DNA of 35,140 nucleotides, taken from positions 1 to 35,140 of the forward strand of contig JACQOR010000093.1 in assembly GCA_016202435.1 (NCBI GenBank), in the 5' to 3' direction. Below the pieces are notes generated by a model. That model saw only the letters and a list, made by a program, of their open reading frames with translations. It had not been told where the DNA came from and searched no databases. Both the position numbers and the translations under genes were made by a program. Shown piece after piece: positions 1-35,140 of this stretch (the first letter of the stretch is position 1; each line of letters begins with the position of its first letter). This DNA comes from Chloroflexota bacterium (lineage in GTDB: Bacteria; Chloroflexota; UBA6077; SHYK01).

Positions 1-90
1 GGTTCGGTCGAGCCACTTCCGGTGGAGCCACCAGGAGAGGCGCTGAACGCGCCAGGGTAGCCACTTGGGGCAACTCCAGCCGACGAATGG

Positions 91-499
91 CGGGAATCCC
101 CGGCCATCGAGGTCGACACGTCGCTACCCGGAGTCCGCGTGGTGGGGGTCCTGGAGGATGTTTCCATGCAGCGAGGTCTTCCCCAGGCCATCGTCATGGA
201 CAACGGGCCGGAACTCACGAGCCGAGTCCTGGACCAGTGGGCCTACGAGCACGGCGTCCAGCTGCGGTTCATCGATCCGGGAAAGCCAGTCCAGAACGGG
301 CTCATCGAATCTTTCAACGGGAGGTTCCGAGATGAGTGTCTGAACCAGCACTGGTTCGTCACTCTGGCCCACGCCCGCCGCATCGTCGAGGCCTGGAGGC
401 TCGACTACAATCGGGCTCGGCCCCAGTTCGCTGGGCTACCTCACACCCAACGAATTCGCCCTATCAATCCGAGAAACTACGTCAGGGTCCGGTCAGTAG
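91..499 (+). pseudogene. IS3-family transposase (OrfB, DDE/rve) remnant, truncated and frameshifted
   Basis: This is the C-terminal part of an IS3-type transposase catalytic (rve) domain. Reading from about base 91, the translation contains the family signatures [10 protein letters not shown], the second catalytic Asp in [11 protein letters not shown], then [22 protein letters not shown] with the catalytic Glu, and [10 protein letters not shown]. After RARP (base 420) the expected ending shifts frame: bases 425-499 give [13 protein letters not shown] and a TAG at 497-499, so the gene carries an indel in the CCCC run at 421-424. The first catalytic Asp region is missing; an in-frame stop lies at 58-60 and nothing transposase-like is readable in any frame over 1-60. 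No terminal inverted repeat was recognised. It is a dead remnant lying convergently against korB. Confidence 0.85.
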
Positions 500-549
500 C
501 CAACATGGCACGTATTGCGTGGGCTTTCGATGCGAGTGTGCGCCAGGCG

Positions 550-1416
550 CTACACGAACTCTAGCTTGATCGCTTCGAGGACATCGCGGGGGCGCTCGGG
601 GCTCCAGCGCATTAGAGGCCCTTTCTGGAGCTCTTCGACCTGCTCTTCGTAGGTCGGGCGGTCTTCCTGATAGATCACGCCGATAGGAATTCGCTCGTCC
701 CACTCACGAGCCTTCGCCCAAGCCTGGCCGAAGTCGATTGAGTCGAAGCCTTCCTCGTCATCGACTTTGTAGACCCGTTCCTTGTACCAGTCGTAGGTGT
801 TGATCTTGTTGTAGGTCACGCATGGCTGAAGCACGTCAACGAGCGCGTAGCCTTTGTGCTGGATCGCTTTCATGATCAGTTGAGTCAGGTGCTTCGGGTC
901 ACCGGCGAACCCCCGGCCGACGAATGTGGCGCCACCCGCGAGAGCCACGGCCATCGGGTTGACCATGATCTCAATAGAGCCCTCGGGCGAGGTGCTGCTG
1001 ATGTAGCCCCGGTCGCTCGTGGGCGAGTACTGGCCTTTTGTCAGTCCGTAGACCTGGTTGTTTTCAATAATGTGGGTCAGGTTCGGGTTCCGGCGCATCA
1101 CGTGCATGAGATGGTTGCCGCCGATGCCGTAGCCGTCGCCATCACCACTGATCGCCATAACGTTGAGCTCATGGTTGGCCAGCTTGATGCCCGTCGCTAC
1201 CGGCAAGGCCCGCCCGTGTAGAGCATCAAAGCCATTCGCTTTCATGTAGTAGGGCAGCTTGCTCCCACAGCCGATGCCGGAAACCAACATCGTGTTGTGG
1301 GGTTGGAGATCCAGCTGGGAGAAGGCCTGCTTGATCGCGGCCAGGATGCCGAAGTCGCCGCACCCGGGACACCAGGTTGGCTTCTCGTCAATGTTGAAGA
1401 GCTTGAGGTCAGACAT
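550..1416 (-). CDS. korB: 2-oxoacid:ferredoxin oxidoreductase, beta subunit (KorB-like)
   Basis: This is the thiamine-pyrophosphate subunit of a 2-oxoacid (probably 2-oxoglutarate) ferredoxin oxidoreductase, which decarboxylates the oxoacid to an acyl-CoA and reduces ferredoxin in the cytoplasm. The 288-residue protein has WCPGCG (Cys16, Cys19), GIGCG (Cys50) and QPC (Cys199), the expected cysteine pattern for the [4Fe-4S] cluster. It has the TPP/Mg motif GDGD (91-94) followed by NN (119-120). The ATG at 1416 was chosen over an upstream alternative at 1449 because [10 protein letters not shown] is the typical N-terminus and gives an 8-base overlap with the korA stop. Substrate specificity (2-oxoglutarate versus pyruvate) cannot be fixed from sequence alone. 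Confidence 0.93.
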
Positions 1417-3172
1417 GGGCCAGCACCCCCTCGCGAACCTTTCGCGCAATCTCGTCGCCCGTAAAAGGGCGACCGCTGTACTTCAAGACCCTATGGGCAA
1501 TGTCAATCCCGGTCATCATCTTGATCACGAGGGCGAGCTGGCCGGTGTAGTTGTTCTCGATGTCCACTATGTGGCGGGAATTCCGCAGAATCTGCTCGGT
1601 CCGGGCCGTGGGGAACGGCCAAACTTCGTGATAGTGCAGATGATTGACCTTGAGGCCCTCCGCCGCCAACAGGAGCCGGGCCTCGTGGACTGGCCCGTAG
1701 GTTGAGCCCCAGGCAACCAGCGTCAAATCCGCATCCGCTGCGCCCTCGACCAAAGGCGCGCGAATGTCTTGTGCGGCCAGGTCGAGCTTTCTCATGCGCT
1801 TTTCCATCTGGAGCACCCGCATTTCGGCCTCTTCGACTGCCTGCCCGTCCTCATAGTGTTCGTCGCTGGTGGTCAGCACAATCCCCTTGGGATGTCCGGG
1901 CAACGCCCGAGGCGAGACGCCGCTGGGCGTGAGCTTGTGGCGCAGGTACTCCTCGGTCATCGCGTCGAGATCAACGTCCGTCAACAGTTCGCCGCGATCG
2001 ATGGTGACCTCGTCCAGGCTGAGCCGATCGGGATCGATCGCGCGTATCGCAGAGGACTGATTCATGTCCGTGAGGATGAAGACCGGAATTTGGTATTTCT
2101 CAGCGAAGTTGAAAGCTCGCCAGCCTGCCTGGAAGCACTCCTCGACAGTACCCGGCGTGAGCACCACCCGCGGGAACTCTCCCTGGGACAGATGCATGAC
2201 GAACTGGAGATCCGACTGCTCGGTACGGGTCGGGAGGCCGGTCGAAGGGCCAGCACGCTGCGCATCTACCACGACCAGCGGGGTCTCGGTCATCGCGGAG
2301 AGACCCACCGCTTCGACCATCAGCGACAGTCCGCCACCAGAGGTCGCGGTCATGGCACGCACGCCCGCGTGGGCAGCCCCGATGGCCATGAGGACCGCAG
2401 TGATCTCGTCCTCGCACTCCTTGACCACGATCCCTAGCTTCCTGTGATGGGCCGCCAGCCACTCGGTGATGGTGGTGGCCGGAGTCATCGGGTACATCGA
2501 GATCCAGCGGCAACCGGCCACGGCAGCGCCGAAAGCGATGGCCTGGTTGCCGTTGATCAGCATCCGCGGCTTGGTGGGCCTCGGCTCGAGCTTGAAGTCG
2601 AAATCAGGGCCGAATTCCCGAGCGCCTTCATCGTACGCGGCGCGCGCCACGGCGATATTCGCGTCGGCGATCTTCGAGCCCTTGCGGCTGCCAAAATTGT
2701 CGAGGATCACCTGCTCGATGTACTCGAACGGGAGCCCGCTGATTCCAGCCGCCACGGACAGCGAGGCGGTGTTCATCATGATCTTGTTCCCGCCCTCCCG
2801 CTGAGCAATCTCGGTGAGCGGGATTCTGACGGGCTTCACCCCGCGAGAGGTCAGCAGGCCATCGTCGACTTTCAGGCGGGAGTCCATGATGACCGCGCCA
2901 CCGGGGACGACTTCGTTGAGGTGCTCGTGGACAGTTTCGAGATCCAGCGGCATGAGCACGTGAACGGCATCGGAGGTGGCTTGAACGTCGCGGTCGCTGA
3001 CCCGGATTTGGAAGAAATTGTGGCCGCCGCGGATTCGAGACATGTAGTCCTGCAGCCCGTACACCCCAAGGCCTGCTCGGGTGAGAGCTTTGGCGAATCC
3101 GTGGCCGCTCGTATCAGCGCCCTGACCGGCCTCCCCACCCATCTTGAAGGTCATGTCATTTACGACCGCCAC
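1409..3172 (-). CDS. korA: 2-oxoacid:ferredoxin oxidoreductase, fused gamma-alpha subunit (KorA-like)
   Basis: This is the partner of KorB. The first ~190 residues form the gamma domain, beginning MTFKMGGEAGQGADTSG and continuing SRIRGGHNFFQIRVSD. Residues from about 200 onward are the pyrimidine-binding alpha domain (GNQAIAFGAAVAGC, then YPMTPATTITEWLA, then ATSGGGLSLMVEAVGLS). No separate delta (ferredoxin-like) gene is adjacent, as is usual for two-subunit KorAB enzymes. The start is ambiguous: a GTG at 3172 is preceded by GAGGAGG at 5-base spacing and is preferred here, while an ATG lies at 3193 with a weaker site and another ATG at 3154. It is co-transcribed with korB. The call to 2-oxoglutarate rather than another oxoacid is inferred from overall similarity. 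Confidence 0.92.
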   Translation of the reverse strand: MAVVNDMTFKMGGEAGQGADTSGHGFAKALTRAGLGVYGLQDYMSRIRGGHNFFQIRVSDRDVQATSDAVHVLMPLDLETVHEHLNEVVPGGAVIMDSRLKVDDGLLTSRGVKPVRIPLTEIAQREGGNKIMMNTASLSVAAGISGLPFEYIEQVILDNFGSRKGSKIADANIAVARAAYDEGAREFGPDFDFKLEPRPTKPRMLINGNQAIAFGAAVAGCRWISMYPMTPATTITEWLAAHHRKLGIVVKECEDEITAVLMAIGAAHAGVRAMTATSGGGLSLMVEAVGLSAMTETPLVVVDAQRAGPSTGLPTRTEQSDLQFVMHLSQGEFPRVVLTPGTVEECFQAGWRAFNFAEKYQIPVFILTDMNQSSAIRAIDPDRLSLDEVTIDRGELLTDVDLDAMTEEYLRHKLTPSGVSPRALPGHPKGIVLTTSDEHYEDGQAVEEAEMRVLQMEKRMRKLDLAAQDIRAPLVEGAADADLTLVAWGSTYGPVHEARLLLAAEGLKVNHLHYHEVWPFPTARTEQILRNSRHIVDIENNYTGQLALVIKMMTGIDIAHRVLKYSGRPFTGDEIARKVREGVLAHV

Positions 3173-3253
3173 GGCTACCTCCTCGGTCGGCATCTCGATT
3201 TCCCAACGGCATTCCGCCCACTACGCGTAGGATGGGGGAGGGACGGCACAGCA

Positions 3254-3262
3254 ATTCTACCA
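3254..3262 (-). promoter_or_regulatory. candidate extended -10 promoter for korAB
   Basis: On the minus strand the sequence reads TGGTAGAAT, an extended -10 (TGn plus TAGAAT). No good -35 hexamer is seen 17 bases upstream. It lies about 80 bases ahead of the preferred korA start, inside the 256-base gap (3173-3428) between korA and the iron-sulfur carrier gene. The rest of that gap shows no gene or clear terminator. Confidence 0.35.
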
Positions 3263-3428
3263 AAAACGGCGAACCGCCCGACCTCGGGTCCTCGCCCACG
3301 TGCGGGTCATGGCGGAACATTGGCCCGCCTTCCCACCACGAGATACATGACCACCGGGCTCGAGCCAGCACGTTCGGAGCTTAGGGCCCGGGCGGCCCGA
3401 CAAGAAGGACGAGCCGGTCGTCCTTTGT

Positions 3429-3785
3429 CTACGAACAGGGACGAGCGGTATTGCTGTCCGAGCCGGTATCGAAGGATGAGCCGCATGCGCAGCTTCGGGC
3501 GGCATTCGGATTATTGATCGTGAAACCGCCGCCCATGAGTTTGTCGACGAAATCTATCTCCGCGCCCTTCAGATAGAGCACGCTCATCTCGTCGACCCAG
3601 ACCTTTACGCCATCCTGCTCGACCGTGAGATCGCCTTCCTGAACTGTGTCATCGAAGGCCATACCGTAGCTCATCCCTGAGCATCCGCCGGGCGAGACGA
3701 ACACGCGCAGAGCGAGATCATCTCGCCCTTGCTCTCCCACGAGCCGTCGCACCTGTTCTACCGCAGTATTCGTGAGGGTGATCAA
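3429..3785 (-). CDS. erpA: A-type iron-sulfur cluster carrier (ErpA/IscA/HesB family)
   Basis: This is a carrier that receives Fe-S clusters and delivers them to apo-proteins; nearby KorAB is a plausible client. The three ligand cysteines are all present: one in SPGGCSGMSYG and two in the C-terminal SCACGSSF motif. The family core starts ITLTNTAVEQVRRL. A TTG at 3785 gives a 118-residue protein of typical length starting MITLTNTA, with GGAGG 11 bases upstream. A longer TTG-started version from 3821 is possible, but it has no ribosome-binding site and would start almost at the predicted transcription start. After SCACGSSF there is an extra ~14-residue tail ending in a cysteine (ARPCS), of unknown meaning. 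ErpA versus IscA cannot be separated with certainty. Confidence 0.9.
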   Translation of the reverse strand: MITLTNTAVEQVRRLVGEQGRDDLALRVFVSPGGCSGMSYGMAFDDTVQEGDLTVEQDGVKVWVDEMSVLYLKGAEIDFVDKLMGGGFTINNPNAARSCACGSSFDTGSDSNTARPCS

Positions 3786-3832
3786 TGCTGGGACCGCCTC
3801 CGGAACCGATAGCCTACTCAACCACTATGTTT

Positions 3833-3838
3833 AGTATA
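3833..3838 (-). promoter_or_regulatory. candidate -10 element (TATACT) for the A-type carrier gene
   Basis: Bases 3833-3838 read TATACT on the minus strand within a local AT-rich patch (3826-3843) that contrasts with the GC-rich surroundings. No clear -35 is visible. Transcription starting about 7 bases downstream would begin near 3826, which favours the 3785 start codon over 3821. Confidence 0.35.
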
Positions 3839-3871
3839 TCAAAGCGAATGCCGATTTGAGGTCAGCGGCTC

Positions 3872-3927
3872 CGCACCGGCAGCCGGTGCGCTGGCTCGGC
3901 AAGGCTACTGCCTACCGGCTAAGCCGG
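3872..3927. repeat. two adjacent GC-rich inverted repeats at the end of the lipoprotein gene
   Basis: Bases 3872-3890 are a perfect palindrome with 9-base arms, CGCACCGGC-A-GCCGGTGCG. Bases 3915-3927 are a second palindrome, CCGGCT-A-AGCCGG, which spans the lipoprotein stop codon (3919-3921). They could form hairpins that end or attenuate lipoprotein transcription before the carrier gene, but neither is followed by a T-run, so a classic Rho-independent terminator is not supported. Confidence 0.5.
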
Positions 3928-4293
3928 ACCCGCCCGGCCGGAAGGACACCAAACCACTCGGCTCAGGCTCGCGTGATACAGATACTCCTGCCCAGCAATC
4001 ACCAGGATGATCCGATAGCCCGGAGTGACGACTTGTGAGTAGAAGCGATCCGGCTCCGGACAGCCCAGGCTCGCATCTGGCCAGTCGGTCGCCGCAACGG
4101 ACCGCACCTCGATGGAGACGGCCGGCACACCGACGCGCTCCTGCAGATCCCCCTGGGCGGCTCCGACTACGGTTTCAGCTTCAGGCGGGACCGCGAATCT
4201 CATGGGTTCATCGCCAGAGACGGCGCGAGAGCACGCCACTGCTGCCAGAGCCACTACCATCACCAGGCATCTCGGCGGTTGCACTTCTGCCAT
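3919..4293 (-). CDS. small secreted lipoprotein of unknown function
   Basis: This 124-residue protein has a short N-region, a hydrophobic stretch (CLVMVVALAAVA, about 9-20) and a lipobox-like AVAC with Cys21, so it is probably a lipoprotein exported to the outer face of the membrane. The second half carries a compact motif, WPDASLGCPEPD, then Y.Q..TPGY, then GQEYLYHA. I recognise this as a recurring pattern in uncharacterised Chloroflexota-type proteins; that is a memory-based impression. No enzymatic residues are evident. The ATG at 4293 was chosen because it directly precedes the signal peptide; the longer reading from 4407 adds an unlikely extension that overlaps divergent pcm. Function is unknown. 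Confidence 0.75.
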   Translation of the reverse strand: MAEVQPPRCLVMVVALAAVACSRAVSGDEPMRFAVPPEAETVVGAAQGDLQERVGVPAVSIEVRSVAATDWPDASLGCPEPDRFYSQVVTPGYRIILVIAGQEYLYHASLSRVVWCPSGRAGPA

Positions 4294-4345
4294 GCGGCTA
4301 GAATGCCATAAAAAGTGCCGATGCGTAGCCTGGTCGAGGGTTTTG

Positions 4346-5011
4346 TTGACTTCCTCTGGCGTTAGCTCCCGAGAGAAACTGGTCGTTGAGCTCCGGAACG
4401 ATGGCATAAGCGACGAGCGGGTGCTGGCTGCCCTGGGCCGGGTGCCCCGCGACCAGTTTGTCTCTGAAGCTCTCCACGACCGCGCCTACGAGAATGTGGC
4501 TCTTCCCATCGGCGAGGGACAGACCATATCCCAACCCTACGTGGTGGCCGCGATGGTCCAGGCCCTGGCGCTCACGGGACGGGAGTCGGTCCTTGAGGTC
4601 GGGACCGGCTCGGGCTATGGCGCGGCAGTGCTTGCGGAGCTCGCTGCGCAGGTGATTTCGATCGAGCTTCGGGCGGAACTGGCGTCGGTAGCTTCAGCCA
4701 GACTCCGCCAGCTCCACTACGGGAATGTGACGGTCCTGCAGGGCGATGGCAGCCAGGGGTGGCGGGAGTCGGCCCCGTATGATGCGATCTCTGTAACCGC
4801 TTGCGCCCCCGAGGTGCCCCGACCCCTGTTGCAGCAGCTCCGAAACGGGGGACGCCTGGTCGCTCCGATCGGCCCGCCCAAGAGACAGCACCTCATCCTC
4901 TTTGAGCGAGCTGACACTCGCCTGCACGCACGCGACCTAGGCCAGGTCCGCTTCGTTCCGCTGCTCGGGGTCGCGGGCATTCAACTTCTCGACAAGTCAC
5001 GACGAAACTAA
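4346..5011 (+). CDS. pcm: protein-L-isoaspartate O-methyltransferase
   Basis: This cytoplasmic repair enzyme methylates isoaspartyl residues in damaged proteins using S-adenosylmethionine. It has the family signature IGEGQTISQPYVVAAMVQAL followed by the SAM-binding loop EVGTGSGYGAAVLAEL, then a downstream GDGSQGW and an ITVTACAPEVP-like block (here ISVTACAPEVP). A TTG at 4346 is preceded by GAGGG (4336-4340) at 5-base spacing and gives 221 residues, the normal family length. An ATG at 4292 would add 18 residues without family support and would overlap the divergent lipoprotein gene. The gene is followed after 13 bases by moxR, so the four genes 4346-8676 look like one operon. Confidence 0.93.
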   Translation: MTSSGVSSREKLVVELRNDGISDERVLAALGRVPRDQFVSEALHDRAYENVALPIGEGQTISQPYVVAAMVQALALTGRESVLEVGTGSGYGAAVLAELAAQVISIELRAELASVASARLRQLHYGNVTVLQGDGSQGWRESAPYDAISVTACAPEVPRPLLQQLRNGGRLVAPIGPPKRQHLILFERADTRLHARDLGQVRFVPLLGVAGIQLLDKSRRN

Positions 5012-5024
5012 GGGAGAGCTGGGC

Positions 5025-5987
5025 GTGGATCCAAGCCCTGTGGCGAACTTTGGGCGTGGCCTATCGAACGAGGTAGGCCGAGTCATCGTTGGCAAGTCGG
5101 ACGTCGTGGAACTGCTGGCAGTGGCTCTGCTCTGCGAAGGTCACGTCCTTATCGAAGACGTGCCCGGCCTCGGCAAGACGATGATGGCCAAGACCCTCGC
5201 GCGGTCCCTCTCCTGTAGCTTCAGCCGCGTCCAGTTCACGCCCGACTTGCTGCCCAGCGACGTCACCGGCATCTTCTTTTTCAACCAGAAGAGCAGCGAG
5301 TTCGAGTTCCGGGCGGGCCCCATCCACGCCAACGTCATTCTGGCCGACGAGATCAACCGGGCCACGCCGCGAACGCAATCGAGCTTGCTGGAGGCGATGG
5401 AAGAACGCCAGGTGACTGTGGAGGGACAGACCTCAGCCCTCCCCCGTCCCTTCATAGTCCTCGCCACGCAGAACCCGGTCGAACTCGAGGGGACCTTTCC
5501 GTTGCCGGAGGCCCAGCTCGACCGCTTCTTGCTGCGCATCTCAATAGGGTATCCATCGGACGCAGAGGAGGTCGCCGTCTTGCGCCGCTTCGAAGCGGCC
5601 TTTCCGCTCGACGACGTACAGCCGGTCTTCTCGGCGGACCAGATCCTCGATCTCATCGGTGAAGCACGGAAGGTGTATGTCGACGATTCAGTTGCGGAGT
5701 ACATCGTGAGTCTGGCCCGAGCCACCCGTCAGCACGAGGCTATCGAACTGGGTGCGAGCCCCCGCGCAAGCCTGGCTCTCTTCCGAGCCTCTCAGGCCTT
5801 GGCTGCGCTTCACGAACGAACCTATGTCACGCCAGATGACGTGAAGCGGCTAGTTGGACCGGTCTTTGCCCATCGCCTGATCTTGCGACACCAGGGGCGA
5901 CTGCGCGGCTCCGACGCTCGAAACGTGCTGGCCTCGATCGTCGACACCACTCCGACGCCAGTCGAGCCGCTTCCCACCCCGAGCTAG
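5025..5987 (+). CDS. MoxR-family AAA+ ATPase
   Basis: This is a 320-residue AAA+ ATPase of the MoxR type (AAA_3 plus AAA lid). The Walker A is EDVPGLGKT (44-52), the Walker B is VILADEINR (about 105-113), and the sensor region reads ATQNPVE with the family-typical [13 protein letters not shown]. MoxR ATPases act as chaperone-like activators, usually of proteins encoded beside them. Here those are the DUF58 and DUF4129 proteins that follow at 5-base and -4-base spacing. The GTG start at 5025 has GGGAGAG 6 bases upstream. The target complex is unknown. Confidence 0.93.
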
Positions 5988-5992
5988 GCCCG

Positions 5993-7288
5993 ATGACATC
6001 GCCCCTGGACACGGATGGTGTCCCGCCACCTGAACCTGCAAACCCCCAGAACACCACGGAAGCGATTCTCGCCGTCCTCGGAATCCTGCTCTTCATCGGC
6101 GTCATCCGGTCGCAGCCCGCTTTGATCTTGTTCTGCGGTCTTTTGGGCGGCGCGTTGCTCCTCGCGGCCCTCTGGTCACGGCGCTCCAGGCATCGGCTCT
6201 CGTACCGCCACTTTTTCGAGCCGGCGCGGATCTTTCCGGGTGAGGAGACAGACTACGTCATCGAGCTCACGAACCGGAAGGGATTGCCCCTCCCATGGGC
6301 TGAGCTCGAGGAGCGCCTCCCGAACCAGCTTACTGCTGTCTACGACCCGGACGTCCCATTGGAAGCCGGCTGGCAGCGGCGACGGACGATTTCGCTGGGG
6401 TGGCACGAACGGCTGGTACTGCGCCAGCGGTTCACGTGCAGGCAGCGCGGCGAATACTTGATCGGACCTACCGACCTCAGCACCGGAGACCCGCTCGGCA
6501 TTTTTCCGGTCCGCATGCACATCCCGGAAACCCGTTCGCTCATCGTCTATCCCCGCGTCGCCGTACTTGACTGGACGGCGATTCAGTCGCGGTTTCCTTT
6601 TGGACCGATCAAGGCCCGGCCGCCCGTCCTAGAGGACCCTTCTTGGTTCGCCGGCATCCGGGACTACCGACCGGGGGACCCGCGCCGCTGGGTCGACTGG
6701 AAGGCGACCGCACGCCGACAGAAGCTACAGACGCGGGTGTTCACACCTACAACGCTCACCAACCTCGTCGTAGCTGTGAACATGCAGACGCTCCCCTACA
6801 CCTGGCAGGGTTACGATCAAGCGCATCTGGAAGCCTGCATTGGCGTAGCGGCCGCCCTGGTGCGCAACCTTCTCGATCAGCACTGCGCGGTCGGATTAGC
6901 TGCGAACGCCAGCGGTGGCAGCATTGAACAGTTTCAAGCGTATCTGCCTCCCAGCCAGCAACCATCTCAGGCCGCCGAAGCGCTGGCAATGCTCGCACGG
7001 CTGTCAGCCCTCCCCACGCTAACGTTCGGAGCATTCTTGCGGCGAGTGGCAGCCAACTTCCCCTACGGCGCTAGCCTCATCGTGGTGGCAGCCTATCTCG
7101 ATGAGGAGAGCGCCGACCAGATCGCGGCTCTCGCGGAGCGCGGCCACTCGGTGGAGGTCTTCTTTCTCGGGGATCGCCTCCCGCCAAATCTGCCCCGAGA
7201 CATACCAACGGTGTACCTTCCGAAGGTCGAGTTTGAGGCGGTTTCCGGCGCTACTTCCGATCCGGTTACTCTCGAGGCCCTCACGTGA
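5993..7288 (+). CDS. DUF58 domain protein, membrane-anchored
   Basis: This 431-residue protein has two N-terminal membrane segments (about 25-40 and 42-60), then an extended region and the DUF58 hallmark FAGIRDYRPGDPRRWVDWKATAR (about 218-240, shown only in part by the family consensus). DUF58 proteins often resemble a von Willebrand factor A fold and occur with MoxR ATPases. The combination is thought to act in assembly or quality control of envelope or metal-containing complexes. It starts with ATG 5 bases after moxR and its TGA overlaps the next GTG (GTGA), implying translational coupling. The exact role is unknown. Confidence 0.88.
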   Translation: MTSPLDTDGVPPPEPANPQNTTEAILAVLGILLFIGVIRSQPALILFCGLLGGALLLAALWSRRSRHRLSYRHFFEPARIFPGEETDYVIELTNRKGLPLPWAELEERLPNQLTAVYDPDVPLEAGWQRRRTISLGWHERLVLRQRFTCRQRGEYLIGPTDLSTGDPLGIFPVRMHIPETRSLIVYPRVAVLDWTAIQSRFPFGPIKARPPVLEDPSWFAGIRDYRPGDPRRWVDWKATARRQKLQTRVFTPTTLTNLVVAVNMQTLPYTWQGYDQAHLEACIGVAAALVRNLLDQHCAVGLAANASGGSIEQFQAYLPPSQQPSQAAEALAMLARLSALPTLTFGAFLRRVAANFPYGASLIVVAAYLDEESADQIAALAERGHSVEVFFLGDRLPPNLPRDIPTVYLPKVEFEAVSGATSDPVTLEALT

Positions 7289-8676
7289 CACGAGTCATCG
7301 CGCTCATTCTCGTGGTGCTGGCCTGCAGCGCGCTTGAAGGACTCTGGGTGTGGCTGCTCGCAACAACACTTTCCGAAGTGGACGGCCAGATTGCACCATC
7401 GCTCCTATTCCTCCTCGCCCTTCCGTTCTCGAGCTGGCTCACGTCCCGCTTGCTCGCCACTTCAAAGATTTCCGCCGCAGTGCGCCGTAGTGCTTTGGTG
7501 TGGGGTGGCCTCGGACTCGCTGTCCTGGCGGCCACGGTCCATGCCGGACTTCAAGTGCCTGTGCAATTCGTACTCGGCCAGCGGGATCCGGACTACCGGG
7601 GAAGCGCCACGGCCCTGGGGATACTCGTCGGCTACCTCTGGGCCCGAGGCCTCTTTTTGTCCGCTCAAGTGAACCGTGGACAGGTCATGAGCCATATCTC
7701 CATCTCGGTCTTTCTCCTGGCAAACATCCTGCTGCTGCTGCCGCTGACGAACAGCGTCCAAGAGTTCGGGCTGGAAGTTGTCGGCGCCTCCTTCTTTTCC
7801 GCCCTCGTTGCGCTTCTCCTCGTGCAGTTGGCCGACACGGAGTCTCACCAGGTGCGCAAGGCACATTGGTTTGGGCTAGCAGCTGCGGCCGCAGTCGCGA
7901 TGCTCTTGGTGACTGCGGTCTTCACGGGCGTTCTGTCGTCGGGAATTCCGCAGGACGTCGGACGCGCGCTCGGCCAGGCTGGAAGCATCGCCACGCCGGT
8001 AACCAACGGGATACTGCTGGGAATTGGCTATCTCGCCGAGTATGTCACCTACTTCTTCTTGTGGCTTCGCTACTTGTTCACCGGAGATCCGGACGTCGTG
8101 GAACGCTCCCAGCGCGAAGCGGAAGCGGCCCGGCCCAGGTTCAACACCGACGGACCATACGGGGTTCCTGAGATCATGACGCTGGCAGCGGCGGCTTTCA
8201 TCATCGCGCTTCTCATACTGTTCGCAGCGCACGTCATGTCTCGTCTCGTGGAGCGCGGCGAACGGCGCGCTCTGGACAGCATCCGAGAACGCCGCCGATC
8301 CACACGCGGGCTAGCTGCCGAGGGGGTCCGGTCCGCGCTGGGCTGGCTGCCCGGATTTGGACCCGCGGACGGGCTGGCCGGACGTGCAGCCGAGATCCGG
8401 CGCCACTACCGTGCGTTCCAGGCGCTGATGGCCCGAGCGAGCTTCCCGCGCGCCGCAGCGGAAACGGCCAGCGAATTTCAGGCCAGCGTTACCCGCTCGC
8501 TTCCCGCCACTCGCCCGGCGGTGGCAACGATTACCGGTGCCTACACGTTGGCGAGATACGCAGATTCGAGCACACCGTTACCCGATCCTTCGACCGTCGC
8601 CGAGGCGGTCGCCGAGGTTCGGACGACACTCCAGGCGCACGCGGCAGCCGCGTCACATCGCGACAATTCGGCCTAG
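7285..8676 (+). CDS. polytopic membrane protein with C-terminal DUF4129-like domain
   Basis: This 463-residue protein has roughly nine hydrophobic segments (first at 1-28, last at about 296-316). It ends in a cytoplasmic domain with the pattern IRRHYRAFQALMARASFPRA, then ETASEF and ITGAYTLARYAD, which matches the DUF4129 domain found after transglutaminases and in MoxR/DUF58 operons. No transglutaminase Cys-His-Asp region is seen, so this is the transmembrane-DUF4129 form without the enzyme. Its GTG start overlaps the DUF58 stop. It ends one base from the convergent birA stop, leaving no room for a separate terminator. Confidence 0.8.
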   Translation: MTRVIALILVVLACSALEGLWVWLLATTLSEVDGQIAPSLLFLLALPFSSWLTSRLLATSKISAAVRRSALVWGGLGLAVLAATVHAGLQVPVQFVLGQRDPDYRGSATALGILVGYLWARGLFLSAQVNRGQVMSHISISVFLLANILLLLPLTNSVQEFGLEVVGASFFSALVALLLVQLADTESHQVRKAHWFGLAAAAAVAMLLVTAVFTGVLSSGIPQDVGRALGQAGSIATPVTNGILLGIGYLAEYVTYFFLWLRYLFTGDPDVVERSQREAEAARPRFNTDGPYGVPEIMTLAAAAFIIALLILFAAHVMSRLVERGERRALDSIRERRRSTRGLAAEGVRSALGWLPGFGPADGLAGRAAEIRRHYRAFQALMARASFPRAAAETASEFQASVTRSLPATRPAVATITGAYTLARYADSSTPLPDPSTVAEAVAEVRTTLQAHAAAASHRDNSA

Positions 8677-8677
8677 C

Positions 8678-9430
8678 TCACTCCAACAGTAGCTCGCCAA
8701 TCGCCACTTCTCGCTGCCCTCCGTCCGCCATTTGAAGCACCAATGTGCCAGACGGAGTAACGTCCTCGATGACACCCTCGACCACGCCACGCGAGTCGGC
8801 GAGCTGCACGACCTGATGCCGACGCCACAGCAGTTTCCGCCACAGATCGAAAGCGTTCTGCCGCGCCACTGCCGGGTCGAGCGCTAGATACCGGCCCAGG
8901 AAATCCAAGACCAAGGCGAGAAGGCTTGCTCTGGAGCAGGTGCGCCCCAGCTCGGCTGACAGCGACGTGGCCGTCGCCGGGAGACCGGGGGCCGCCAAGT
9001 CGAGGTTGACATTGATCCCGATGCCCACGATCGTCGATGCCTCGCCGCCGCCTGCCAGGCTCTCGGTCAAGATTCCGGACACCTTGCGGGCGCCGAGCAT
9101 GACGTCGTTGGGCCACTTGACTTGTGCCTCGAGGCCCGTTTCATAGGCTATGGCCTGCGCAACGGAAACTGCGGCCATGCGGGTGAGATCGAGGGGCTCA
9201 AACGGCTCACGCAATACCAGCGAAAAGAGCAAACTTGTGCCCATCGGTGCAACCCAGTTGCGCCCCAGCCGTCCTCGGCCCGCGGTCTGCGCTTCGCTGA
9301 GGAAGACGGTCCGCGTTGGGCTTCCTTTGCGCGCAGCCGCCCTCGCGTCGTCGTTCGTACTCGTCGTAACCTGCGAGTAGCGCAGTGTCCAACCGGAAGG
9401 CACGGTCCATCGCCCCACGGAATCGGTCAA
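8678..9430 (-). CDS. birA: biotin--[acetyl-CoA-carboxylase] ligase (no DNA-binding domain)
   Basis: This enzyme activates biotin to biotinyl-AMP and attaches it to a lysine of carboxyl-carrier proteins. Visible motifs are TTSTND near the N-terminus, the biotin/ATP loop AGRGRLGRNW, KWPNDVM, and KVSGILTE followed by VGIGINVN. The C-terminal domain ends RGVVEGVIEDVTPSGTLVLQ-like. At 250 residues it lacks the winged-helix repressor domain of E. coli BirA, so it is a monofunctional ligase. The TTG at 9430 has no clear ribosome-binding site; GTG codons at 9418 and 9403 are alternatives. Confidence 0.92.
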   Translation of the reverse strand: MTDSVGRWTVPSGWTLRYSQVTTSTNDDARAAARKGSPTRTVFLSEAQTAGRGRLGRNWVAPMGTSLLFSLVLREPFEPLDLTRMAAVSVAQAIAYETGLEAQVKWPNDVMLGARKVSGILTESLAGGGEASTIVGIGINVNLDLAAPGLPATATSLSAELGRTCSRASLLALVLDFLGRYLALDPAVARQNAFDLWRKLLWRRHQVVQLADSRGVVEGVIEDVTPSGTLVLQMADGGQREVAIGELLLE

Positions 9431-9476
9431 GGCTAGATCGATCTCGGCTCAGCGAGGCTGCTGAGTCTTGGAGAGT

Positions 9477-10439
9477 CTATGCCAGGGTGGCAGCGCCGGC
9501 GGCAAGCAGCTCACGAGTCCGGCCGCCAGCCAGCACCTCGGTACGGCGGGAGTGCTCTTGCAGACCCTGACGCAGCTCGTCCACGAAGGTTTCCAGCATC
9601 GGCGAGCTGTCACGATGGGGGCGACGGACCAGCACCAGATTGACCTTCGGCCGGCCCTTCGGGGCTGGAATTTCACAAAGATACCGGCGCTCGAACTCGG
9701 CAGCCACGGCGCTATGCGCCAACACTGCGACGCCCCCGTGCTCCAGAGCCGACTTGATGCTTTCGATGAAGCCGACCTCCATGAGTACGCGCACGTCCGT
9801 GATACCTTGCTCGGCGAGGACTTGATCCGTTACTCGCCGGAAACTGAAGCCTTCTGGCGGGAGGACGAAGGACTCTTTGCTGAGGTCTTCCGCAGTCACG
9901 ACCGAGCAGTGCGCCAACTTGTGGTTTGGCGCACAAACAAAGACCAGCCGCTCGGTACCCACGGTCTCTACCTCGAGCCCGGCGGGCACCTCTCCGGCGA
10001 TGTGCACGCCGACATCGATAGCACCGGCGAGCGCCTCCTCGCTGAGTTCGTGAAGATTCGCGAGGCGAACCACGATCTCGGCGCCCGGATGGTCGCGCTT
10101 GAACCGGTGAATGATCGGCGGGAGCACGTGGCTTCCCAAAGCCATGGTCGTCCCCAGAATGATCCGTCCGGTCTCAGCGCGCGCCAACTCGTCAACCATC
10201 TTCTTGGTTTCCAGCGCAGAGGCCAGCACCCCGCTCGCCCAGCGGTAAACCACGGTTCCCGCTGGCGTCGGGACTACGCGCCGGCTGCGCCGCTCCAACA
10301 ATTGGATACCAAAGTGTCGTTCGACGGTTTGCACCTGCATGCTGACGGCGGGCTGCGTCATGAAAAGCCGCTCAGCCGCTCCGCTGAAACTCTCACATTG
10401 GACGACGGTGCAGAAGACCTCGAGATGTCGGAGATTCAT
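9477..10439 (-). CDS. LysR-family transcriptional regulator
   Basis: This 320-residue regulator has an N-terminal winged helix-turn-helix (MNLRHLEVFCTVVQ, then SGAAERLFMTQPAVSMQVQTVE, about 1-60) and a periplasmic-binding-protein-like effector domain (about 90-295). The HTH resembles the CbbR/CysB group. The ATG at 10439 has a strong GGGGGAG 5 bases upstream. It lies 46 bases ahead of birA on the same strand and could be co-transcribed with it. There is no divergent target gene, which is unusual for LysR regulators, so its target and ligand cannot be inferred. The C-terminus is extended and Arg/Ala-rich (RRTEVLAGGRTRELLAAGAA). Confidence 0.92.
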   Translation of the reverse strand: MNLRHLEVFCTVVQCESFSGAAERLFMTQPAVSMQVQTVERHFGIQLLERRSRRVVPTPAGTVVYRWASGVLASALETKKMVDELARAETGRIILGTTMALGSHVLPPIIHRFKRDHPGAEIVVRLANLHELSEEALAGAIDVGVHIAGEVPAGLEVETVGTERLVFVCAPNHKLAHCSVVTAEDLSKESFVLPPEGFSFRRVTDQVLAEQGITDVRVLMEVGFIESIKSALEHGGVAVLAHSAVAAEFERRYLCEIPAPKGRPKVNLVLVRRPHRDSSPMLETFVDELRQGLQEHSRRTEVLAGGRTRELLAAGAATLA

Positions 10440-10505
10440 TGCAACTCCCCCATAGGACTGAGCTCGGACCGAACGGCTCGAATGTTCGCGCGATCATAGC
10501 AAAGG

Positions 10506-11882
10506 CTACTTGCCACCGGCATCTCTTTCCGCGGCTTCTGGTGCCGTCCCCCGAGTCTGTTCCTCGGCCAAACCGTTCAGTTGGCTGACCCGCACGCGCG
10601 CTACCCTGAGTCCGTCGATTTCTTCGATGGCGAGCCGATGGCCGGCCACCTCAACAGCGTCCCCAACCGACGGACGCCGACCTAGCCGCCCAAAAACGAA
10701 CCCGCCCAGCGTGTCATAGTCACTATCGCTCAACGTCATATGAAATTGCTCCTCGACATCGGAGAGCAACGCGAGTCCGTCGACAAGCGCGGAGCCATCG
10801 GCAAGCCACTGGACCTCGGGAGGCTCGGCCTCCGCCTCGTCCCTCAGTTCTCCGGCGATACGGTCGAGCAGGTCGCGCAGGCTCACGATGCCCGCAGTAG
10901 CGCCATACTCGTCCACGACGATGGCCAGATGAGTTCGCTGTTGCTTCAGTTCAGCAAGCACCCGGTATGCGGGCATCGTCTCGGGGATGAAGAGAGGCGG
11001 GCTCATATGCAGTCGTACGTCGAAGGTCGCGTTCTCGGATCTCGGGACGGATAGCATGGCGACTAGATGCTTGGCAGAAATGACTCCAATGATGTTGTCG
11101 GGATTGCTTTCGTAAACTGGATATCGGGAATGCTCGTGGCGGCCCATGAGCTCTCCGAGACGGCTGAGACTCACACCGGCGGGGACCGCGACCATCTCGG
11201 TGCGGGGAACCATCACCTGGCGGGCGTGCAGCCCCGAGAAGTCGAGCGCGCGCTCAGCCATGTTTTCGGTGTCGTCCGCTGAGCCGTTCCCACCTCGGCT
11301 GGAGCGAATGAGGGCTTTCAGATCCTCAACCGAATACGCCTGATGGTGCTCCGCTTCCCAGCGCAGCCCCATGAGCCTCAAAAGCACATCGATGAATCCA
11401 TAGAGCAGCGCGATGAACGGACGAAAAGCCAGACCGACGAGATTCGTAGGCCGGACCGTCAAGAGTGCGGTCTCTTCGCCGCGCTGGAGCGCAATCATCT
11501 TGGGCAATTGCTCACCCAGGCTGATGTGCAGGAAGGTAATGATCGCGAAAGCTACCGCGATTGCGAGCCCGTGGGCAGTCAAGCCAACCACCTCAAGGGG
11601 CAAGATCGCGGCCAGCGGTGCTTCGAGGAGGCTCGCGACGGCCTCCTCCCCAACCCACCCCAGCGCGAGGCTGGCCATCGTGATGCCGAGCTGACAAGCG
11701 GAGATGAAGCGGTTGGGATCTTCGAGTGCCTTCAGCACGGCGCGCGCGCTCCGATTGCCCTGGGCAGAGAGCGCTTCCAGCCGCGTCTTCCGGGCGGTTA
11801 CCAGTGCGAACTCAGCTGCGACGAAGAATCCGTTCGCCGCGAGAAGCGCGAAGACTATGAGCAGGCGTAAGGGGATGTCCAT
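10506..11882 (-). CDS. HlyC/CorC-family membrane protein (CNNM domain, CBS pair, CorC_HlyC domain)
   Basis: This 458-residue protein has an N-terminal CNNM/DUF21 transmembrane domain (about 1-190, with FFVAAEFALVTARKTRL and the LGEQLPKMIAL block). A CBS pair follows (about 215-335; VMVPRTEMVAVP, then HLAIVVDEYGATAGIVSLRDLLDRIAGEL), then a C-terminal CorC_HlyC domain (about 350-435; DYDTLGGFVFGRLGRRPSVGD). Members of this family are linked to magnesium or cobalt efflux and related ion homeostasis; the older hemolysin name is misleading. The ATG at 11882 is divergent to the tRNA gene, sharing a 33-base gap with the AT-rich stretch ATAATATA. No partner gene clarifies its substrate. Confidence 0.92.
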   Translation of the reverse strand: MDIPLRLLIVFALLAANGFFVAAEFALVTARKTRLEALSAQGNRSARAVLKALEDPNRFISACQLGITMASLALGWVGEEAVASLLEAPLAAILPLEVVGLTAHGLAIAVAFAIITFLHISLGEQLPKMIALQRGEETALLTVRPTNLVGLAFRPFIALLYGFIDVLLRLMGLRWEAEHHQAYSVEDLKALIRSSRGGNGSADDTENMAERALDFSGLHARQVMVPRTEMVAVPAGVSLSRLGELMGRHEHSRYPVYESNPDNIIGVISAKHLVAMLSVPRSENATFDVRLHMSPPLFIPETMPAYRVLAELKQQRTHLAIVVDEYGATAGIVSLRDLLDRIAGELRDEAEAEPPEVQWLADGSALVDGLALLSDVEEQFHMTLSDSDYDTLGGFVFGRLGRRPSVGDAVEVAGHRLAIEEIDGLRVARVRVSQLNGLAEEQTRGTAPEAAERDAGGK

Positions 11883-11915
11883 TACTGGTGCCTGATCATA
11901 ATATACTTCGCCTGC

Positions 11916-11987
11916 GGGCCCGTAGCTCAGCGGCAGAGCGGTCGCCTTATAAGCGACATGTGGAAGGTTCGACTCCCTCCGGGCCTA
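11916..11987 (+). tRNA. tRNA-Ile with anticodon UAU
   Basis: A 72-base cloverleaf is readable. The acceptor stem GGGCCCG pairs with CGGGCCT (first pair G-U) and the discriminator is A at 11987. The D arm is GCTC/GAGC. The anticodon stem GTCGC/GCGAC encloses the loop CTTATAA, so the anticodon is TAT at 11948-11950. The variable loop is 5 bases. The T arm GAAGG-TTCGACT-CCCTC has one A-C mismatch in mid-stem (11965 with 11977). CCA is not encoded (CCC follows). The anticodon UAU reads AUA, which most bacteria read with a lysidine-modified CAU tRNA instead. Confidence 0.9.
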
Positions 11988-12107
11988 CCCTGATCGGCGT
12001 TCCCGATCGACTTGACGTCCCCTCACCTTTTGGGGAAGGGATCAGGTCGTCCCTTCGGGACACGTTCCTCTTGGACTGCCTCGAAGCACAACCTCCATGG
12101 AGTTGCT
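11988..12107 (+). other. structured spacer between tRNA-Ile and the GNAT-like gene
   Basis: This 120-base stretch has no gene but several inverted repeats. GATCGG/CCGATC occupies 11992-12008 (loop CGTTC). TCCCC/GGGGA occupies 12018-12036. GTCCC-TTC-GGGAC occupies 12049-12061. A long-range pair CCTGATC (11989-11995) with GATCAGG (12040-12046) excludes the first hairpin. None is followed by a T-run. It may be the tRNA 3' trailer plus the 5' leader of the next gene. It ends in GGAG five bases before the GTG start at 12108. Confidence 0.45.
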
Positions 12108-13142
12108 GTGAACCTCACGATCTGGGACCAGACAGACGCTTTCGCACAACTGGAAGCGCCATGGAAGGCCCTCTTCGACGCCTGCCCCGATGCGCCCGTT
12201 TTCTTGAGCTGGGAATGGACTTCCACCTGGTGGGCGCACTTCCAGCTGGATCGACAGCCGCACATCGTAACCCTGGGCGAAGGCGATGAGATTCTCGGGA
12301 TTGCGCCGCTCATGGTCGATCTCAGCGGCACACCTACCGTCCGGTTCATCGGCAGTACAGAGACGACGGACTACGCAGACCTGCTGGCTACGCCGCAGCA
12401 TCAAGGTCAAGCGGCGGACGCACTGCTGGACTGTCTCCGGGAGGCCGGCGAAAAGGTGGCGGTGATGCTCGAGCCGATCCCCGAAGAAAGCGTCTTGCTT
12501 CAGAACGTCGGCGCTCCGGGGCGCGAGTTCGCCGAGGCCAGAAAGGTGGAGCCCTGTCCCGCGGTTGTCCTCCCGGACACTTGGGAGGGCTACCTATCGA
12601 GTCTGAGCAGAACCGACAGACATGAGCTGCGCCGGAAGATGCGTCGCGCCGAAAGCTCCGGCGAGCTGAACCTCCGGGTCTTCCTCGATCCGGGCGGGCT
12701 CAGCGTGGCATTACCTCGCTTCTACCAACTCCATCGCTCAAGTGGCGACGTGCGCAAAGCTCAGTTCCTCGAGCCCCGCATTCAAGCTTTCTTCTCCGAC
12801 GCGATAGGCGCGCTTGCGGCACGTGGGTGGGTCCGTTTGGCGATGTTGAGCCTGAACGATGTGGAGATCGCCTCGGTACTTTCCTTCGACCGCGGCTCCG
12901 CGGTGGCGCTCTACAACTCGGGCTACGATGTGCAGTTTCGGGCCATTAGCCCCGGGATCGTCGTGATCGCACTGGAGCTCAAGGGCGCCATTGAGCGAGG
13001 ACGGTCCACGTACGACTTCCTCCGCGGGGATGAGCCGTACAAGTACGATTTCGGAGCTCAGAACCGGTTCGTCTGGAGCCTCGAACTTGGCACCGGAAAG
13101 AGCGCAATGCCCCACCACGGCGGTGCGGAATCGCACGAATGA
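12108..13142 (+). CDS. GNAT/FemAB-like acyltransferase (BioF2/CelD type)
   Basis: This 344-residue protein belongs to the FemAB/BioF2-like double-GNAT group (GNAT_acetyltransf_6). The N-terminal half has FLSWEWTSTWWAHF and a GEGDEILGIAPL block. The C-terminal half has YLSSLSRTDRHELRRKMRRAE, then a GNAT-like core (LAMLSLNDVEIASVLSFDRG, then YNSGYDVQF, then ISPGIVVIALELKGAIERG) and YDFLRGDEPYKYDFG. These proteins are often encoded with polysaccharide or cell-envelope genes and may acylate sugars; the substrate is unknown. The GTG at 12108 has GGAG at 5-base spacing. A longer ORF from 12012 was rejected because its extra N-terminus is non-family sequence. Its ATGA overlap with the glycosyltransferase suggests a shared job. 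Confidence 0.82.
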   Translation: MNLTIWDQTDAFAQLEAPWKALFDACPDAPVFLSWEWTSTWWAHFQLDRQPHIVTLGEGDEILGIAPLMVDLSGTPTVRFIGSTETTDYADLLATPQHQGQAADALLDCLREAGEKVAVMLEPIPEESVLLQNVGAPGREFAEARKVEPCPAVVLPDTWEGYLSSLSRTDRHELRRKMRRAESSGELNLRVFLDPGGLSVALPRFYQLHRSSGDVRKAQFLEPRIQAFFSDAIGALAARGWVRLAMLSLNDVEIASVLSFDRGSAVALYNSGYDVQFRAISPGIVVIALELKGAIERGRSTYDFLRGDEPYKYDFGAQNRFVWSLELGTGKSAMPHHGGAESHE

Positions 13143-14428
13143 ACGACCACTTGCACCTGAGAATCGCAACTCTCAGCGTCCACGCGTGTCCCCTGGCGCC
13201 ACTTGGCTCCTGGGAGACCGGCGGCATGAACGTGTACATCCGAGAGGTGAGCCGGCATCTCAGCGACCTAGGCGTGCACGTCGATGTCTTCACTCGGCAG
13301 CAGGGAGAGCACGTTGATGCCGTCGTCCCCTTGGCCGAGCGGGCGCGGGTCATTCACGTGCCGGCCGGTCCAGGCCGCTATTTGCCGAAGGATCGTGTCG
13401 TCGCGCATCTGCCGGAATTCATCTGCAACATGCGGGACTTCATTCAGAGTGACAACGCCGGATACGACGTCATCCACAGCCACTACTGGCTTTCGGGGCG
13501 AATCGCCGGCTATTTCAAAAGTGTCTGGCGCATTCCGATGGTGGCCATGTTTCACACGCTCGCTGAACTGAAAAACCAGGTTTCTCCGAACGATGACGAA
13601 CGTGAGAGCACAGTGCGGGCCGGCATCGAAAGGATGACTGTCGCGGCGGCGGACCGGGTCATCGCCTCAACGACCGTGGACCGGGGCCATCTTGAAGACT
13701 ACTACGAGGCAGACCGGGAACGGATCACTATCCTTCCCTGCGGAGTGGACCTTGACCTTTTCCACCCTGGCGACACGGACGCAGCTCGAGGCTCCCTAGG
13801 ACTGAGCGAAGAACGCATGATTTTGTTCGTCGGCCGGATTCAACAGCTCAAGGGCATCGAGGTGCTCCTCCGCGCGGCGCGAGCCCTGGTAGATCGTGCC
13901 GAAATGCCACCGTTTCAGGTGATGATCGTGGGGGGACGACCAAGCGGAGAGCGCAACGATCCGGAGATTCGGGAGCTTCACCGCCTCCAACGGCTCGTCG
14001 GAGAGCTCGGCCTGAATGATCGGATCCGATGGGCCGGCGCCATCGATCAGCGCGAACTCCCCCGGTACTACCAGGCGGCAGACGTCACAGTCGTCCCGTC
14101 GACCTACGAGTCTTTCGGGCTGGTGGCTCTCGAATCGATGGCTTGCGGAACCCCGGTCGTGGCCTCCAAGGTTGGGGGATTACTGGCGACAGTTCAGAAT
14201 GGCGAGAACGGATTCCTGATTCCCAGCCGGAACCCCGACGACTACGCCTGCCGAATTGCCGAGCTTCTCGGCCCGACCAAGCTGCAACAGCAGTTCGGAA
14301 CGGTGGCGAGGGAGCGAGCCACGCACTTTGGCTGGCGCCGCGTGGCTACTCAGCTTCTCGACCTCTATCAGGACCTGAGGGCTGCGCGTGCTCACGGGCA
14401 GGCGCCTACGACTGTATGGCAGAAGTAG
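13139..14428 (+). CDS. glycosyltransferase family 4, MshA/sucrose-synthase-like
   Basis: This 429-residue GT-B glycosyltransferase has an N-terminal acceptor domain starting SVHACPLAPLGSWETGG followed by MNVYIREVSRHL, close to the GGMNVYV signature of MshA-like enzymes. The C-terminal domain has the sugar-nucleotide region FVGRIQQLKGIEVLLRAAR and the retaining GT4 EX7E motif within YESFGLVALESMACGTPVVAS. A strict MshA (N-acetylglucosamine plus inositol-1-phosphate) assignment is not justified; sucrose-phosphate synthase-like or other envelope glycosyl transfers are equally possible. Its ATG overlaps the GNAT-like stop (ATGA). The pair may build a modified glycoside. Confidence 0.88.
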   Translation: MNDHLHLRIATLSVHACPLAPLGSWETGGMNVYIREVSRHLSDLGVHVDVFTRQQGEHVDAVVPLAERARVIHVPAGPGRYLPKDRVVAHLPEFICNMRDFIQSDNAGYDVIHSHYWLSGRIAGYFKSVWRIPMVAMFHTLAELKNQVSPNDDERESTVRAGIERMTVAAADRVIASTTVDRGHLEDYYEADRERITILPCGVDLDLFHPGDTDAARGSLGLSEERMILFVGRIQQLKGIEVLLRAARALVDRAEMPPFQVMIVGGRPSGERNDPEIRELHRLQRLVGELGLNDRIRWAGAIDQRELPRYYQAADVTVVPSTYESFGLVALESMACGTPVVASKVGGLLATVQNGENGFLIPSRNPDDYACRIAELLGPTKLQQQFGTVARERATHFGWRRVATQLLDLYQDLRAARAHGQAPTTVWQK

Positions 14429-14539
14429 CGGCGTGGCGATGACTCGTGAGAGGGGAACCCTGCTCGCCGTCCGGGCCCCTATTGCCTGCCCCACACCGAA
14501 GCCTTCATGCTCTTGCGGTTGAACTGAGAGGCGGGCACC

Positions 14540-15247
14540 ATGAGACTTGCGGATTTGCTCCACGACCTGCAGGAGGTCGACGCCCGGCTGGATGGCACCA
14601 GACGCAGTTTGGAACTGATCCGCCACCAACTGGGAGATCGGTCGAGCCTGGATTCCCCGACGCATGACTTGGCCCGCGCCCGCGAGGCCCTTCACCAGGT
14701 GGAAACCGCCGAGCGAGATCTCGAACTCCAGGCCGATAGCCGTCGGGCAAAAATGGTGGCGGACGAAAAGAAGCTGTACAGCGGAACGGTCACGAATCCG
14801 AAAGAGCTCGGCTCGCTTTCGGATGAAGTGAACCTCGAAAAGCGTGCACTGGATCGAACTGAGACCCGCCTACTCGAACTCCTGGAGGAGCGAGACGAGT
14901 CCACTCGTCGCGTGGCCAACCTACGGGCGGCCCTGGACCAACAGACCAAAGCATGGAACGAGGCGCAGACCCACGCCGCGGAGCGTGCTGAAGAACTGCA
15001 GGCCGCCGTCAGCAGCCTGCAGGAACGTAGAGACGCGCTGGCCTCCCAGGTGGACGCGCCTACCCGCTCGACCTACGACGCGCTCCGGCGTCAGAAGGGT
15101 GGAATTGCGGTCGCTGGTGTCCTCCAGCGAACTTGCCAGTCCTGCCATGTAGGGCTCACGCCCGCTATCGAGCAGAGGGCCCGGATGGGCGCGGAACTGG
15201 TCCACTGCCACAGCTGCGGGCGGATCCTCTACGTGCCTATCAACTAG
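14540..15247 (+). CDS. coiled-coil C4-type zinc-ribbon protein (CT398-like)
   Basis: This 235-residue protein has a long coiled-coil (about 1-180; heptads of Leu/Arg/Glu) followed by a C-terminal zinc ribbon, CQSCHVGLTP near 200 and CHSCGRILYVP near the end. The LYSGTVTNPKELGSL segment in the coiled-coil is a recognised conserved loop of this family (zf-RING_7). The family is widespread but its function is poorly defined; a nucleic-acid or protein scaffold role is only inferred. The ATG at 14540 has GAGAGGCGGG upstream. The 111-base gap before it (14429-14539) shows no gene or clear promoter. Confidence 0.88.
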   Translation: MRLADLLHDLQEVDARLDGTRRSLELIRHQLGDRSSLDSPTHDLARAREALHQVETAERDLELQADSRRAKMVADEKKLYSGTVTNPKELGSLSDEVNLEKRALDRTETRLLELLEERDESTRRVANLRAALDQQTKAWNEAQTHAAERAEELQAAVSSLQERRDALASQVDAPTRSTYDALRRQKGGIAVAGVLQRTCQSCHVGLTPAIEQRARMGAELVHCHSCGRILYVPIN

Positions 15248-15264
15248 GCTCGCGTAGGCTCGCG
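15245..15264 (+). repeat. tandem 10-base duplication over a stop codon
   Basis: The decamer TAGGCTCGCG occurs twice in immediate tandem (15245-15254 and 15255-15264). The first copy contains the stop codon of the zinc-ribbon gene. It lies just ahead of the mraZ promoter and may be a simple replication-slippage duplication. Confidence 0.8.
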
Positions 15265-15276
15265 CCAATAAAGTAA

Positions 15277-15305
15277 TTGCCCGGGAACACGTCTAGCCGT
15301 AAAAT
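15277..15305 (+). promoter_or_regulatory. sigma70-type promoter of the dcw cluster
   Basis: The sequence shows TTGCCC (15277-15282), a 17-base spacer and TAAAAT (15300-15305), a good match to the -35/-10 consensus. Transcription would begin near 15312, inside the MraZ box array, so MraZ binding would block initiation or promoter clearance. The array ends 10 bases before the preferred mraZ start. Confidence 0.7.
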
Positions 15306-15306
15306 G

Positions 15307-15340
15307 TGGGTGCTTATGGGGCAAAATGGAATAAAGTGGG
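15307..15340 (+). promoter_or_regulatory. MraZ operator: four TGGR boxes at 10-bp spacing
   Basis: TGGG at 15307, TGGG at 15317, TGGA at 15327 and TGGG at 15337 are exactly 10 bases apart. Characterised MraZ proteins bind direct repeats of TGGGN separated by 5 bases, the same 10-base period, just upstream of their own gene. Three boxes match fully and the third has A for the last G. The array lies directly downstream of the -10 hexamer, which suits repression. Confidence 0.82.
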
Positions 15341-15350
15341 GACCACGAAC

Positions 15351-15788
15351 GTGTTTCTGGGCGAGTTCGAACATGCAGTGGACGACCGGGGCCGCATTGC
15401 GGTCCCGGCGAAGTTCCGTTCTGGACTTGCGGATGGCATGGTGGTGACCCGGGGCATCGAACATTGCCTCATCGTCTGGCCAATGGACGAGTGGCGCTCG
15501 ATCACCGCAAAACTGCGGCAGTTCCCGCTTATGAACGCGGATGCACGTCGCCTCCTGCGCCTACTGCTGTCCGGAGCTACCGATGCTGCCCCGGACCGCC
15601 TGGGCCGGATCCTGATTCCCGCCTTTCTGCGCCAGTATGCCGGTCTTTCCGATATCGCAGTCCTCGTGGGCGTCCTCGACCGAATCGAAATTTGGAGCCG
15701 AGCCAACTGGGAGACCGAGCGCACAAGTACCGAAGCGGAAGGCTCGTTGATAGCCGAGCACCTCTTTAGCCTAGGCGTACAGCCGTGA
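15351..15788 (+). CDS. mraZ: transcriptional regulator MraZ
   Basis: This 145-residue protein is the first gene of the dcw cluster and its DNA-binding regulator. It has two SpoVT/AbrB-like domains: VDDRGRIAVPAKFR (about 10-23) and DRLGRILIPAFLRQYAGL (about 82-99), each with the conserved DxxGR and P..(F)R pattern. Starting at the GTG at 15351 gives the typical length and N-terminus (FLGEFEHAVD); an upstream GTG at 15306 would place the start inside the operator. The GGGGA ribosome site lies within the last box, so operator binding and translation start sit side by side. The stop overlaps rsmH by GTGA. Confidence 0.94.
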   Translation: MFLGEFEHAVDDRGRIAVPAKFRSGLADGMVVTRGIEHCLIVWPMDEWRSITAKLRQFPLMNADARRLLRLLLSGATDAAPDRLGRILIPAFLRQYAGLSDIAVLVGVLDRIEIWSRANWETERTSTEAEGSLIAEHLFSLGVQP

Positions 15789-16714
15789 GCGCCAGCCCCA
15801 CGCACATCCCTGTCCTCGCCGCCCCGTGCCTCGAACTCCTGCAGCCCGCACCAGGCGGTCGCTTCATCGACTGCACCGTGAACGGAGCCGGTCTCAGCAG
15901 CGCGATTCTGGGGCGGACAGCGCCGAACGGGCATCTGCTCGCCATCGACACTGACGGGGTTGCCCTCGGGCGAGCTCGGGAACGGCTCGCTATCTTCGGC
16001 GAACGTGTCATCTATGCCCAAGCCAATTTTCGGTCCCTGGAATCCGTGGCACGAGAAACCCGGTTCACTGAGGTTGACGGGGTCGTGATGGATCTGGGCC
16101 TCTCGTCGATTCAGCTCGACGATCGGGAACGAGGATTTGCTTTTTCCCAAGAGGGCCCACTGGACATGCGATACGACCAAACTCGAGGCCAACGCGCTGC
16201 TGACTTCGTCGCGACTGCCGACGCCGCGGAGATCGAACGCACGCTGCGAGCCTTCGGCGAAGAACCGCGCGCGCGACGGATCGCGGAGGCAATCGTTGCC
16301 CAAAGACGCCACCGCCCCATTGCCACCACGACCCAACTGGCCGATGTGGTCGCCAGTGTCACCGGACGACGCGGGCGGATTCATCCAGCTACCCGGACGT
16401 TCCAAGCGCTCCGGATTGCGGTCAATGATGAGCTGAACGCACTCCGCGAAGCATTGCCGCAAGCAGTCCGCTTGCTCCGACGTGGGGCGCGGCTGGCAGT
16501 AATTTCCTTCCATTCGCTGGAAGACCGAATGGTCAAGGCGTTCTTCGCGAGCCTGTCAGGACGGCCGGTTGAGTCGCGTCTCCCCGTGCCACCGCCCACT
16601 CCGCCAGCGGAGATTCGGATCATTACGAGGCATCCGGTCATGGCCCCCCCCGAAGAGAGAATGGCCAACCCCCGAAGCCGCAGTGCACGGCTCCGCGTGG
16701 CGGAGCGCGTCTAG
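15785..16714 (+). CDS. rsmH: 16S rRNA (cytosine1402-N4)-methyltransferase
   Basis: This enzyme (MraW) methylates N4 of C1402 of 16S rRNA in the P site. Family blocks present are HIPVLAAPCLELL at the start, VDGVVMDLGLSSIQLDD, RGFAFSQEGPLDMRYD, FQALRIAVNDELNAL, ISFHSLEDRMVK and the ending NPRSRSARLRVAE. The usual SAM-binding motif I (DGTxGxGGHS) reads DCTVNGAGLSS (29-39), so the GGH is lost. The 309-residue length is normal. It starts with GTG overlapping the mraZ stop. An eight-C run at 16644-16651 lies in the final coding part, but the reading frame through it matches the family. Confidence 0.94.
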   Translation: MSASPTHIPVLAAPCLELLQPAPGGRFIDCTVNGAGLSSAILGRTAPNGHLLAIDTDGVALGRARERLAIFGERVIYAQANFRSLESVARETRFTEVDGVVMDLGLSSIQLDDRERGFAFSQEGPLDMRYDQTRGQRAADFVATADAAEIERTLRAFGEEPRARRIAEAIVAQRRHRPIATTTQLADVVASVTGRRGRIHPATRTFQALRIAVNDELNALREALPQAVRLLRRGARLAVISFHSLEDRMVKAFFASLSGRPVESRLPVPPPTPPAEIRIITRHPVMAPPEERMANPRSRSARLRVAERV

Positions 16715-17175
16715 TGGCCGGAATTGCCCTCCCCTATCCCCGGCTCCGGGGACGGGTCGCCACTCGGTCCATGCCTCGGTTTGCGCCACCGTCCGAGCGG
16801 CTAGTCCTCTCCATCGGCGGCGCTCTCATCTTCATCACAGCAGTCCTGAACTTCTACGTGTTCCAGCTCAGCGTCGTGGCAACCAGTGCCTACCAAGTAC
16901 AAGACCTGCAACGCGAGCAGGACATCTGGGCCGCGCGTAACGCCCAGCTTCAGCTCGAATTGGCTAAGGCGCGTTCCCTGCGCTGGGTGGAGTACAAGTC
17001 TGTCACGCACCTGGGGATGGTCGGGGGGGAAGAGCCGATCTACCTGAAGGTGGACCTGGCGGACGGTCCGGATTGGCCACGATCCGTACCGGCACCGCCA
17101 GCGCCCTCTCGCTCAGTAGCTACCGATGCTCGCCTCCGAGGCCCCTTCATCTGGTTCCCCGGCAATGACGAGTGA
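16714..17175 (+). CDS. ftsL: FtsL/DivIC-like septum formation protein
   Basis: This 153-residue bitopic protein lies where ftsL always lies, between rsmH and ftsI. It has a ~30-residue basic cytoplasmic tail, one membrane segment (about 31-53), and a short outer coiled-coil (QVQDLQREQDIWAARNAQLQ, about 60-80), followed by a Pro-rich tail. FtsL joins FtsB/DivIC and FtsQ to activate FtsW/FtsI. Sequence identity to known FtsL is weak, as expected, so the call rests on topology and position. The GTG at 16714 shares a base with the rsmH stop; ATG at 16771 is an alternative. The stop overlaps ftsI by GTGA. Confidence 0.8.
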   Translation: MAGIALPYPRLRGRVATRSMPRFAPPSERLVLSIGGALIFITAVLNFYVFQLSVVATSAYQVQDLQREQDIWAARNAQLQLELAKARSLRWVEYKSVTHLGMVGGEEPIYLKVDLADGPDWPRSVPAPPAPSRSVATDARLRGPFIWFPGNDE

Positions 17176-18878
17176 TTCGAGCCTCTAACGGCGAGGAATG
17201 GCGGCTCGTCGTCCTGGGTTTGGCCATGGCAGCCGGCGCGTCGCTCATTGCACAGCATCTCTTCTGGTACCAGGTCGCCGACCAGACACAGCTCACCGAG
17301 ATGGCGACCGAGACCCGACAGCAGCGGCGGCCGATCATTCCCGAGCGCGGGGCACTGCTGGACACGAATGGCCGGCCGATGGCTGTGACCGTTACGTACC
17401 ACTCGGTCTACGTGCTCGGGTCGCAGATTAGGGAGACGGAAAAGCCGGTGGTCGCAAGCCGCCTTGCGACGATTCTCGGACTCGCGACGGACCAGGTGTT
17501 GAATCGAATTCGGGAAGCAGGTCGCGAATGGAAACCGTTGGCCGAGCGCGTTCCCTTTGCACTTGTGAGCCAGATCGAAGCGGCTCGTCTACCCGGGGTC
17601 GATCTCCGTCCGGCACAGGTCCGCGAGTATCCCGAGGGTAGCATCGCGCCCCAGATCCTGGGCTTCGTTGGGCGGGACGCCAGGGGGCTCAGCGGCATAG
17701 AGCTCACGATGGATGAAGAATTGGCAGGCAAGCCCGGCCTCCTAGTATCGGAACGCGACACAGAGGGGGGCGAGATCGCCCTCGGACGAAAACAGCTCGT
17801 TCCCGCGACCAGGGGCTCGGACCTGGTCCTGACCATCGACCGGCAGCTCCAGCGCTCGGCAGAACGAATCCTTGCTGACGCCATCCGGCAGAACAAGGGG
17901 GAAGGTGGCGTGATCCTGATAATGGAGCCCGCAACGGGAGCGCTTCTAGCGATGGCATCGCAGCCAACCTTCAGCCTGTCGCCCGACTTGAGGATCGAGT
18001 CCGGCCGCGATTATCTCTACAAACCGCTGCCCGTCACCGACACCTATGAGCCCGGTTCAGTTCTCAAACTCATGACGGTAGCGGCCGGCATCGACACCCA
18101 AACAGTCGGTCCTGAGACCCGCTATTTCGATAGTGGAACCGCACTCGTCGACGGCATCCCGATCCGGAACTGGGACGGGCGAGGGTACGGTACGGTTAGC
18201 GTGCAGCAGATTCTCCAGTACTCCCTGAACACCGGCGCACAGTGGATCGCCGCGCAGGTCGGGTCCGATCGTCTTTATCAATACCTAGAAGCATTCGGCT
18301 TTGGCCGCCCGACCGGCATACTCCTAAACGGTGAGGCAAGCGGCTCTTACCGAACGCCCCGAGATCCAGACTGGACCCGCCTCGACCTCGCTACCAATGC
18401 ATACGGTCAGTCGATTGCCGCCACGCCCCTGCAGGTCCTCTCCGCAGTGGCCGCCTTTGGAAACGGGGGCGTGCGGATGCGACCCCAGCTCGTTCGCGAG
18501 ATCCGGAGCGCGACGGGAAATCGCACTGTGCCACCCGAGCCGGTTCAGAGCGTCGTCTCCGAAGACACAGCCGCGACGATGCTGGACCTCATGACATCGG
18601 TGTGGAACCAACCCGCGCTGCGGACTAACTGGATCGCGGGCTACAGCATCGCCGGCAAGAGCGGTACGGCCGATATCGCGGGGCCAGGTGGCTACAATTC
18701 GGGGAAAACCTATGCGTCGTTCGTCGGCCTGGGCCCCATGCCAAGCCCGCGTTTCGCGGTCCTGGTCCGCGTCGACCAACCGGAAACCACTTGGGGCGGG
18801 CTGGCCGCAGCTCCGGCCCTGAGCGCCATGTTCCATGACATTTTCACTTACGAACGGGTTCCTCCTAGCCGCAACTAG
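17172..18878 (+). CDS. ftsI: septal peptidoglycan transpeptidase FtsI (class B penicillin-binding protein)
   Basis: This is the division transpeptidase that cross-links septal peptidoglycan and works with FtsW. It has one N-terminal membrane segment (about 12-30), a pedestal domain with the RG(A)LLD.NG block, and the transpeptidase domain. The catalytic motifs are all present: SVLK (Ser296), SLN (Ser351) and KSGT (Lys496). Its 568 residues are typical. No PASTA domains follow the transpeptidase domain, unlike many Firmicutes division PBPs. The GTG start overlaps the ftsL-like stop. The next 46 bases lead into murF; murE, often next, is absent. Confidence 0.95.
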   Translation: MIRASNGEEWRLVVLGLAMAAGASLIAQHLFWYQVADQTQLTEMATETRQQRRPIIPERGALLDTNGRPMAVTVTYHSVYVLGSQIRETEKPVVASRLATILGLATDQVLNRIREAGREWKPLAERVPFALVSQIEAARLPGVDLRPAQVREYPEGSIAPQILGFVGRDARGLSGIELTMDEELAGKPGLLVSERDTEGGEIALGRKQLVPATRGSDLVLTIDRQLQRSAERILADAIRQNKGEGGVILIMEPATGALLAMASQPTFSLSPDLRIESGRDYLYKPLPVTDTYEPGSVLKLMTVAAGIDTQTVGPETRYFDSGTALVDGIPIRNWDGRGYGTVSVQQILQYSLNTGAQWIAAQVGSDRLYQYLEAFGFGRPTGILLNGEASGSYRTPRDPDWTRLDLATNAYGQSIAATPLQVLSAVAAFGNGGVRMRPQLVREIRSATGNRTVPPEPVQSVVSEDTAATMLDLMTSVWNQPALRTNWIAGYSIAGKSGTADIAGPGGYNSGKTYASFVGLGPMPSPRFAVLVRVDQPETTWGGLAAAPALSAMFHDIFTYERVPPSRN

Positions 18879-18924
18879 AGCGCAGGGGTGAGTCCAGGAC
18901 AGCAGATGAGCGGGAGGAGGCGGC

Positions 18925-20319
18925 TTGTTCACTCTAGATGACGTCCTCCATGCGACCGGGGGGCGTCTCACCGGAGGTGCGCAGGCCGCAGGTCTCTCGG
19001 GAGTCAGCATCGACTCTCGGACAGTGAAACCCGGTCAACTGTTCGTCGCCTTCCGTGGCGAGCGCGAAGACGGGCACCGGTTCGTCGAAGAAGCGTTTCG
19101 GCGGGGCGCGGCCGCCGCCATGGTAGAGCAACTTCCGGAGGGCGTCGCCTGGTCCGCCTCCGGCTGGGACGGGCGTCCAATCGTTCTAGTGCCCCACGCG
19201 GGTGATGCGTTGACCTCGCTGGCCCGCGCCTGGCGGCAGCAGCAGCGAGCGGCAGTTGTCGGTGTCACTGGAAGCGTCGGCAAGACCACGACCAAAGAGG
19301 TCATCAGCGCACTCCTCATGCAGCGCCTTGGCGTGCTGCGCAGTGAGGCGAATCTCAACACGGACCTCGGTCTCGCAATCTCCCTCATGGATCTTGATGT
19401 GATGCATGATGTTGCGGTGCTCGAAATGGCCATGCACGACCTCGGCGAGATACGTGACCTCGCGCGCATGGCCCGACCCGAAATCGGAGTGGTCACCAAC
19501 GTCCTGCCCAGCCATCTCGAGCGCCTCGGGACAATCGAGCGTATTGCACAAGCCAAGCGCGAACTGGTTGAGGCGCTTCCCCCACAGGGGCTCGCCATCC
19601 TGAACGCGGACGACGAAAGGGTGTGCGTAATGACCGGCTGGTGCCAGGGACACACCATCCTCATTGGCACCTCGCCCGCCGCCGACCTTCGCGCGGCTAA
19701 CGTGCGTGGCCTTGGCCCTGGCGGCACCGAATGCGAGTTTGAGTACGAGGGCCGACGCCGACGGGCTCAACTCCAGCTACGGGGAAGCCATTCGATTTAC
19801 CCGGCGATGGCTGCAATCGCTTGTGCCATGCAGTTCGGCTTCGACTTCGATGAAGCGGTGGATGGCCTGGCCTTGGTAGCTCCGGGACCGCGGCTCTCAG
19901 TGATTCCGGCCCAGAGGGGGATCACCATCATTGACGATGCATACAACGCAAGCCCCGCTTCCACTATCGCAGCCCTGGACTTCCTCCAGCAGTTTGACGG
20001 CCGACGTGTTGCGGTCCTGGGCGACATGCTGGAACTCGGTGCGTACGAGGAAGAGGGCCATCGAACCGTTGGCCGCCGCGCAGTATCAGTTGCCAGCTGG
20101 CTCCTCGTCGTGGGACGCCGAGCCCGCCTCATCGGCGAAGAGGCCGTCAGCCATGGCTTGCCGGAAACCGAGGTTGAGTACTTCGACGAGTGTAGCCAGG
20201 TAATCGAGCGGCTGCGGCGGGCTTTGCGCCCGGGAGACTGCGTTCTGGTTAAGGGTTCGCACGCCATGCAGCTGGAGACTGTCGTCTCCGCACTCCAGCG
20301 GCTGCCTGAATTGGCCTGA
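18925..20319 (+). CDS. murF: UDP-N-acetylmuramoyl-tripeptide--D-alanyl-D-alanine ligase
   Basis: This cytoplasmic Mur ligase adds the D-Ala-D-Ala dipeptide to UDP-MurNAc-tripeptide using ATP. The N-terminal substrate domain includes GVSIDSRTVKPGQLFVAFRG. The ATP loop is GVTGSVGKTTTKE (about 113-125), followed by the MurF-type EANLNTDLGLAISLM, then VTNVLPSHLERLG, and IDDAYNASPAST in the C-terminal domain. The DAYNA(S)P motif is diagnostic for MurF over MurE. The TTG start at 18925 follows GGGAGGAGG, a strong ribosome site. The length (464) is normal. Confidence 0.94.
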   Translation: MFTLDDVLHATGGRLTGGAQAAGLSGVSIDSRTVKPGQLFVAFRGEREDGHRFVEEAFRRGAAAAMVEQLPEGVAWSASGWDGRPIVLVPHAGDALTSLARAWRQQQRAAVVGVTGSVGKTTTKEVISALLMQRLGVLRSEANLNTDLGLAISLMDLDVMHDVAVLEMAMHDLGEIRDLARMARPEIGVVTNVLPSHLERLGTIERIAQAKRELVEALPPQGLAILNADDERVCVMTGWCQGHTILIGTSPAADLRAANVRGLGPGGTECEFEYEGRRRRAQLQLRGSHSIYPAMAAIACAMQFGFDFDEAVDGLALVAPGPRLSVIPAQRGITIIDDAYNASPASTIAALDFLQQFDGRRVAVLGDMLELGAYEEEGHRTVGRRAVSVASWLLVVGRRARLIGEEAVSHGLPETEVEYFDECSQVIERLRRALRPGDCVLVKGSHAMQLETVVSALQRLPELA

Positions 20320-20327
20320 CGGACCCG

Positions 20328-21287
20328 GTGTCATACGCTCTGTTCGTCGGGGGAGTGACGTTCGCCTGCGCCCTCATTGCAGGATACCCGCTCCTGATAC
20401 TGCTGGGACAGCTGGGGGTCGGCAAGCAGATCCGAGCCGAGCTACCCGACACCCACCAGGTCAAGGTGGGGACGCTGACGATGGGGGGCATCCTGATATG
20501 GGGCTCGGCATTCGCGGCAACCGCCATTTTCAACATCGTCAACAGTCGATCCATCGTTGTGCCCCTGCTGGCCACCGCTGCGACCGGCCTGCTCGGCGCT
20601 ATTGACGATCTGCTGCCATTGGTGCGAGAGTCCGGCGAGGGCCTGAGCGCCCGCCTCAAGTTCGCTGTACTCTTGGTCATTGCACTCGTTGTTGCGACAG
20701 CCACCTACCTGGCGCTCGGCCTCGACTACCTCTTCATTCCCACCAGCCTCGAGCGCTGGCACCTCGGCATCTTCTACGTGCCGCTGGCAGCCTTCGCCAT
20801 CGTGGCCACAGCCAACGCAGTGAACCTCACCGACGGCCTCGATAGCCTCGCGGGTGTTTGCGCCGCTGTGGCTTTCGTCGCCTATGGAATCATCGCCCAT
20901 CTCCAAGGCCAGGCCCCTTTGGTCACCTTCTGCTTTACTGTCGTCGGCGCGCTCCTGGCATTCTTGTGGTTCAATGCCCATCCCGCCCAGTTGCTCATGG
21001 GCGACACCGGCTCGCTAGCTATCGGCGCCGCTCTCGCAACCGTGGCTTTGATGACCGGGCACCTCCTGCTCCTACCGCTCATCGGTTGCGTGTTTGTCGC
21101 CGAGACAATCTCGGTCATGATGCAGGTCGGCTACTTCAAGCTGACTGGCGGACGCCGCCTGTTTCGCATGTCGCCGCTCCACCACCATTTCGAGATGCTA
21201 GGCTGGTCGGAGACACACATCGCGCAACGCTTCTGGCTGGTGAGCATGTTTGCGGCAATGGTCGGCGTCGCGCTGGCATTGGTCTAG
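20328..21287 (+). CDS. mraY: phospho-N-acetylmuramoyl-pentapeptide transferase
   Basis: This polytopic membrane enzyme transfers phospho-MurNAc-pentapeptide to undecaprenyl phosphate, forming lipid I. It has about nine to ten hydrophobic segments and the family motifs DTHQVKVGTLTMGG, IDDLLPLVR, NAVNLTDGLDSLAG, LLMGDTGSLAIG and the histidine motif SPLHHHFEMLG. The first motif usually reads GTPTMGG; here Pro is replaced by Leu. The GTG start follows murF by 8 bases with only a weak ribosome site. The length (319) is normal. Confidence 0.95.
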   Translation: MSYALFVGGVTFACALIAGYPLLILLGQLGVGKQIRAELPDTHQVKVGTLTMGGILIWGSAFAATAIFNIVNSRSIVVPLLATAATGLLGAIDDLLPLVRESGEGLSARLKFAVLLVIALVVATATYLALGLDYLFIPTSLERWHLGIFYVPLAAFAIVATANAVNLTDGLDSLAGVCAAVAFVAYGIIAHLQGQAPLVTFCFTVVGALLAFLWFNAHPAQLLMGDTGSLAIGAALATVALMTGHLLLLPLIGCVFVAETISVMMQVGYFKLTGGRRLFRMSPLHHHFEMLGWSETHIAQRFWLVSMFAAMVGVALALV

Positions 21288-21290
21288 CTG

Positions 21291-22724
21291 ATGGACGGCA
21301 ACCTCACCGAATCGGCAAAGGAACGGCTGCGCGGCTTTCGCGGGCGGACGATTGGCATCGTCGGTCTCGGCCGTGAAGGACTCGATCTGGTTCGATTCTT
21401 GTGCGGCCACGGTGCGCAGATAACGGTCAGCGACTCTGCCAACGCCCCAACGCTGGCTTTGACCCTGGACAGCCTGCGCGATCTCCCCGTCCGGTACCTG
21501 CTGGGTAACCAACTGGGCAGCGACCTCATGAATTGCGATGAAATCCTCGTGAGCCCGGGCGTAGCTCGGTCCGCGCCTGTCGTAGCGGAGCCCGCCGCGG
21601 CTGGGATTCCGGTCTCAAGCGCCACGCGGCTCTATTTCGAGTTGTGTCCGGGTCCCGTCCTCGCTGTAACAGGCAGCAGCGGCAAGACGACCACTACAAC
21701 TTTGATCGGTCGAATGCTCCGCGCCGCCGGCCTACCCACACTCGTGGGGGGGAACATCGGCACACCCATGCTGGCACAAATGGAATCGGCGACCCCATCC
21801 ACCTGGTCCGTCTTGGAGCTGAGCAGTTTTCAGCTAGAGGATATGACCCAATCGCCGCGGGTTGGCGCGGTCCTCAACATCACTCCAAATCATCTGGATC
21901 GCCACGTGGACATGGAAGAGTACATCCAGGCAAAGGGAAACCTGATCCGCTTCCAGCGCGAGGACGATGTCGCCGTGCTCAACGCGGACGATCCCATAGT
22001 TTGCACGTTGCCCGGGCACGGACGTGCCGTGTTCTTCAGCCTCCAGGGTCCGGTGGACGGGACCTGGCTCGAAGGAAATCAGTTGGTGGCAGGGGGGAGG
22101 ATCCCTGCCCTCGGTGGAACCCACATAGACGCTCCCGGACCCTTCCTCACCACCACTCAGATTCCGCTTAGGGGGCTGCACAACGTCGCCAACGTCCTCG
22201 CGGCTAGCGCCGCCGCGCTCAGCGTAGGCTGCCCGGTCGCCAGCATCGCGGAAGTCGTTCGGAGCTTTCGTCCTGTCCCCCACCGCATCGAGATCGTCGC
22301 CGAAGTGGAGGGCGTGACCTACGTCAATGACTCCATCGCCACGTCGCCGGAGCGCTCGATGGCTGCCCTGGCGTCCTTCGAGGAGCCCATCGTGCTGATC
22401 GCAGGCGGCCGCGACAAGCACCTGCCAATGGAGGATTGGGCACGCGCCATCGGCGAACGGGTGAGGGCCGTCGTTCTCGTAGGTGAGGCCTCCGGCCAAA
22501 TCCGGGCCGCCCTGAAGGCAGCCGCGGCGAGATGCCCAGTCGAATCCGCCGGGTCCTTCGCGCAAGTCGTCCCCATGGCGCGCCGTCTAGCTCGGAGAGG
22601 GGACGTCGTGCTGCTCTCTCCCGGGTGCACCAGCTTCGATGAGTTTCGAGACTACGAAGCGCGTGGCGAAGCCTTCCGGACCGCCGTTCGCGAACTCCAG
22701 AAAGATGACTCCATTGCTGGCTGA
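21291..22724 (+). CDS. murD: UDP-N-acetylmuramoylalanine--D-glutamate ligase
   Basis: This cytoplasmic Mur ligase adds D-glutamate to UDP-MurNAc-L-Ala. It starts with a Rossmann-like region (GIVGLGREGLDLVRFL), followed by EILVSPGV, the ATP loop VTGSSGKTTTTTLIG, GGNIGTPML, LELSSFQLEDM, ITPNHLDRH, and the C-terminal VNDSIATSP and ILLSPGCTSFDEF-like ending (here VLLSPGCTSFDEF). At 477 residues it is slightly longer than the family average of about 440-460. The ATG at 21291 follows mraY by 3 bases. The last 20 bases overlap ftsW. Confidence 0.95.
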   Translation: MDGNLTESAKERLRGFRGRTIGIVGLGREGLDLVRFLCGHGAQITVSDSANAPTLALTLDSLRDLPVRYLLGNQLGSDLMNCDEILVSPGVARSAPVVAEPAAAGIPVSSATRLYFELCPGPVLAVTGSSGKTTTTTLIGRMLRAAGLPTLVGGNIGTPMLAQMESATPSTWSVLELSSFQLEDMTQSPRVGAVLNITPNHLDRHVDMEEYIQAKGNLIRFQREDDVAVLNADDPIVCTLPGHGRAVFFSLQGPVDGTWLEGNQLVAGGRIPALGGTHIDAPGPFLTTTQIPLRGLHNVANVLAASAAALSVGCPVASIAEVVRSFRPVPHRIEIVAEVEGVTYVNDSIATSPERSMAALASFEEPIVLIAGGRDKHLPMEDWARAIGERVRAVVLVGEASGQIRAALKAAAARCPVESAGSFAQVVPMARRLARRGDVVLLSPGCTSFDEFRDYEARGEAFRTAVRELQKDDSIAG

Positions 22725-23844
22725 GCTCAGACGGATCGACCTCGGACTGCTGCTCGCGATCCTCGTGCTGGTCGCGATTGGCGTTGAGATGGTGTTCAGC
22801 GCATCCTTTGTCGTCGCGCACAACCAGTTCGGAGACGGCACCTACTTCCTCACTCGGCACCTTTTCTGGATCGCTATCGGCCTCGTGGCACTCGCCGTAG
22901 GCGCCAGCATTGACTACCGAATTCTGCCACGTTTTGCCGTGGTCATCTATCTGGGTAGCCTCGCCCTCCTCGCCCTGGTGCTCATCCCGGGACTCGGTCA
23001 GGTCACCTACGGTTCGGCCCGCTGGCTGAACCTCGGCCCGCTTTCTTTCCAACCCAGCGAGGTAACCAAGGTCGCCCTGGTCATCTACCTCGCTAGCTGG
23101 CTCGCCAAGGTCGGTGACACCGTGAATGACCTAAGGGGCGGGATCATTCCTTTTTCCTTGATCCTCCTACTCACAGCCGGCCTTGTGCTGCTGGAGCCCA
23201 ACCTGGGTACCGCAACTGTGCTGACCGCTACGGCCGCGTCCACTTTCTTCGTCGCCGGTGTCAGTCTGGTCCATACTCTGAGCGCTGCGCTTGTCGGCGC
23301 CGGCGGTATTGCCGTCCTCATGGGGCTCGCTCACTCAGCTGCTGGCGGAGGCTACTGGTCGCAGCGCGTCGAAGCGTTCATGGACCCGTGGCTCTACGCC
23401 GAGGGCATCGGCTGGCAGACTACGCAGACGTTGCTAGCCTTGGGTTCTGGAGGCCTCACCGGCCTCGGCCTCGGGGCGGGCCGCCAAAAATACTACTACG
23501 TCCCCAACGCCCACACAGACAGCATCTTTGCGATCGTCGGAGAGGAAATCGGCTTTGTCGGGACGTCCCTGGTGCTGGCCTTGTTCCTGTTTATCGCCTG
23601 GCGGGGACTCGCCATCGCCTTTTCGGCGCCCGATCCTCTCGGACGGCTCCTGGCAGCAGGGATCACGTCGATGATTGTCTGGCAGGCGCTACTGAACATG
23701 GCCGTCATCAGCAATACCATCCCCTTCACTGGGGAACCGCTGCCATTCATCAGCTACGGGGGCTCCGCCATGGTAGTCAACCTTTCGGCAGCCGGCATCC
23801 TCCTGAGTGTCTCGCGCCGGGCCCAAAGGTTACCGGATGGCTAG
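22705..23844 (+). CDS. ftsW: septal peptidoglycan polymerase FtsW (SEDS family)
   Basis: FtsW polymerises lipid II into septal glycan strands together with FtsI. The protein has about ten hydrophobic segments and the SEDS hallmarks ARWLNLGPLSFQPSE near the first third, VLLEPNLGTA, and GEPLPFISYGGSAM near the C-terminus. It was assigned to FtsW rather than RodA by position in the dcw cluster. The ATG at 22705 is preferred (379 residues, normal length); the longer start at 22639 would overlap murD by 86 bases. The stop overlaps the murC start by 8 bases. No murG lies between ftsW and murC. Confidence 0.93.
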   Translation: MTPLLAELRRIDLGLLLAILVLVAIGVEMVFSASFVVAHNQFGDGTYFLTRHLFWIAIGLVALAVGASIDYRILPRFAVVIYLGSLALLALVLIPGLGQVTYGSARWLNLGPLSFQPSEVTKVALVIYLASWLAKVGDTVNDLRGGIIPFSLILLLTAGLVLLEPNLGTATVLTATAASTFFVAGVSLVHTLSAALVGAGGIAVLMGLAHSAAGGGYWSQRVEAFMDPWLYAEGIGWQTTQTLLALGSGGLTGLGLGAGRQKYYYVPNAHTDSIFAIVGEEIGFVGTSLVLALFLFIAWRGLAIAFSAPDPLGRLLAAGITSMIVWQALLNMAVISNTIPFTGEPLPFISYGGSAMVVNLSAAGILLSVSRRAQRLPDG

Positions 23845-25261
23845 GTGGACGCCGGCGTCGGCGGCCATAGACTTGGATCGGGTGCGGCTCGCCCACTTGA
23901 TCGGTATTGGTGGAGCCGCGATGACTCCGCTCGCCACGATCCTGCTTCAGAAAGGAATCGCCGTAACGGGCTCCGACCTGGTGGACAGCGCCCAGCTTCA
24001 GGTGCTGCGCGGCCTGGGAGCCGACATCTGGATTGGGCACGATGGAGAACGCCTTGGGTCCCCGGACATAGTAGTGGCGTCGTCCGCGATCGACGAAGAG
24101 AACGCTGAAGCGATGGCTGCCCGCTCCAGGGGTATTCCGGTCGTCAAGCATTCGGCGGCACTGGCCAGCCTCATGCGGACAAGACGGGGTATTGCCATCG
24201 CCGGAACCCACGGCAAGAGCACCACCAGCGCCCTTGTGGCCCACCTGCTGCAAATTGGCCGCCTAAGGCCTAGCTTCCACATTGGGGCGGAACTCGTCGA
24301 CTACGGCGTATTCGGGCAGTTGGGCAGTGGCGAATATCTCGTGGCCGAAGCCGACGAGTTCGACCGACGCTTCCTAGCGTACGATCCCGAGATTGCGGCC
24401 ATCACGTGCATCGAAGCGGACCACCTCGACTACTACGGCACTTTCCAAGCCGTCGTCGAAGCGTTTCAGGACTTCGTGAACCGGGTCCGACCTGAGGGTT
24501 GCGTCGTGGTAAACGGAGACGATCCCATCGCTCGTTCGCTTTCGGCTGCCAAAAGGACCCGCCTTACCTATGGAGCAGGGGCTGACGCCAACTGGCGGAT
24601 TGAGCGCTGGGAACCATGTGGACTTGAGGGAGCCCGGATCAAGCTGAGGGCACCGGACGGTAAGAGCTACGACTTCGACCTCGCGATTCTGGGTCGCCAC
24701 AACGCCCACAATGCCGCTGCGGCCACTGCGGTCGCAATCGAAGCCGGCATCAGTCTGGAGGCCGTCGCCGCCGGGTTAGCCAGCTTTCACGGCGTTCGTC
24801 GACGGATGGAGCCACTGGGTGTCTCTGGCGACGTCACGGTAATCGACGATTATGCTCATCACCCCACCGAGGTCAGAGCCACTCTGGCGGCGATCCGGGC
24901 ACACTGGCAGTCGGAGGCTGGCCAACCCCGCCAGCTTTGGGCGGTGTACCAGCCCCACACGGAGCATCGAACCGGCAGCCTTTTTGAAGCTTTTGGCCGC
25001 TGCTTTGAGGCTGCCGACCACGTTGTGCTCACGTCTGCGTATCTGCCCGCCGGCCGGGTGCTGGCATCGGGGGGCGCGACCGCAAAGGAGCTGGCCCGGT
25101 CCATGCCGCACCGGGATGCGCGCTACTCCGAACGGGACGCAGCGGTGGCAACCGTTGCGGCTGAGGCAAAGCCCGGGGATGTGGTGGTGGTGATGGGTGC
25201 CGGCGACATCTGGACCATCGAAGCCCCACTCATGGCCGCCCTCGCCGAGCGAGCGAGTTGA
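23837..25261 (+). CDS. murC: UDP-N-acetylmuramate--L-alanine ligase
   Basis: This is the first Mur ligase, adding L-Ala to UDP-MurNAc. Motifs in order are HLIGIGGAAMTPLATILL with SGSD-like TGSDLVDS, IDEENAEA, the ATP loop GTHGKSTTSALV (the usual third Thr replaced by Ser), EADEFDRRFLAY, the LEADHLDYYG-like IEADHLDYYG, HNAHNAAAATAVA, and IDDYAHHPTEVRATLAA. The ATG at 23837 gives 474 residues with AAAGG 7 bases upstream; a longer start at 23807 is unlikely. It overlaps both ftsW (8 bases) and murB (4 bases), so it is translationally embedded in the cluster. Confidence 0.95.
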   Translation: MARWTPASAAIDLDRVRLAHLIGIGGAAMTPLATILLQKGIAVTGSDLVDSAQLQVLRGLGADIWIGHDGERLGSPDIVVASSAIDEENAEAMAARSRGIPVVKHSAALASLMRTRRGIAIAGTHGKSTTSALVAHLLQIGRLRPSFHIGAELVDYGVFGQLGSGEYLVAEADEFDRRFLAYDPEIAAITCIEADHLDYYGTFQAVVEAFQDFVNRVRPEGCVVVNGDDPIARSLSAAKRTRLTYGAGADANWRIERWEPCGLEGARIKLRAPDGKSYDFDLAILGRHNAHNAAAATAVAIEAGISLEAVAAGLASFHGVRRRMEPLGVSGDVTVIDDYAHHPTEVRATLAAIRAHWQSEAGQPRQLWAVYQPHTEHRTGSLFEAFGRCFEAADHVVLTSAYLPAGRVLASGGATAKELARSMPHRDARYSERDAAVATVAAEAKPGDVVVVMGAGDIWTIEAPLMAALAERAS

Positions 25262-26256
25262 TAACCAGCAGCCAGGCAGGCGCGATCCTCGATCGGCTGG
25301 GGGGGCAAGCTCGGCTGAATGAACCCCTGCGCCGGCACACGAGCTATCGCATCGGCGGCCCCGCTGACGTTCTCGTCATTGCCCGGACTAGCCGAGACCT
25401 CACGGCAAGCGTTCAGGCAGCGGCCGAGGCGGGGATCCCGTGGCATATCATCGGTGCCGCGTCGAATCTGCTGGTGGCAGACGGAGGCGTGGACGGTGTG
25501 GTTGTCAAGGTGATGACGCGCGGCATGCACGTGGTGCCCGGAGCCGTTCCGGGAGAAACCTTCGTCAAGGTGGAAGCGGGCTGCGTCATCGGGGCCGTAG
25601 CGCGAAAGACCGCGGAGGCCGGCCTGGTCGGCCTCGAATGGGCCGGTACAGTCCCCGGGACCGTTGGTGCCGCAGTCGTCAACAACTCCGGCGCCTTCGG
25701 CTCGTGCATCGCCGATTGTCTCATCAACGCGGAGCTGTATTTCCCCGGGCAGGGTGGGCGCACAATCCGCGCCTCGGACCTGGACTACGGCTATCGCACG
25801 AGCAAGCTGAAAACCGGAGCCTGGCAGGCGGCAGTCCTTGCTGCCACGTTACGAACCACGACTGGGGACACCGCGGCCGTAACGACCCGGCTCGCCGAGC
25901 TGGAAACTCGACGACGCACCACTCAACCCCTGGGACCCAGTGTCGGCTCGATCTTCCGCAACCCGGAAGGTGGCTTCGCAGGTGCCCTGATCGAGCAGGC
26001 GGGCCTGAAAGGCATGCGCGTCGGCGGGGCCGAGATCTCCGCCATGCACGGGAATTTCATCTTGAACCGGGGAACGGCCTGTGCGCGCGACGTCCTGGAC
26101 CTGGCTCGATTGGCGCAGCAAGCGGTCTGGGGCCGAACGGGAGTCTGGCTAGTCCCTGAGATTCAGATGCTGGGTCGCTGGGCAGCCGACGACCTCGCGG
26201 GCCTTGAAGGTCCGCCTAACGGCGGGGCCGCCAAGGTGGGACAAGCTGCGTCCTAG
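25258..26256 (+). CDS. murB: UDP-N-acetylenolpyruvoylglucosamine reductase
   Basis: MurB reduces UDP-GlcNAc-enolpyruvate to UDP-MurNAc with FAD and NADPH. The FAD-binding region shows RHTSYRIGGPADVLVIA and GAASNLLVADGGVDGVVVK. The catalytic core has GLEWAGTVPGTVGAAVVNNSGAFG, the tyrosine-containing DYGYRTSKLK, and GSIFRNPEGGFAGALIEQAGLKG with the catalytic Ser, followed by ISAMHGNFILN. This is the type II-like shape common in Gram-positive lineages. The TTG start overlaps murC by TTGA. A seven-G run lies at 25299-25305. The length of 332 residues is normal. Confidence 0.95.
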   Translation: MITSSQAGAILDRLGGQARLNEPLRRHTSYRIGGPADVLVIARTSRDLTASVQAAAEAGIPWHIIGAASNLLVADGGVDGVVVKVMTRGMHVVPGAVPGETFVKVEAGCVIGAVARKTAEAGLVGLEWAGTVPGTVGAAVVNNSGAFGSCIADCLINAELYFPGQGGRTIRASDLDYGYRTSKLKTGAWQAAVLAATLRTTTGDTAAVTTRLAELETRRRTTQPLGPSVGSIFRNPEGGFAGALIEQAGLKGMRVGGAEISAMHGNFILNRGTACARDVLDLARLAQQAVWGRTGVWLVPEIQMLGRWAADDLAGLEGPPNGGAAKVGQAAS

Positions 26257-27097
26257 GCCACCCCGCCCTCACGTCGTGAGCGATCGACCGGTGCCCCGCC
26301 GGCCGATCCGAAAGGCGGCCCGGACTCTGCGGCAGCCAGCTGATAGGGGGCCAGGGCGCCGCCGTGGCACCCCCAAGCTCAACCTCTTCGGCGTCATGGC
26401 GAAGATCTGGAGCTTCTGGCTTCTCGGAAAGCTGCTTGCCATCGCCCTCGCGGCGGGTTCCGTCTGGCTGATCAAGACTGCGATCGTCGCCCCTGAGTTC
26501 GAAGCCACCGAGGCCATCATCACCGGAGGCGAGCTCGTGCCTGCCGAGGAGCTCGCCGCGAGTCTCGACCTCGGTGGCAAGAACGTCTTCCTCATTCGCT
26601 CCCGCTATCTTGTGTCTCTTCTGGAAGCCCATCCCGCCATCCGGTCGGCAGTGGTCCGTCCCAGCTTCAATGGCTTGGTCCACGTTGACATGACGGAGCG
26701 GGAAGCCGTGGCAGTATGGGACTCCGGCAGTCAGCAGGTGCTCGTGGACACGGACGGTATCGTGCTTCGCGAGGGGTCCCGCGACCTCCCGACTGTGTAC
26801 TCGGTCGCATCAGGGCGCATATCCGAGGGCGGTCGTGTCGATCTCTCGGCCGTTCGGATCGCGGCAAGGGTGGGCTCCGAACTTGATGGACTCGGGCTTA
26901 GCGGTGGACGCATCGTGCACGATCCCGGCAGCGGCGTATCCATCGTTGGCCCCTGGCATCGGGTACTGCTCGGTTCCTCCGATCAGCTTGAGGCCAAGCT
27001 ACAGGCCTACCGCACAATCCGGAGCTACCTGGATGACACGGGTACGCCCGCCCAGCTTGTTGATGTCAGGTCGCTCGATCGCCCGTATTTCCGGTAG
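26204..27097 (+). CDS. ftsQ: cell division protein FtsQ/DivIB (POTRA domain)
   Basis: FtsQ scaffolds the FtsQLB subcomplex that controls septal synthesis. The protein has a long Arg/Pro-rich cytoplasmic tail (about 1-65), one membrane segment (about 70-92), and a POTRA domain beginning EFEATEAIITGGELVPAEEL with the typical LGGKNVFLI and VRPSFNGLVHVDMTEREAVAVW blocks. A FtsQ-type domain follows to the C-terminus. The start is uncertain: TTG at 26204 overlaps murB by 53 bases, and GTG at 26276 would leave a 19-base gap. Neither has a good ribosome site. Confidence 0.87.
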   Translation: MKVRLTAGPPRWDKLRPRPPRPHVVSDRPVPRRPIRKAARTLRQPADRGPGRRRGTPKLNLFGVMAKIWSFWLLGKLLAIALAAGSVWLIKTAIVAPEFEATEAIITGGELVPAEELAASLDLGGKNVFLIRSRYLVSLLEAHPAIRSAVVRPSFNGLVHVDMTEREAVAVWDSGSQQVLVDTDGIVLREGSRDLPTVYSVASGRISEGGRVDLSAVRIAARVGSELDGLGLSGGRIVHDPGSGVSIVGPWHRVLLGSSDQLEAKLQAYRTIRSYLDDTGTPAQLVDVRSLDRPYFR

Positions 27098-27231
27098 ACG
27101 TTCCCCTATCGCCACACGCTCGCTGAGATAGCGCCGCAATGGGAATGCTCACCCTCGTGACCTCCCCAGTCTTTCTGGTGACTCGACACGCCAGGCGTGC
27201 CTAGAAACCTCCTGTTCCCCCGCGCCTTCTC

Positions 27232-27240
27232 TGCTATCAT
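27232..27240 (+). promoter_or_regulatory. candidate extended -10 promoter ahead of ftsA
   Basis: TGCTATCAT (27232-27240) matches an extended -10 element. A -35 at 27213-27218 (TGTTCC) would be weak. It lies in the largest gap inside the dcw cluster (27098-27300, 203 bases), where no gene was seen, and would give ftsA-ftsZ their own transcript, as is common in other bacteria. Confidence 0.4.
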
Positions 27241-27300
27241 CGGCGCGTCCTCGAGGCCCGCCACGAAGCCGCTTCCACGCGCTGTCGTGGGCAAGTCAGC

Positions 27301-28539
27301 GTGGGGGGGTGCGGTATCGCACGCGACCACATCATTGTCGGAGTCGACATCGGCAGCACGAAAGTCTGCACCCTGATCGCGGACGTCGGGGGCGAGCAAC
27401 CCGAGGTTCTCGGTGTGGGCATCTGCCCCTCACAGGGCATTCGTAAGGGCATCGTCGTCGACGTGCAGGCCGCCGCGAATACTGTCTCGACCTCCCTTCG
27501 CCGGGCCGAGCAGCAATCCGGTTTCAAAGCAATGCGCGTCTTTCTGGGTGTAACCGGGGCCCACATCTCCTCAACCAATACGCGCGCGGTTGTAGCCGTC
27601 CGCGATCCCTCAAATGTCATCGGTCCCGACGACGTATCGCGGGTGATCGACGTCGCTCGAGTCATCCAGCTGCCTGCCGATCAGGAAATTCTCCATGTCA
27701 TCCCCCACCACTACATTGTGGACGGTACGGATGAGATCCTGGACCCGACCGGAATGCTCGGAAGAAGACTTGAGATCGAGGCAACCATCATCACCGGTTC
27801 CACAACCCCGATCCATAACCTGATGCGGTGCATCGAGTCTGCTGAGGTGGAGGCCGATGGCCTGGTCTTGGAGCCGTTGGCAGCCGGGCGAGCTGTTCTG
27901 TCAGCGGCAGAACGCGACGCTGGTGCGCTCGTCGTGGACATGGGTGGGGGTACGACCGACGCCGCGATCTTTAGAGACGGCCGTATCGTCCACGCATGTG
28001 TACTTCCCGTAGGTGGCTACCAACTCGACAATGACTTGGCGTTTGGCCTCAGGACCGCTTTGCCGGTCGCCGAGGAAATCAAGATTCGCCACGGCTCCAC
28101 GCTCGAACACGTGGTCAGGCGAGGGGAGCGCATCCACATCGAGGCGTACGGTAGGAACGAGGGCCAGGACGTTGAGCAATATCGGGTGGCAGAAATCATC
28201 GATGCTCGGCTGGCGGAAACTCTGGAGCTGCTGGGCTCTGCCATCGACAGCGCGGGTTTCGGAGGTGCGTTTCCGGCAGGGGTCGTGCTCACGGGTGGAT
28301 GCTCACTCATAGCTGGCGCACCCTCACTCGCTTCCGAAATCCTTCAGGCCCCGGCAAGGGTCGGGATGCCCGAGAATCTCATGGGTCTCGCTGACGCCAT
28401 TCGCAGCCCGAGCTTCGCGGCCAGCGCCGGATTGCTGGAATGGGGGAAGGATCAGCTCGTGCCGCCGAGCCGAAACGGCGAGGGCGCTCCGGGTCCGCTT
28501 GACGGGCTGCGGGCGTGGCTGAGGAGTTTTCTCACGTGA
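27301..28539 (+). CDS. ftsA: cell division protein FtsA (actin-like)
   Basis: FtsA is an actin-family ATPase that tethers FtsZ to the membrane. It shows the phosphate-1 loop VGVDIGSTKVCTLIAD, the 1C domain (LGVTGAHISSTNTRAVV, then DVSRVIDVARVIQLPADQEILHVIPHHYIVDG), phosphate-2 DMGGGTTDAAIF, and a C-terminal amphipathic helix at the very end (GLRAWLRSFLT), the membrane-targeting sequence. The 412 residues are typical. The GTG start at 27301 is followed by a seven-G run (27303-27309), and the ribosome site is weak. FtsA separates this organism from Actinobacteria, which lack it. Confidence 0.94.
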   Translation: MGGCGIARDHIIVGVDIGSTKVCTLIADVGGEQPEVLGVGICPSQGIRKGIVVDVQAAANTVSTSLRRAEQQSGFKAMRVFLGVTGAHISSTNTRAVVAVRDPSNVIGPDDVSRVIDVARVIQLPADQEILHVIPHHYIVDGTDEILDPTGMLGRRLEIEATIITGSTTPIHNLMRCIESAEVEADGLVLEPLAAGRAVLSAAERDAGALVVDMGGGTTDAAIFRDGRIVHACVLPVGGYQLDNDLAFGLRTALPVAEEIKIRHGSTLEHVVRRGERIHIEAYGRNEGQDVEQYRVAEIIDARLAETLELLGSAIDSAGFGGAFPAGVVLTGGCSLIAGAPSLASEILQAPARVGMPENLMGLADAIRSPSFAASAGLLEWGKDQLVPPSRNGEGAPGPLDGLRAWLRSFLT

Positions 28540-28566
28540 GTTGGCCCAGCGCGTCAGAGGCAGAGA

Positions 28567-29715
28567 ATGATTGATCGCCCTAAGGCTTTAGCGCCGCGGA
28601 TCGTGGTTTTGGGCATCGGCGGGGCAGGCTCCAACGCGGTCGGCCGAATGGTCACGGCCGGCGTCAAGGGCGTAGATCTCGTGACGTTGAATACCGACAA
28701 GCAGGCCCTTTCCAAAACGTTGGCTGCGCGCCGCGTCCAGCTTGGTGAGCGTACCACCCATGGCCTCGGGAGCGGCGGCGACCCCGTGGTTGGAGCGAAT
28801 GCAGCCCAAGAGAGTGCCGAAGAAGTTCGAGCCGTCTGCCGCACCGCTGACATGGTGTTCGTGACGGCGGGCATGGGAGGCGGCACCGGCTCCGGTGCTG
28901 CTCCGGTGATCGCCCAAATAGCCCGCGAGGCGGGTGCGCTGACGGTAGGCGTTGTCACGCGCCCGTTTTCGTTCGAGGGAACCCGTCGACAGCGCACCGC
29001 GGATCAATGCATCGACACGCTACGCGAGCACGTGCACACCATGATCGCTATTCCTAATGACCGAATCCTTCAGGTCATCGATCGGCGCACCTCTATGGAA
29101 CTGGCCTTCACGATGGTGGACGATGTGCTGCGCCAGTGCATTCAAGGTATCACGGACCTCGTCACCGAGCCCGGCCTGATCAACCTTGACTTCGCCGACG
29201 TTCGGAGCGTCATGTCCGAGCCCGGGGCGGCGCTGATGGCAGTCGGGATCTCCGCCGGCGAAAACCGGGCCGTGGAAGCCGCGCGCATGGCGATGACCAG
29301 CCCGCTGCTTGATCTCTCAATGGTGGGAGCCCGCGGAGTGCTCTTCAACATCACCGGAGGTCCGGACCTGACGCTCATGGAGGTGCACCGCGCCGCCGAG
29401 ATCGTCGGTCAGGCAGCCGACCCCGACGCGAACATTTTCTTCGGCGCGGTCATCGATGAAACCATGAGCAGTGACGTGCGCATAACAGTAATCGCAACGG
29501 GCTTCGAGCCGACGCGGTGGCCCGGAGAGCGGCGATTATCGTCGCGGTGGAACATTCTCGATCGAGGCGTGACCGAGGCAGAGCACCGCGGGCTGCCTCC
29601 CTGGATCAACGGGCGGGAGGGGTGGCTCGATACCTCACCCGCGGTGCGCCAGCACGGAGAACCGCCCGTTGAAGGTCCGGCTCCGCGGGATCGCGATCCG
29701 GACGCTTCGGCTTGA
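28567..29715 (+). CDS. ftsZ: cell division GTPase FtsZ
   Basis: FtsZ is the tubulin-like GTPase that forms the Z ring. Motifs are LGIGGAGSNAVGRM, LNTDKQAL, the tubulin signature GGGTGSG (104-110), RRTSMEL with the TMVDDVLRQ block, and the catalytic T7 loop LINLDFADVRSVM. The core ends normally at VRITVIATGFEP (about residue 315). The remaining ~65 residues are unusual: there is no recognisable conserved C-terminal peptide (DIPAFLR type), but a stretch LPPWINGREGWLDTS and a Pro/charged end. ATG at 28567 has AGAGG at 6-base spacing. It overlaps yggS by TTGA. Confidence 0.95.
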   Translation: MIDRPKALAPRIVVLGIGGAGSNAVGRMVTAGVKGVDLVTLNTDKQALSKTLAARRVQLGERTTHGLGSGGDPVVGANAAQESAEEVRAVCRTADMVFVTAGMGGGTGSGAAPVIAQIAREAGALTVGVVTRPFSFEGTRRQRTADQCIDTLREHVHTMIAIPNDRILQVIDRRTSMELAFTMVDDVLRQCIQGITDLVTEPGLINLDFADVRSVMSEPGAALMAVGISAGENRAVEAARMAMTSPLLDLSMVGARGVLFNITGGPDLTLMEVHRAAEIVGQAADPDANIFFGAVIDETMSSDVRITVIATGFEPTRWPGERRLSSRWNILDRGVTEAEHRGLPPWINGREGWLDTSPAVRQHGEPPVEGPAPRDRDPDASA

Positions 29716-30392
29716 CCGTTAGCGAGCGCCTGGCGGCGGTACGACAGCGCATCGCAGAATCGGCATTGAAAGTCGGTCGCAGGCCTGACTCTATTGCCCT
29801 GGTTGGTGTAAGCAAGGGAGCACCGGCCGAGGCGGTAGTCGAGGCGGTGGAGGCCGGGCTGACCGACCTGGGCGAGAATCGCGTCCAGGAAGCCGCGACC
29901 AAGATTCCCGCAGTGGCACGGAGCGTTTCCACGCCGGTCGTCTGGCATCTGATCGGACACCTGCAATCGAACAAGGCAACGTCCGCTGTCGAACTCTTCC
30001 ATACAATTCATTCTCTCGACAGCGTTCGCCTGGCCGCGAAGCTCTCAGCGGTGGTGGAAAGGTCACTCCCAGTTTATGTTGAAGTGCAGTTTTCGGCGGC
30101 GCCTGACAGATTTGGATTTGCGAGTGAGAGCGTTCCGTCCGCTTTCGATGCGGTAACCCAGTTTCCACATCTTTCGGTAGTCGGGCTGATGACAGTGGCC
30201 CCGCTCGGATTGGACGAGGTGGCAACACGCCGGGTCTTCCGGTCGCTCCGCGAAATCCGGGACAGGATCCAGGAGACACATCCGCACGCGCCGGAACTGG
30301 GCCTCTCCATGGGAATGACTAATGATTACCCCGTGGCGATTGAGGAAGGGGCGACGGTCGTGCGCATCGGGCGAGCCATCTTTGCGGCCTGA
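29712..30392 (+). CDS. yggS: YggS/PLPBP family pyridoxal phosphate homeostasis protein (YlmE)
   Basis: This PLP-binding barrel protein balances intracellular vitamin B6 and is conserved next to ftsZ in many Gram-positive lineages (YlmE). The PLP lysine is Lys35 in LVGVSKG. Other conserved blocks are LGENRVQEA, VVWHLIGHLQSNKA, the variant YVEVQFS (usually NVNV), and LSMGMTNDYPVAIEEGATVVRIGRAIFA, the phosphate-binding end. The 226 residues are normal. The TTG start overlaps the ftsZ stop (TTGA). The usual sepF neighbour is not next; a 58-base spacer with a repeat separates it from yggT. Confidence 0.94.
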   Translation: MTVSERLAAVRQRIAESALKVGRRPDSIALVGVSKGAPAEAVVEAVEAGLTDLGENRVQEAATKIPAVARSVSTPVVWHLIGHLQSNKATSAVELFHTIHSLDSVRLAAKLSAVVERSLPVYVEVQFSAAPDRFGFASESVPSAFDAVTQFPHLSVVGLMTVAPLGLDEVATRRVFRSLREIRDRIQETHPHAPELGLSMGMTNDYPVAIEEGATVVRIGRAIFAA

Positions 30393-30408
30393 ACCAGGCA
30401 TCGGGAAT

Positions 30409-30443
30409 CTCCCTCTCGCGCAAGGGGAGGGTTAGGGTGAGGG
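30409..30443 (+). repeat. REP-like palindromic repeat between yggS and yggT
   Basis: This stretch contains a CCCTC/GAGGG inverted pair around CGCGCAAGG, followed by GAGGGTTAGGGTGAGGG. It resembles a G-rich intergenic repeat that I recall as widespread in unrelated high-GC genomes. It also supplies the GAGGG (30439-30443) that serves as the probable ribosome-binding site of yggT, 7 bases before its ATG. Confidence 0.6.
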
Positions 30444-30450
30444 CACAGCC

Positions 30451-30741
30451 ATGCTGATCCCGTTCCTCGCAAACTTCATCAACATCCTCTTCCAGGGCCT
30501 GATACTCGCCATTGTCGGCCGAGCATTGCTCTCCTGGTTTCCAATCCGCCCCGGAAACCCCTTCTACCCACTCGCGGTAATTCTCAATCAGGTCACGGAG
30601 CCGATCTTGGCCCCGCTTCGCCGGGTCATTCCCACGATCGGAATGATCGACATCTCTCCCATCGTGGCGCTGCTGCTCCTGCAATTCATCCAGGGAGTCC
30701 TGGTCCAGGCGCTCCTCAGCGCGGCCCGCTCCGGCTTCTGA
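30451..30741 (+). CDS. yggT: YggT/YlmG family small membrane protein
   Basis: This 96-residue protein has two hydrophobic segments (about 3-27 and 63-88) separated by a polar loop with the YggT signature: RALLSWFPI near 24-32, NPFYPLAVILNQVTEPILAPLRRVIP, and IDISPIVALLLLQFIQ. YlmG proteins are linked to cell division or membrane organisation in Gram-positives and to thylakoid/nucleoid arrangement in cyanobacteria; the molecular role is unclear. ATG at 30451 with GAGGG 7 bases upstream is clear. Confidence 0.93.
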   Translation: MLIPFLANFINILFQGLILAIVGRALLSWFPIRPGNPFYPLAVILNQVTEPILAPLRRVIPTIGMIDISPIVALLLLQFIQGVLVQALLSAARSGF

Positions 30742-30803
30742 TAGCCTTCGTCCTCCTACCCACGCCTGCGCGCTCCGAGCCGGGCGGCGGTCCCTGGCAC
30801 GCC

Positions 30804-30812
30804 TGTTAGAAT
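30804..30812 (+). promoter_or_regulatory. candidate extended -10 promoter for hisS
   Basis: TGTTAGAAT (30804-30812) is an extended -10 element in an AT-rich patch inside the 107-base gap ahead of hisS. No good -35 is visible at 16-18 bases. It would separate hisS-prfA-prmC-tsaC from the dcw transcript. Confidence 0.4.
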
Positions 30813-30848
30813 TTTCAACATTCGTCGCAAGAAACCGTGGGGGGACGT

Positions 30849-32120
30849 GTGTACCAGGCACCCCGGGGAACCCAGGACGTGCTTCCTGAAGACGTGCCGT
30901 ACTTCGCCTATGTGGAGGAGGTGGCGAGTCGGTTCGCCGCGCTCTACGCGTACGAGGAGATCCGGACCCCGACCTTCGAGGACAGCGCACTATTCCGCAG
31001 GGGAACCGGCGAGACGACGGACATAGTAGAGAAACAGATGTACTCTTTCACCGATAAAGGGAACAGTGACGTGACCCTGCGTCCCGAAGCCACGCCGTCC
31101 ATCATGCGGGCTTACCTGCAACATGGGCTTCACAATCGGCCCCAACCACTCCGTCTCTTTCAACTAGTCAACTGCTTCCGCTACGACCGGCCCCAGGCAG
31201 GGCGGTGGCGGGAGTTTCGGCAGCTCGACGTCGAAGCCATCGGCGAGGATGATCCCGCCCTCGACGGGGAGCTGATCACGCTTTTCTGGCGATTCTGCGA
31301 AGCACTCGGCTTGCAGAACCTTTCCCTCGAGCTGAACTCCATTGGTGACCCGGCATGCCGCCCTCATTATCTCGACGCACTCCGGGCGCACTATGAGCCG
31401 CATGAGGAAGAGCTGTGCGGCGATTGTCGCCGAAGACTGGTGGTCAATCCGCTTCGGCTCCTCGACTGCAAGGTCCCCAGCTGCCAGCCGGTGGCCGACA
31501 GCGCTCCGCCCTTCTTCAACCATCTGTGCGACGCCTGCCGAGACCACTTCGCTCGCCTGCAGGCCGCGCTGGCCGACGAGGGAATCCCCGCTTCGCTCAA
31601 TGGACGCCTGGTTCGCGGGCTGGATTACTACACGCGGACCGTTTTCGAGCTCTTTCCAGCCAAAGTTAGCGCCCAGGCCGCGCTGGGCGGCGGCGGCCGC
31701 TACGACGGGCTGGCCGAACAACTCGGTGGGCGGCACGTTCCGGCCGTGGGCTTTGCCGCTGGCATCGAACGCTTGGTGCTCAACTTGAAGGATCAAAACG
31801 TCGTGGTCCCGGGTGGCGCCAGACCGAGGGTCTACGTCGGCCACGTCGGGCCCAAGGCTGAGCCCATGGCCAGTGAATTCGCTCGGAATCTGAGAAGCCG
31901 CGGGGTCTCAGTCATCCGTGCCGTCGGCGAGCGCTCCCTGCGCGCGCGTCTCCGCCACGCTGATTCGGCCGGAGCACGCTGGACGGCTATCTTTGGTGAC
32001 GAAGAATTGCAGAACGGCACCGTGTGCCTGCGGGACATGACTGCGAAAGAGCCCGCTACACTCCCCATCTCGCAAGCCATTGACCAGATCATCCGCGCAG
32101 ACCACGGCGGGACGAAATGA
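30849..32120 (+). CDS. hisS: histidine--tRNA ligase
   Basis: HisRS charges tRNA-His in the cytoplasm. It is a class II synthetase with the N-terminal YQAPRGTQDVLPED, motif 1 region IRTPTFEDSALFRRGTGE, motif 2 FRYDRPQAGRWREFRQLDVEAIG, the histidine A motif LVRGLDYYTRTVFE, and the C-terminal anticodon-binding domain (VYVGHVGPKAEP onward). A Cys-rich insert (ELCGDCRRRL, then LDCKVPSCQ, then LCDACRDHF) is typical of many bacterial HisRS. GTG at 30849 is preferred (423 residues) with GGGGGGA just upstream; GTG at 30837 is an alternative. The stop overlaps prfA by ATGA. Confidence 0.94.
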   Translation: MYQAPRGTQDVLPEDVPYFAYVEEVASRFAALYAYEEIRTPTFEDSALFRRGTGETTDIVEKQMYSFTDKGNSDVTLRPEATPSIMRAYLQHGLHNRPQPLRLFQLVNCFRYDRPQAGRWREFRQLDVEAIGEDDPALDGELITLFWRFCEALGLQNLSLELNSIGDPACRPHYLDALRAHYEPHEEELCGDCRRRLVVNPLRLLDCKVPSCQPVADSAPPFFNHLCDACRDHFARLQAALADEGIPASLNGRLVRGLDYYTRTVFELFPAKVSAQAALGGGGRYDGLAEQLGGRHVPAVGFAAGIERLVLNLKDQNVVVPGGARPRVYVGHVGPKAEPMASEFARNLRSRGVSVIRAVGERSLRARLRHADSAGARWTAIFGDEELQNGTVCLRDMTAKEPATLPISQAIDQIIRADHGGTK

Positions 32121-33193
32121 CCGAAGCCACCATCACCGAGGGCCTCCGCCAGCGCTTGGCTCAGGTCGAGGCCCGGTCCGATGAGCTTGATACCCTGCTC
32201 TCGCAGCCCGAGGTGCTCGCCGACTCGCGCCAGCTCCAGCAGCTCGGCCGCGAGCAGATCCAGATCACACCGATCGTCCAAAAGGGCCGCACGCTTGCCG
32301 CCGTGGAACGCCAGATCGAGGACGAGCAATCTCTGCTCGACGAGCCCGATCCCGAACTGCGAGCGCTTGCCGAAGCCGAGGTCCGCGATCTTCAGGTGCG
32401 GCGCGAAGGACTAGTCGGCGAGCTCATCGAACTGCTTCAGCCCAGGCATCCGAACGACGAACGCGACGTGATCCTGGAGATTCGCGCGGGGACAGGGGGC
32501 GACGAAGCCGCGCTTTTCGCGGGCGACCTGCTCCGCATGTACCTGCGCTACGCCGAGGGGAGACGCTGGAAGTGCGAGATTCTCGCTTCGAGTGAATCCG
32601 ATCTCGGCGGATACCGAGAAGTCATCGTGGAGATCGCGGGCCAAGGTGCCTACAGCCGTTTGAAATTCGAGAGCGGCGTGCATCGCGTCCAGCGCGTCCC
32701 CGTTACCGAAGCCAGCGGCCGCATACACACCTCCACAGCTACCGTCGCGGTGCTACCCAGGGCCGACGAGGTAGACGTCGAGATCGGCGAGGAAGACTTG
32801 CGGATCGACGTGTACCGGTCCACCGGACATGGTGGTCAGAGCGTAAACACGACCGATTCGGCGGTTCGCATTACGCACCTCCCGAGCGGGCTCGTTGTTA
32901 CTTGCCAGGACGAGAAGAGCCAGTTGAAGAATAGGATCCGGGCTATGGAGGTGCTGCGCGCCCGGCTATTCGCCCTGAAGCAGCAAGAGATGCACGAAGA
33001 ACGAGCCGCCCTGCGGCAATCTCAGGTGGGGACCGGCGAGCGATCGGAAAAGATCCGGACCTACAACTTCCGCGAGAACCGCGTGACGGATCACCGAGTC
33101 GACATCACACTCCACAGCTTGGACAGAATCATAGAAGGACAGCTCGACCCCATCATTGAGCCACTGGTTCTGGCTTCCCGAGCCCTGGCTTAG
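32117..33193 (+). CDS. prfA: peptide chain release factor 1
   Basis: RF1 recognises UAA/UAG and triggers peptide release. The 358-residue protein has a coiled N-terminal domain, the release-factor block EIRAGTGGDEAALFAGDLLRMYLRYAE, the anticodon-like motif in VPVTEASGRIHTSTATVAVLP (PVT, PxT type, which marks RF1 rather than RF2), and the catalytic GGQ at 239-241 in GHGGQSVNTTDSAVR. Its modification enzyme PrmC is encoded next. The ATG overlaps hisS (ATGA), so termination factor and synthetase are coupled in translation. Confidence 0.96.
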   Translation: MTEATITEGLRQRLAQVEARSDELDTLLSQPEVLADSRQLQQLGREQIQITPIVQKGRTLAAVERQIEDEQSLLDEPDPELRALAEAEVRDLQVRREGLVGELIELLQPRHPNDERDVILEIRAGTGGDEAALFAGDLLRMYLRYAEGRRWKCEILASSESDLGGYREVIVEIAGQGAYSRLKFESGVHRVQRVPVTEASGRIHTSTATVAVLPRADEVDVEIGEEDLRIDVYRSTGHGGQSVNTTDSAVRITHLPSGLVVTCQDEKSQLKNRIRAMEVLRARLFALKQQEMHEERAALRQSQVGTGERSEKIRTYNFRENRVTDHRVDITLHSLDRIIEGQLDPIIEPLVLASRALA

Positions 33194-33194
33194 C

Positions 33195-34076
33195 GTGGCC
33201 CAAACCCCGACCGGGGCGCCGTCATCCGTGGCAAGCTTGCTCGAGAGCGCAGAACGTCAAATCCGTGCGAGCGGAGCAGACGCATCGCGTCTGACCGCTA
33301 TCGTTCTGCTCGAGCGGGCGAGCGGTCTGGGCCGCGAGCGATTGATAGCGAGCCCTGAGCGCGAACTGCCGCCGGAAACAGTTTCAGCTTACGAATCGCT
33401 CGTCGCCCGCCGCTGCTGCCGCGAGCCACTGGCCTATATCCAGGGCTGGCGCGAGTTCTTCGGCCGGCGGTTCAAGGTCAGCCCGAGGACATTGATTCCA
33501 CGGCCGGAGTCCGAAGGACTGGTTGAGCTGGTGCTTGCCTGGTCGGCCCGTCGCGCAACCGAAGGCCGACGAATGCTTGACGTCGGCACCGGCAGCGGCG
33601 CAATTGCAGTTACCTTGCTCGCGGAAATTCCCGGGCTCAACGCTGTCGCCACGGACATTGATCCCGAGACGCTCCTGGTCGCCCGGGAGAACGCTCGGAG
33701 CCATGGCGTAGGCCCGCGTGTCCAGCTTGTCGCCTGCAACATCGCCACCGCCCTGCGGTCGTCGTTTGACCTCATCACGGCGAACCTGCCATACATTCCC
33801 ACCGCGCGGATCGACACACTGGAGCCCGAAGTCCGGCTGTACGAACCCCACCGGGCTCTGGATGGGGGAGCCACCGGAACCACCGAGCTTGTCGGGTTGC
33901 TCCGGACGCTGCCGGAGGTACTCGAGCCCGGCGGAGCCGCCTTCCTGGAGATTGGCGAGGAGCAGAGTCTGCACTTGCAAGCCTGCGCTCAGGGGACGAT
34001 GCCGAACTCAGCAGCCTCGGTGCACCTGGACGCGGCTGGCCTCGACCGCTACCTGATCGTGGAACGACCCGGTTGA
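33195..34076 (+). CDS. prmC: peptide chain release factor N5-glutamine methyltransferase
   Basis: PrmC methylates the GGQ glutamine of RF1/RF2. The N-terminal helical domain includes RREPLAYIQGWREFFG-like CREPLAYIQGWREFFGRRF, followed by LIPRPESEGLVELVL, the SAM loop LDVGTGSGAIAVTLL, and the catalytic motif, which here reads NLPY (197-200, in TANLPYIP) instead of the usual NPPY. It starts one base after prfA with GTG at 33195 (293 residues); GTG at 33228 is an alternative. An ORF from 33156 overlaps prfA and is not preferred. The overlap TTGA couples it to tsaC. Confidence 0.93.
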   Translation: MAQTPTGAPSSVASLLESAERQIRASGADASRLTAIVLLERASGLGRERLIASPERELPPETVSAYESLVARRCCREPLAYIQGWREFFGRRFKVSPRTLIPRPESEGLVELVLAWSARRATEGRRMLDVGTGSGAIAVTLLAEIPGLNAVATDIDPETLLVARENARSHGVGPRVQLVACNIATALRSSFDLITANLPYIPTARIDTLEPEVRLYEPHRALDGGATGTTELVGLLRTLPEVLEPGGAAFLEIGEEQSLHLQACAQGTMPNSAASVHLDAAGLDRYLIVERPG

Positions 34077-34714
34077 GTCCGGCAGAGCGGATGTGGTGGT
34101 GGCCCACTGACGTGCTCCGCAGCGGGGACGCGGTGCGCCACGCCGGAGAGCTCATCCGGGAAGGCAAGCTCGTAGTCTTTCCGACCGACACGGTCTACGG
34201 CCTGGGCACGAATCCCTTCAATCCCGACGCTATCGAGAGGCTCTTCAAGGCGAAAGGTCGTCCTCCGGAAAAGGCGATCGCGTGGCTCGTCAGCCACGTC
34301 GAGCACGCCAAACGGCACTGTCGGTTCGATGCGCTGGCCGAGCGGCTGGCCGAGCGCTACTGGCCCGGACCATTGACGCTCGTGCTGCCGCTGCTCAGAC
34401 CGGTTCCAGGTGGGCTCCCGTCGCAGGCGGTTCGGATCCCGAATCATGCCTGTGCTCTCGCTGTTATCCAGGCAGCAGGGGGAGCGGTCGCCACCACGAG
34501 TGCGAATCGATCGAGCTTTCCGGCGGCCAGGACGGCGCACGAAGCCGCCCGGGCGCTCGGCGATAGGGTTGATCTCATCATCGACGCTGGGACCGCTCCC
34601 GGCGGAGTCGATTCCACCGTGCTGGATCTGACGACATCACCTCCCACCGTCCTCAGGCCGGGTCCGCTCGACCCTGAAGACCTCGAGGAGACGATCGGCC
34701 TCAGGCTCGTCTAG
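34073..34714 (+). CDS. tsaC: L-threonylcarbamoyladenylate synthase (YrdC/Sua5 domain)
   Basis: TsaC makes threonylcarbamoyl-AMP from threonine, bicarbonate and ATP, the first step of the t6A modification at tRNA position 37 in ANN-decoding tRNAs. The YrdC domain shows GKLVVFPTDTVYGLGTNPF, the KRR-type lysine/arginine block KAKGRPPEKAIAWLV, YWPGPLTLVLP, and VATTSANRS. It is a single-domain protein of 213 residues without the Sua5 extension. The start is TTG at 34073 (TTGA overlap with prmC) or ATG at 34091. The AUA-reading tRNA in this window would be a natural client of the t6A pathway. Confidence 0.93.
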   Translation: MSPAERMWWWPTDVLRSGDAVRHAGELIREGKLVVFPTDTVYGLGTNPFNPDAIERLFKAKGRPPEKAIAWLVSHVEHAKRHCRFDALAERLAERYWPGPLTLVLPLLRPVPGGLPSQAVRIPNHACALAVIQAAGGAVATTSANRSSFPAARTAHEAARALGDRVDLIIDAGTAPGGVDSTVLDLTTSPPTVLRPGPLDPEDLEETIGLRLV

Positions 34715-34795
34715 GCCACCCACGTCATCGTGCCGCCAGCCAGTGAGCAGGAGGCACGCCCTCCATCGCCGAGGGGAAAGAGAGCGAGTCCGCCC

Positions 34796-35140
34796 GTGAA
34801 GAAGACTGATCCGGAAATCCGCTACCACGTCTCCGCCCCCAACCCGGCGACCCATCTGTTCCACGTCTCGATGGAGATAGATCGGCCCGAGGACGGCATC
34901 GAACTCCATCTGCCGGTCTGGACGCCTGGCTCCTACATGGTTCGCGAGTTCGCCCGGCACATCCAGGACTTCCGGGTCTCGGACGAAAAGGGCGCCCCGC
35001 GGGGCTGGCGCAAGACCAGCAAGGACGCATGGGCAGTCGACTGCTATAGCGCCCGGATGCTCCGCGCCGAGTTCGACGTCTACGCCAATGACCTCACCGT
35101 CCGGACGAGCCACCTCGACTCGACCCATCTTTTCATCAAC
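34796..35140 (+). CDS. M61-family peptidase (glycyl aminopeptidase type), N-terminal part
   Basis: The window ends inside this gene; 115 codons are present and no stop is reached. The translation begins MKKTDPEIRYHVSAPNPATH and contains WTPGSYMVREFARHIQDF and YANDLTVRTSHLDSTHLFIN, the N-terminal beta domain (Peptidase_M61_N) that precedes the HExxH metalloprotease domain. No signal peptide is visible in this part. The GTG at 34796 is the only start upstream of the conserved region; the ribosome site is weak. The 81 bases after tsaC (34715-34795) show no gene. The catalytic domain lies beyond the window. Confidence 0.85.
   Translation, partial: MKKTDPEIRYHVSAPNPATHLFHVSMEIDRPEDGIELHLPVWTPGSYMVREFARHIQDFRVSDEKGAPRGWRKTSKDAWAVDCYSARMLRAEFDVYANDLTVRTSHLDSTHLFIN

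Follow-up and report, generated by a model that had tools for sequence, protein, structure and literature searches.

Structure and surroundings of the tRNA gene

The window analyzed, a stretch of 35,140 bases, corresponds to contig C76 of G000, a Chloroflexota draft genome of 1.76 Mb in 105 contigs and 76.7% complete. G000 is one of the five genomes (G000-G004) of the family here named f1. All genomes compared are drafts, G003 being the most complete family member (98%, 46 distinct tRNAs), and G004 (Baikal-deep-G117; 1.88 Mb, 88% complete, about 63% GC) being the one fully read. ARAGORN detects one tRNA in the window, whose position is given in Table 1 together with those of its internal features and of the genes relevant to its interpretation.

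Table 1. Position of the tRNA-Ile(UAU) gene, its internal features, and related genes within the window.
Feature	Position	Strand	Basis
tRNA-Ile gene, UAU anticodon	11916..11989	+	ARAGORN; Rfam RF00005; conserved in 5/5 family genomes
Anticodon TAT (U34 A35 U36), loop CTTATAA	11948..11950	+	ARAGORN, Rfam, sequence
T-arm, mismatch A51 (11965)/C63 (11977)	11963..11979	+	Sequence and family comparison
Acceptor stem 3' side and discriminator A73; G1-U72 wobble (11916/11986)	11980..11987	+	Sequence
CNNM/CorC-type gene	10506..11882	-	tblastn; Pfam PF01595, PF03471, PF00571
Family-4 glycosyltransferase gene, synteny anchor	13139..14428	+	tblastn; Pfam
TsaC/Sua5/YrdC-type gene, candidate t6A37 enzyme	34073..34714	+	Pfam PF01300, E 8.3e-54

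The initial annotation described this gene as a tRNA-Ile with a UAU anticodon in the loop CTTATAA, and both ARAGORN and the Rfam model RF00005 bear it out, the latter with an end-to-end match at 11916-11987 of 60.9 bits (gathering cut-off 29, E 5.5e-11). Since this value lies within the range of the other 23 tRNAs of G000 (45.2-72.6 bits in Rfam), the gene does not resemble a pseudo-tRNA; the low covariance-model score that the annotation had named as the sign of one was not obtained, and the score together with conservation in five genomes rules this possibility out. The CCA end is not encoded, the sequence continuing there as ACCC, and a consensus scan found neither a promoter on the plus strand nor a terminator for the gene.

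The A-C mismatch previously pointed out in the T-stem is real and private to G000; as the other four f1 copies carry A51-U63, it would be either a mutation restricted to this genome or an error of sequencing. U72 is common to all f1 UAU copies, the tRNA-Ile(CAU) of relatives from the same order having C72. The resulting G1-U72 pair recurs in UAU tRNAs of f1, G008, G022, G180, and Streptomyces specialis (L165), and its recurrence in different lineages perhaps reflects an anti-determinant role.

According to tblastn, the CNNM/CorC-type flank likewise adjoins the UAU tRNA in all four remaining f1 genomes. At the left edge of the window, an ORF at 139-564 resembles by eye an IS3-type transposase in its C-terminal part (integrase core), and an insertion element may thus mark the end of the contig.

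Use of AUA codons

AUA codons are still in use in these genomes. Taken together, the 1173 ORFs of 200 or more codons chosen mechanically in G004 contain 1189 of them (2.4 per 1000 codons, 5.0% of the isoleucine codons), with 677 of these ORFs having AUA at least once. In the window, 40 occur within 32 ORFs chosen mechanically, with sites in ftsZ (codons 118 and 306), prfA, hisS, and murB, where the codon 2 cited in the initial annotation was confirmed (25258, TTG ATA). Because of this continued use, tRNA-Ile(UAU) should be essential in f1.

Absence of TilS and tRNA-Ile(CAU)

Lysidine and its enzyme TilS are regarded as near-universal and essential in bacteria, a CAU anticodon being modified to read AUA. 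The domain PF01171 of the TilS-type ATPase was not found in any of the five f1 genomes, the best of them 98% complete, whereas it is present in 11/11 genomes of the order outside f1 and in 14/14 control genomes. The UAU tRNA occurs, in turn, in 5/5 f1 genomes versus 2/24 other genomes of the class. PF01171 was not found either in G019, G056, and G058, but the pattern search gave no UAU tRNA for them, and tilS is present in relatives of G019 and G058; these absences probably reflect assembly gaps.

No tRNA-Ile(CAU) was found among the 46 distinct tRNAs of G003, whose CAU anticodons belong to the initiator and elongator Met tRNAs only. The same applies to the tRNA set of G004, with one elongator Met as its only CAU tRNA and with two isoleucine tRNAs, Ile(UAU) and an Ile(GAU) that adjoins an Ala tRNA, and to G000-G002, where pattern search and ARAGORN retrieved only Met CAU tRNAs.

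When TilS proteins of 13 relatives were used as tblastn queries against G004, nothing significant was obtained. A divergent TilS was discarded, the weak matches (best E 0.003, C5:422880) being short and corresponding to no TilS-like ORF. In the class relatives G005, G011, G012, G015, and G026 ftsH comes after tilS, and the sequence ahead of tilS matches a DivIC-like gene, joined in G012 and G026 by a beta-propeller gene. In G004 these genes are still neighbors, divIC and ftsH lying about 0.1 kb apart, and tilS is gone from between them. With tilS and tRNA-Ile(CAU), whose joint presence the initial annotation had named as the sign of redundancy, not found and the UAU tRNA always present, the latter is in f1 a replacement and not a redundant copy, in agreement with the bypass of TilS and lysidine that the initial annotation had put forward.

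Genes for tRNA modification

The modification of U34 and A37, recommended for checking in that annotation, was evaluated at the level of genes only. Upon searching G004 with the E. coli queries, MnmG gave no match and MnmE was not found, the matches covering only the G domain; these MnmE candidates look like other GTPases and were rejected. MnmA is present. Since MnmE and MnmG were not found in G004 (88% complete), U34 is unlikely to bear a cmnm5/mnm5 group and would probably lack any cmnm5-type group. Regarding A37, a gene of the TsaC/Sua5 type, a candidate for making the t6A37 of ANN-decoding tRNAs, tRNA-Ile(UAU) included, lies in the window itself.

A further peculiarity concerns tRNA-Arg, whose anticodon is GCG instead of the usual ACG in G000, G003, and G004 (L008, L118, and L111), and also in G052 (L046). 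The match to TadA in G004 is RibD-like and no TadA was found there; this, together with the GCG anticodon, suggests that position 34 may likewise carry no inosine. The same tRNA-Arg GCG is reported for Thermotogae and Spirochaetes (PMC8007984).

Other lineages carrying a UAU tRNA

In a pattern search of 400 Chloroflexota genomes, 21 showed a UAU tRNA. Apart from f1, two families have made the switch to UAU: f49 (L205-L212), which lacks tilS in 12/12 genomes and shows the UAU tRNA in 8 of them, and f75 (L216-L217), whose two genomes both lack tilS and carry the UAU tRNA. UAU tRNAs without clear tilS were observed as well at loci L167, L168, L171, and L173, so that, with f49 and f75, such cases comprise Chloroflexota, Patescibacteria, and a Spirochaetia draft. 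Six single Chloroflexota genomes (G008, G022, G107, G180, G281, and G327) carry the UAU tRNA together with tilS, and genes resembling tRNA-Ile(CAU) appear in several of these.

Changes in isoleucyl-tRNA synthetase

The class uses type-2 IleRS, a form homologous to eukaryotic cytosolic IleRS and having its own C-terminal anticodon-binding part (PMC10485003). The f1 enzyme, encoded in G004 by the ORF at C5:418264-421440, shows the C-terminal domain PF19302 (Pfam); G000, a 76.7% complete draft, has no readable IleRS. Sequences were compared with 29 others from genomes with tilS, including the six with an extra UAU tRNA. The terminal Trp of the RRRFW motif is kept in 29/29 of the comparison sequences, and also in the Thermus and Priestia structures, but is replaced in f1 by Ser, Ser, Ser, and Ala. 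In addition, the C-terminal motif E-T-L is changed in f1 to E-V/I-G. Both sites are in tRNA-binding parts of the enzyme according to Pfam, the Trp in Anticodon_1 and E-T-L in the type-2 C-terminal domain. Human, yeast, and Candida IleRS have Lys at the Trp site (RRRLKGE in human and yeast, RRRIKG in Candida).

When 180 conserved columns were scanned without bias, only two appeared changed in all f1 and all f49 sequences, namely the Trp of RRRFW and the Leu of the C-terminal E-(T/A/V)-L motif. Chance predicts an overlap of 0.42, which the observed one exceeds only marginally (P about 0.056), so that the scan alone is suggestive, and not proof. On the maximum-likelihood tree the Trp site requires at least four changes, and its losses all fall in UAU lineages without clear tilS, f49 having Arg in 10/10 sequences that cover the site. 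All six genomes with UAU tRNA plus tilS keep the Trp. It is also kept in f75, with E-T-I as C-terminal motif; since this family has the UAU tRNA and no tilS, the Trp change is not strictly required for the switch.

Outside Chloroflexota, two Patescibacteria and the Spirochaetia draft, without PF01171 match, and a third Patescibacterium, with a match below the cut-off, have Gln or Gly at the Trp site or lack it, though these are small drafts compared without tilS-bearing controls from their own phyla. G401 (L166), with a UAU tRNA and no PF01171 match, was left out because the Trp site is not fully covered in its IleRS. Considered together, the changes in f1 IleRS would let the enzyme accept U34.

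The IleRS of G002, G003, and G004 (L199, L190, and L189) also shows the class I signature as GVHH instead of HxGH, a feature common to many relatives of the class. This non-canonical form of the motif has been linked to mupirocin hyper-resistance (PMC10485003).

Origin of the UAU gene and evaluation of alternatives

The glycosyltransferase gene near the f1 UAU tRNA also adjoins tRNA-Ile(CAU) in the order relatives G009 and G010 (tblastn), and f1 UAU tRNAs have acceptor stem and D-arm in common with the tRNA-Ile(CAU) of order relatives. Given this shared neighbor, the simplest reading, and a probable one, is a change of C34 to U34 in place, accompanied by that of C72 to U72. An incoming copy of an old UAU paralogue replacing the CAU gene would account for the many UAU copies with G1-U72 in separate lineages, against C72 in the local CAU tRNAs. 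Nonetheless, the f1 gene sits in the tRNA-Ile(CAU) slot and has the acceptor stem and D-arm in common with its local CAU counterparts, which makes such an arrival unlikely, even if gene conversion at that slot may have taken place. A very different possibility is that the UAU tRNA is redundant, as in Lactobacillus plantarum, and that TilS and tRNA-Ile(CAU) were overlooked in draft genomes; the six Chloroflexota genomes with UAU tRNA plus tilS, several with tRNA-Ile(CAU)-like genes, indicate that such a state may exist in the phylum. For f1 it is strongly disfavoured and, in our estimation, very improbable, considering that (i) tilS is found in 0/5 family genomes but in all 11 same-order relatives, (ii) the 98% complete G003 provides a large tRNA set with no Ile(CAU), and (iii) G004 shows a closed gap at the place of tilS.

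The IleRS changes might also reflect lineage drift or another role, unrelated to accepting U34. The Trp kept by f75, the marginal overlap in the column scan, and the Patescibacteria and Spirochaetia without controls of their own phyla leave some room for this explanation. It is nevertheless unlikely, considering the invariance of the Trp in the comparison set, even where an extra UAU tRNA is present, its repeated loss confined to UAU lineages without clear tilS, its lack in the human, yeast, and Candida enzymes, and the location of both sites in tRNA-binding parts. Thus, as a whole, the best explanation, and one that we regard as highly probable, is that tRNA-Ile(UAU) is the sole AUA-reading isoleucine tRNA of f1, having arisen by C34 to U34 in place, with loss of TilS and a shift of type-2 IleRS to accept U34.

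Proposed course of the replacement

In the ancestor of f1, the tRNA-Ile2 gene, with a CAU anticodon modified to lysidine by TilS, would have mutated in place from C34 to U34. The resulting tRNA would read AUA by ordinary pairing and would no longer be mistaken for tRNA-Met. TilS, left without substrate, would then have been lost, leaving the closed gap seen in one member, and the type-2, eukaryote-like IleRS would have altered its anticodon-reading surface to accept U34. We infer the order of these events, the compensatory character of the IleRS changes, a U34 without cmnm5-type group, and the absence of isoleucine misreading at AUG.

Tentatively, and with somewhat less than even confidence, we propose that type-2 IleRS selects the wobble base through the Trp ending RRRFW, aided by E-T-L, and that loss of this Trp could be a recurrent bacterial step from lysidine-modified CAU to plain UAU, one that converges on the eukaryotic state and differs from the Mycoplasma route. 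The Chloroflexota U34, without MnmE/MnmG modification, would then read AUA and not AUG by further means.

Relation to known systems

Mycoplasma mobile IleRS, a type-1 enzyme, is reportedly changed to Arg at the site of E. coli Trp905, a residue that in the E. coli enzyme lies within a CPRCW motif. On the contrary, f1 has a type-2 IleRS whose changed Trp ends the RRRFW helix of Anticodon_1, and the M. mobile-type change at a C-terminal Trp905 site was not found in it. M. mobile is also a reduced parasite, whereas f1 organisms are free-living and have larger genomes, with about 63% GC in G004. U34 is unmodified in M. mobile, and may be so in f1. Decoding of AUA by tRNA-Ile(UAU) without TilS is known in M. 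mobile and hemoplasmas (Taniguchi et al. 2013, according to PMC4014445), and M. mobile and f1 are alike in having UAU in the DNA, no tilS, and a change in IleRS, reported as compensatory for M. mobile.

According to the relevant part of a tRNAscan-SE survey, tRNA-Ile3(UAU) replaces tRNA-Ile2(CAU) in 17 genomes, including Bifidobacterium, Mycoplasma, and Neorickettsia (PMC8450103); the same tRNA replacement is found in f1, Chloroflexota not being named in that part of the survey. Lactobacillus plantarum keeps redundant tRNA-Ile(CAU) and tRNA-Ile(UAU) (Tomikawa 2018 and Uesugi 2022, as cited in PMC9976931), a state that, as portrayed there, the six Chloroflexota genomes with UAU tRNA plus tilS resemble, whereas f1 shares the bacterial tRNA-Ile(UAU) and has lost both the CAU tRNA and TilS. 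The likeness extends to the eukaryotic cytosol, where AUA also has a UAU anticodon and the homologous IleRS lacks the Trp. The anticodon of eukaryotic tRNA-Ile(UAU) carries pseudouridines.

The canonical system of tilS and tRNA-Ile(CAU) was thus not found in f1, and the features of TilS-independent AUA decoding (intact UAU tRNA, no tilS, no tRNA-Ile(CAU), AUA in use) were all found. By every genomic criterion tested, f1 belongs with the known TilS-less UAU bacteria. Replacement of lysidine by UAU is already known in kind; its occurrence in these Chloroflexota lineages, the route by change in place, and the signature in type-2 IleRS seem to be new.

These observations point to free-living bacterial families without lysidine and TilS, three of them in one phylum. 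In f1, the states before and after the replacement can be seen side by side, with the tRNA in its old slot, a closed tilS gap, and a changed synthetase. The repeated loss of one Trp from type-2 IleRS suggests a switch of specificity that lends itself to testing and, with MnmE and MnmG absent, the way in which U34 avoids AUG can be tested directly.
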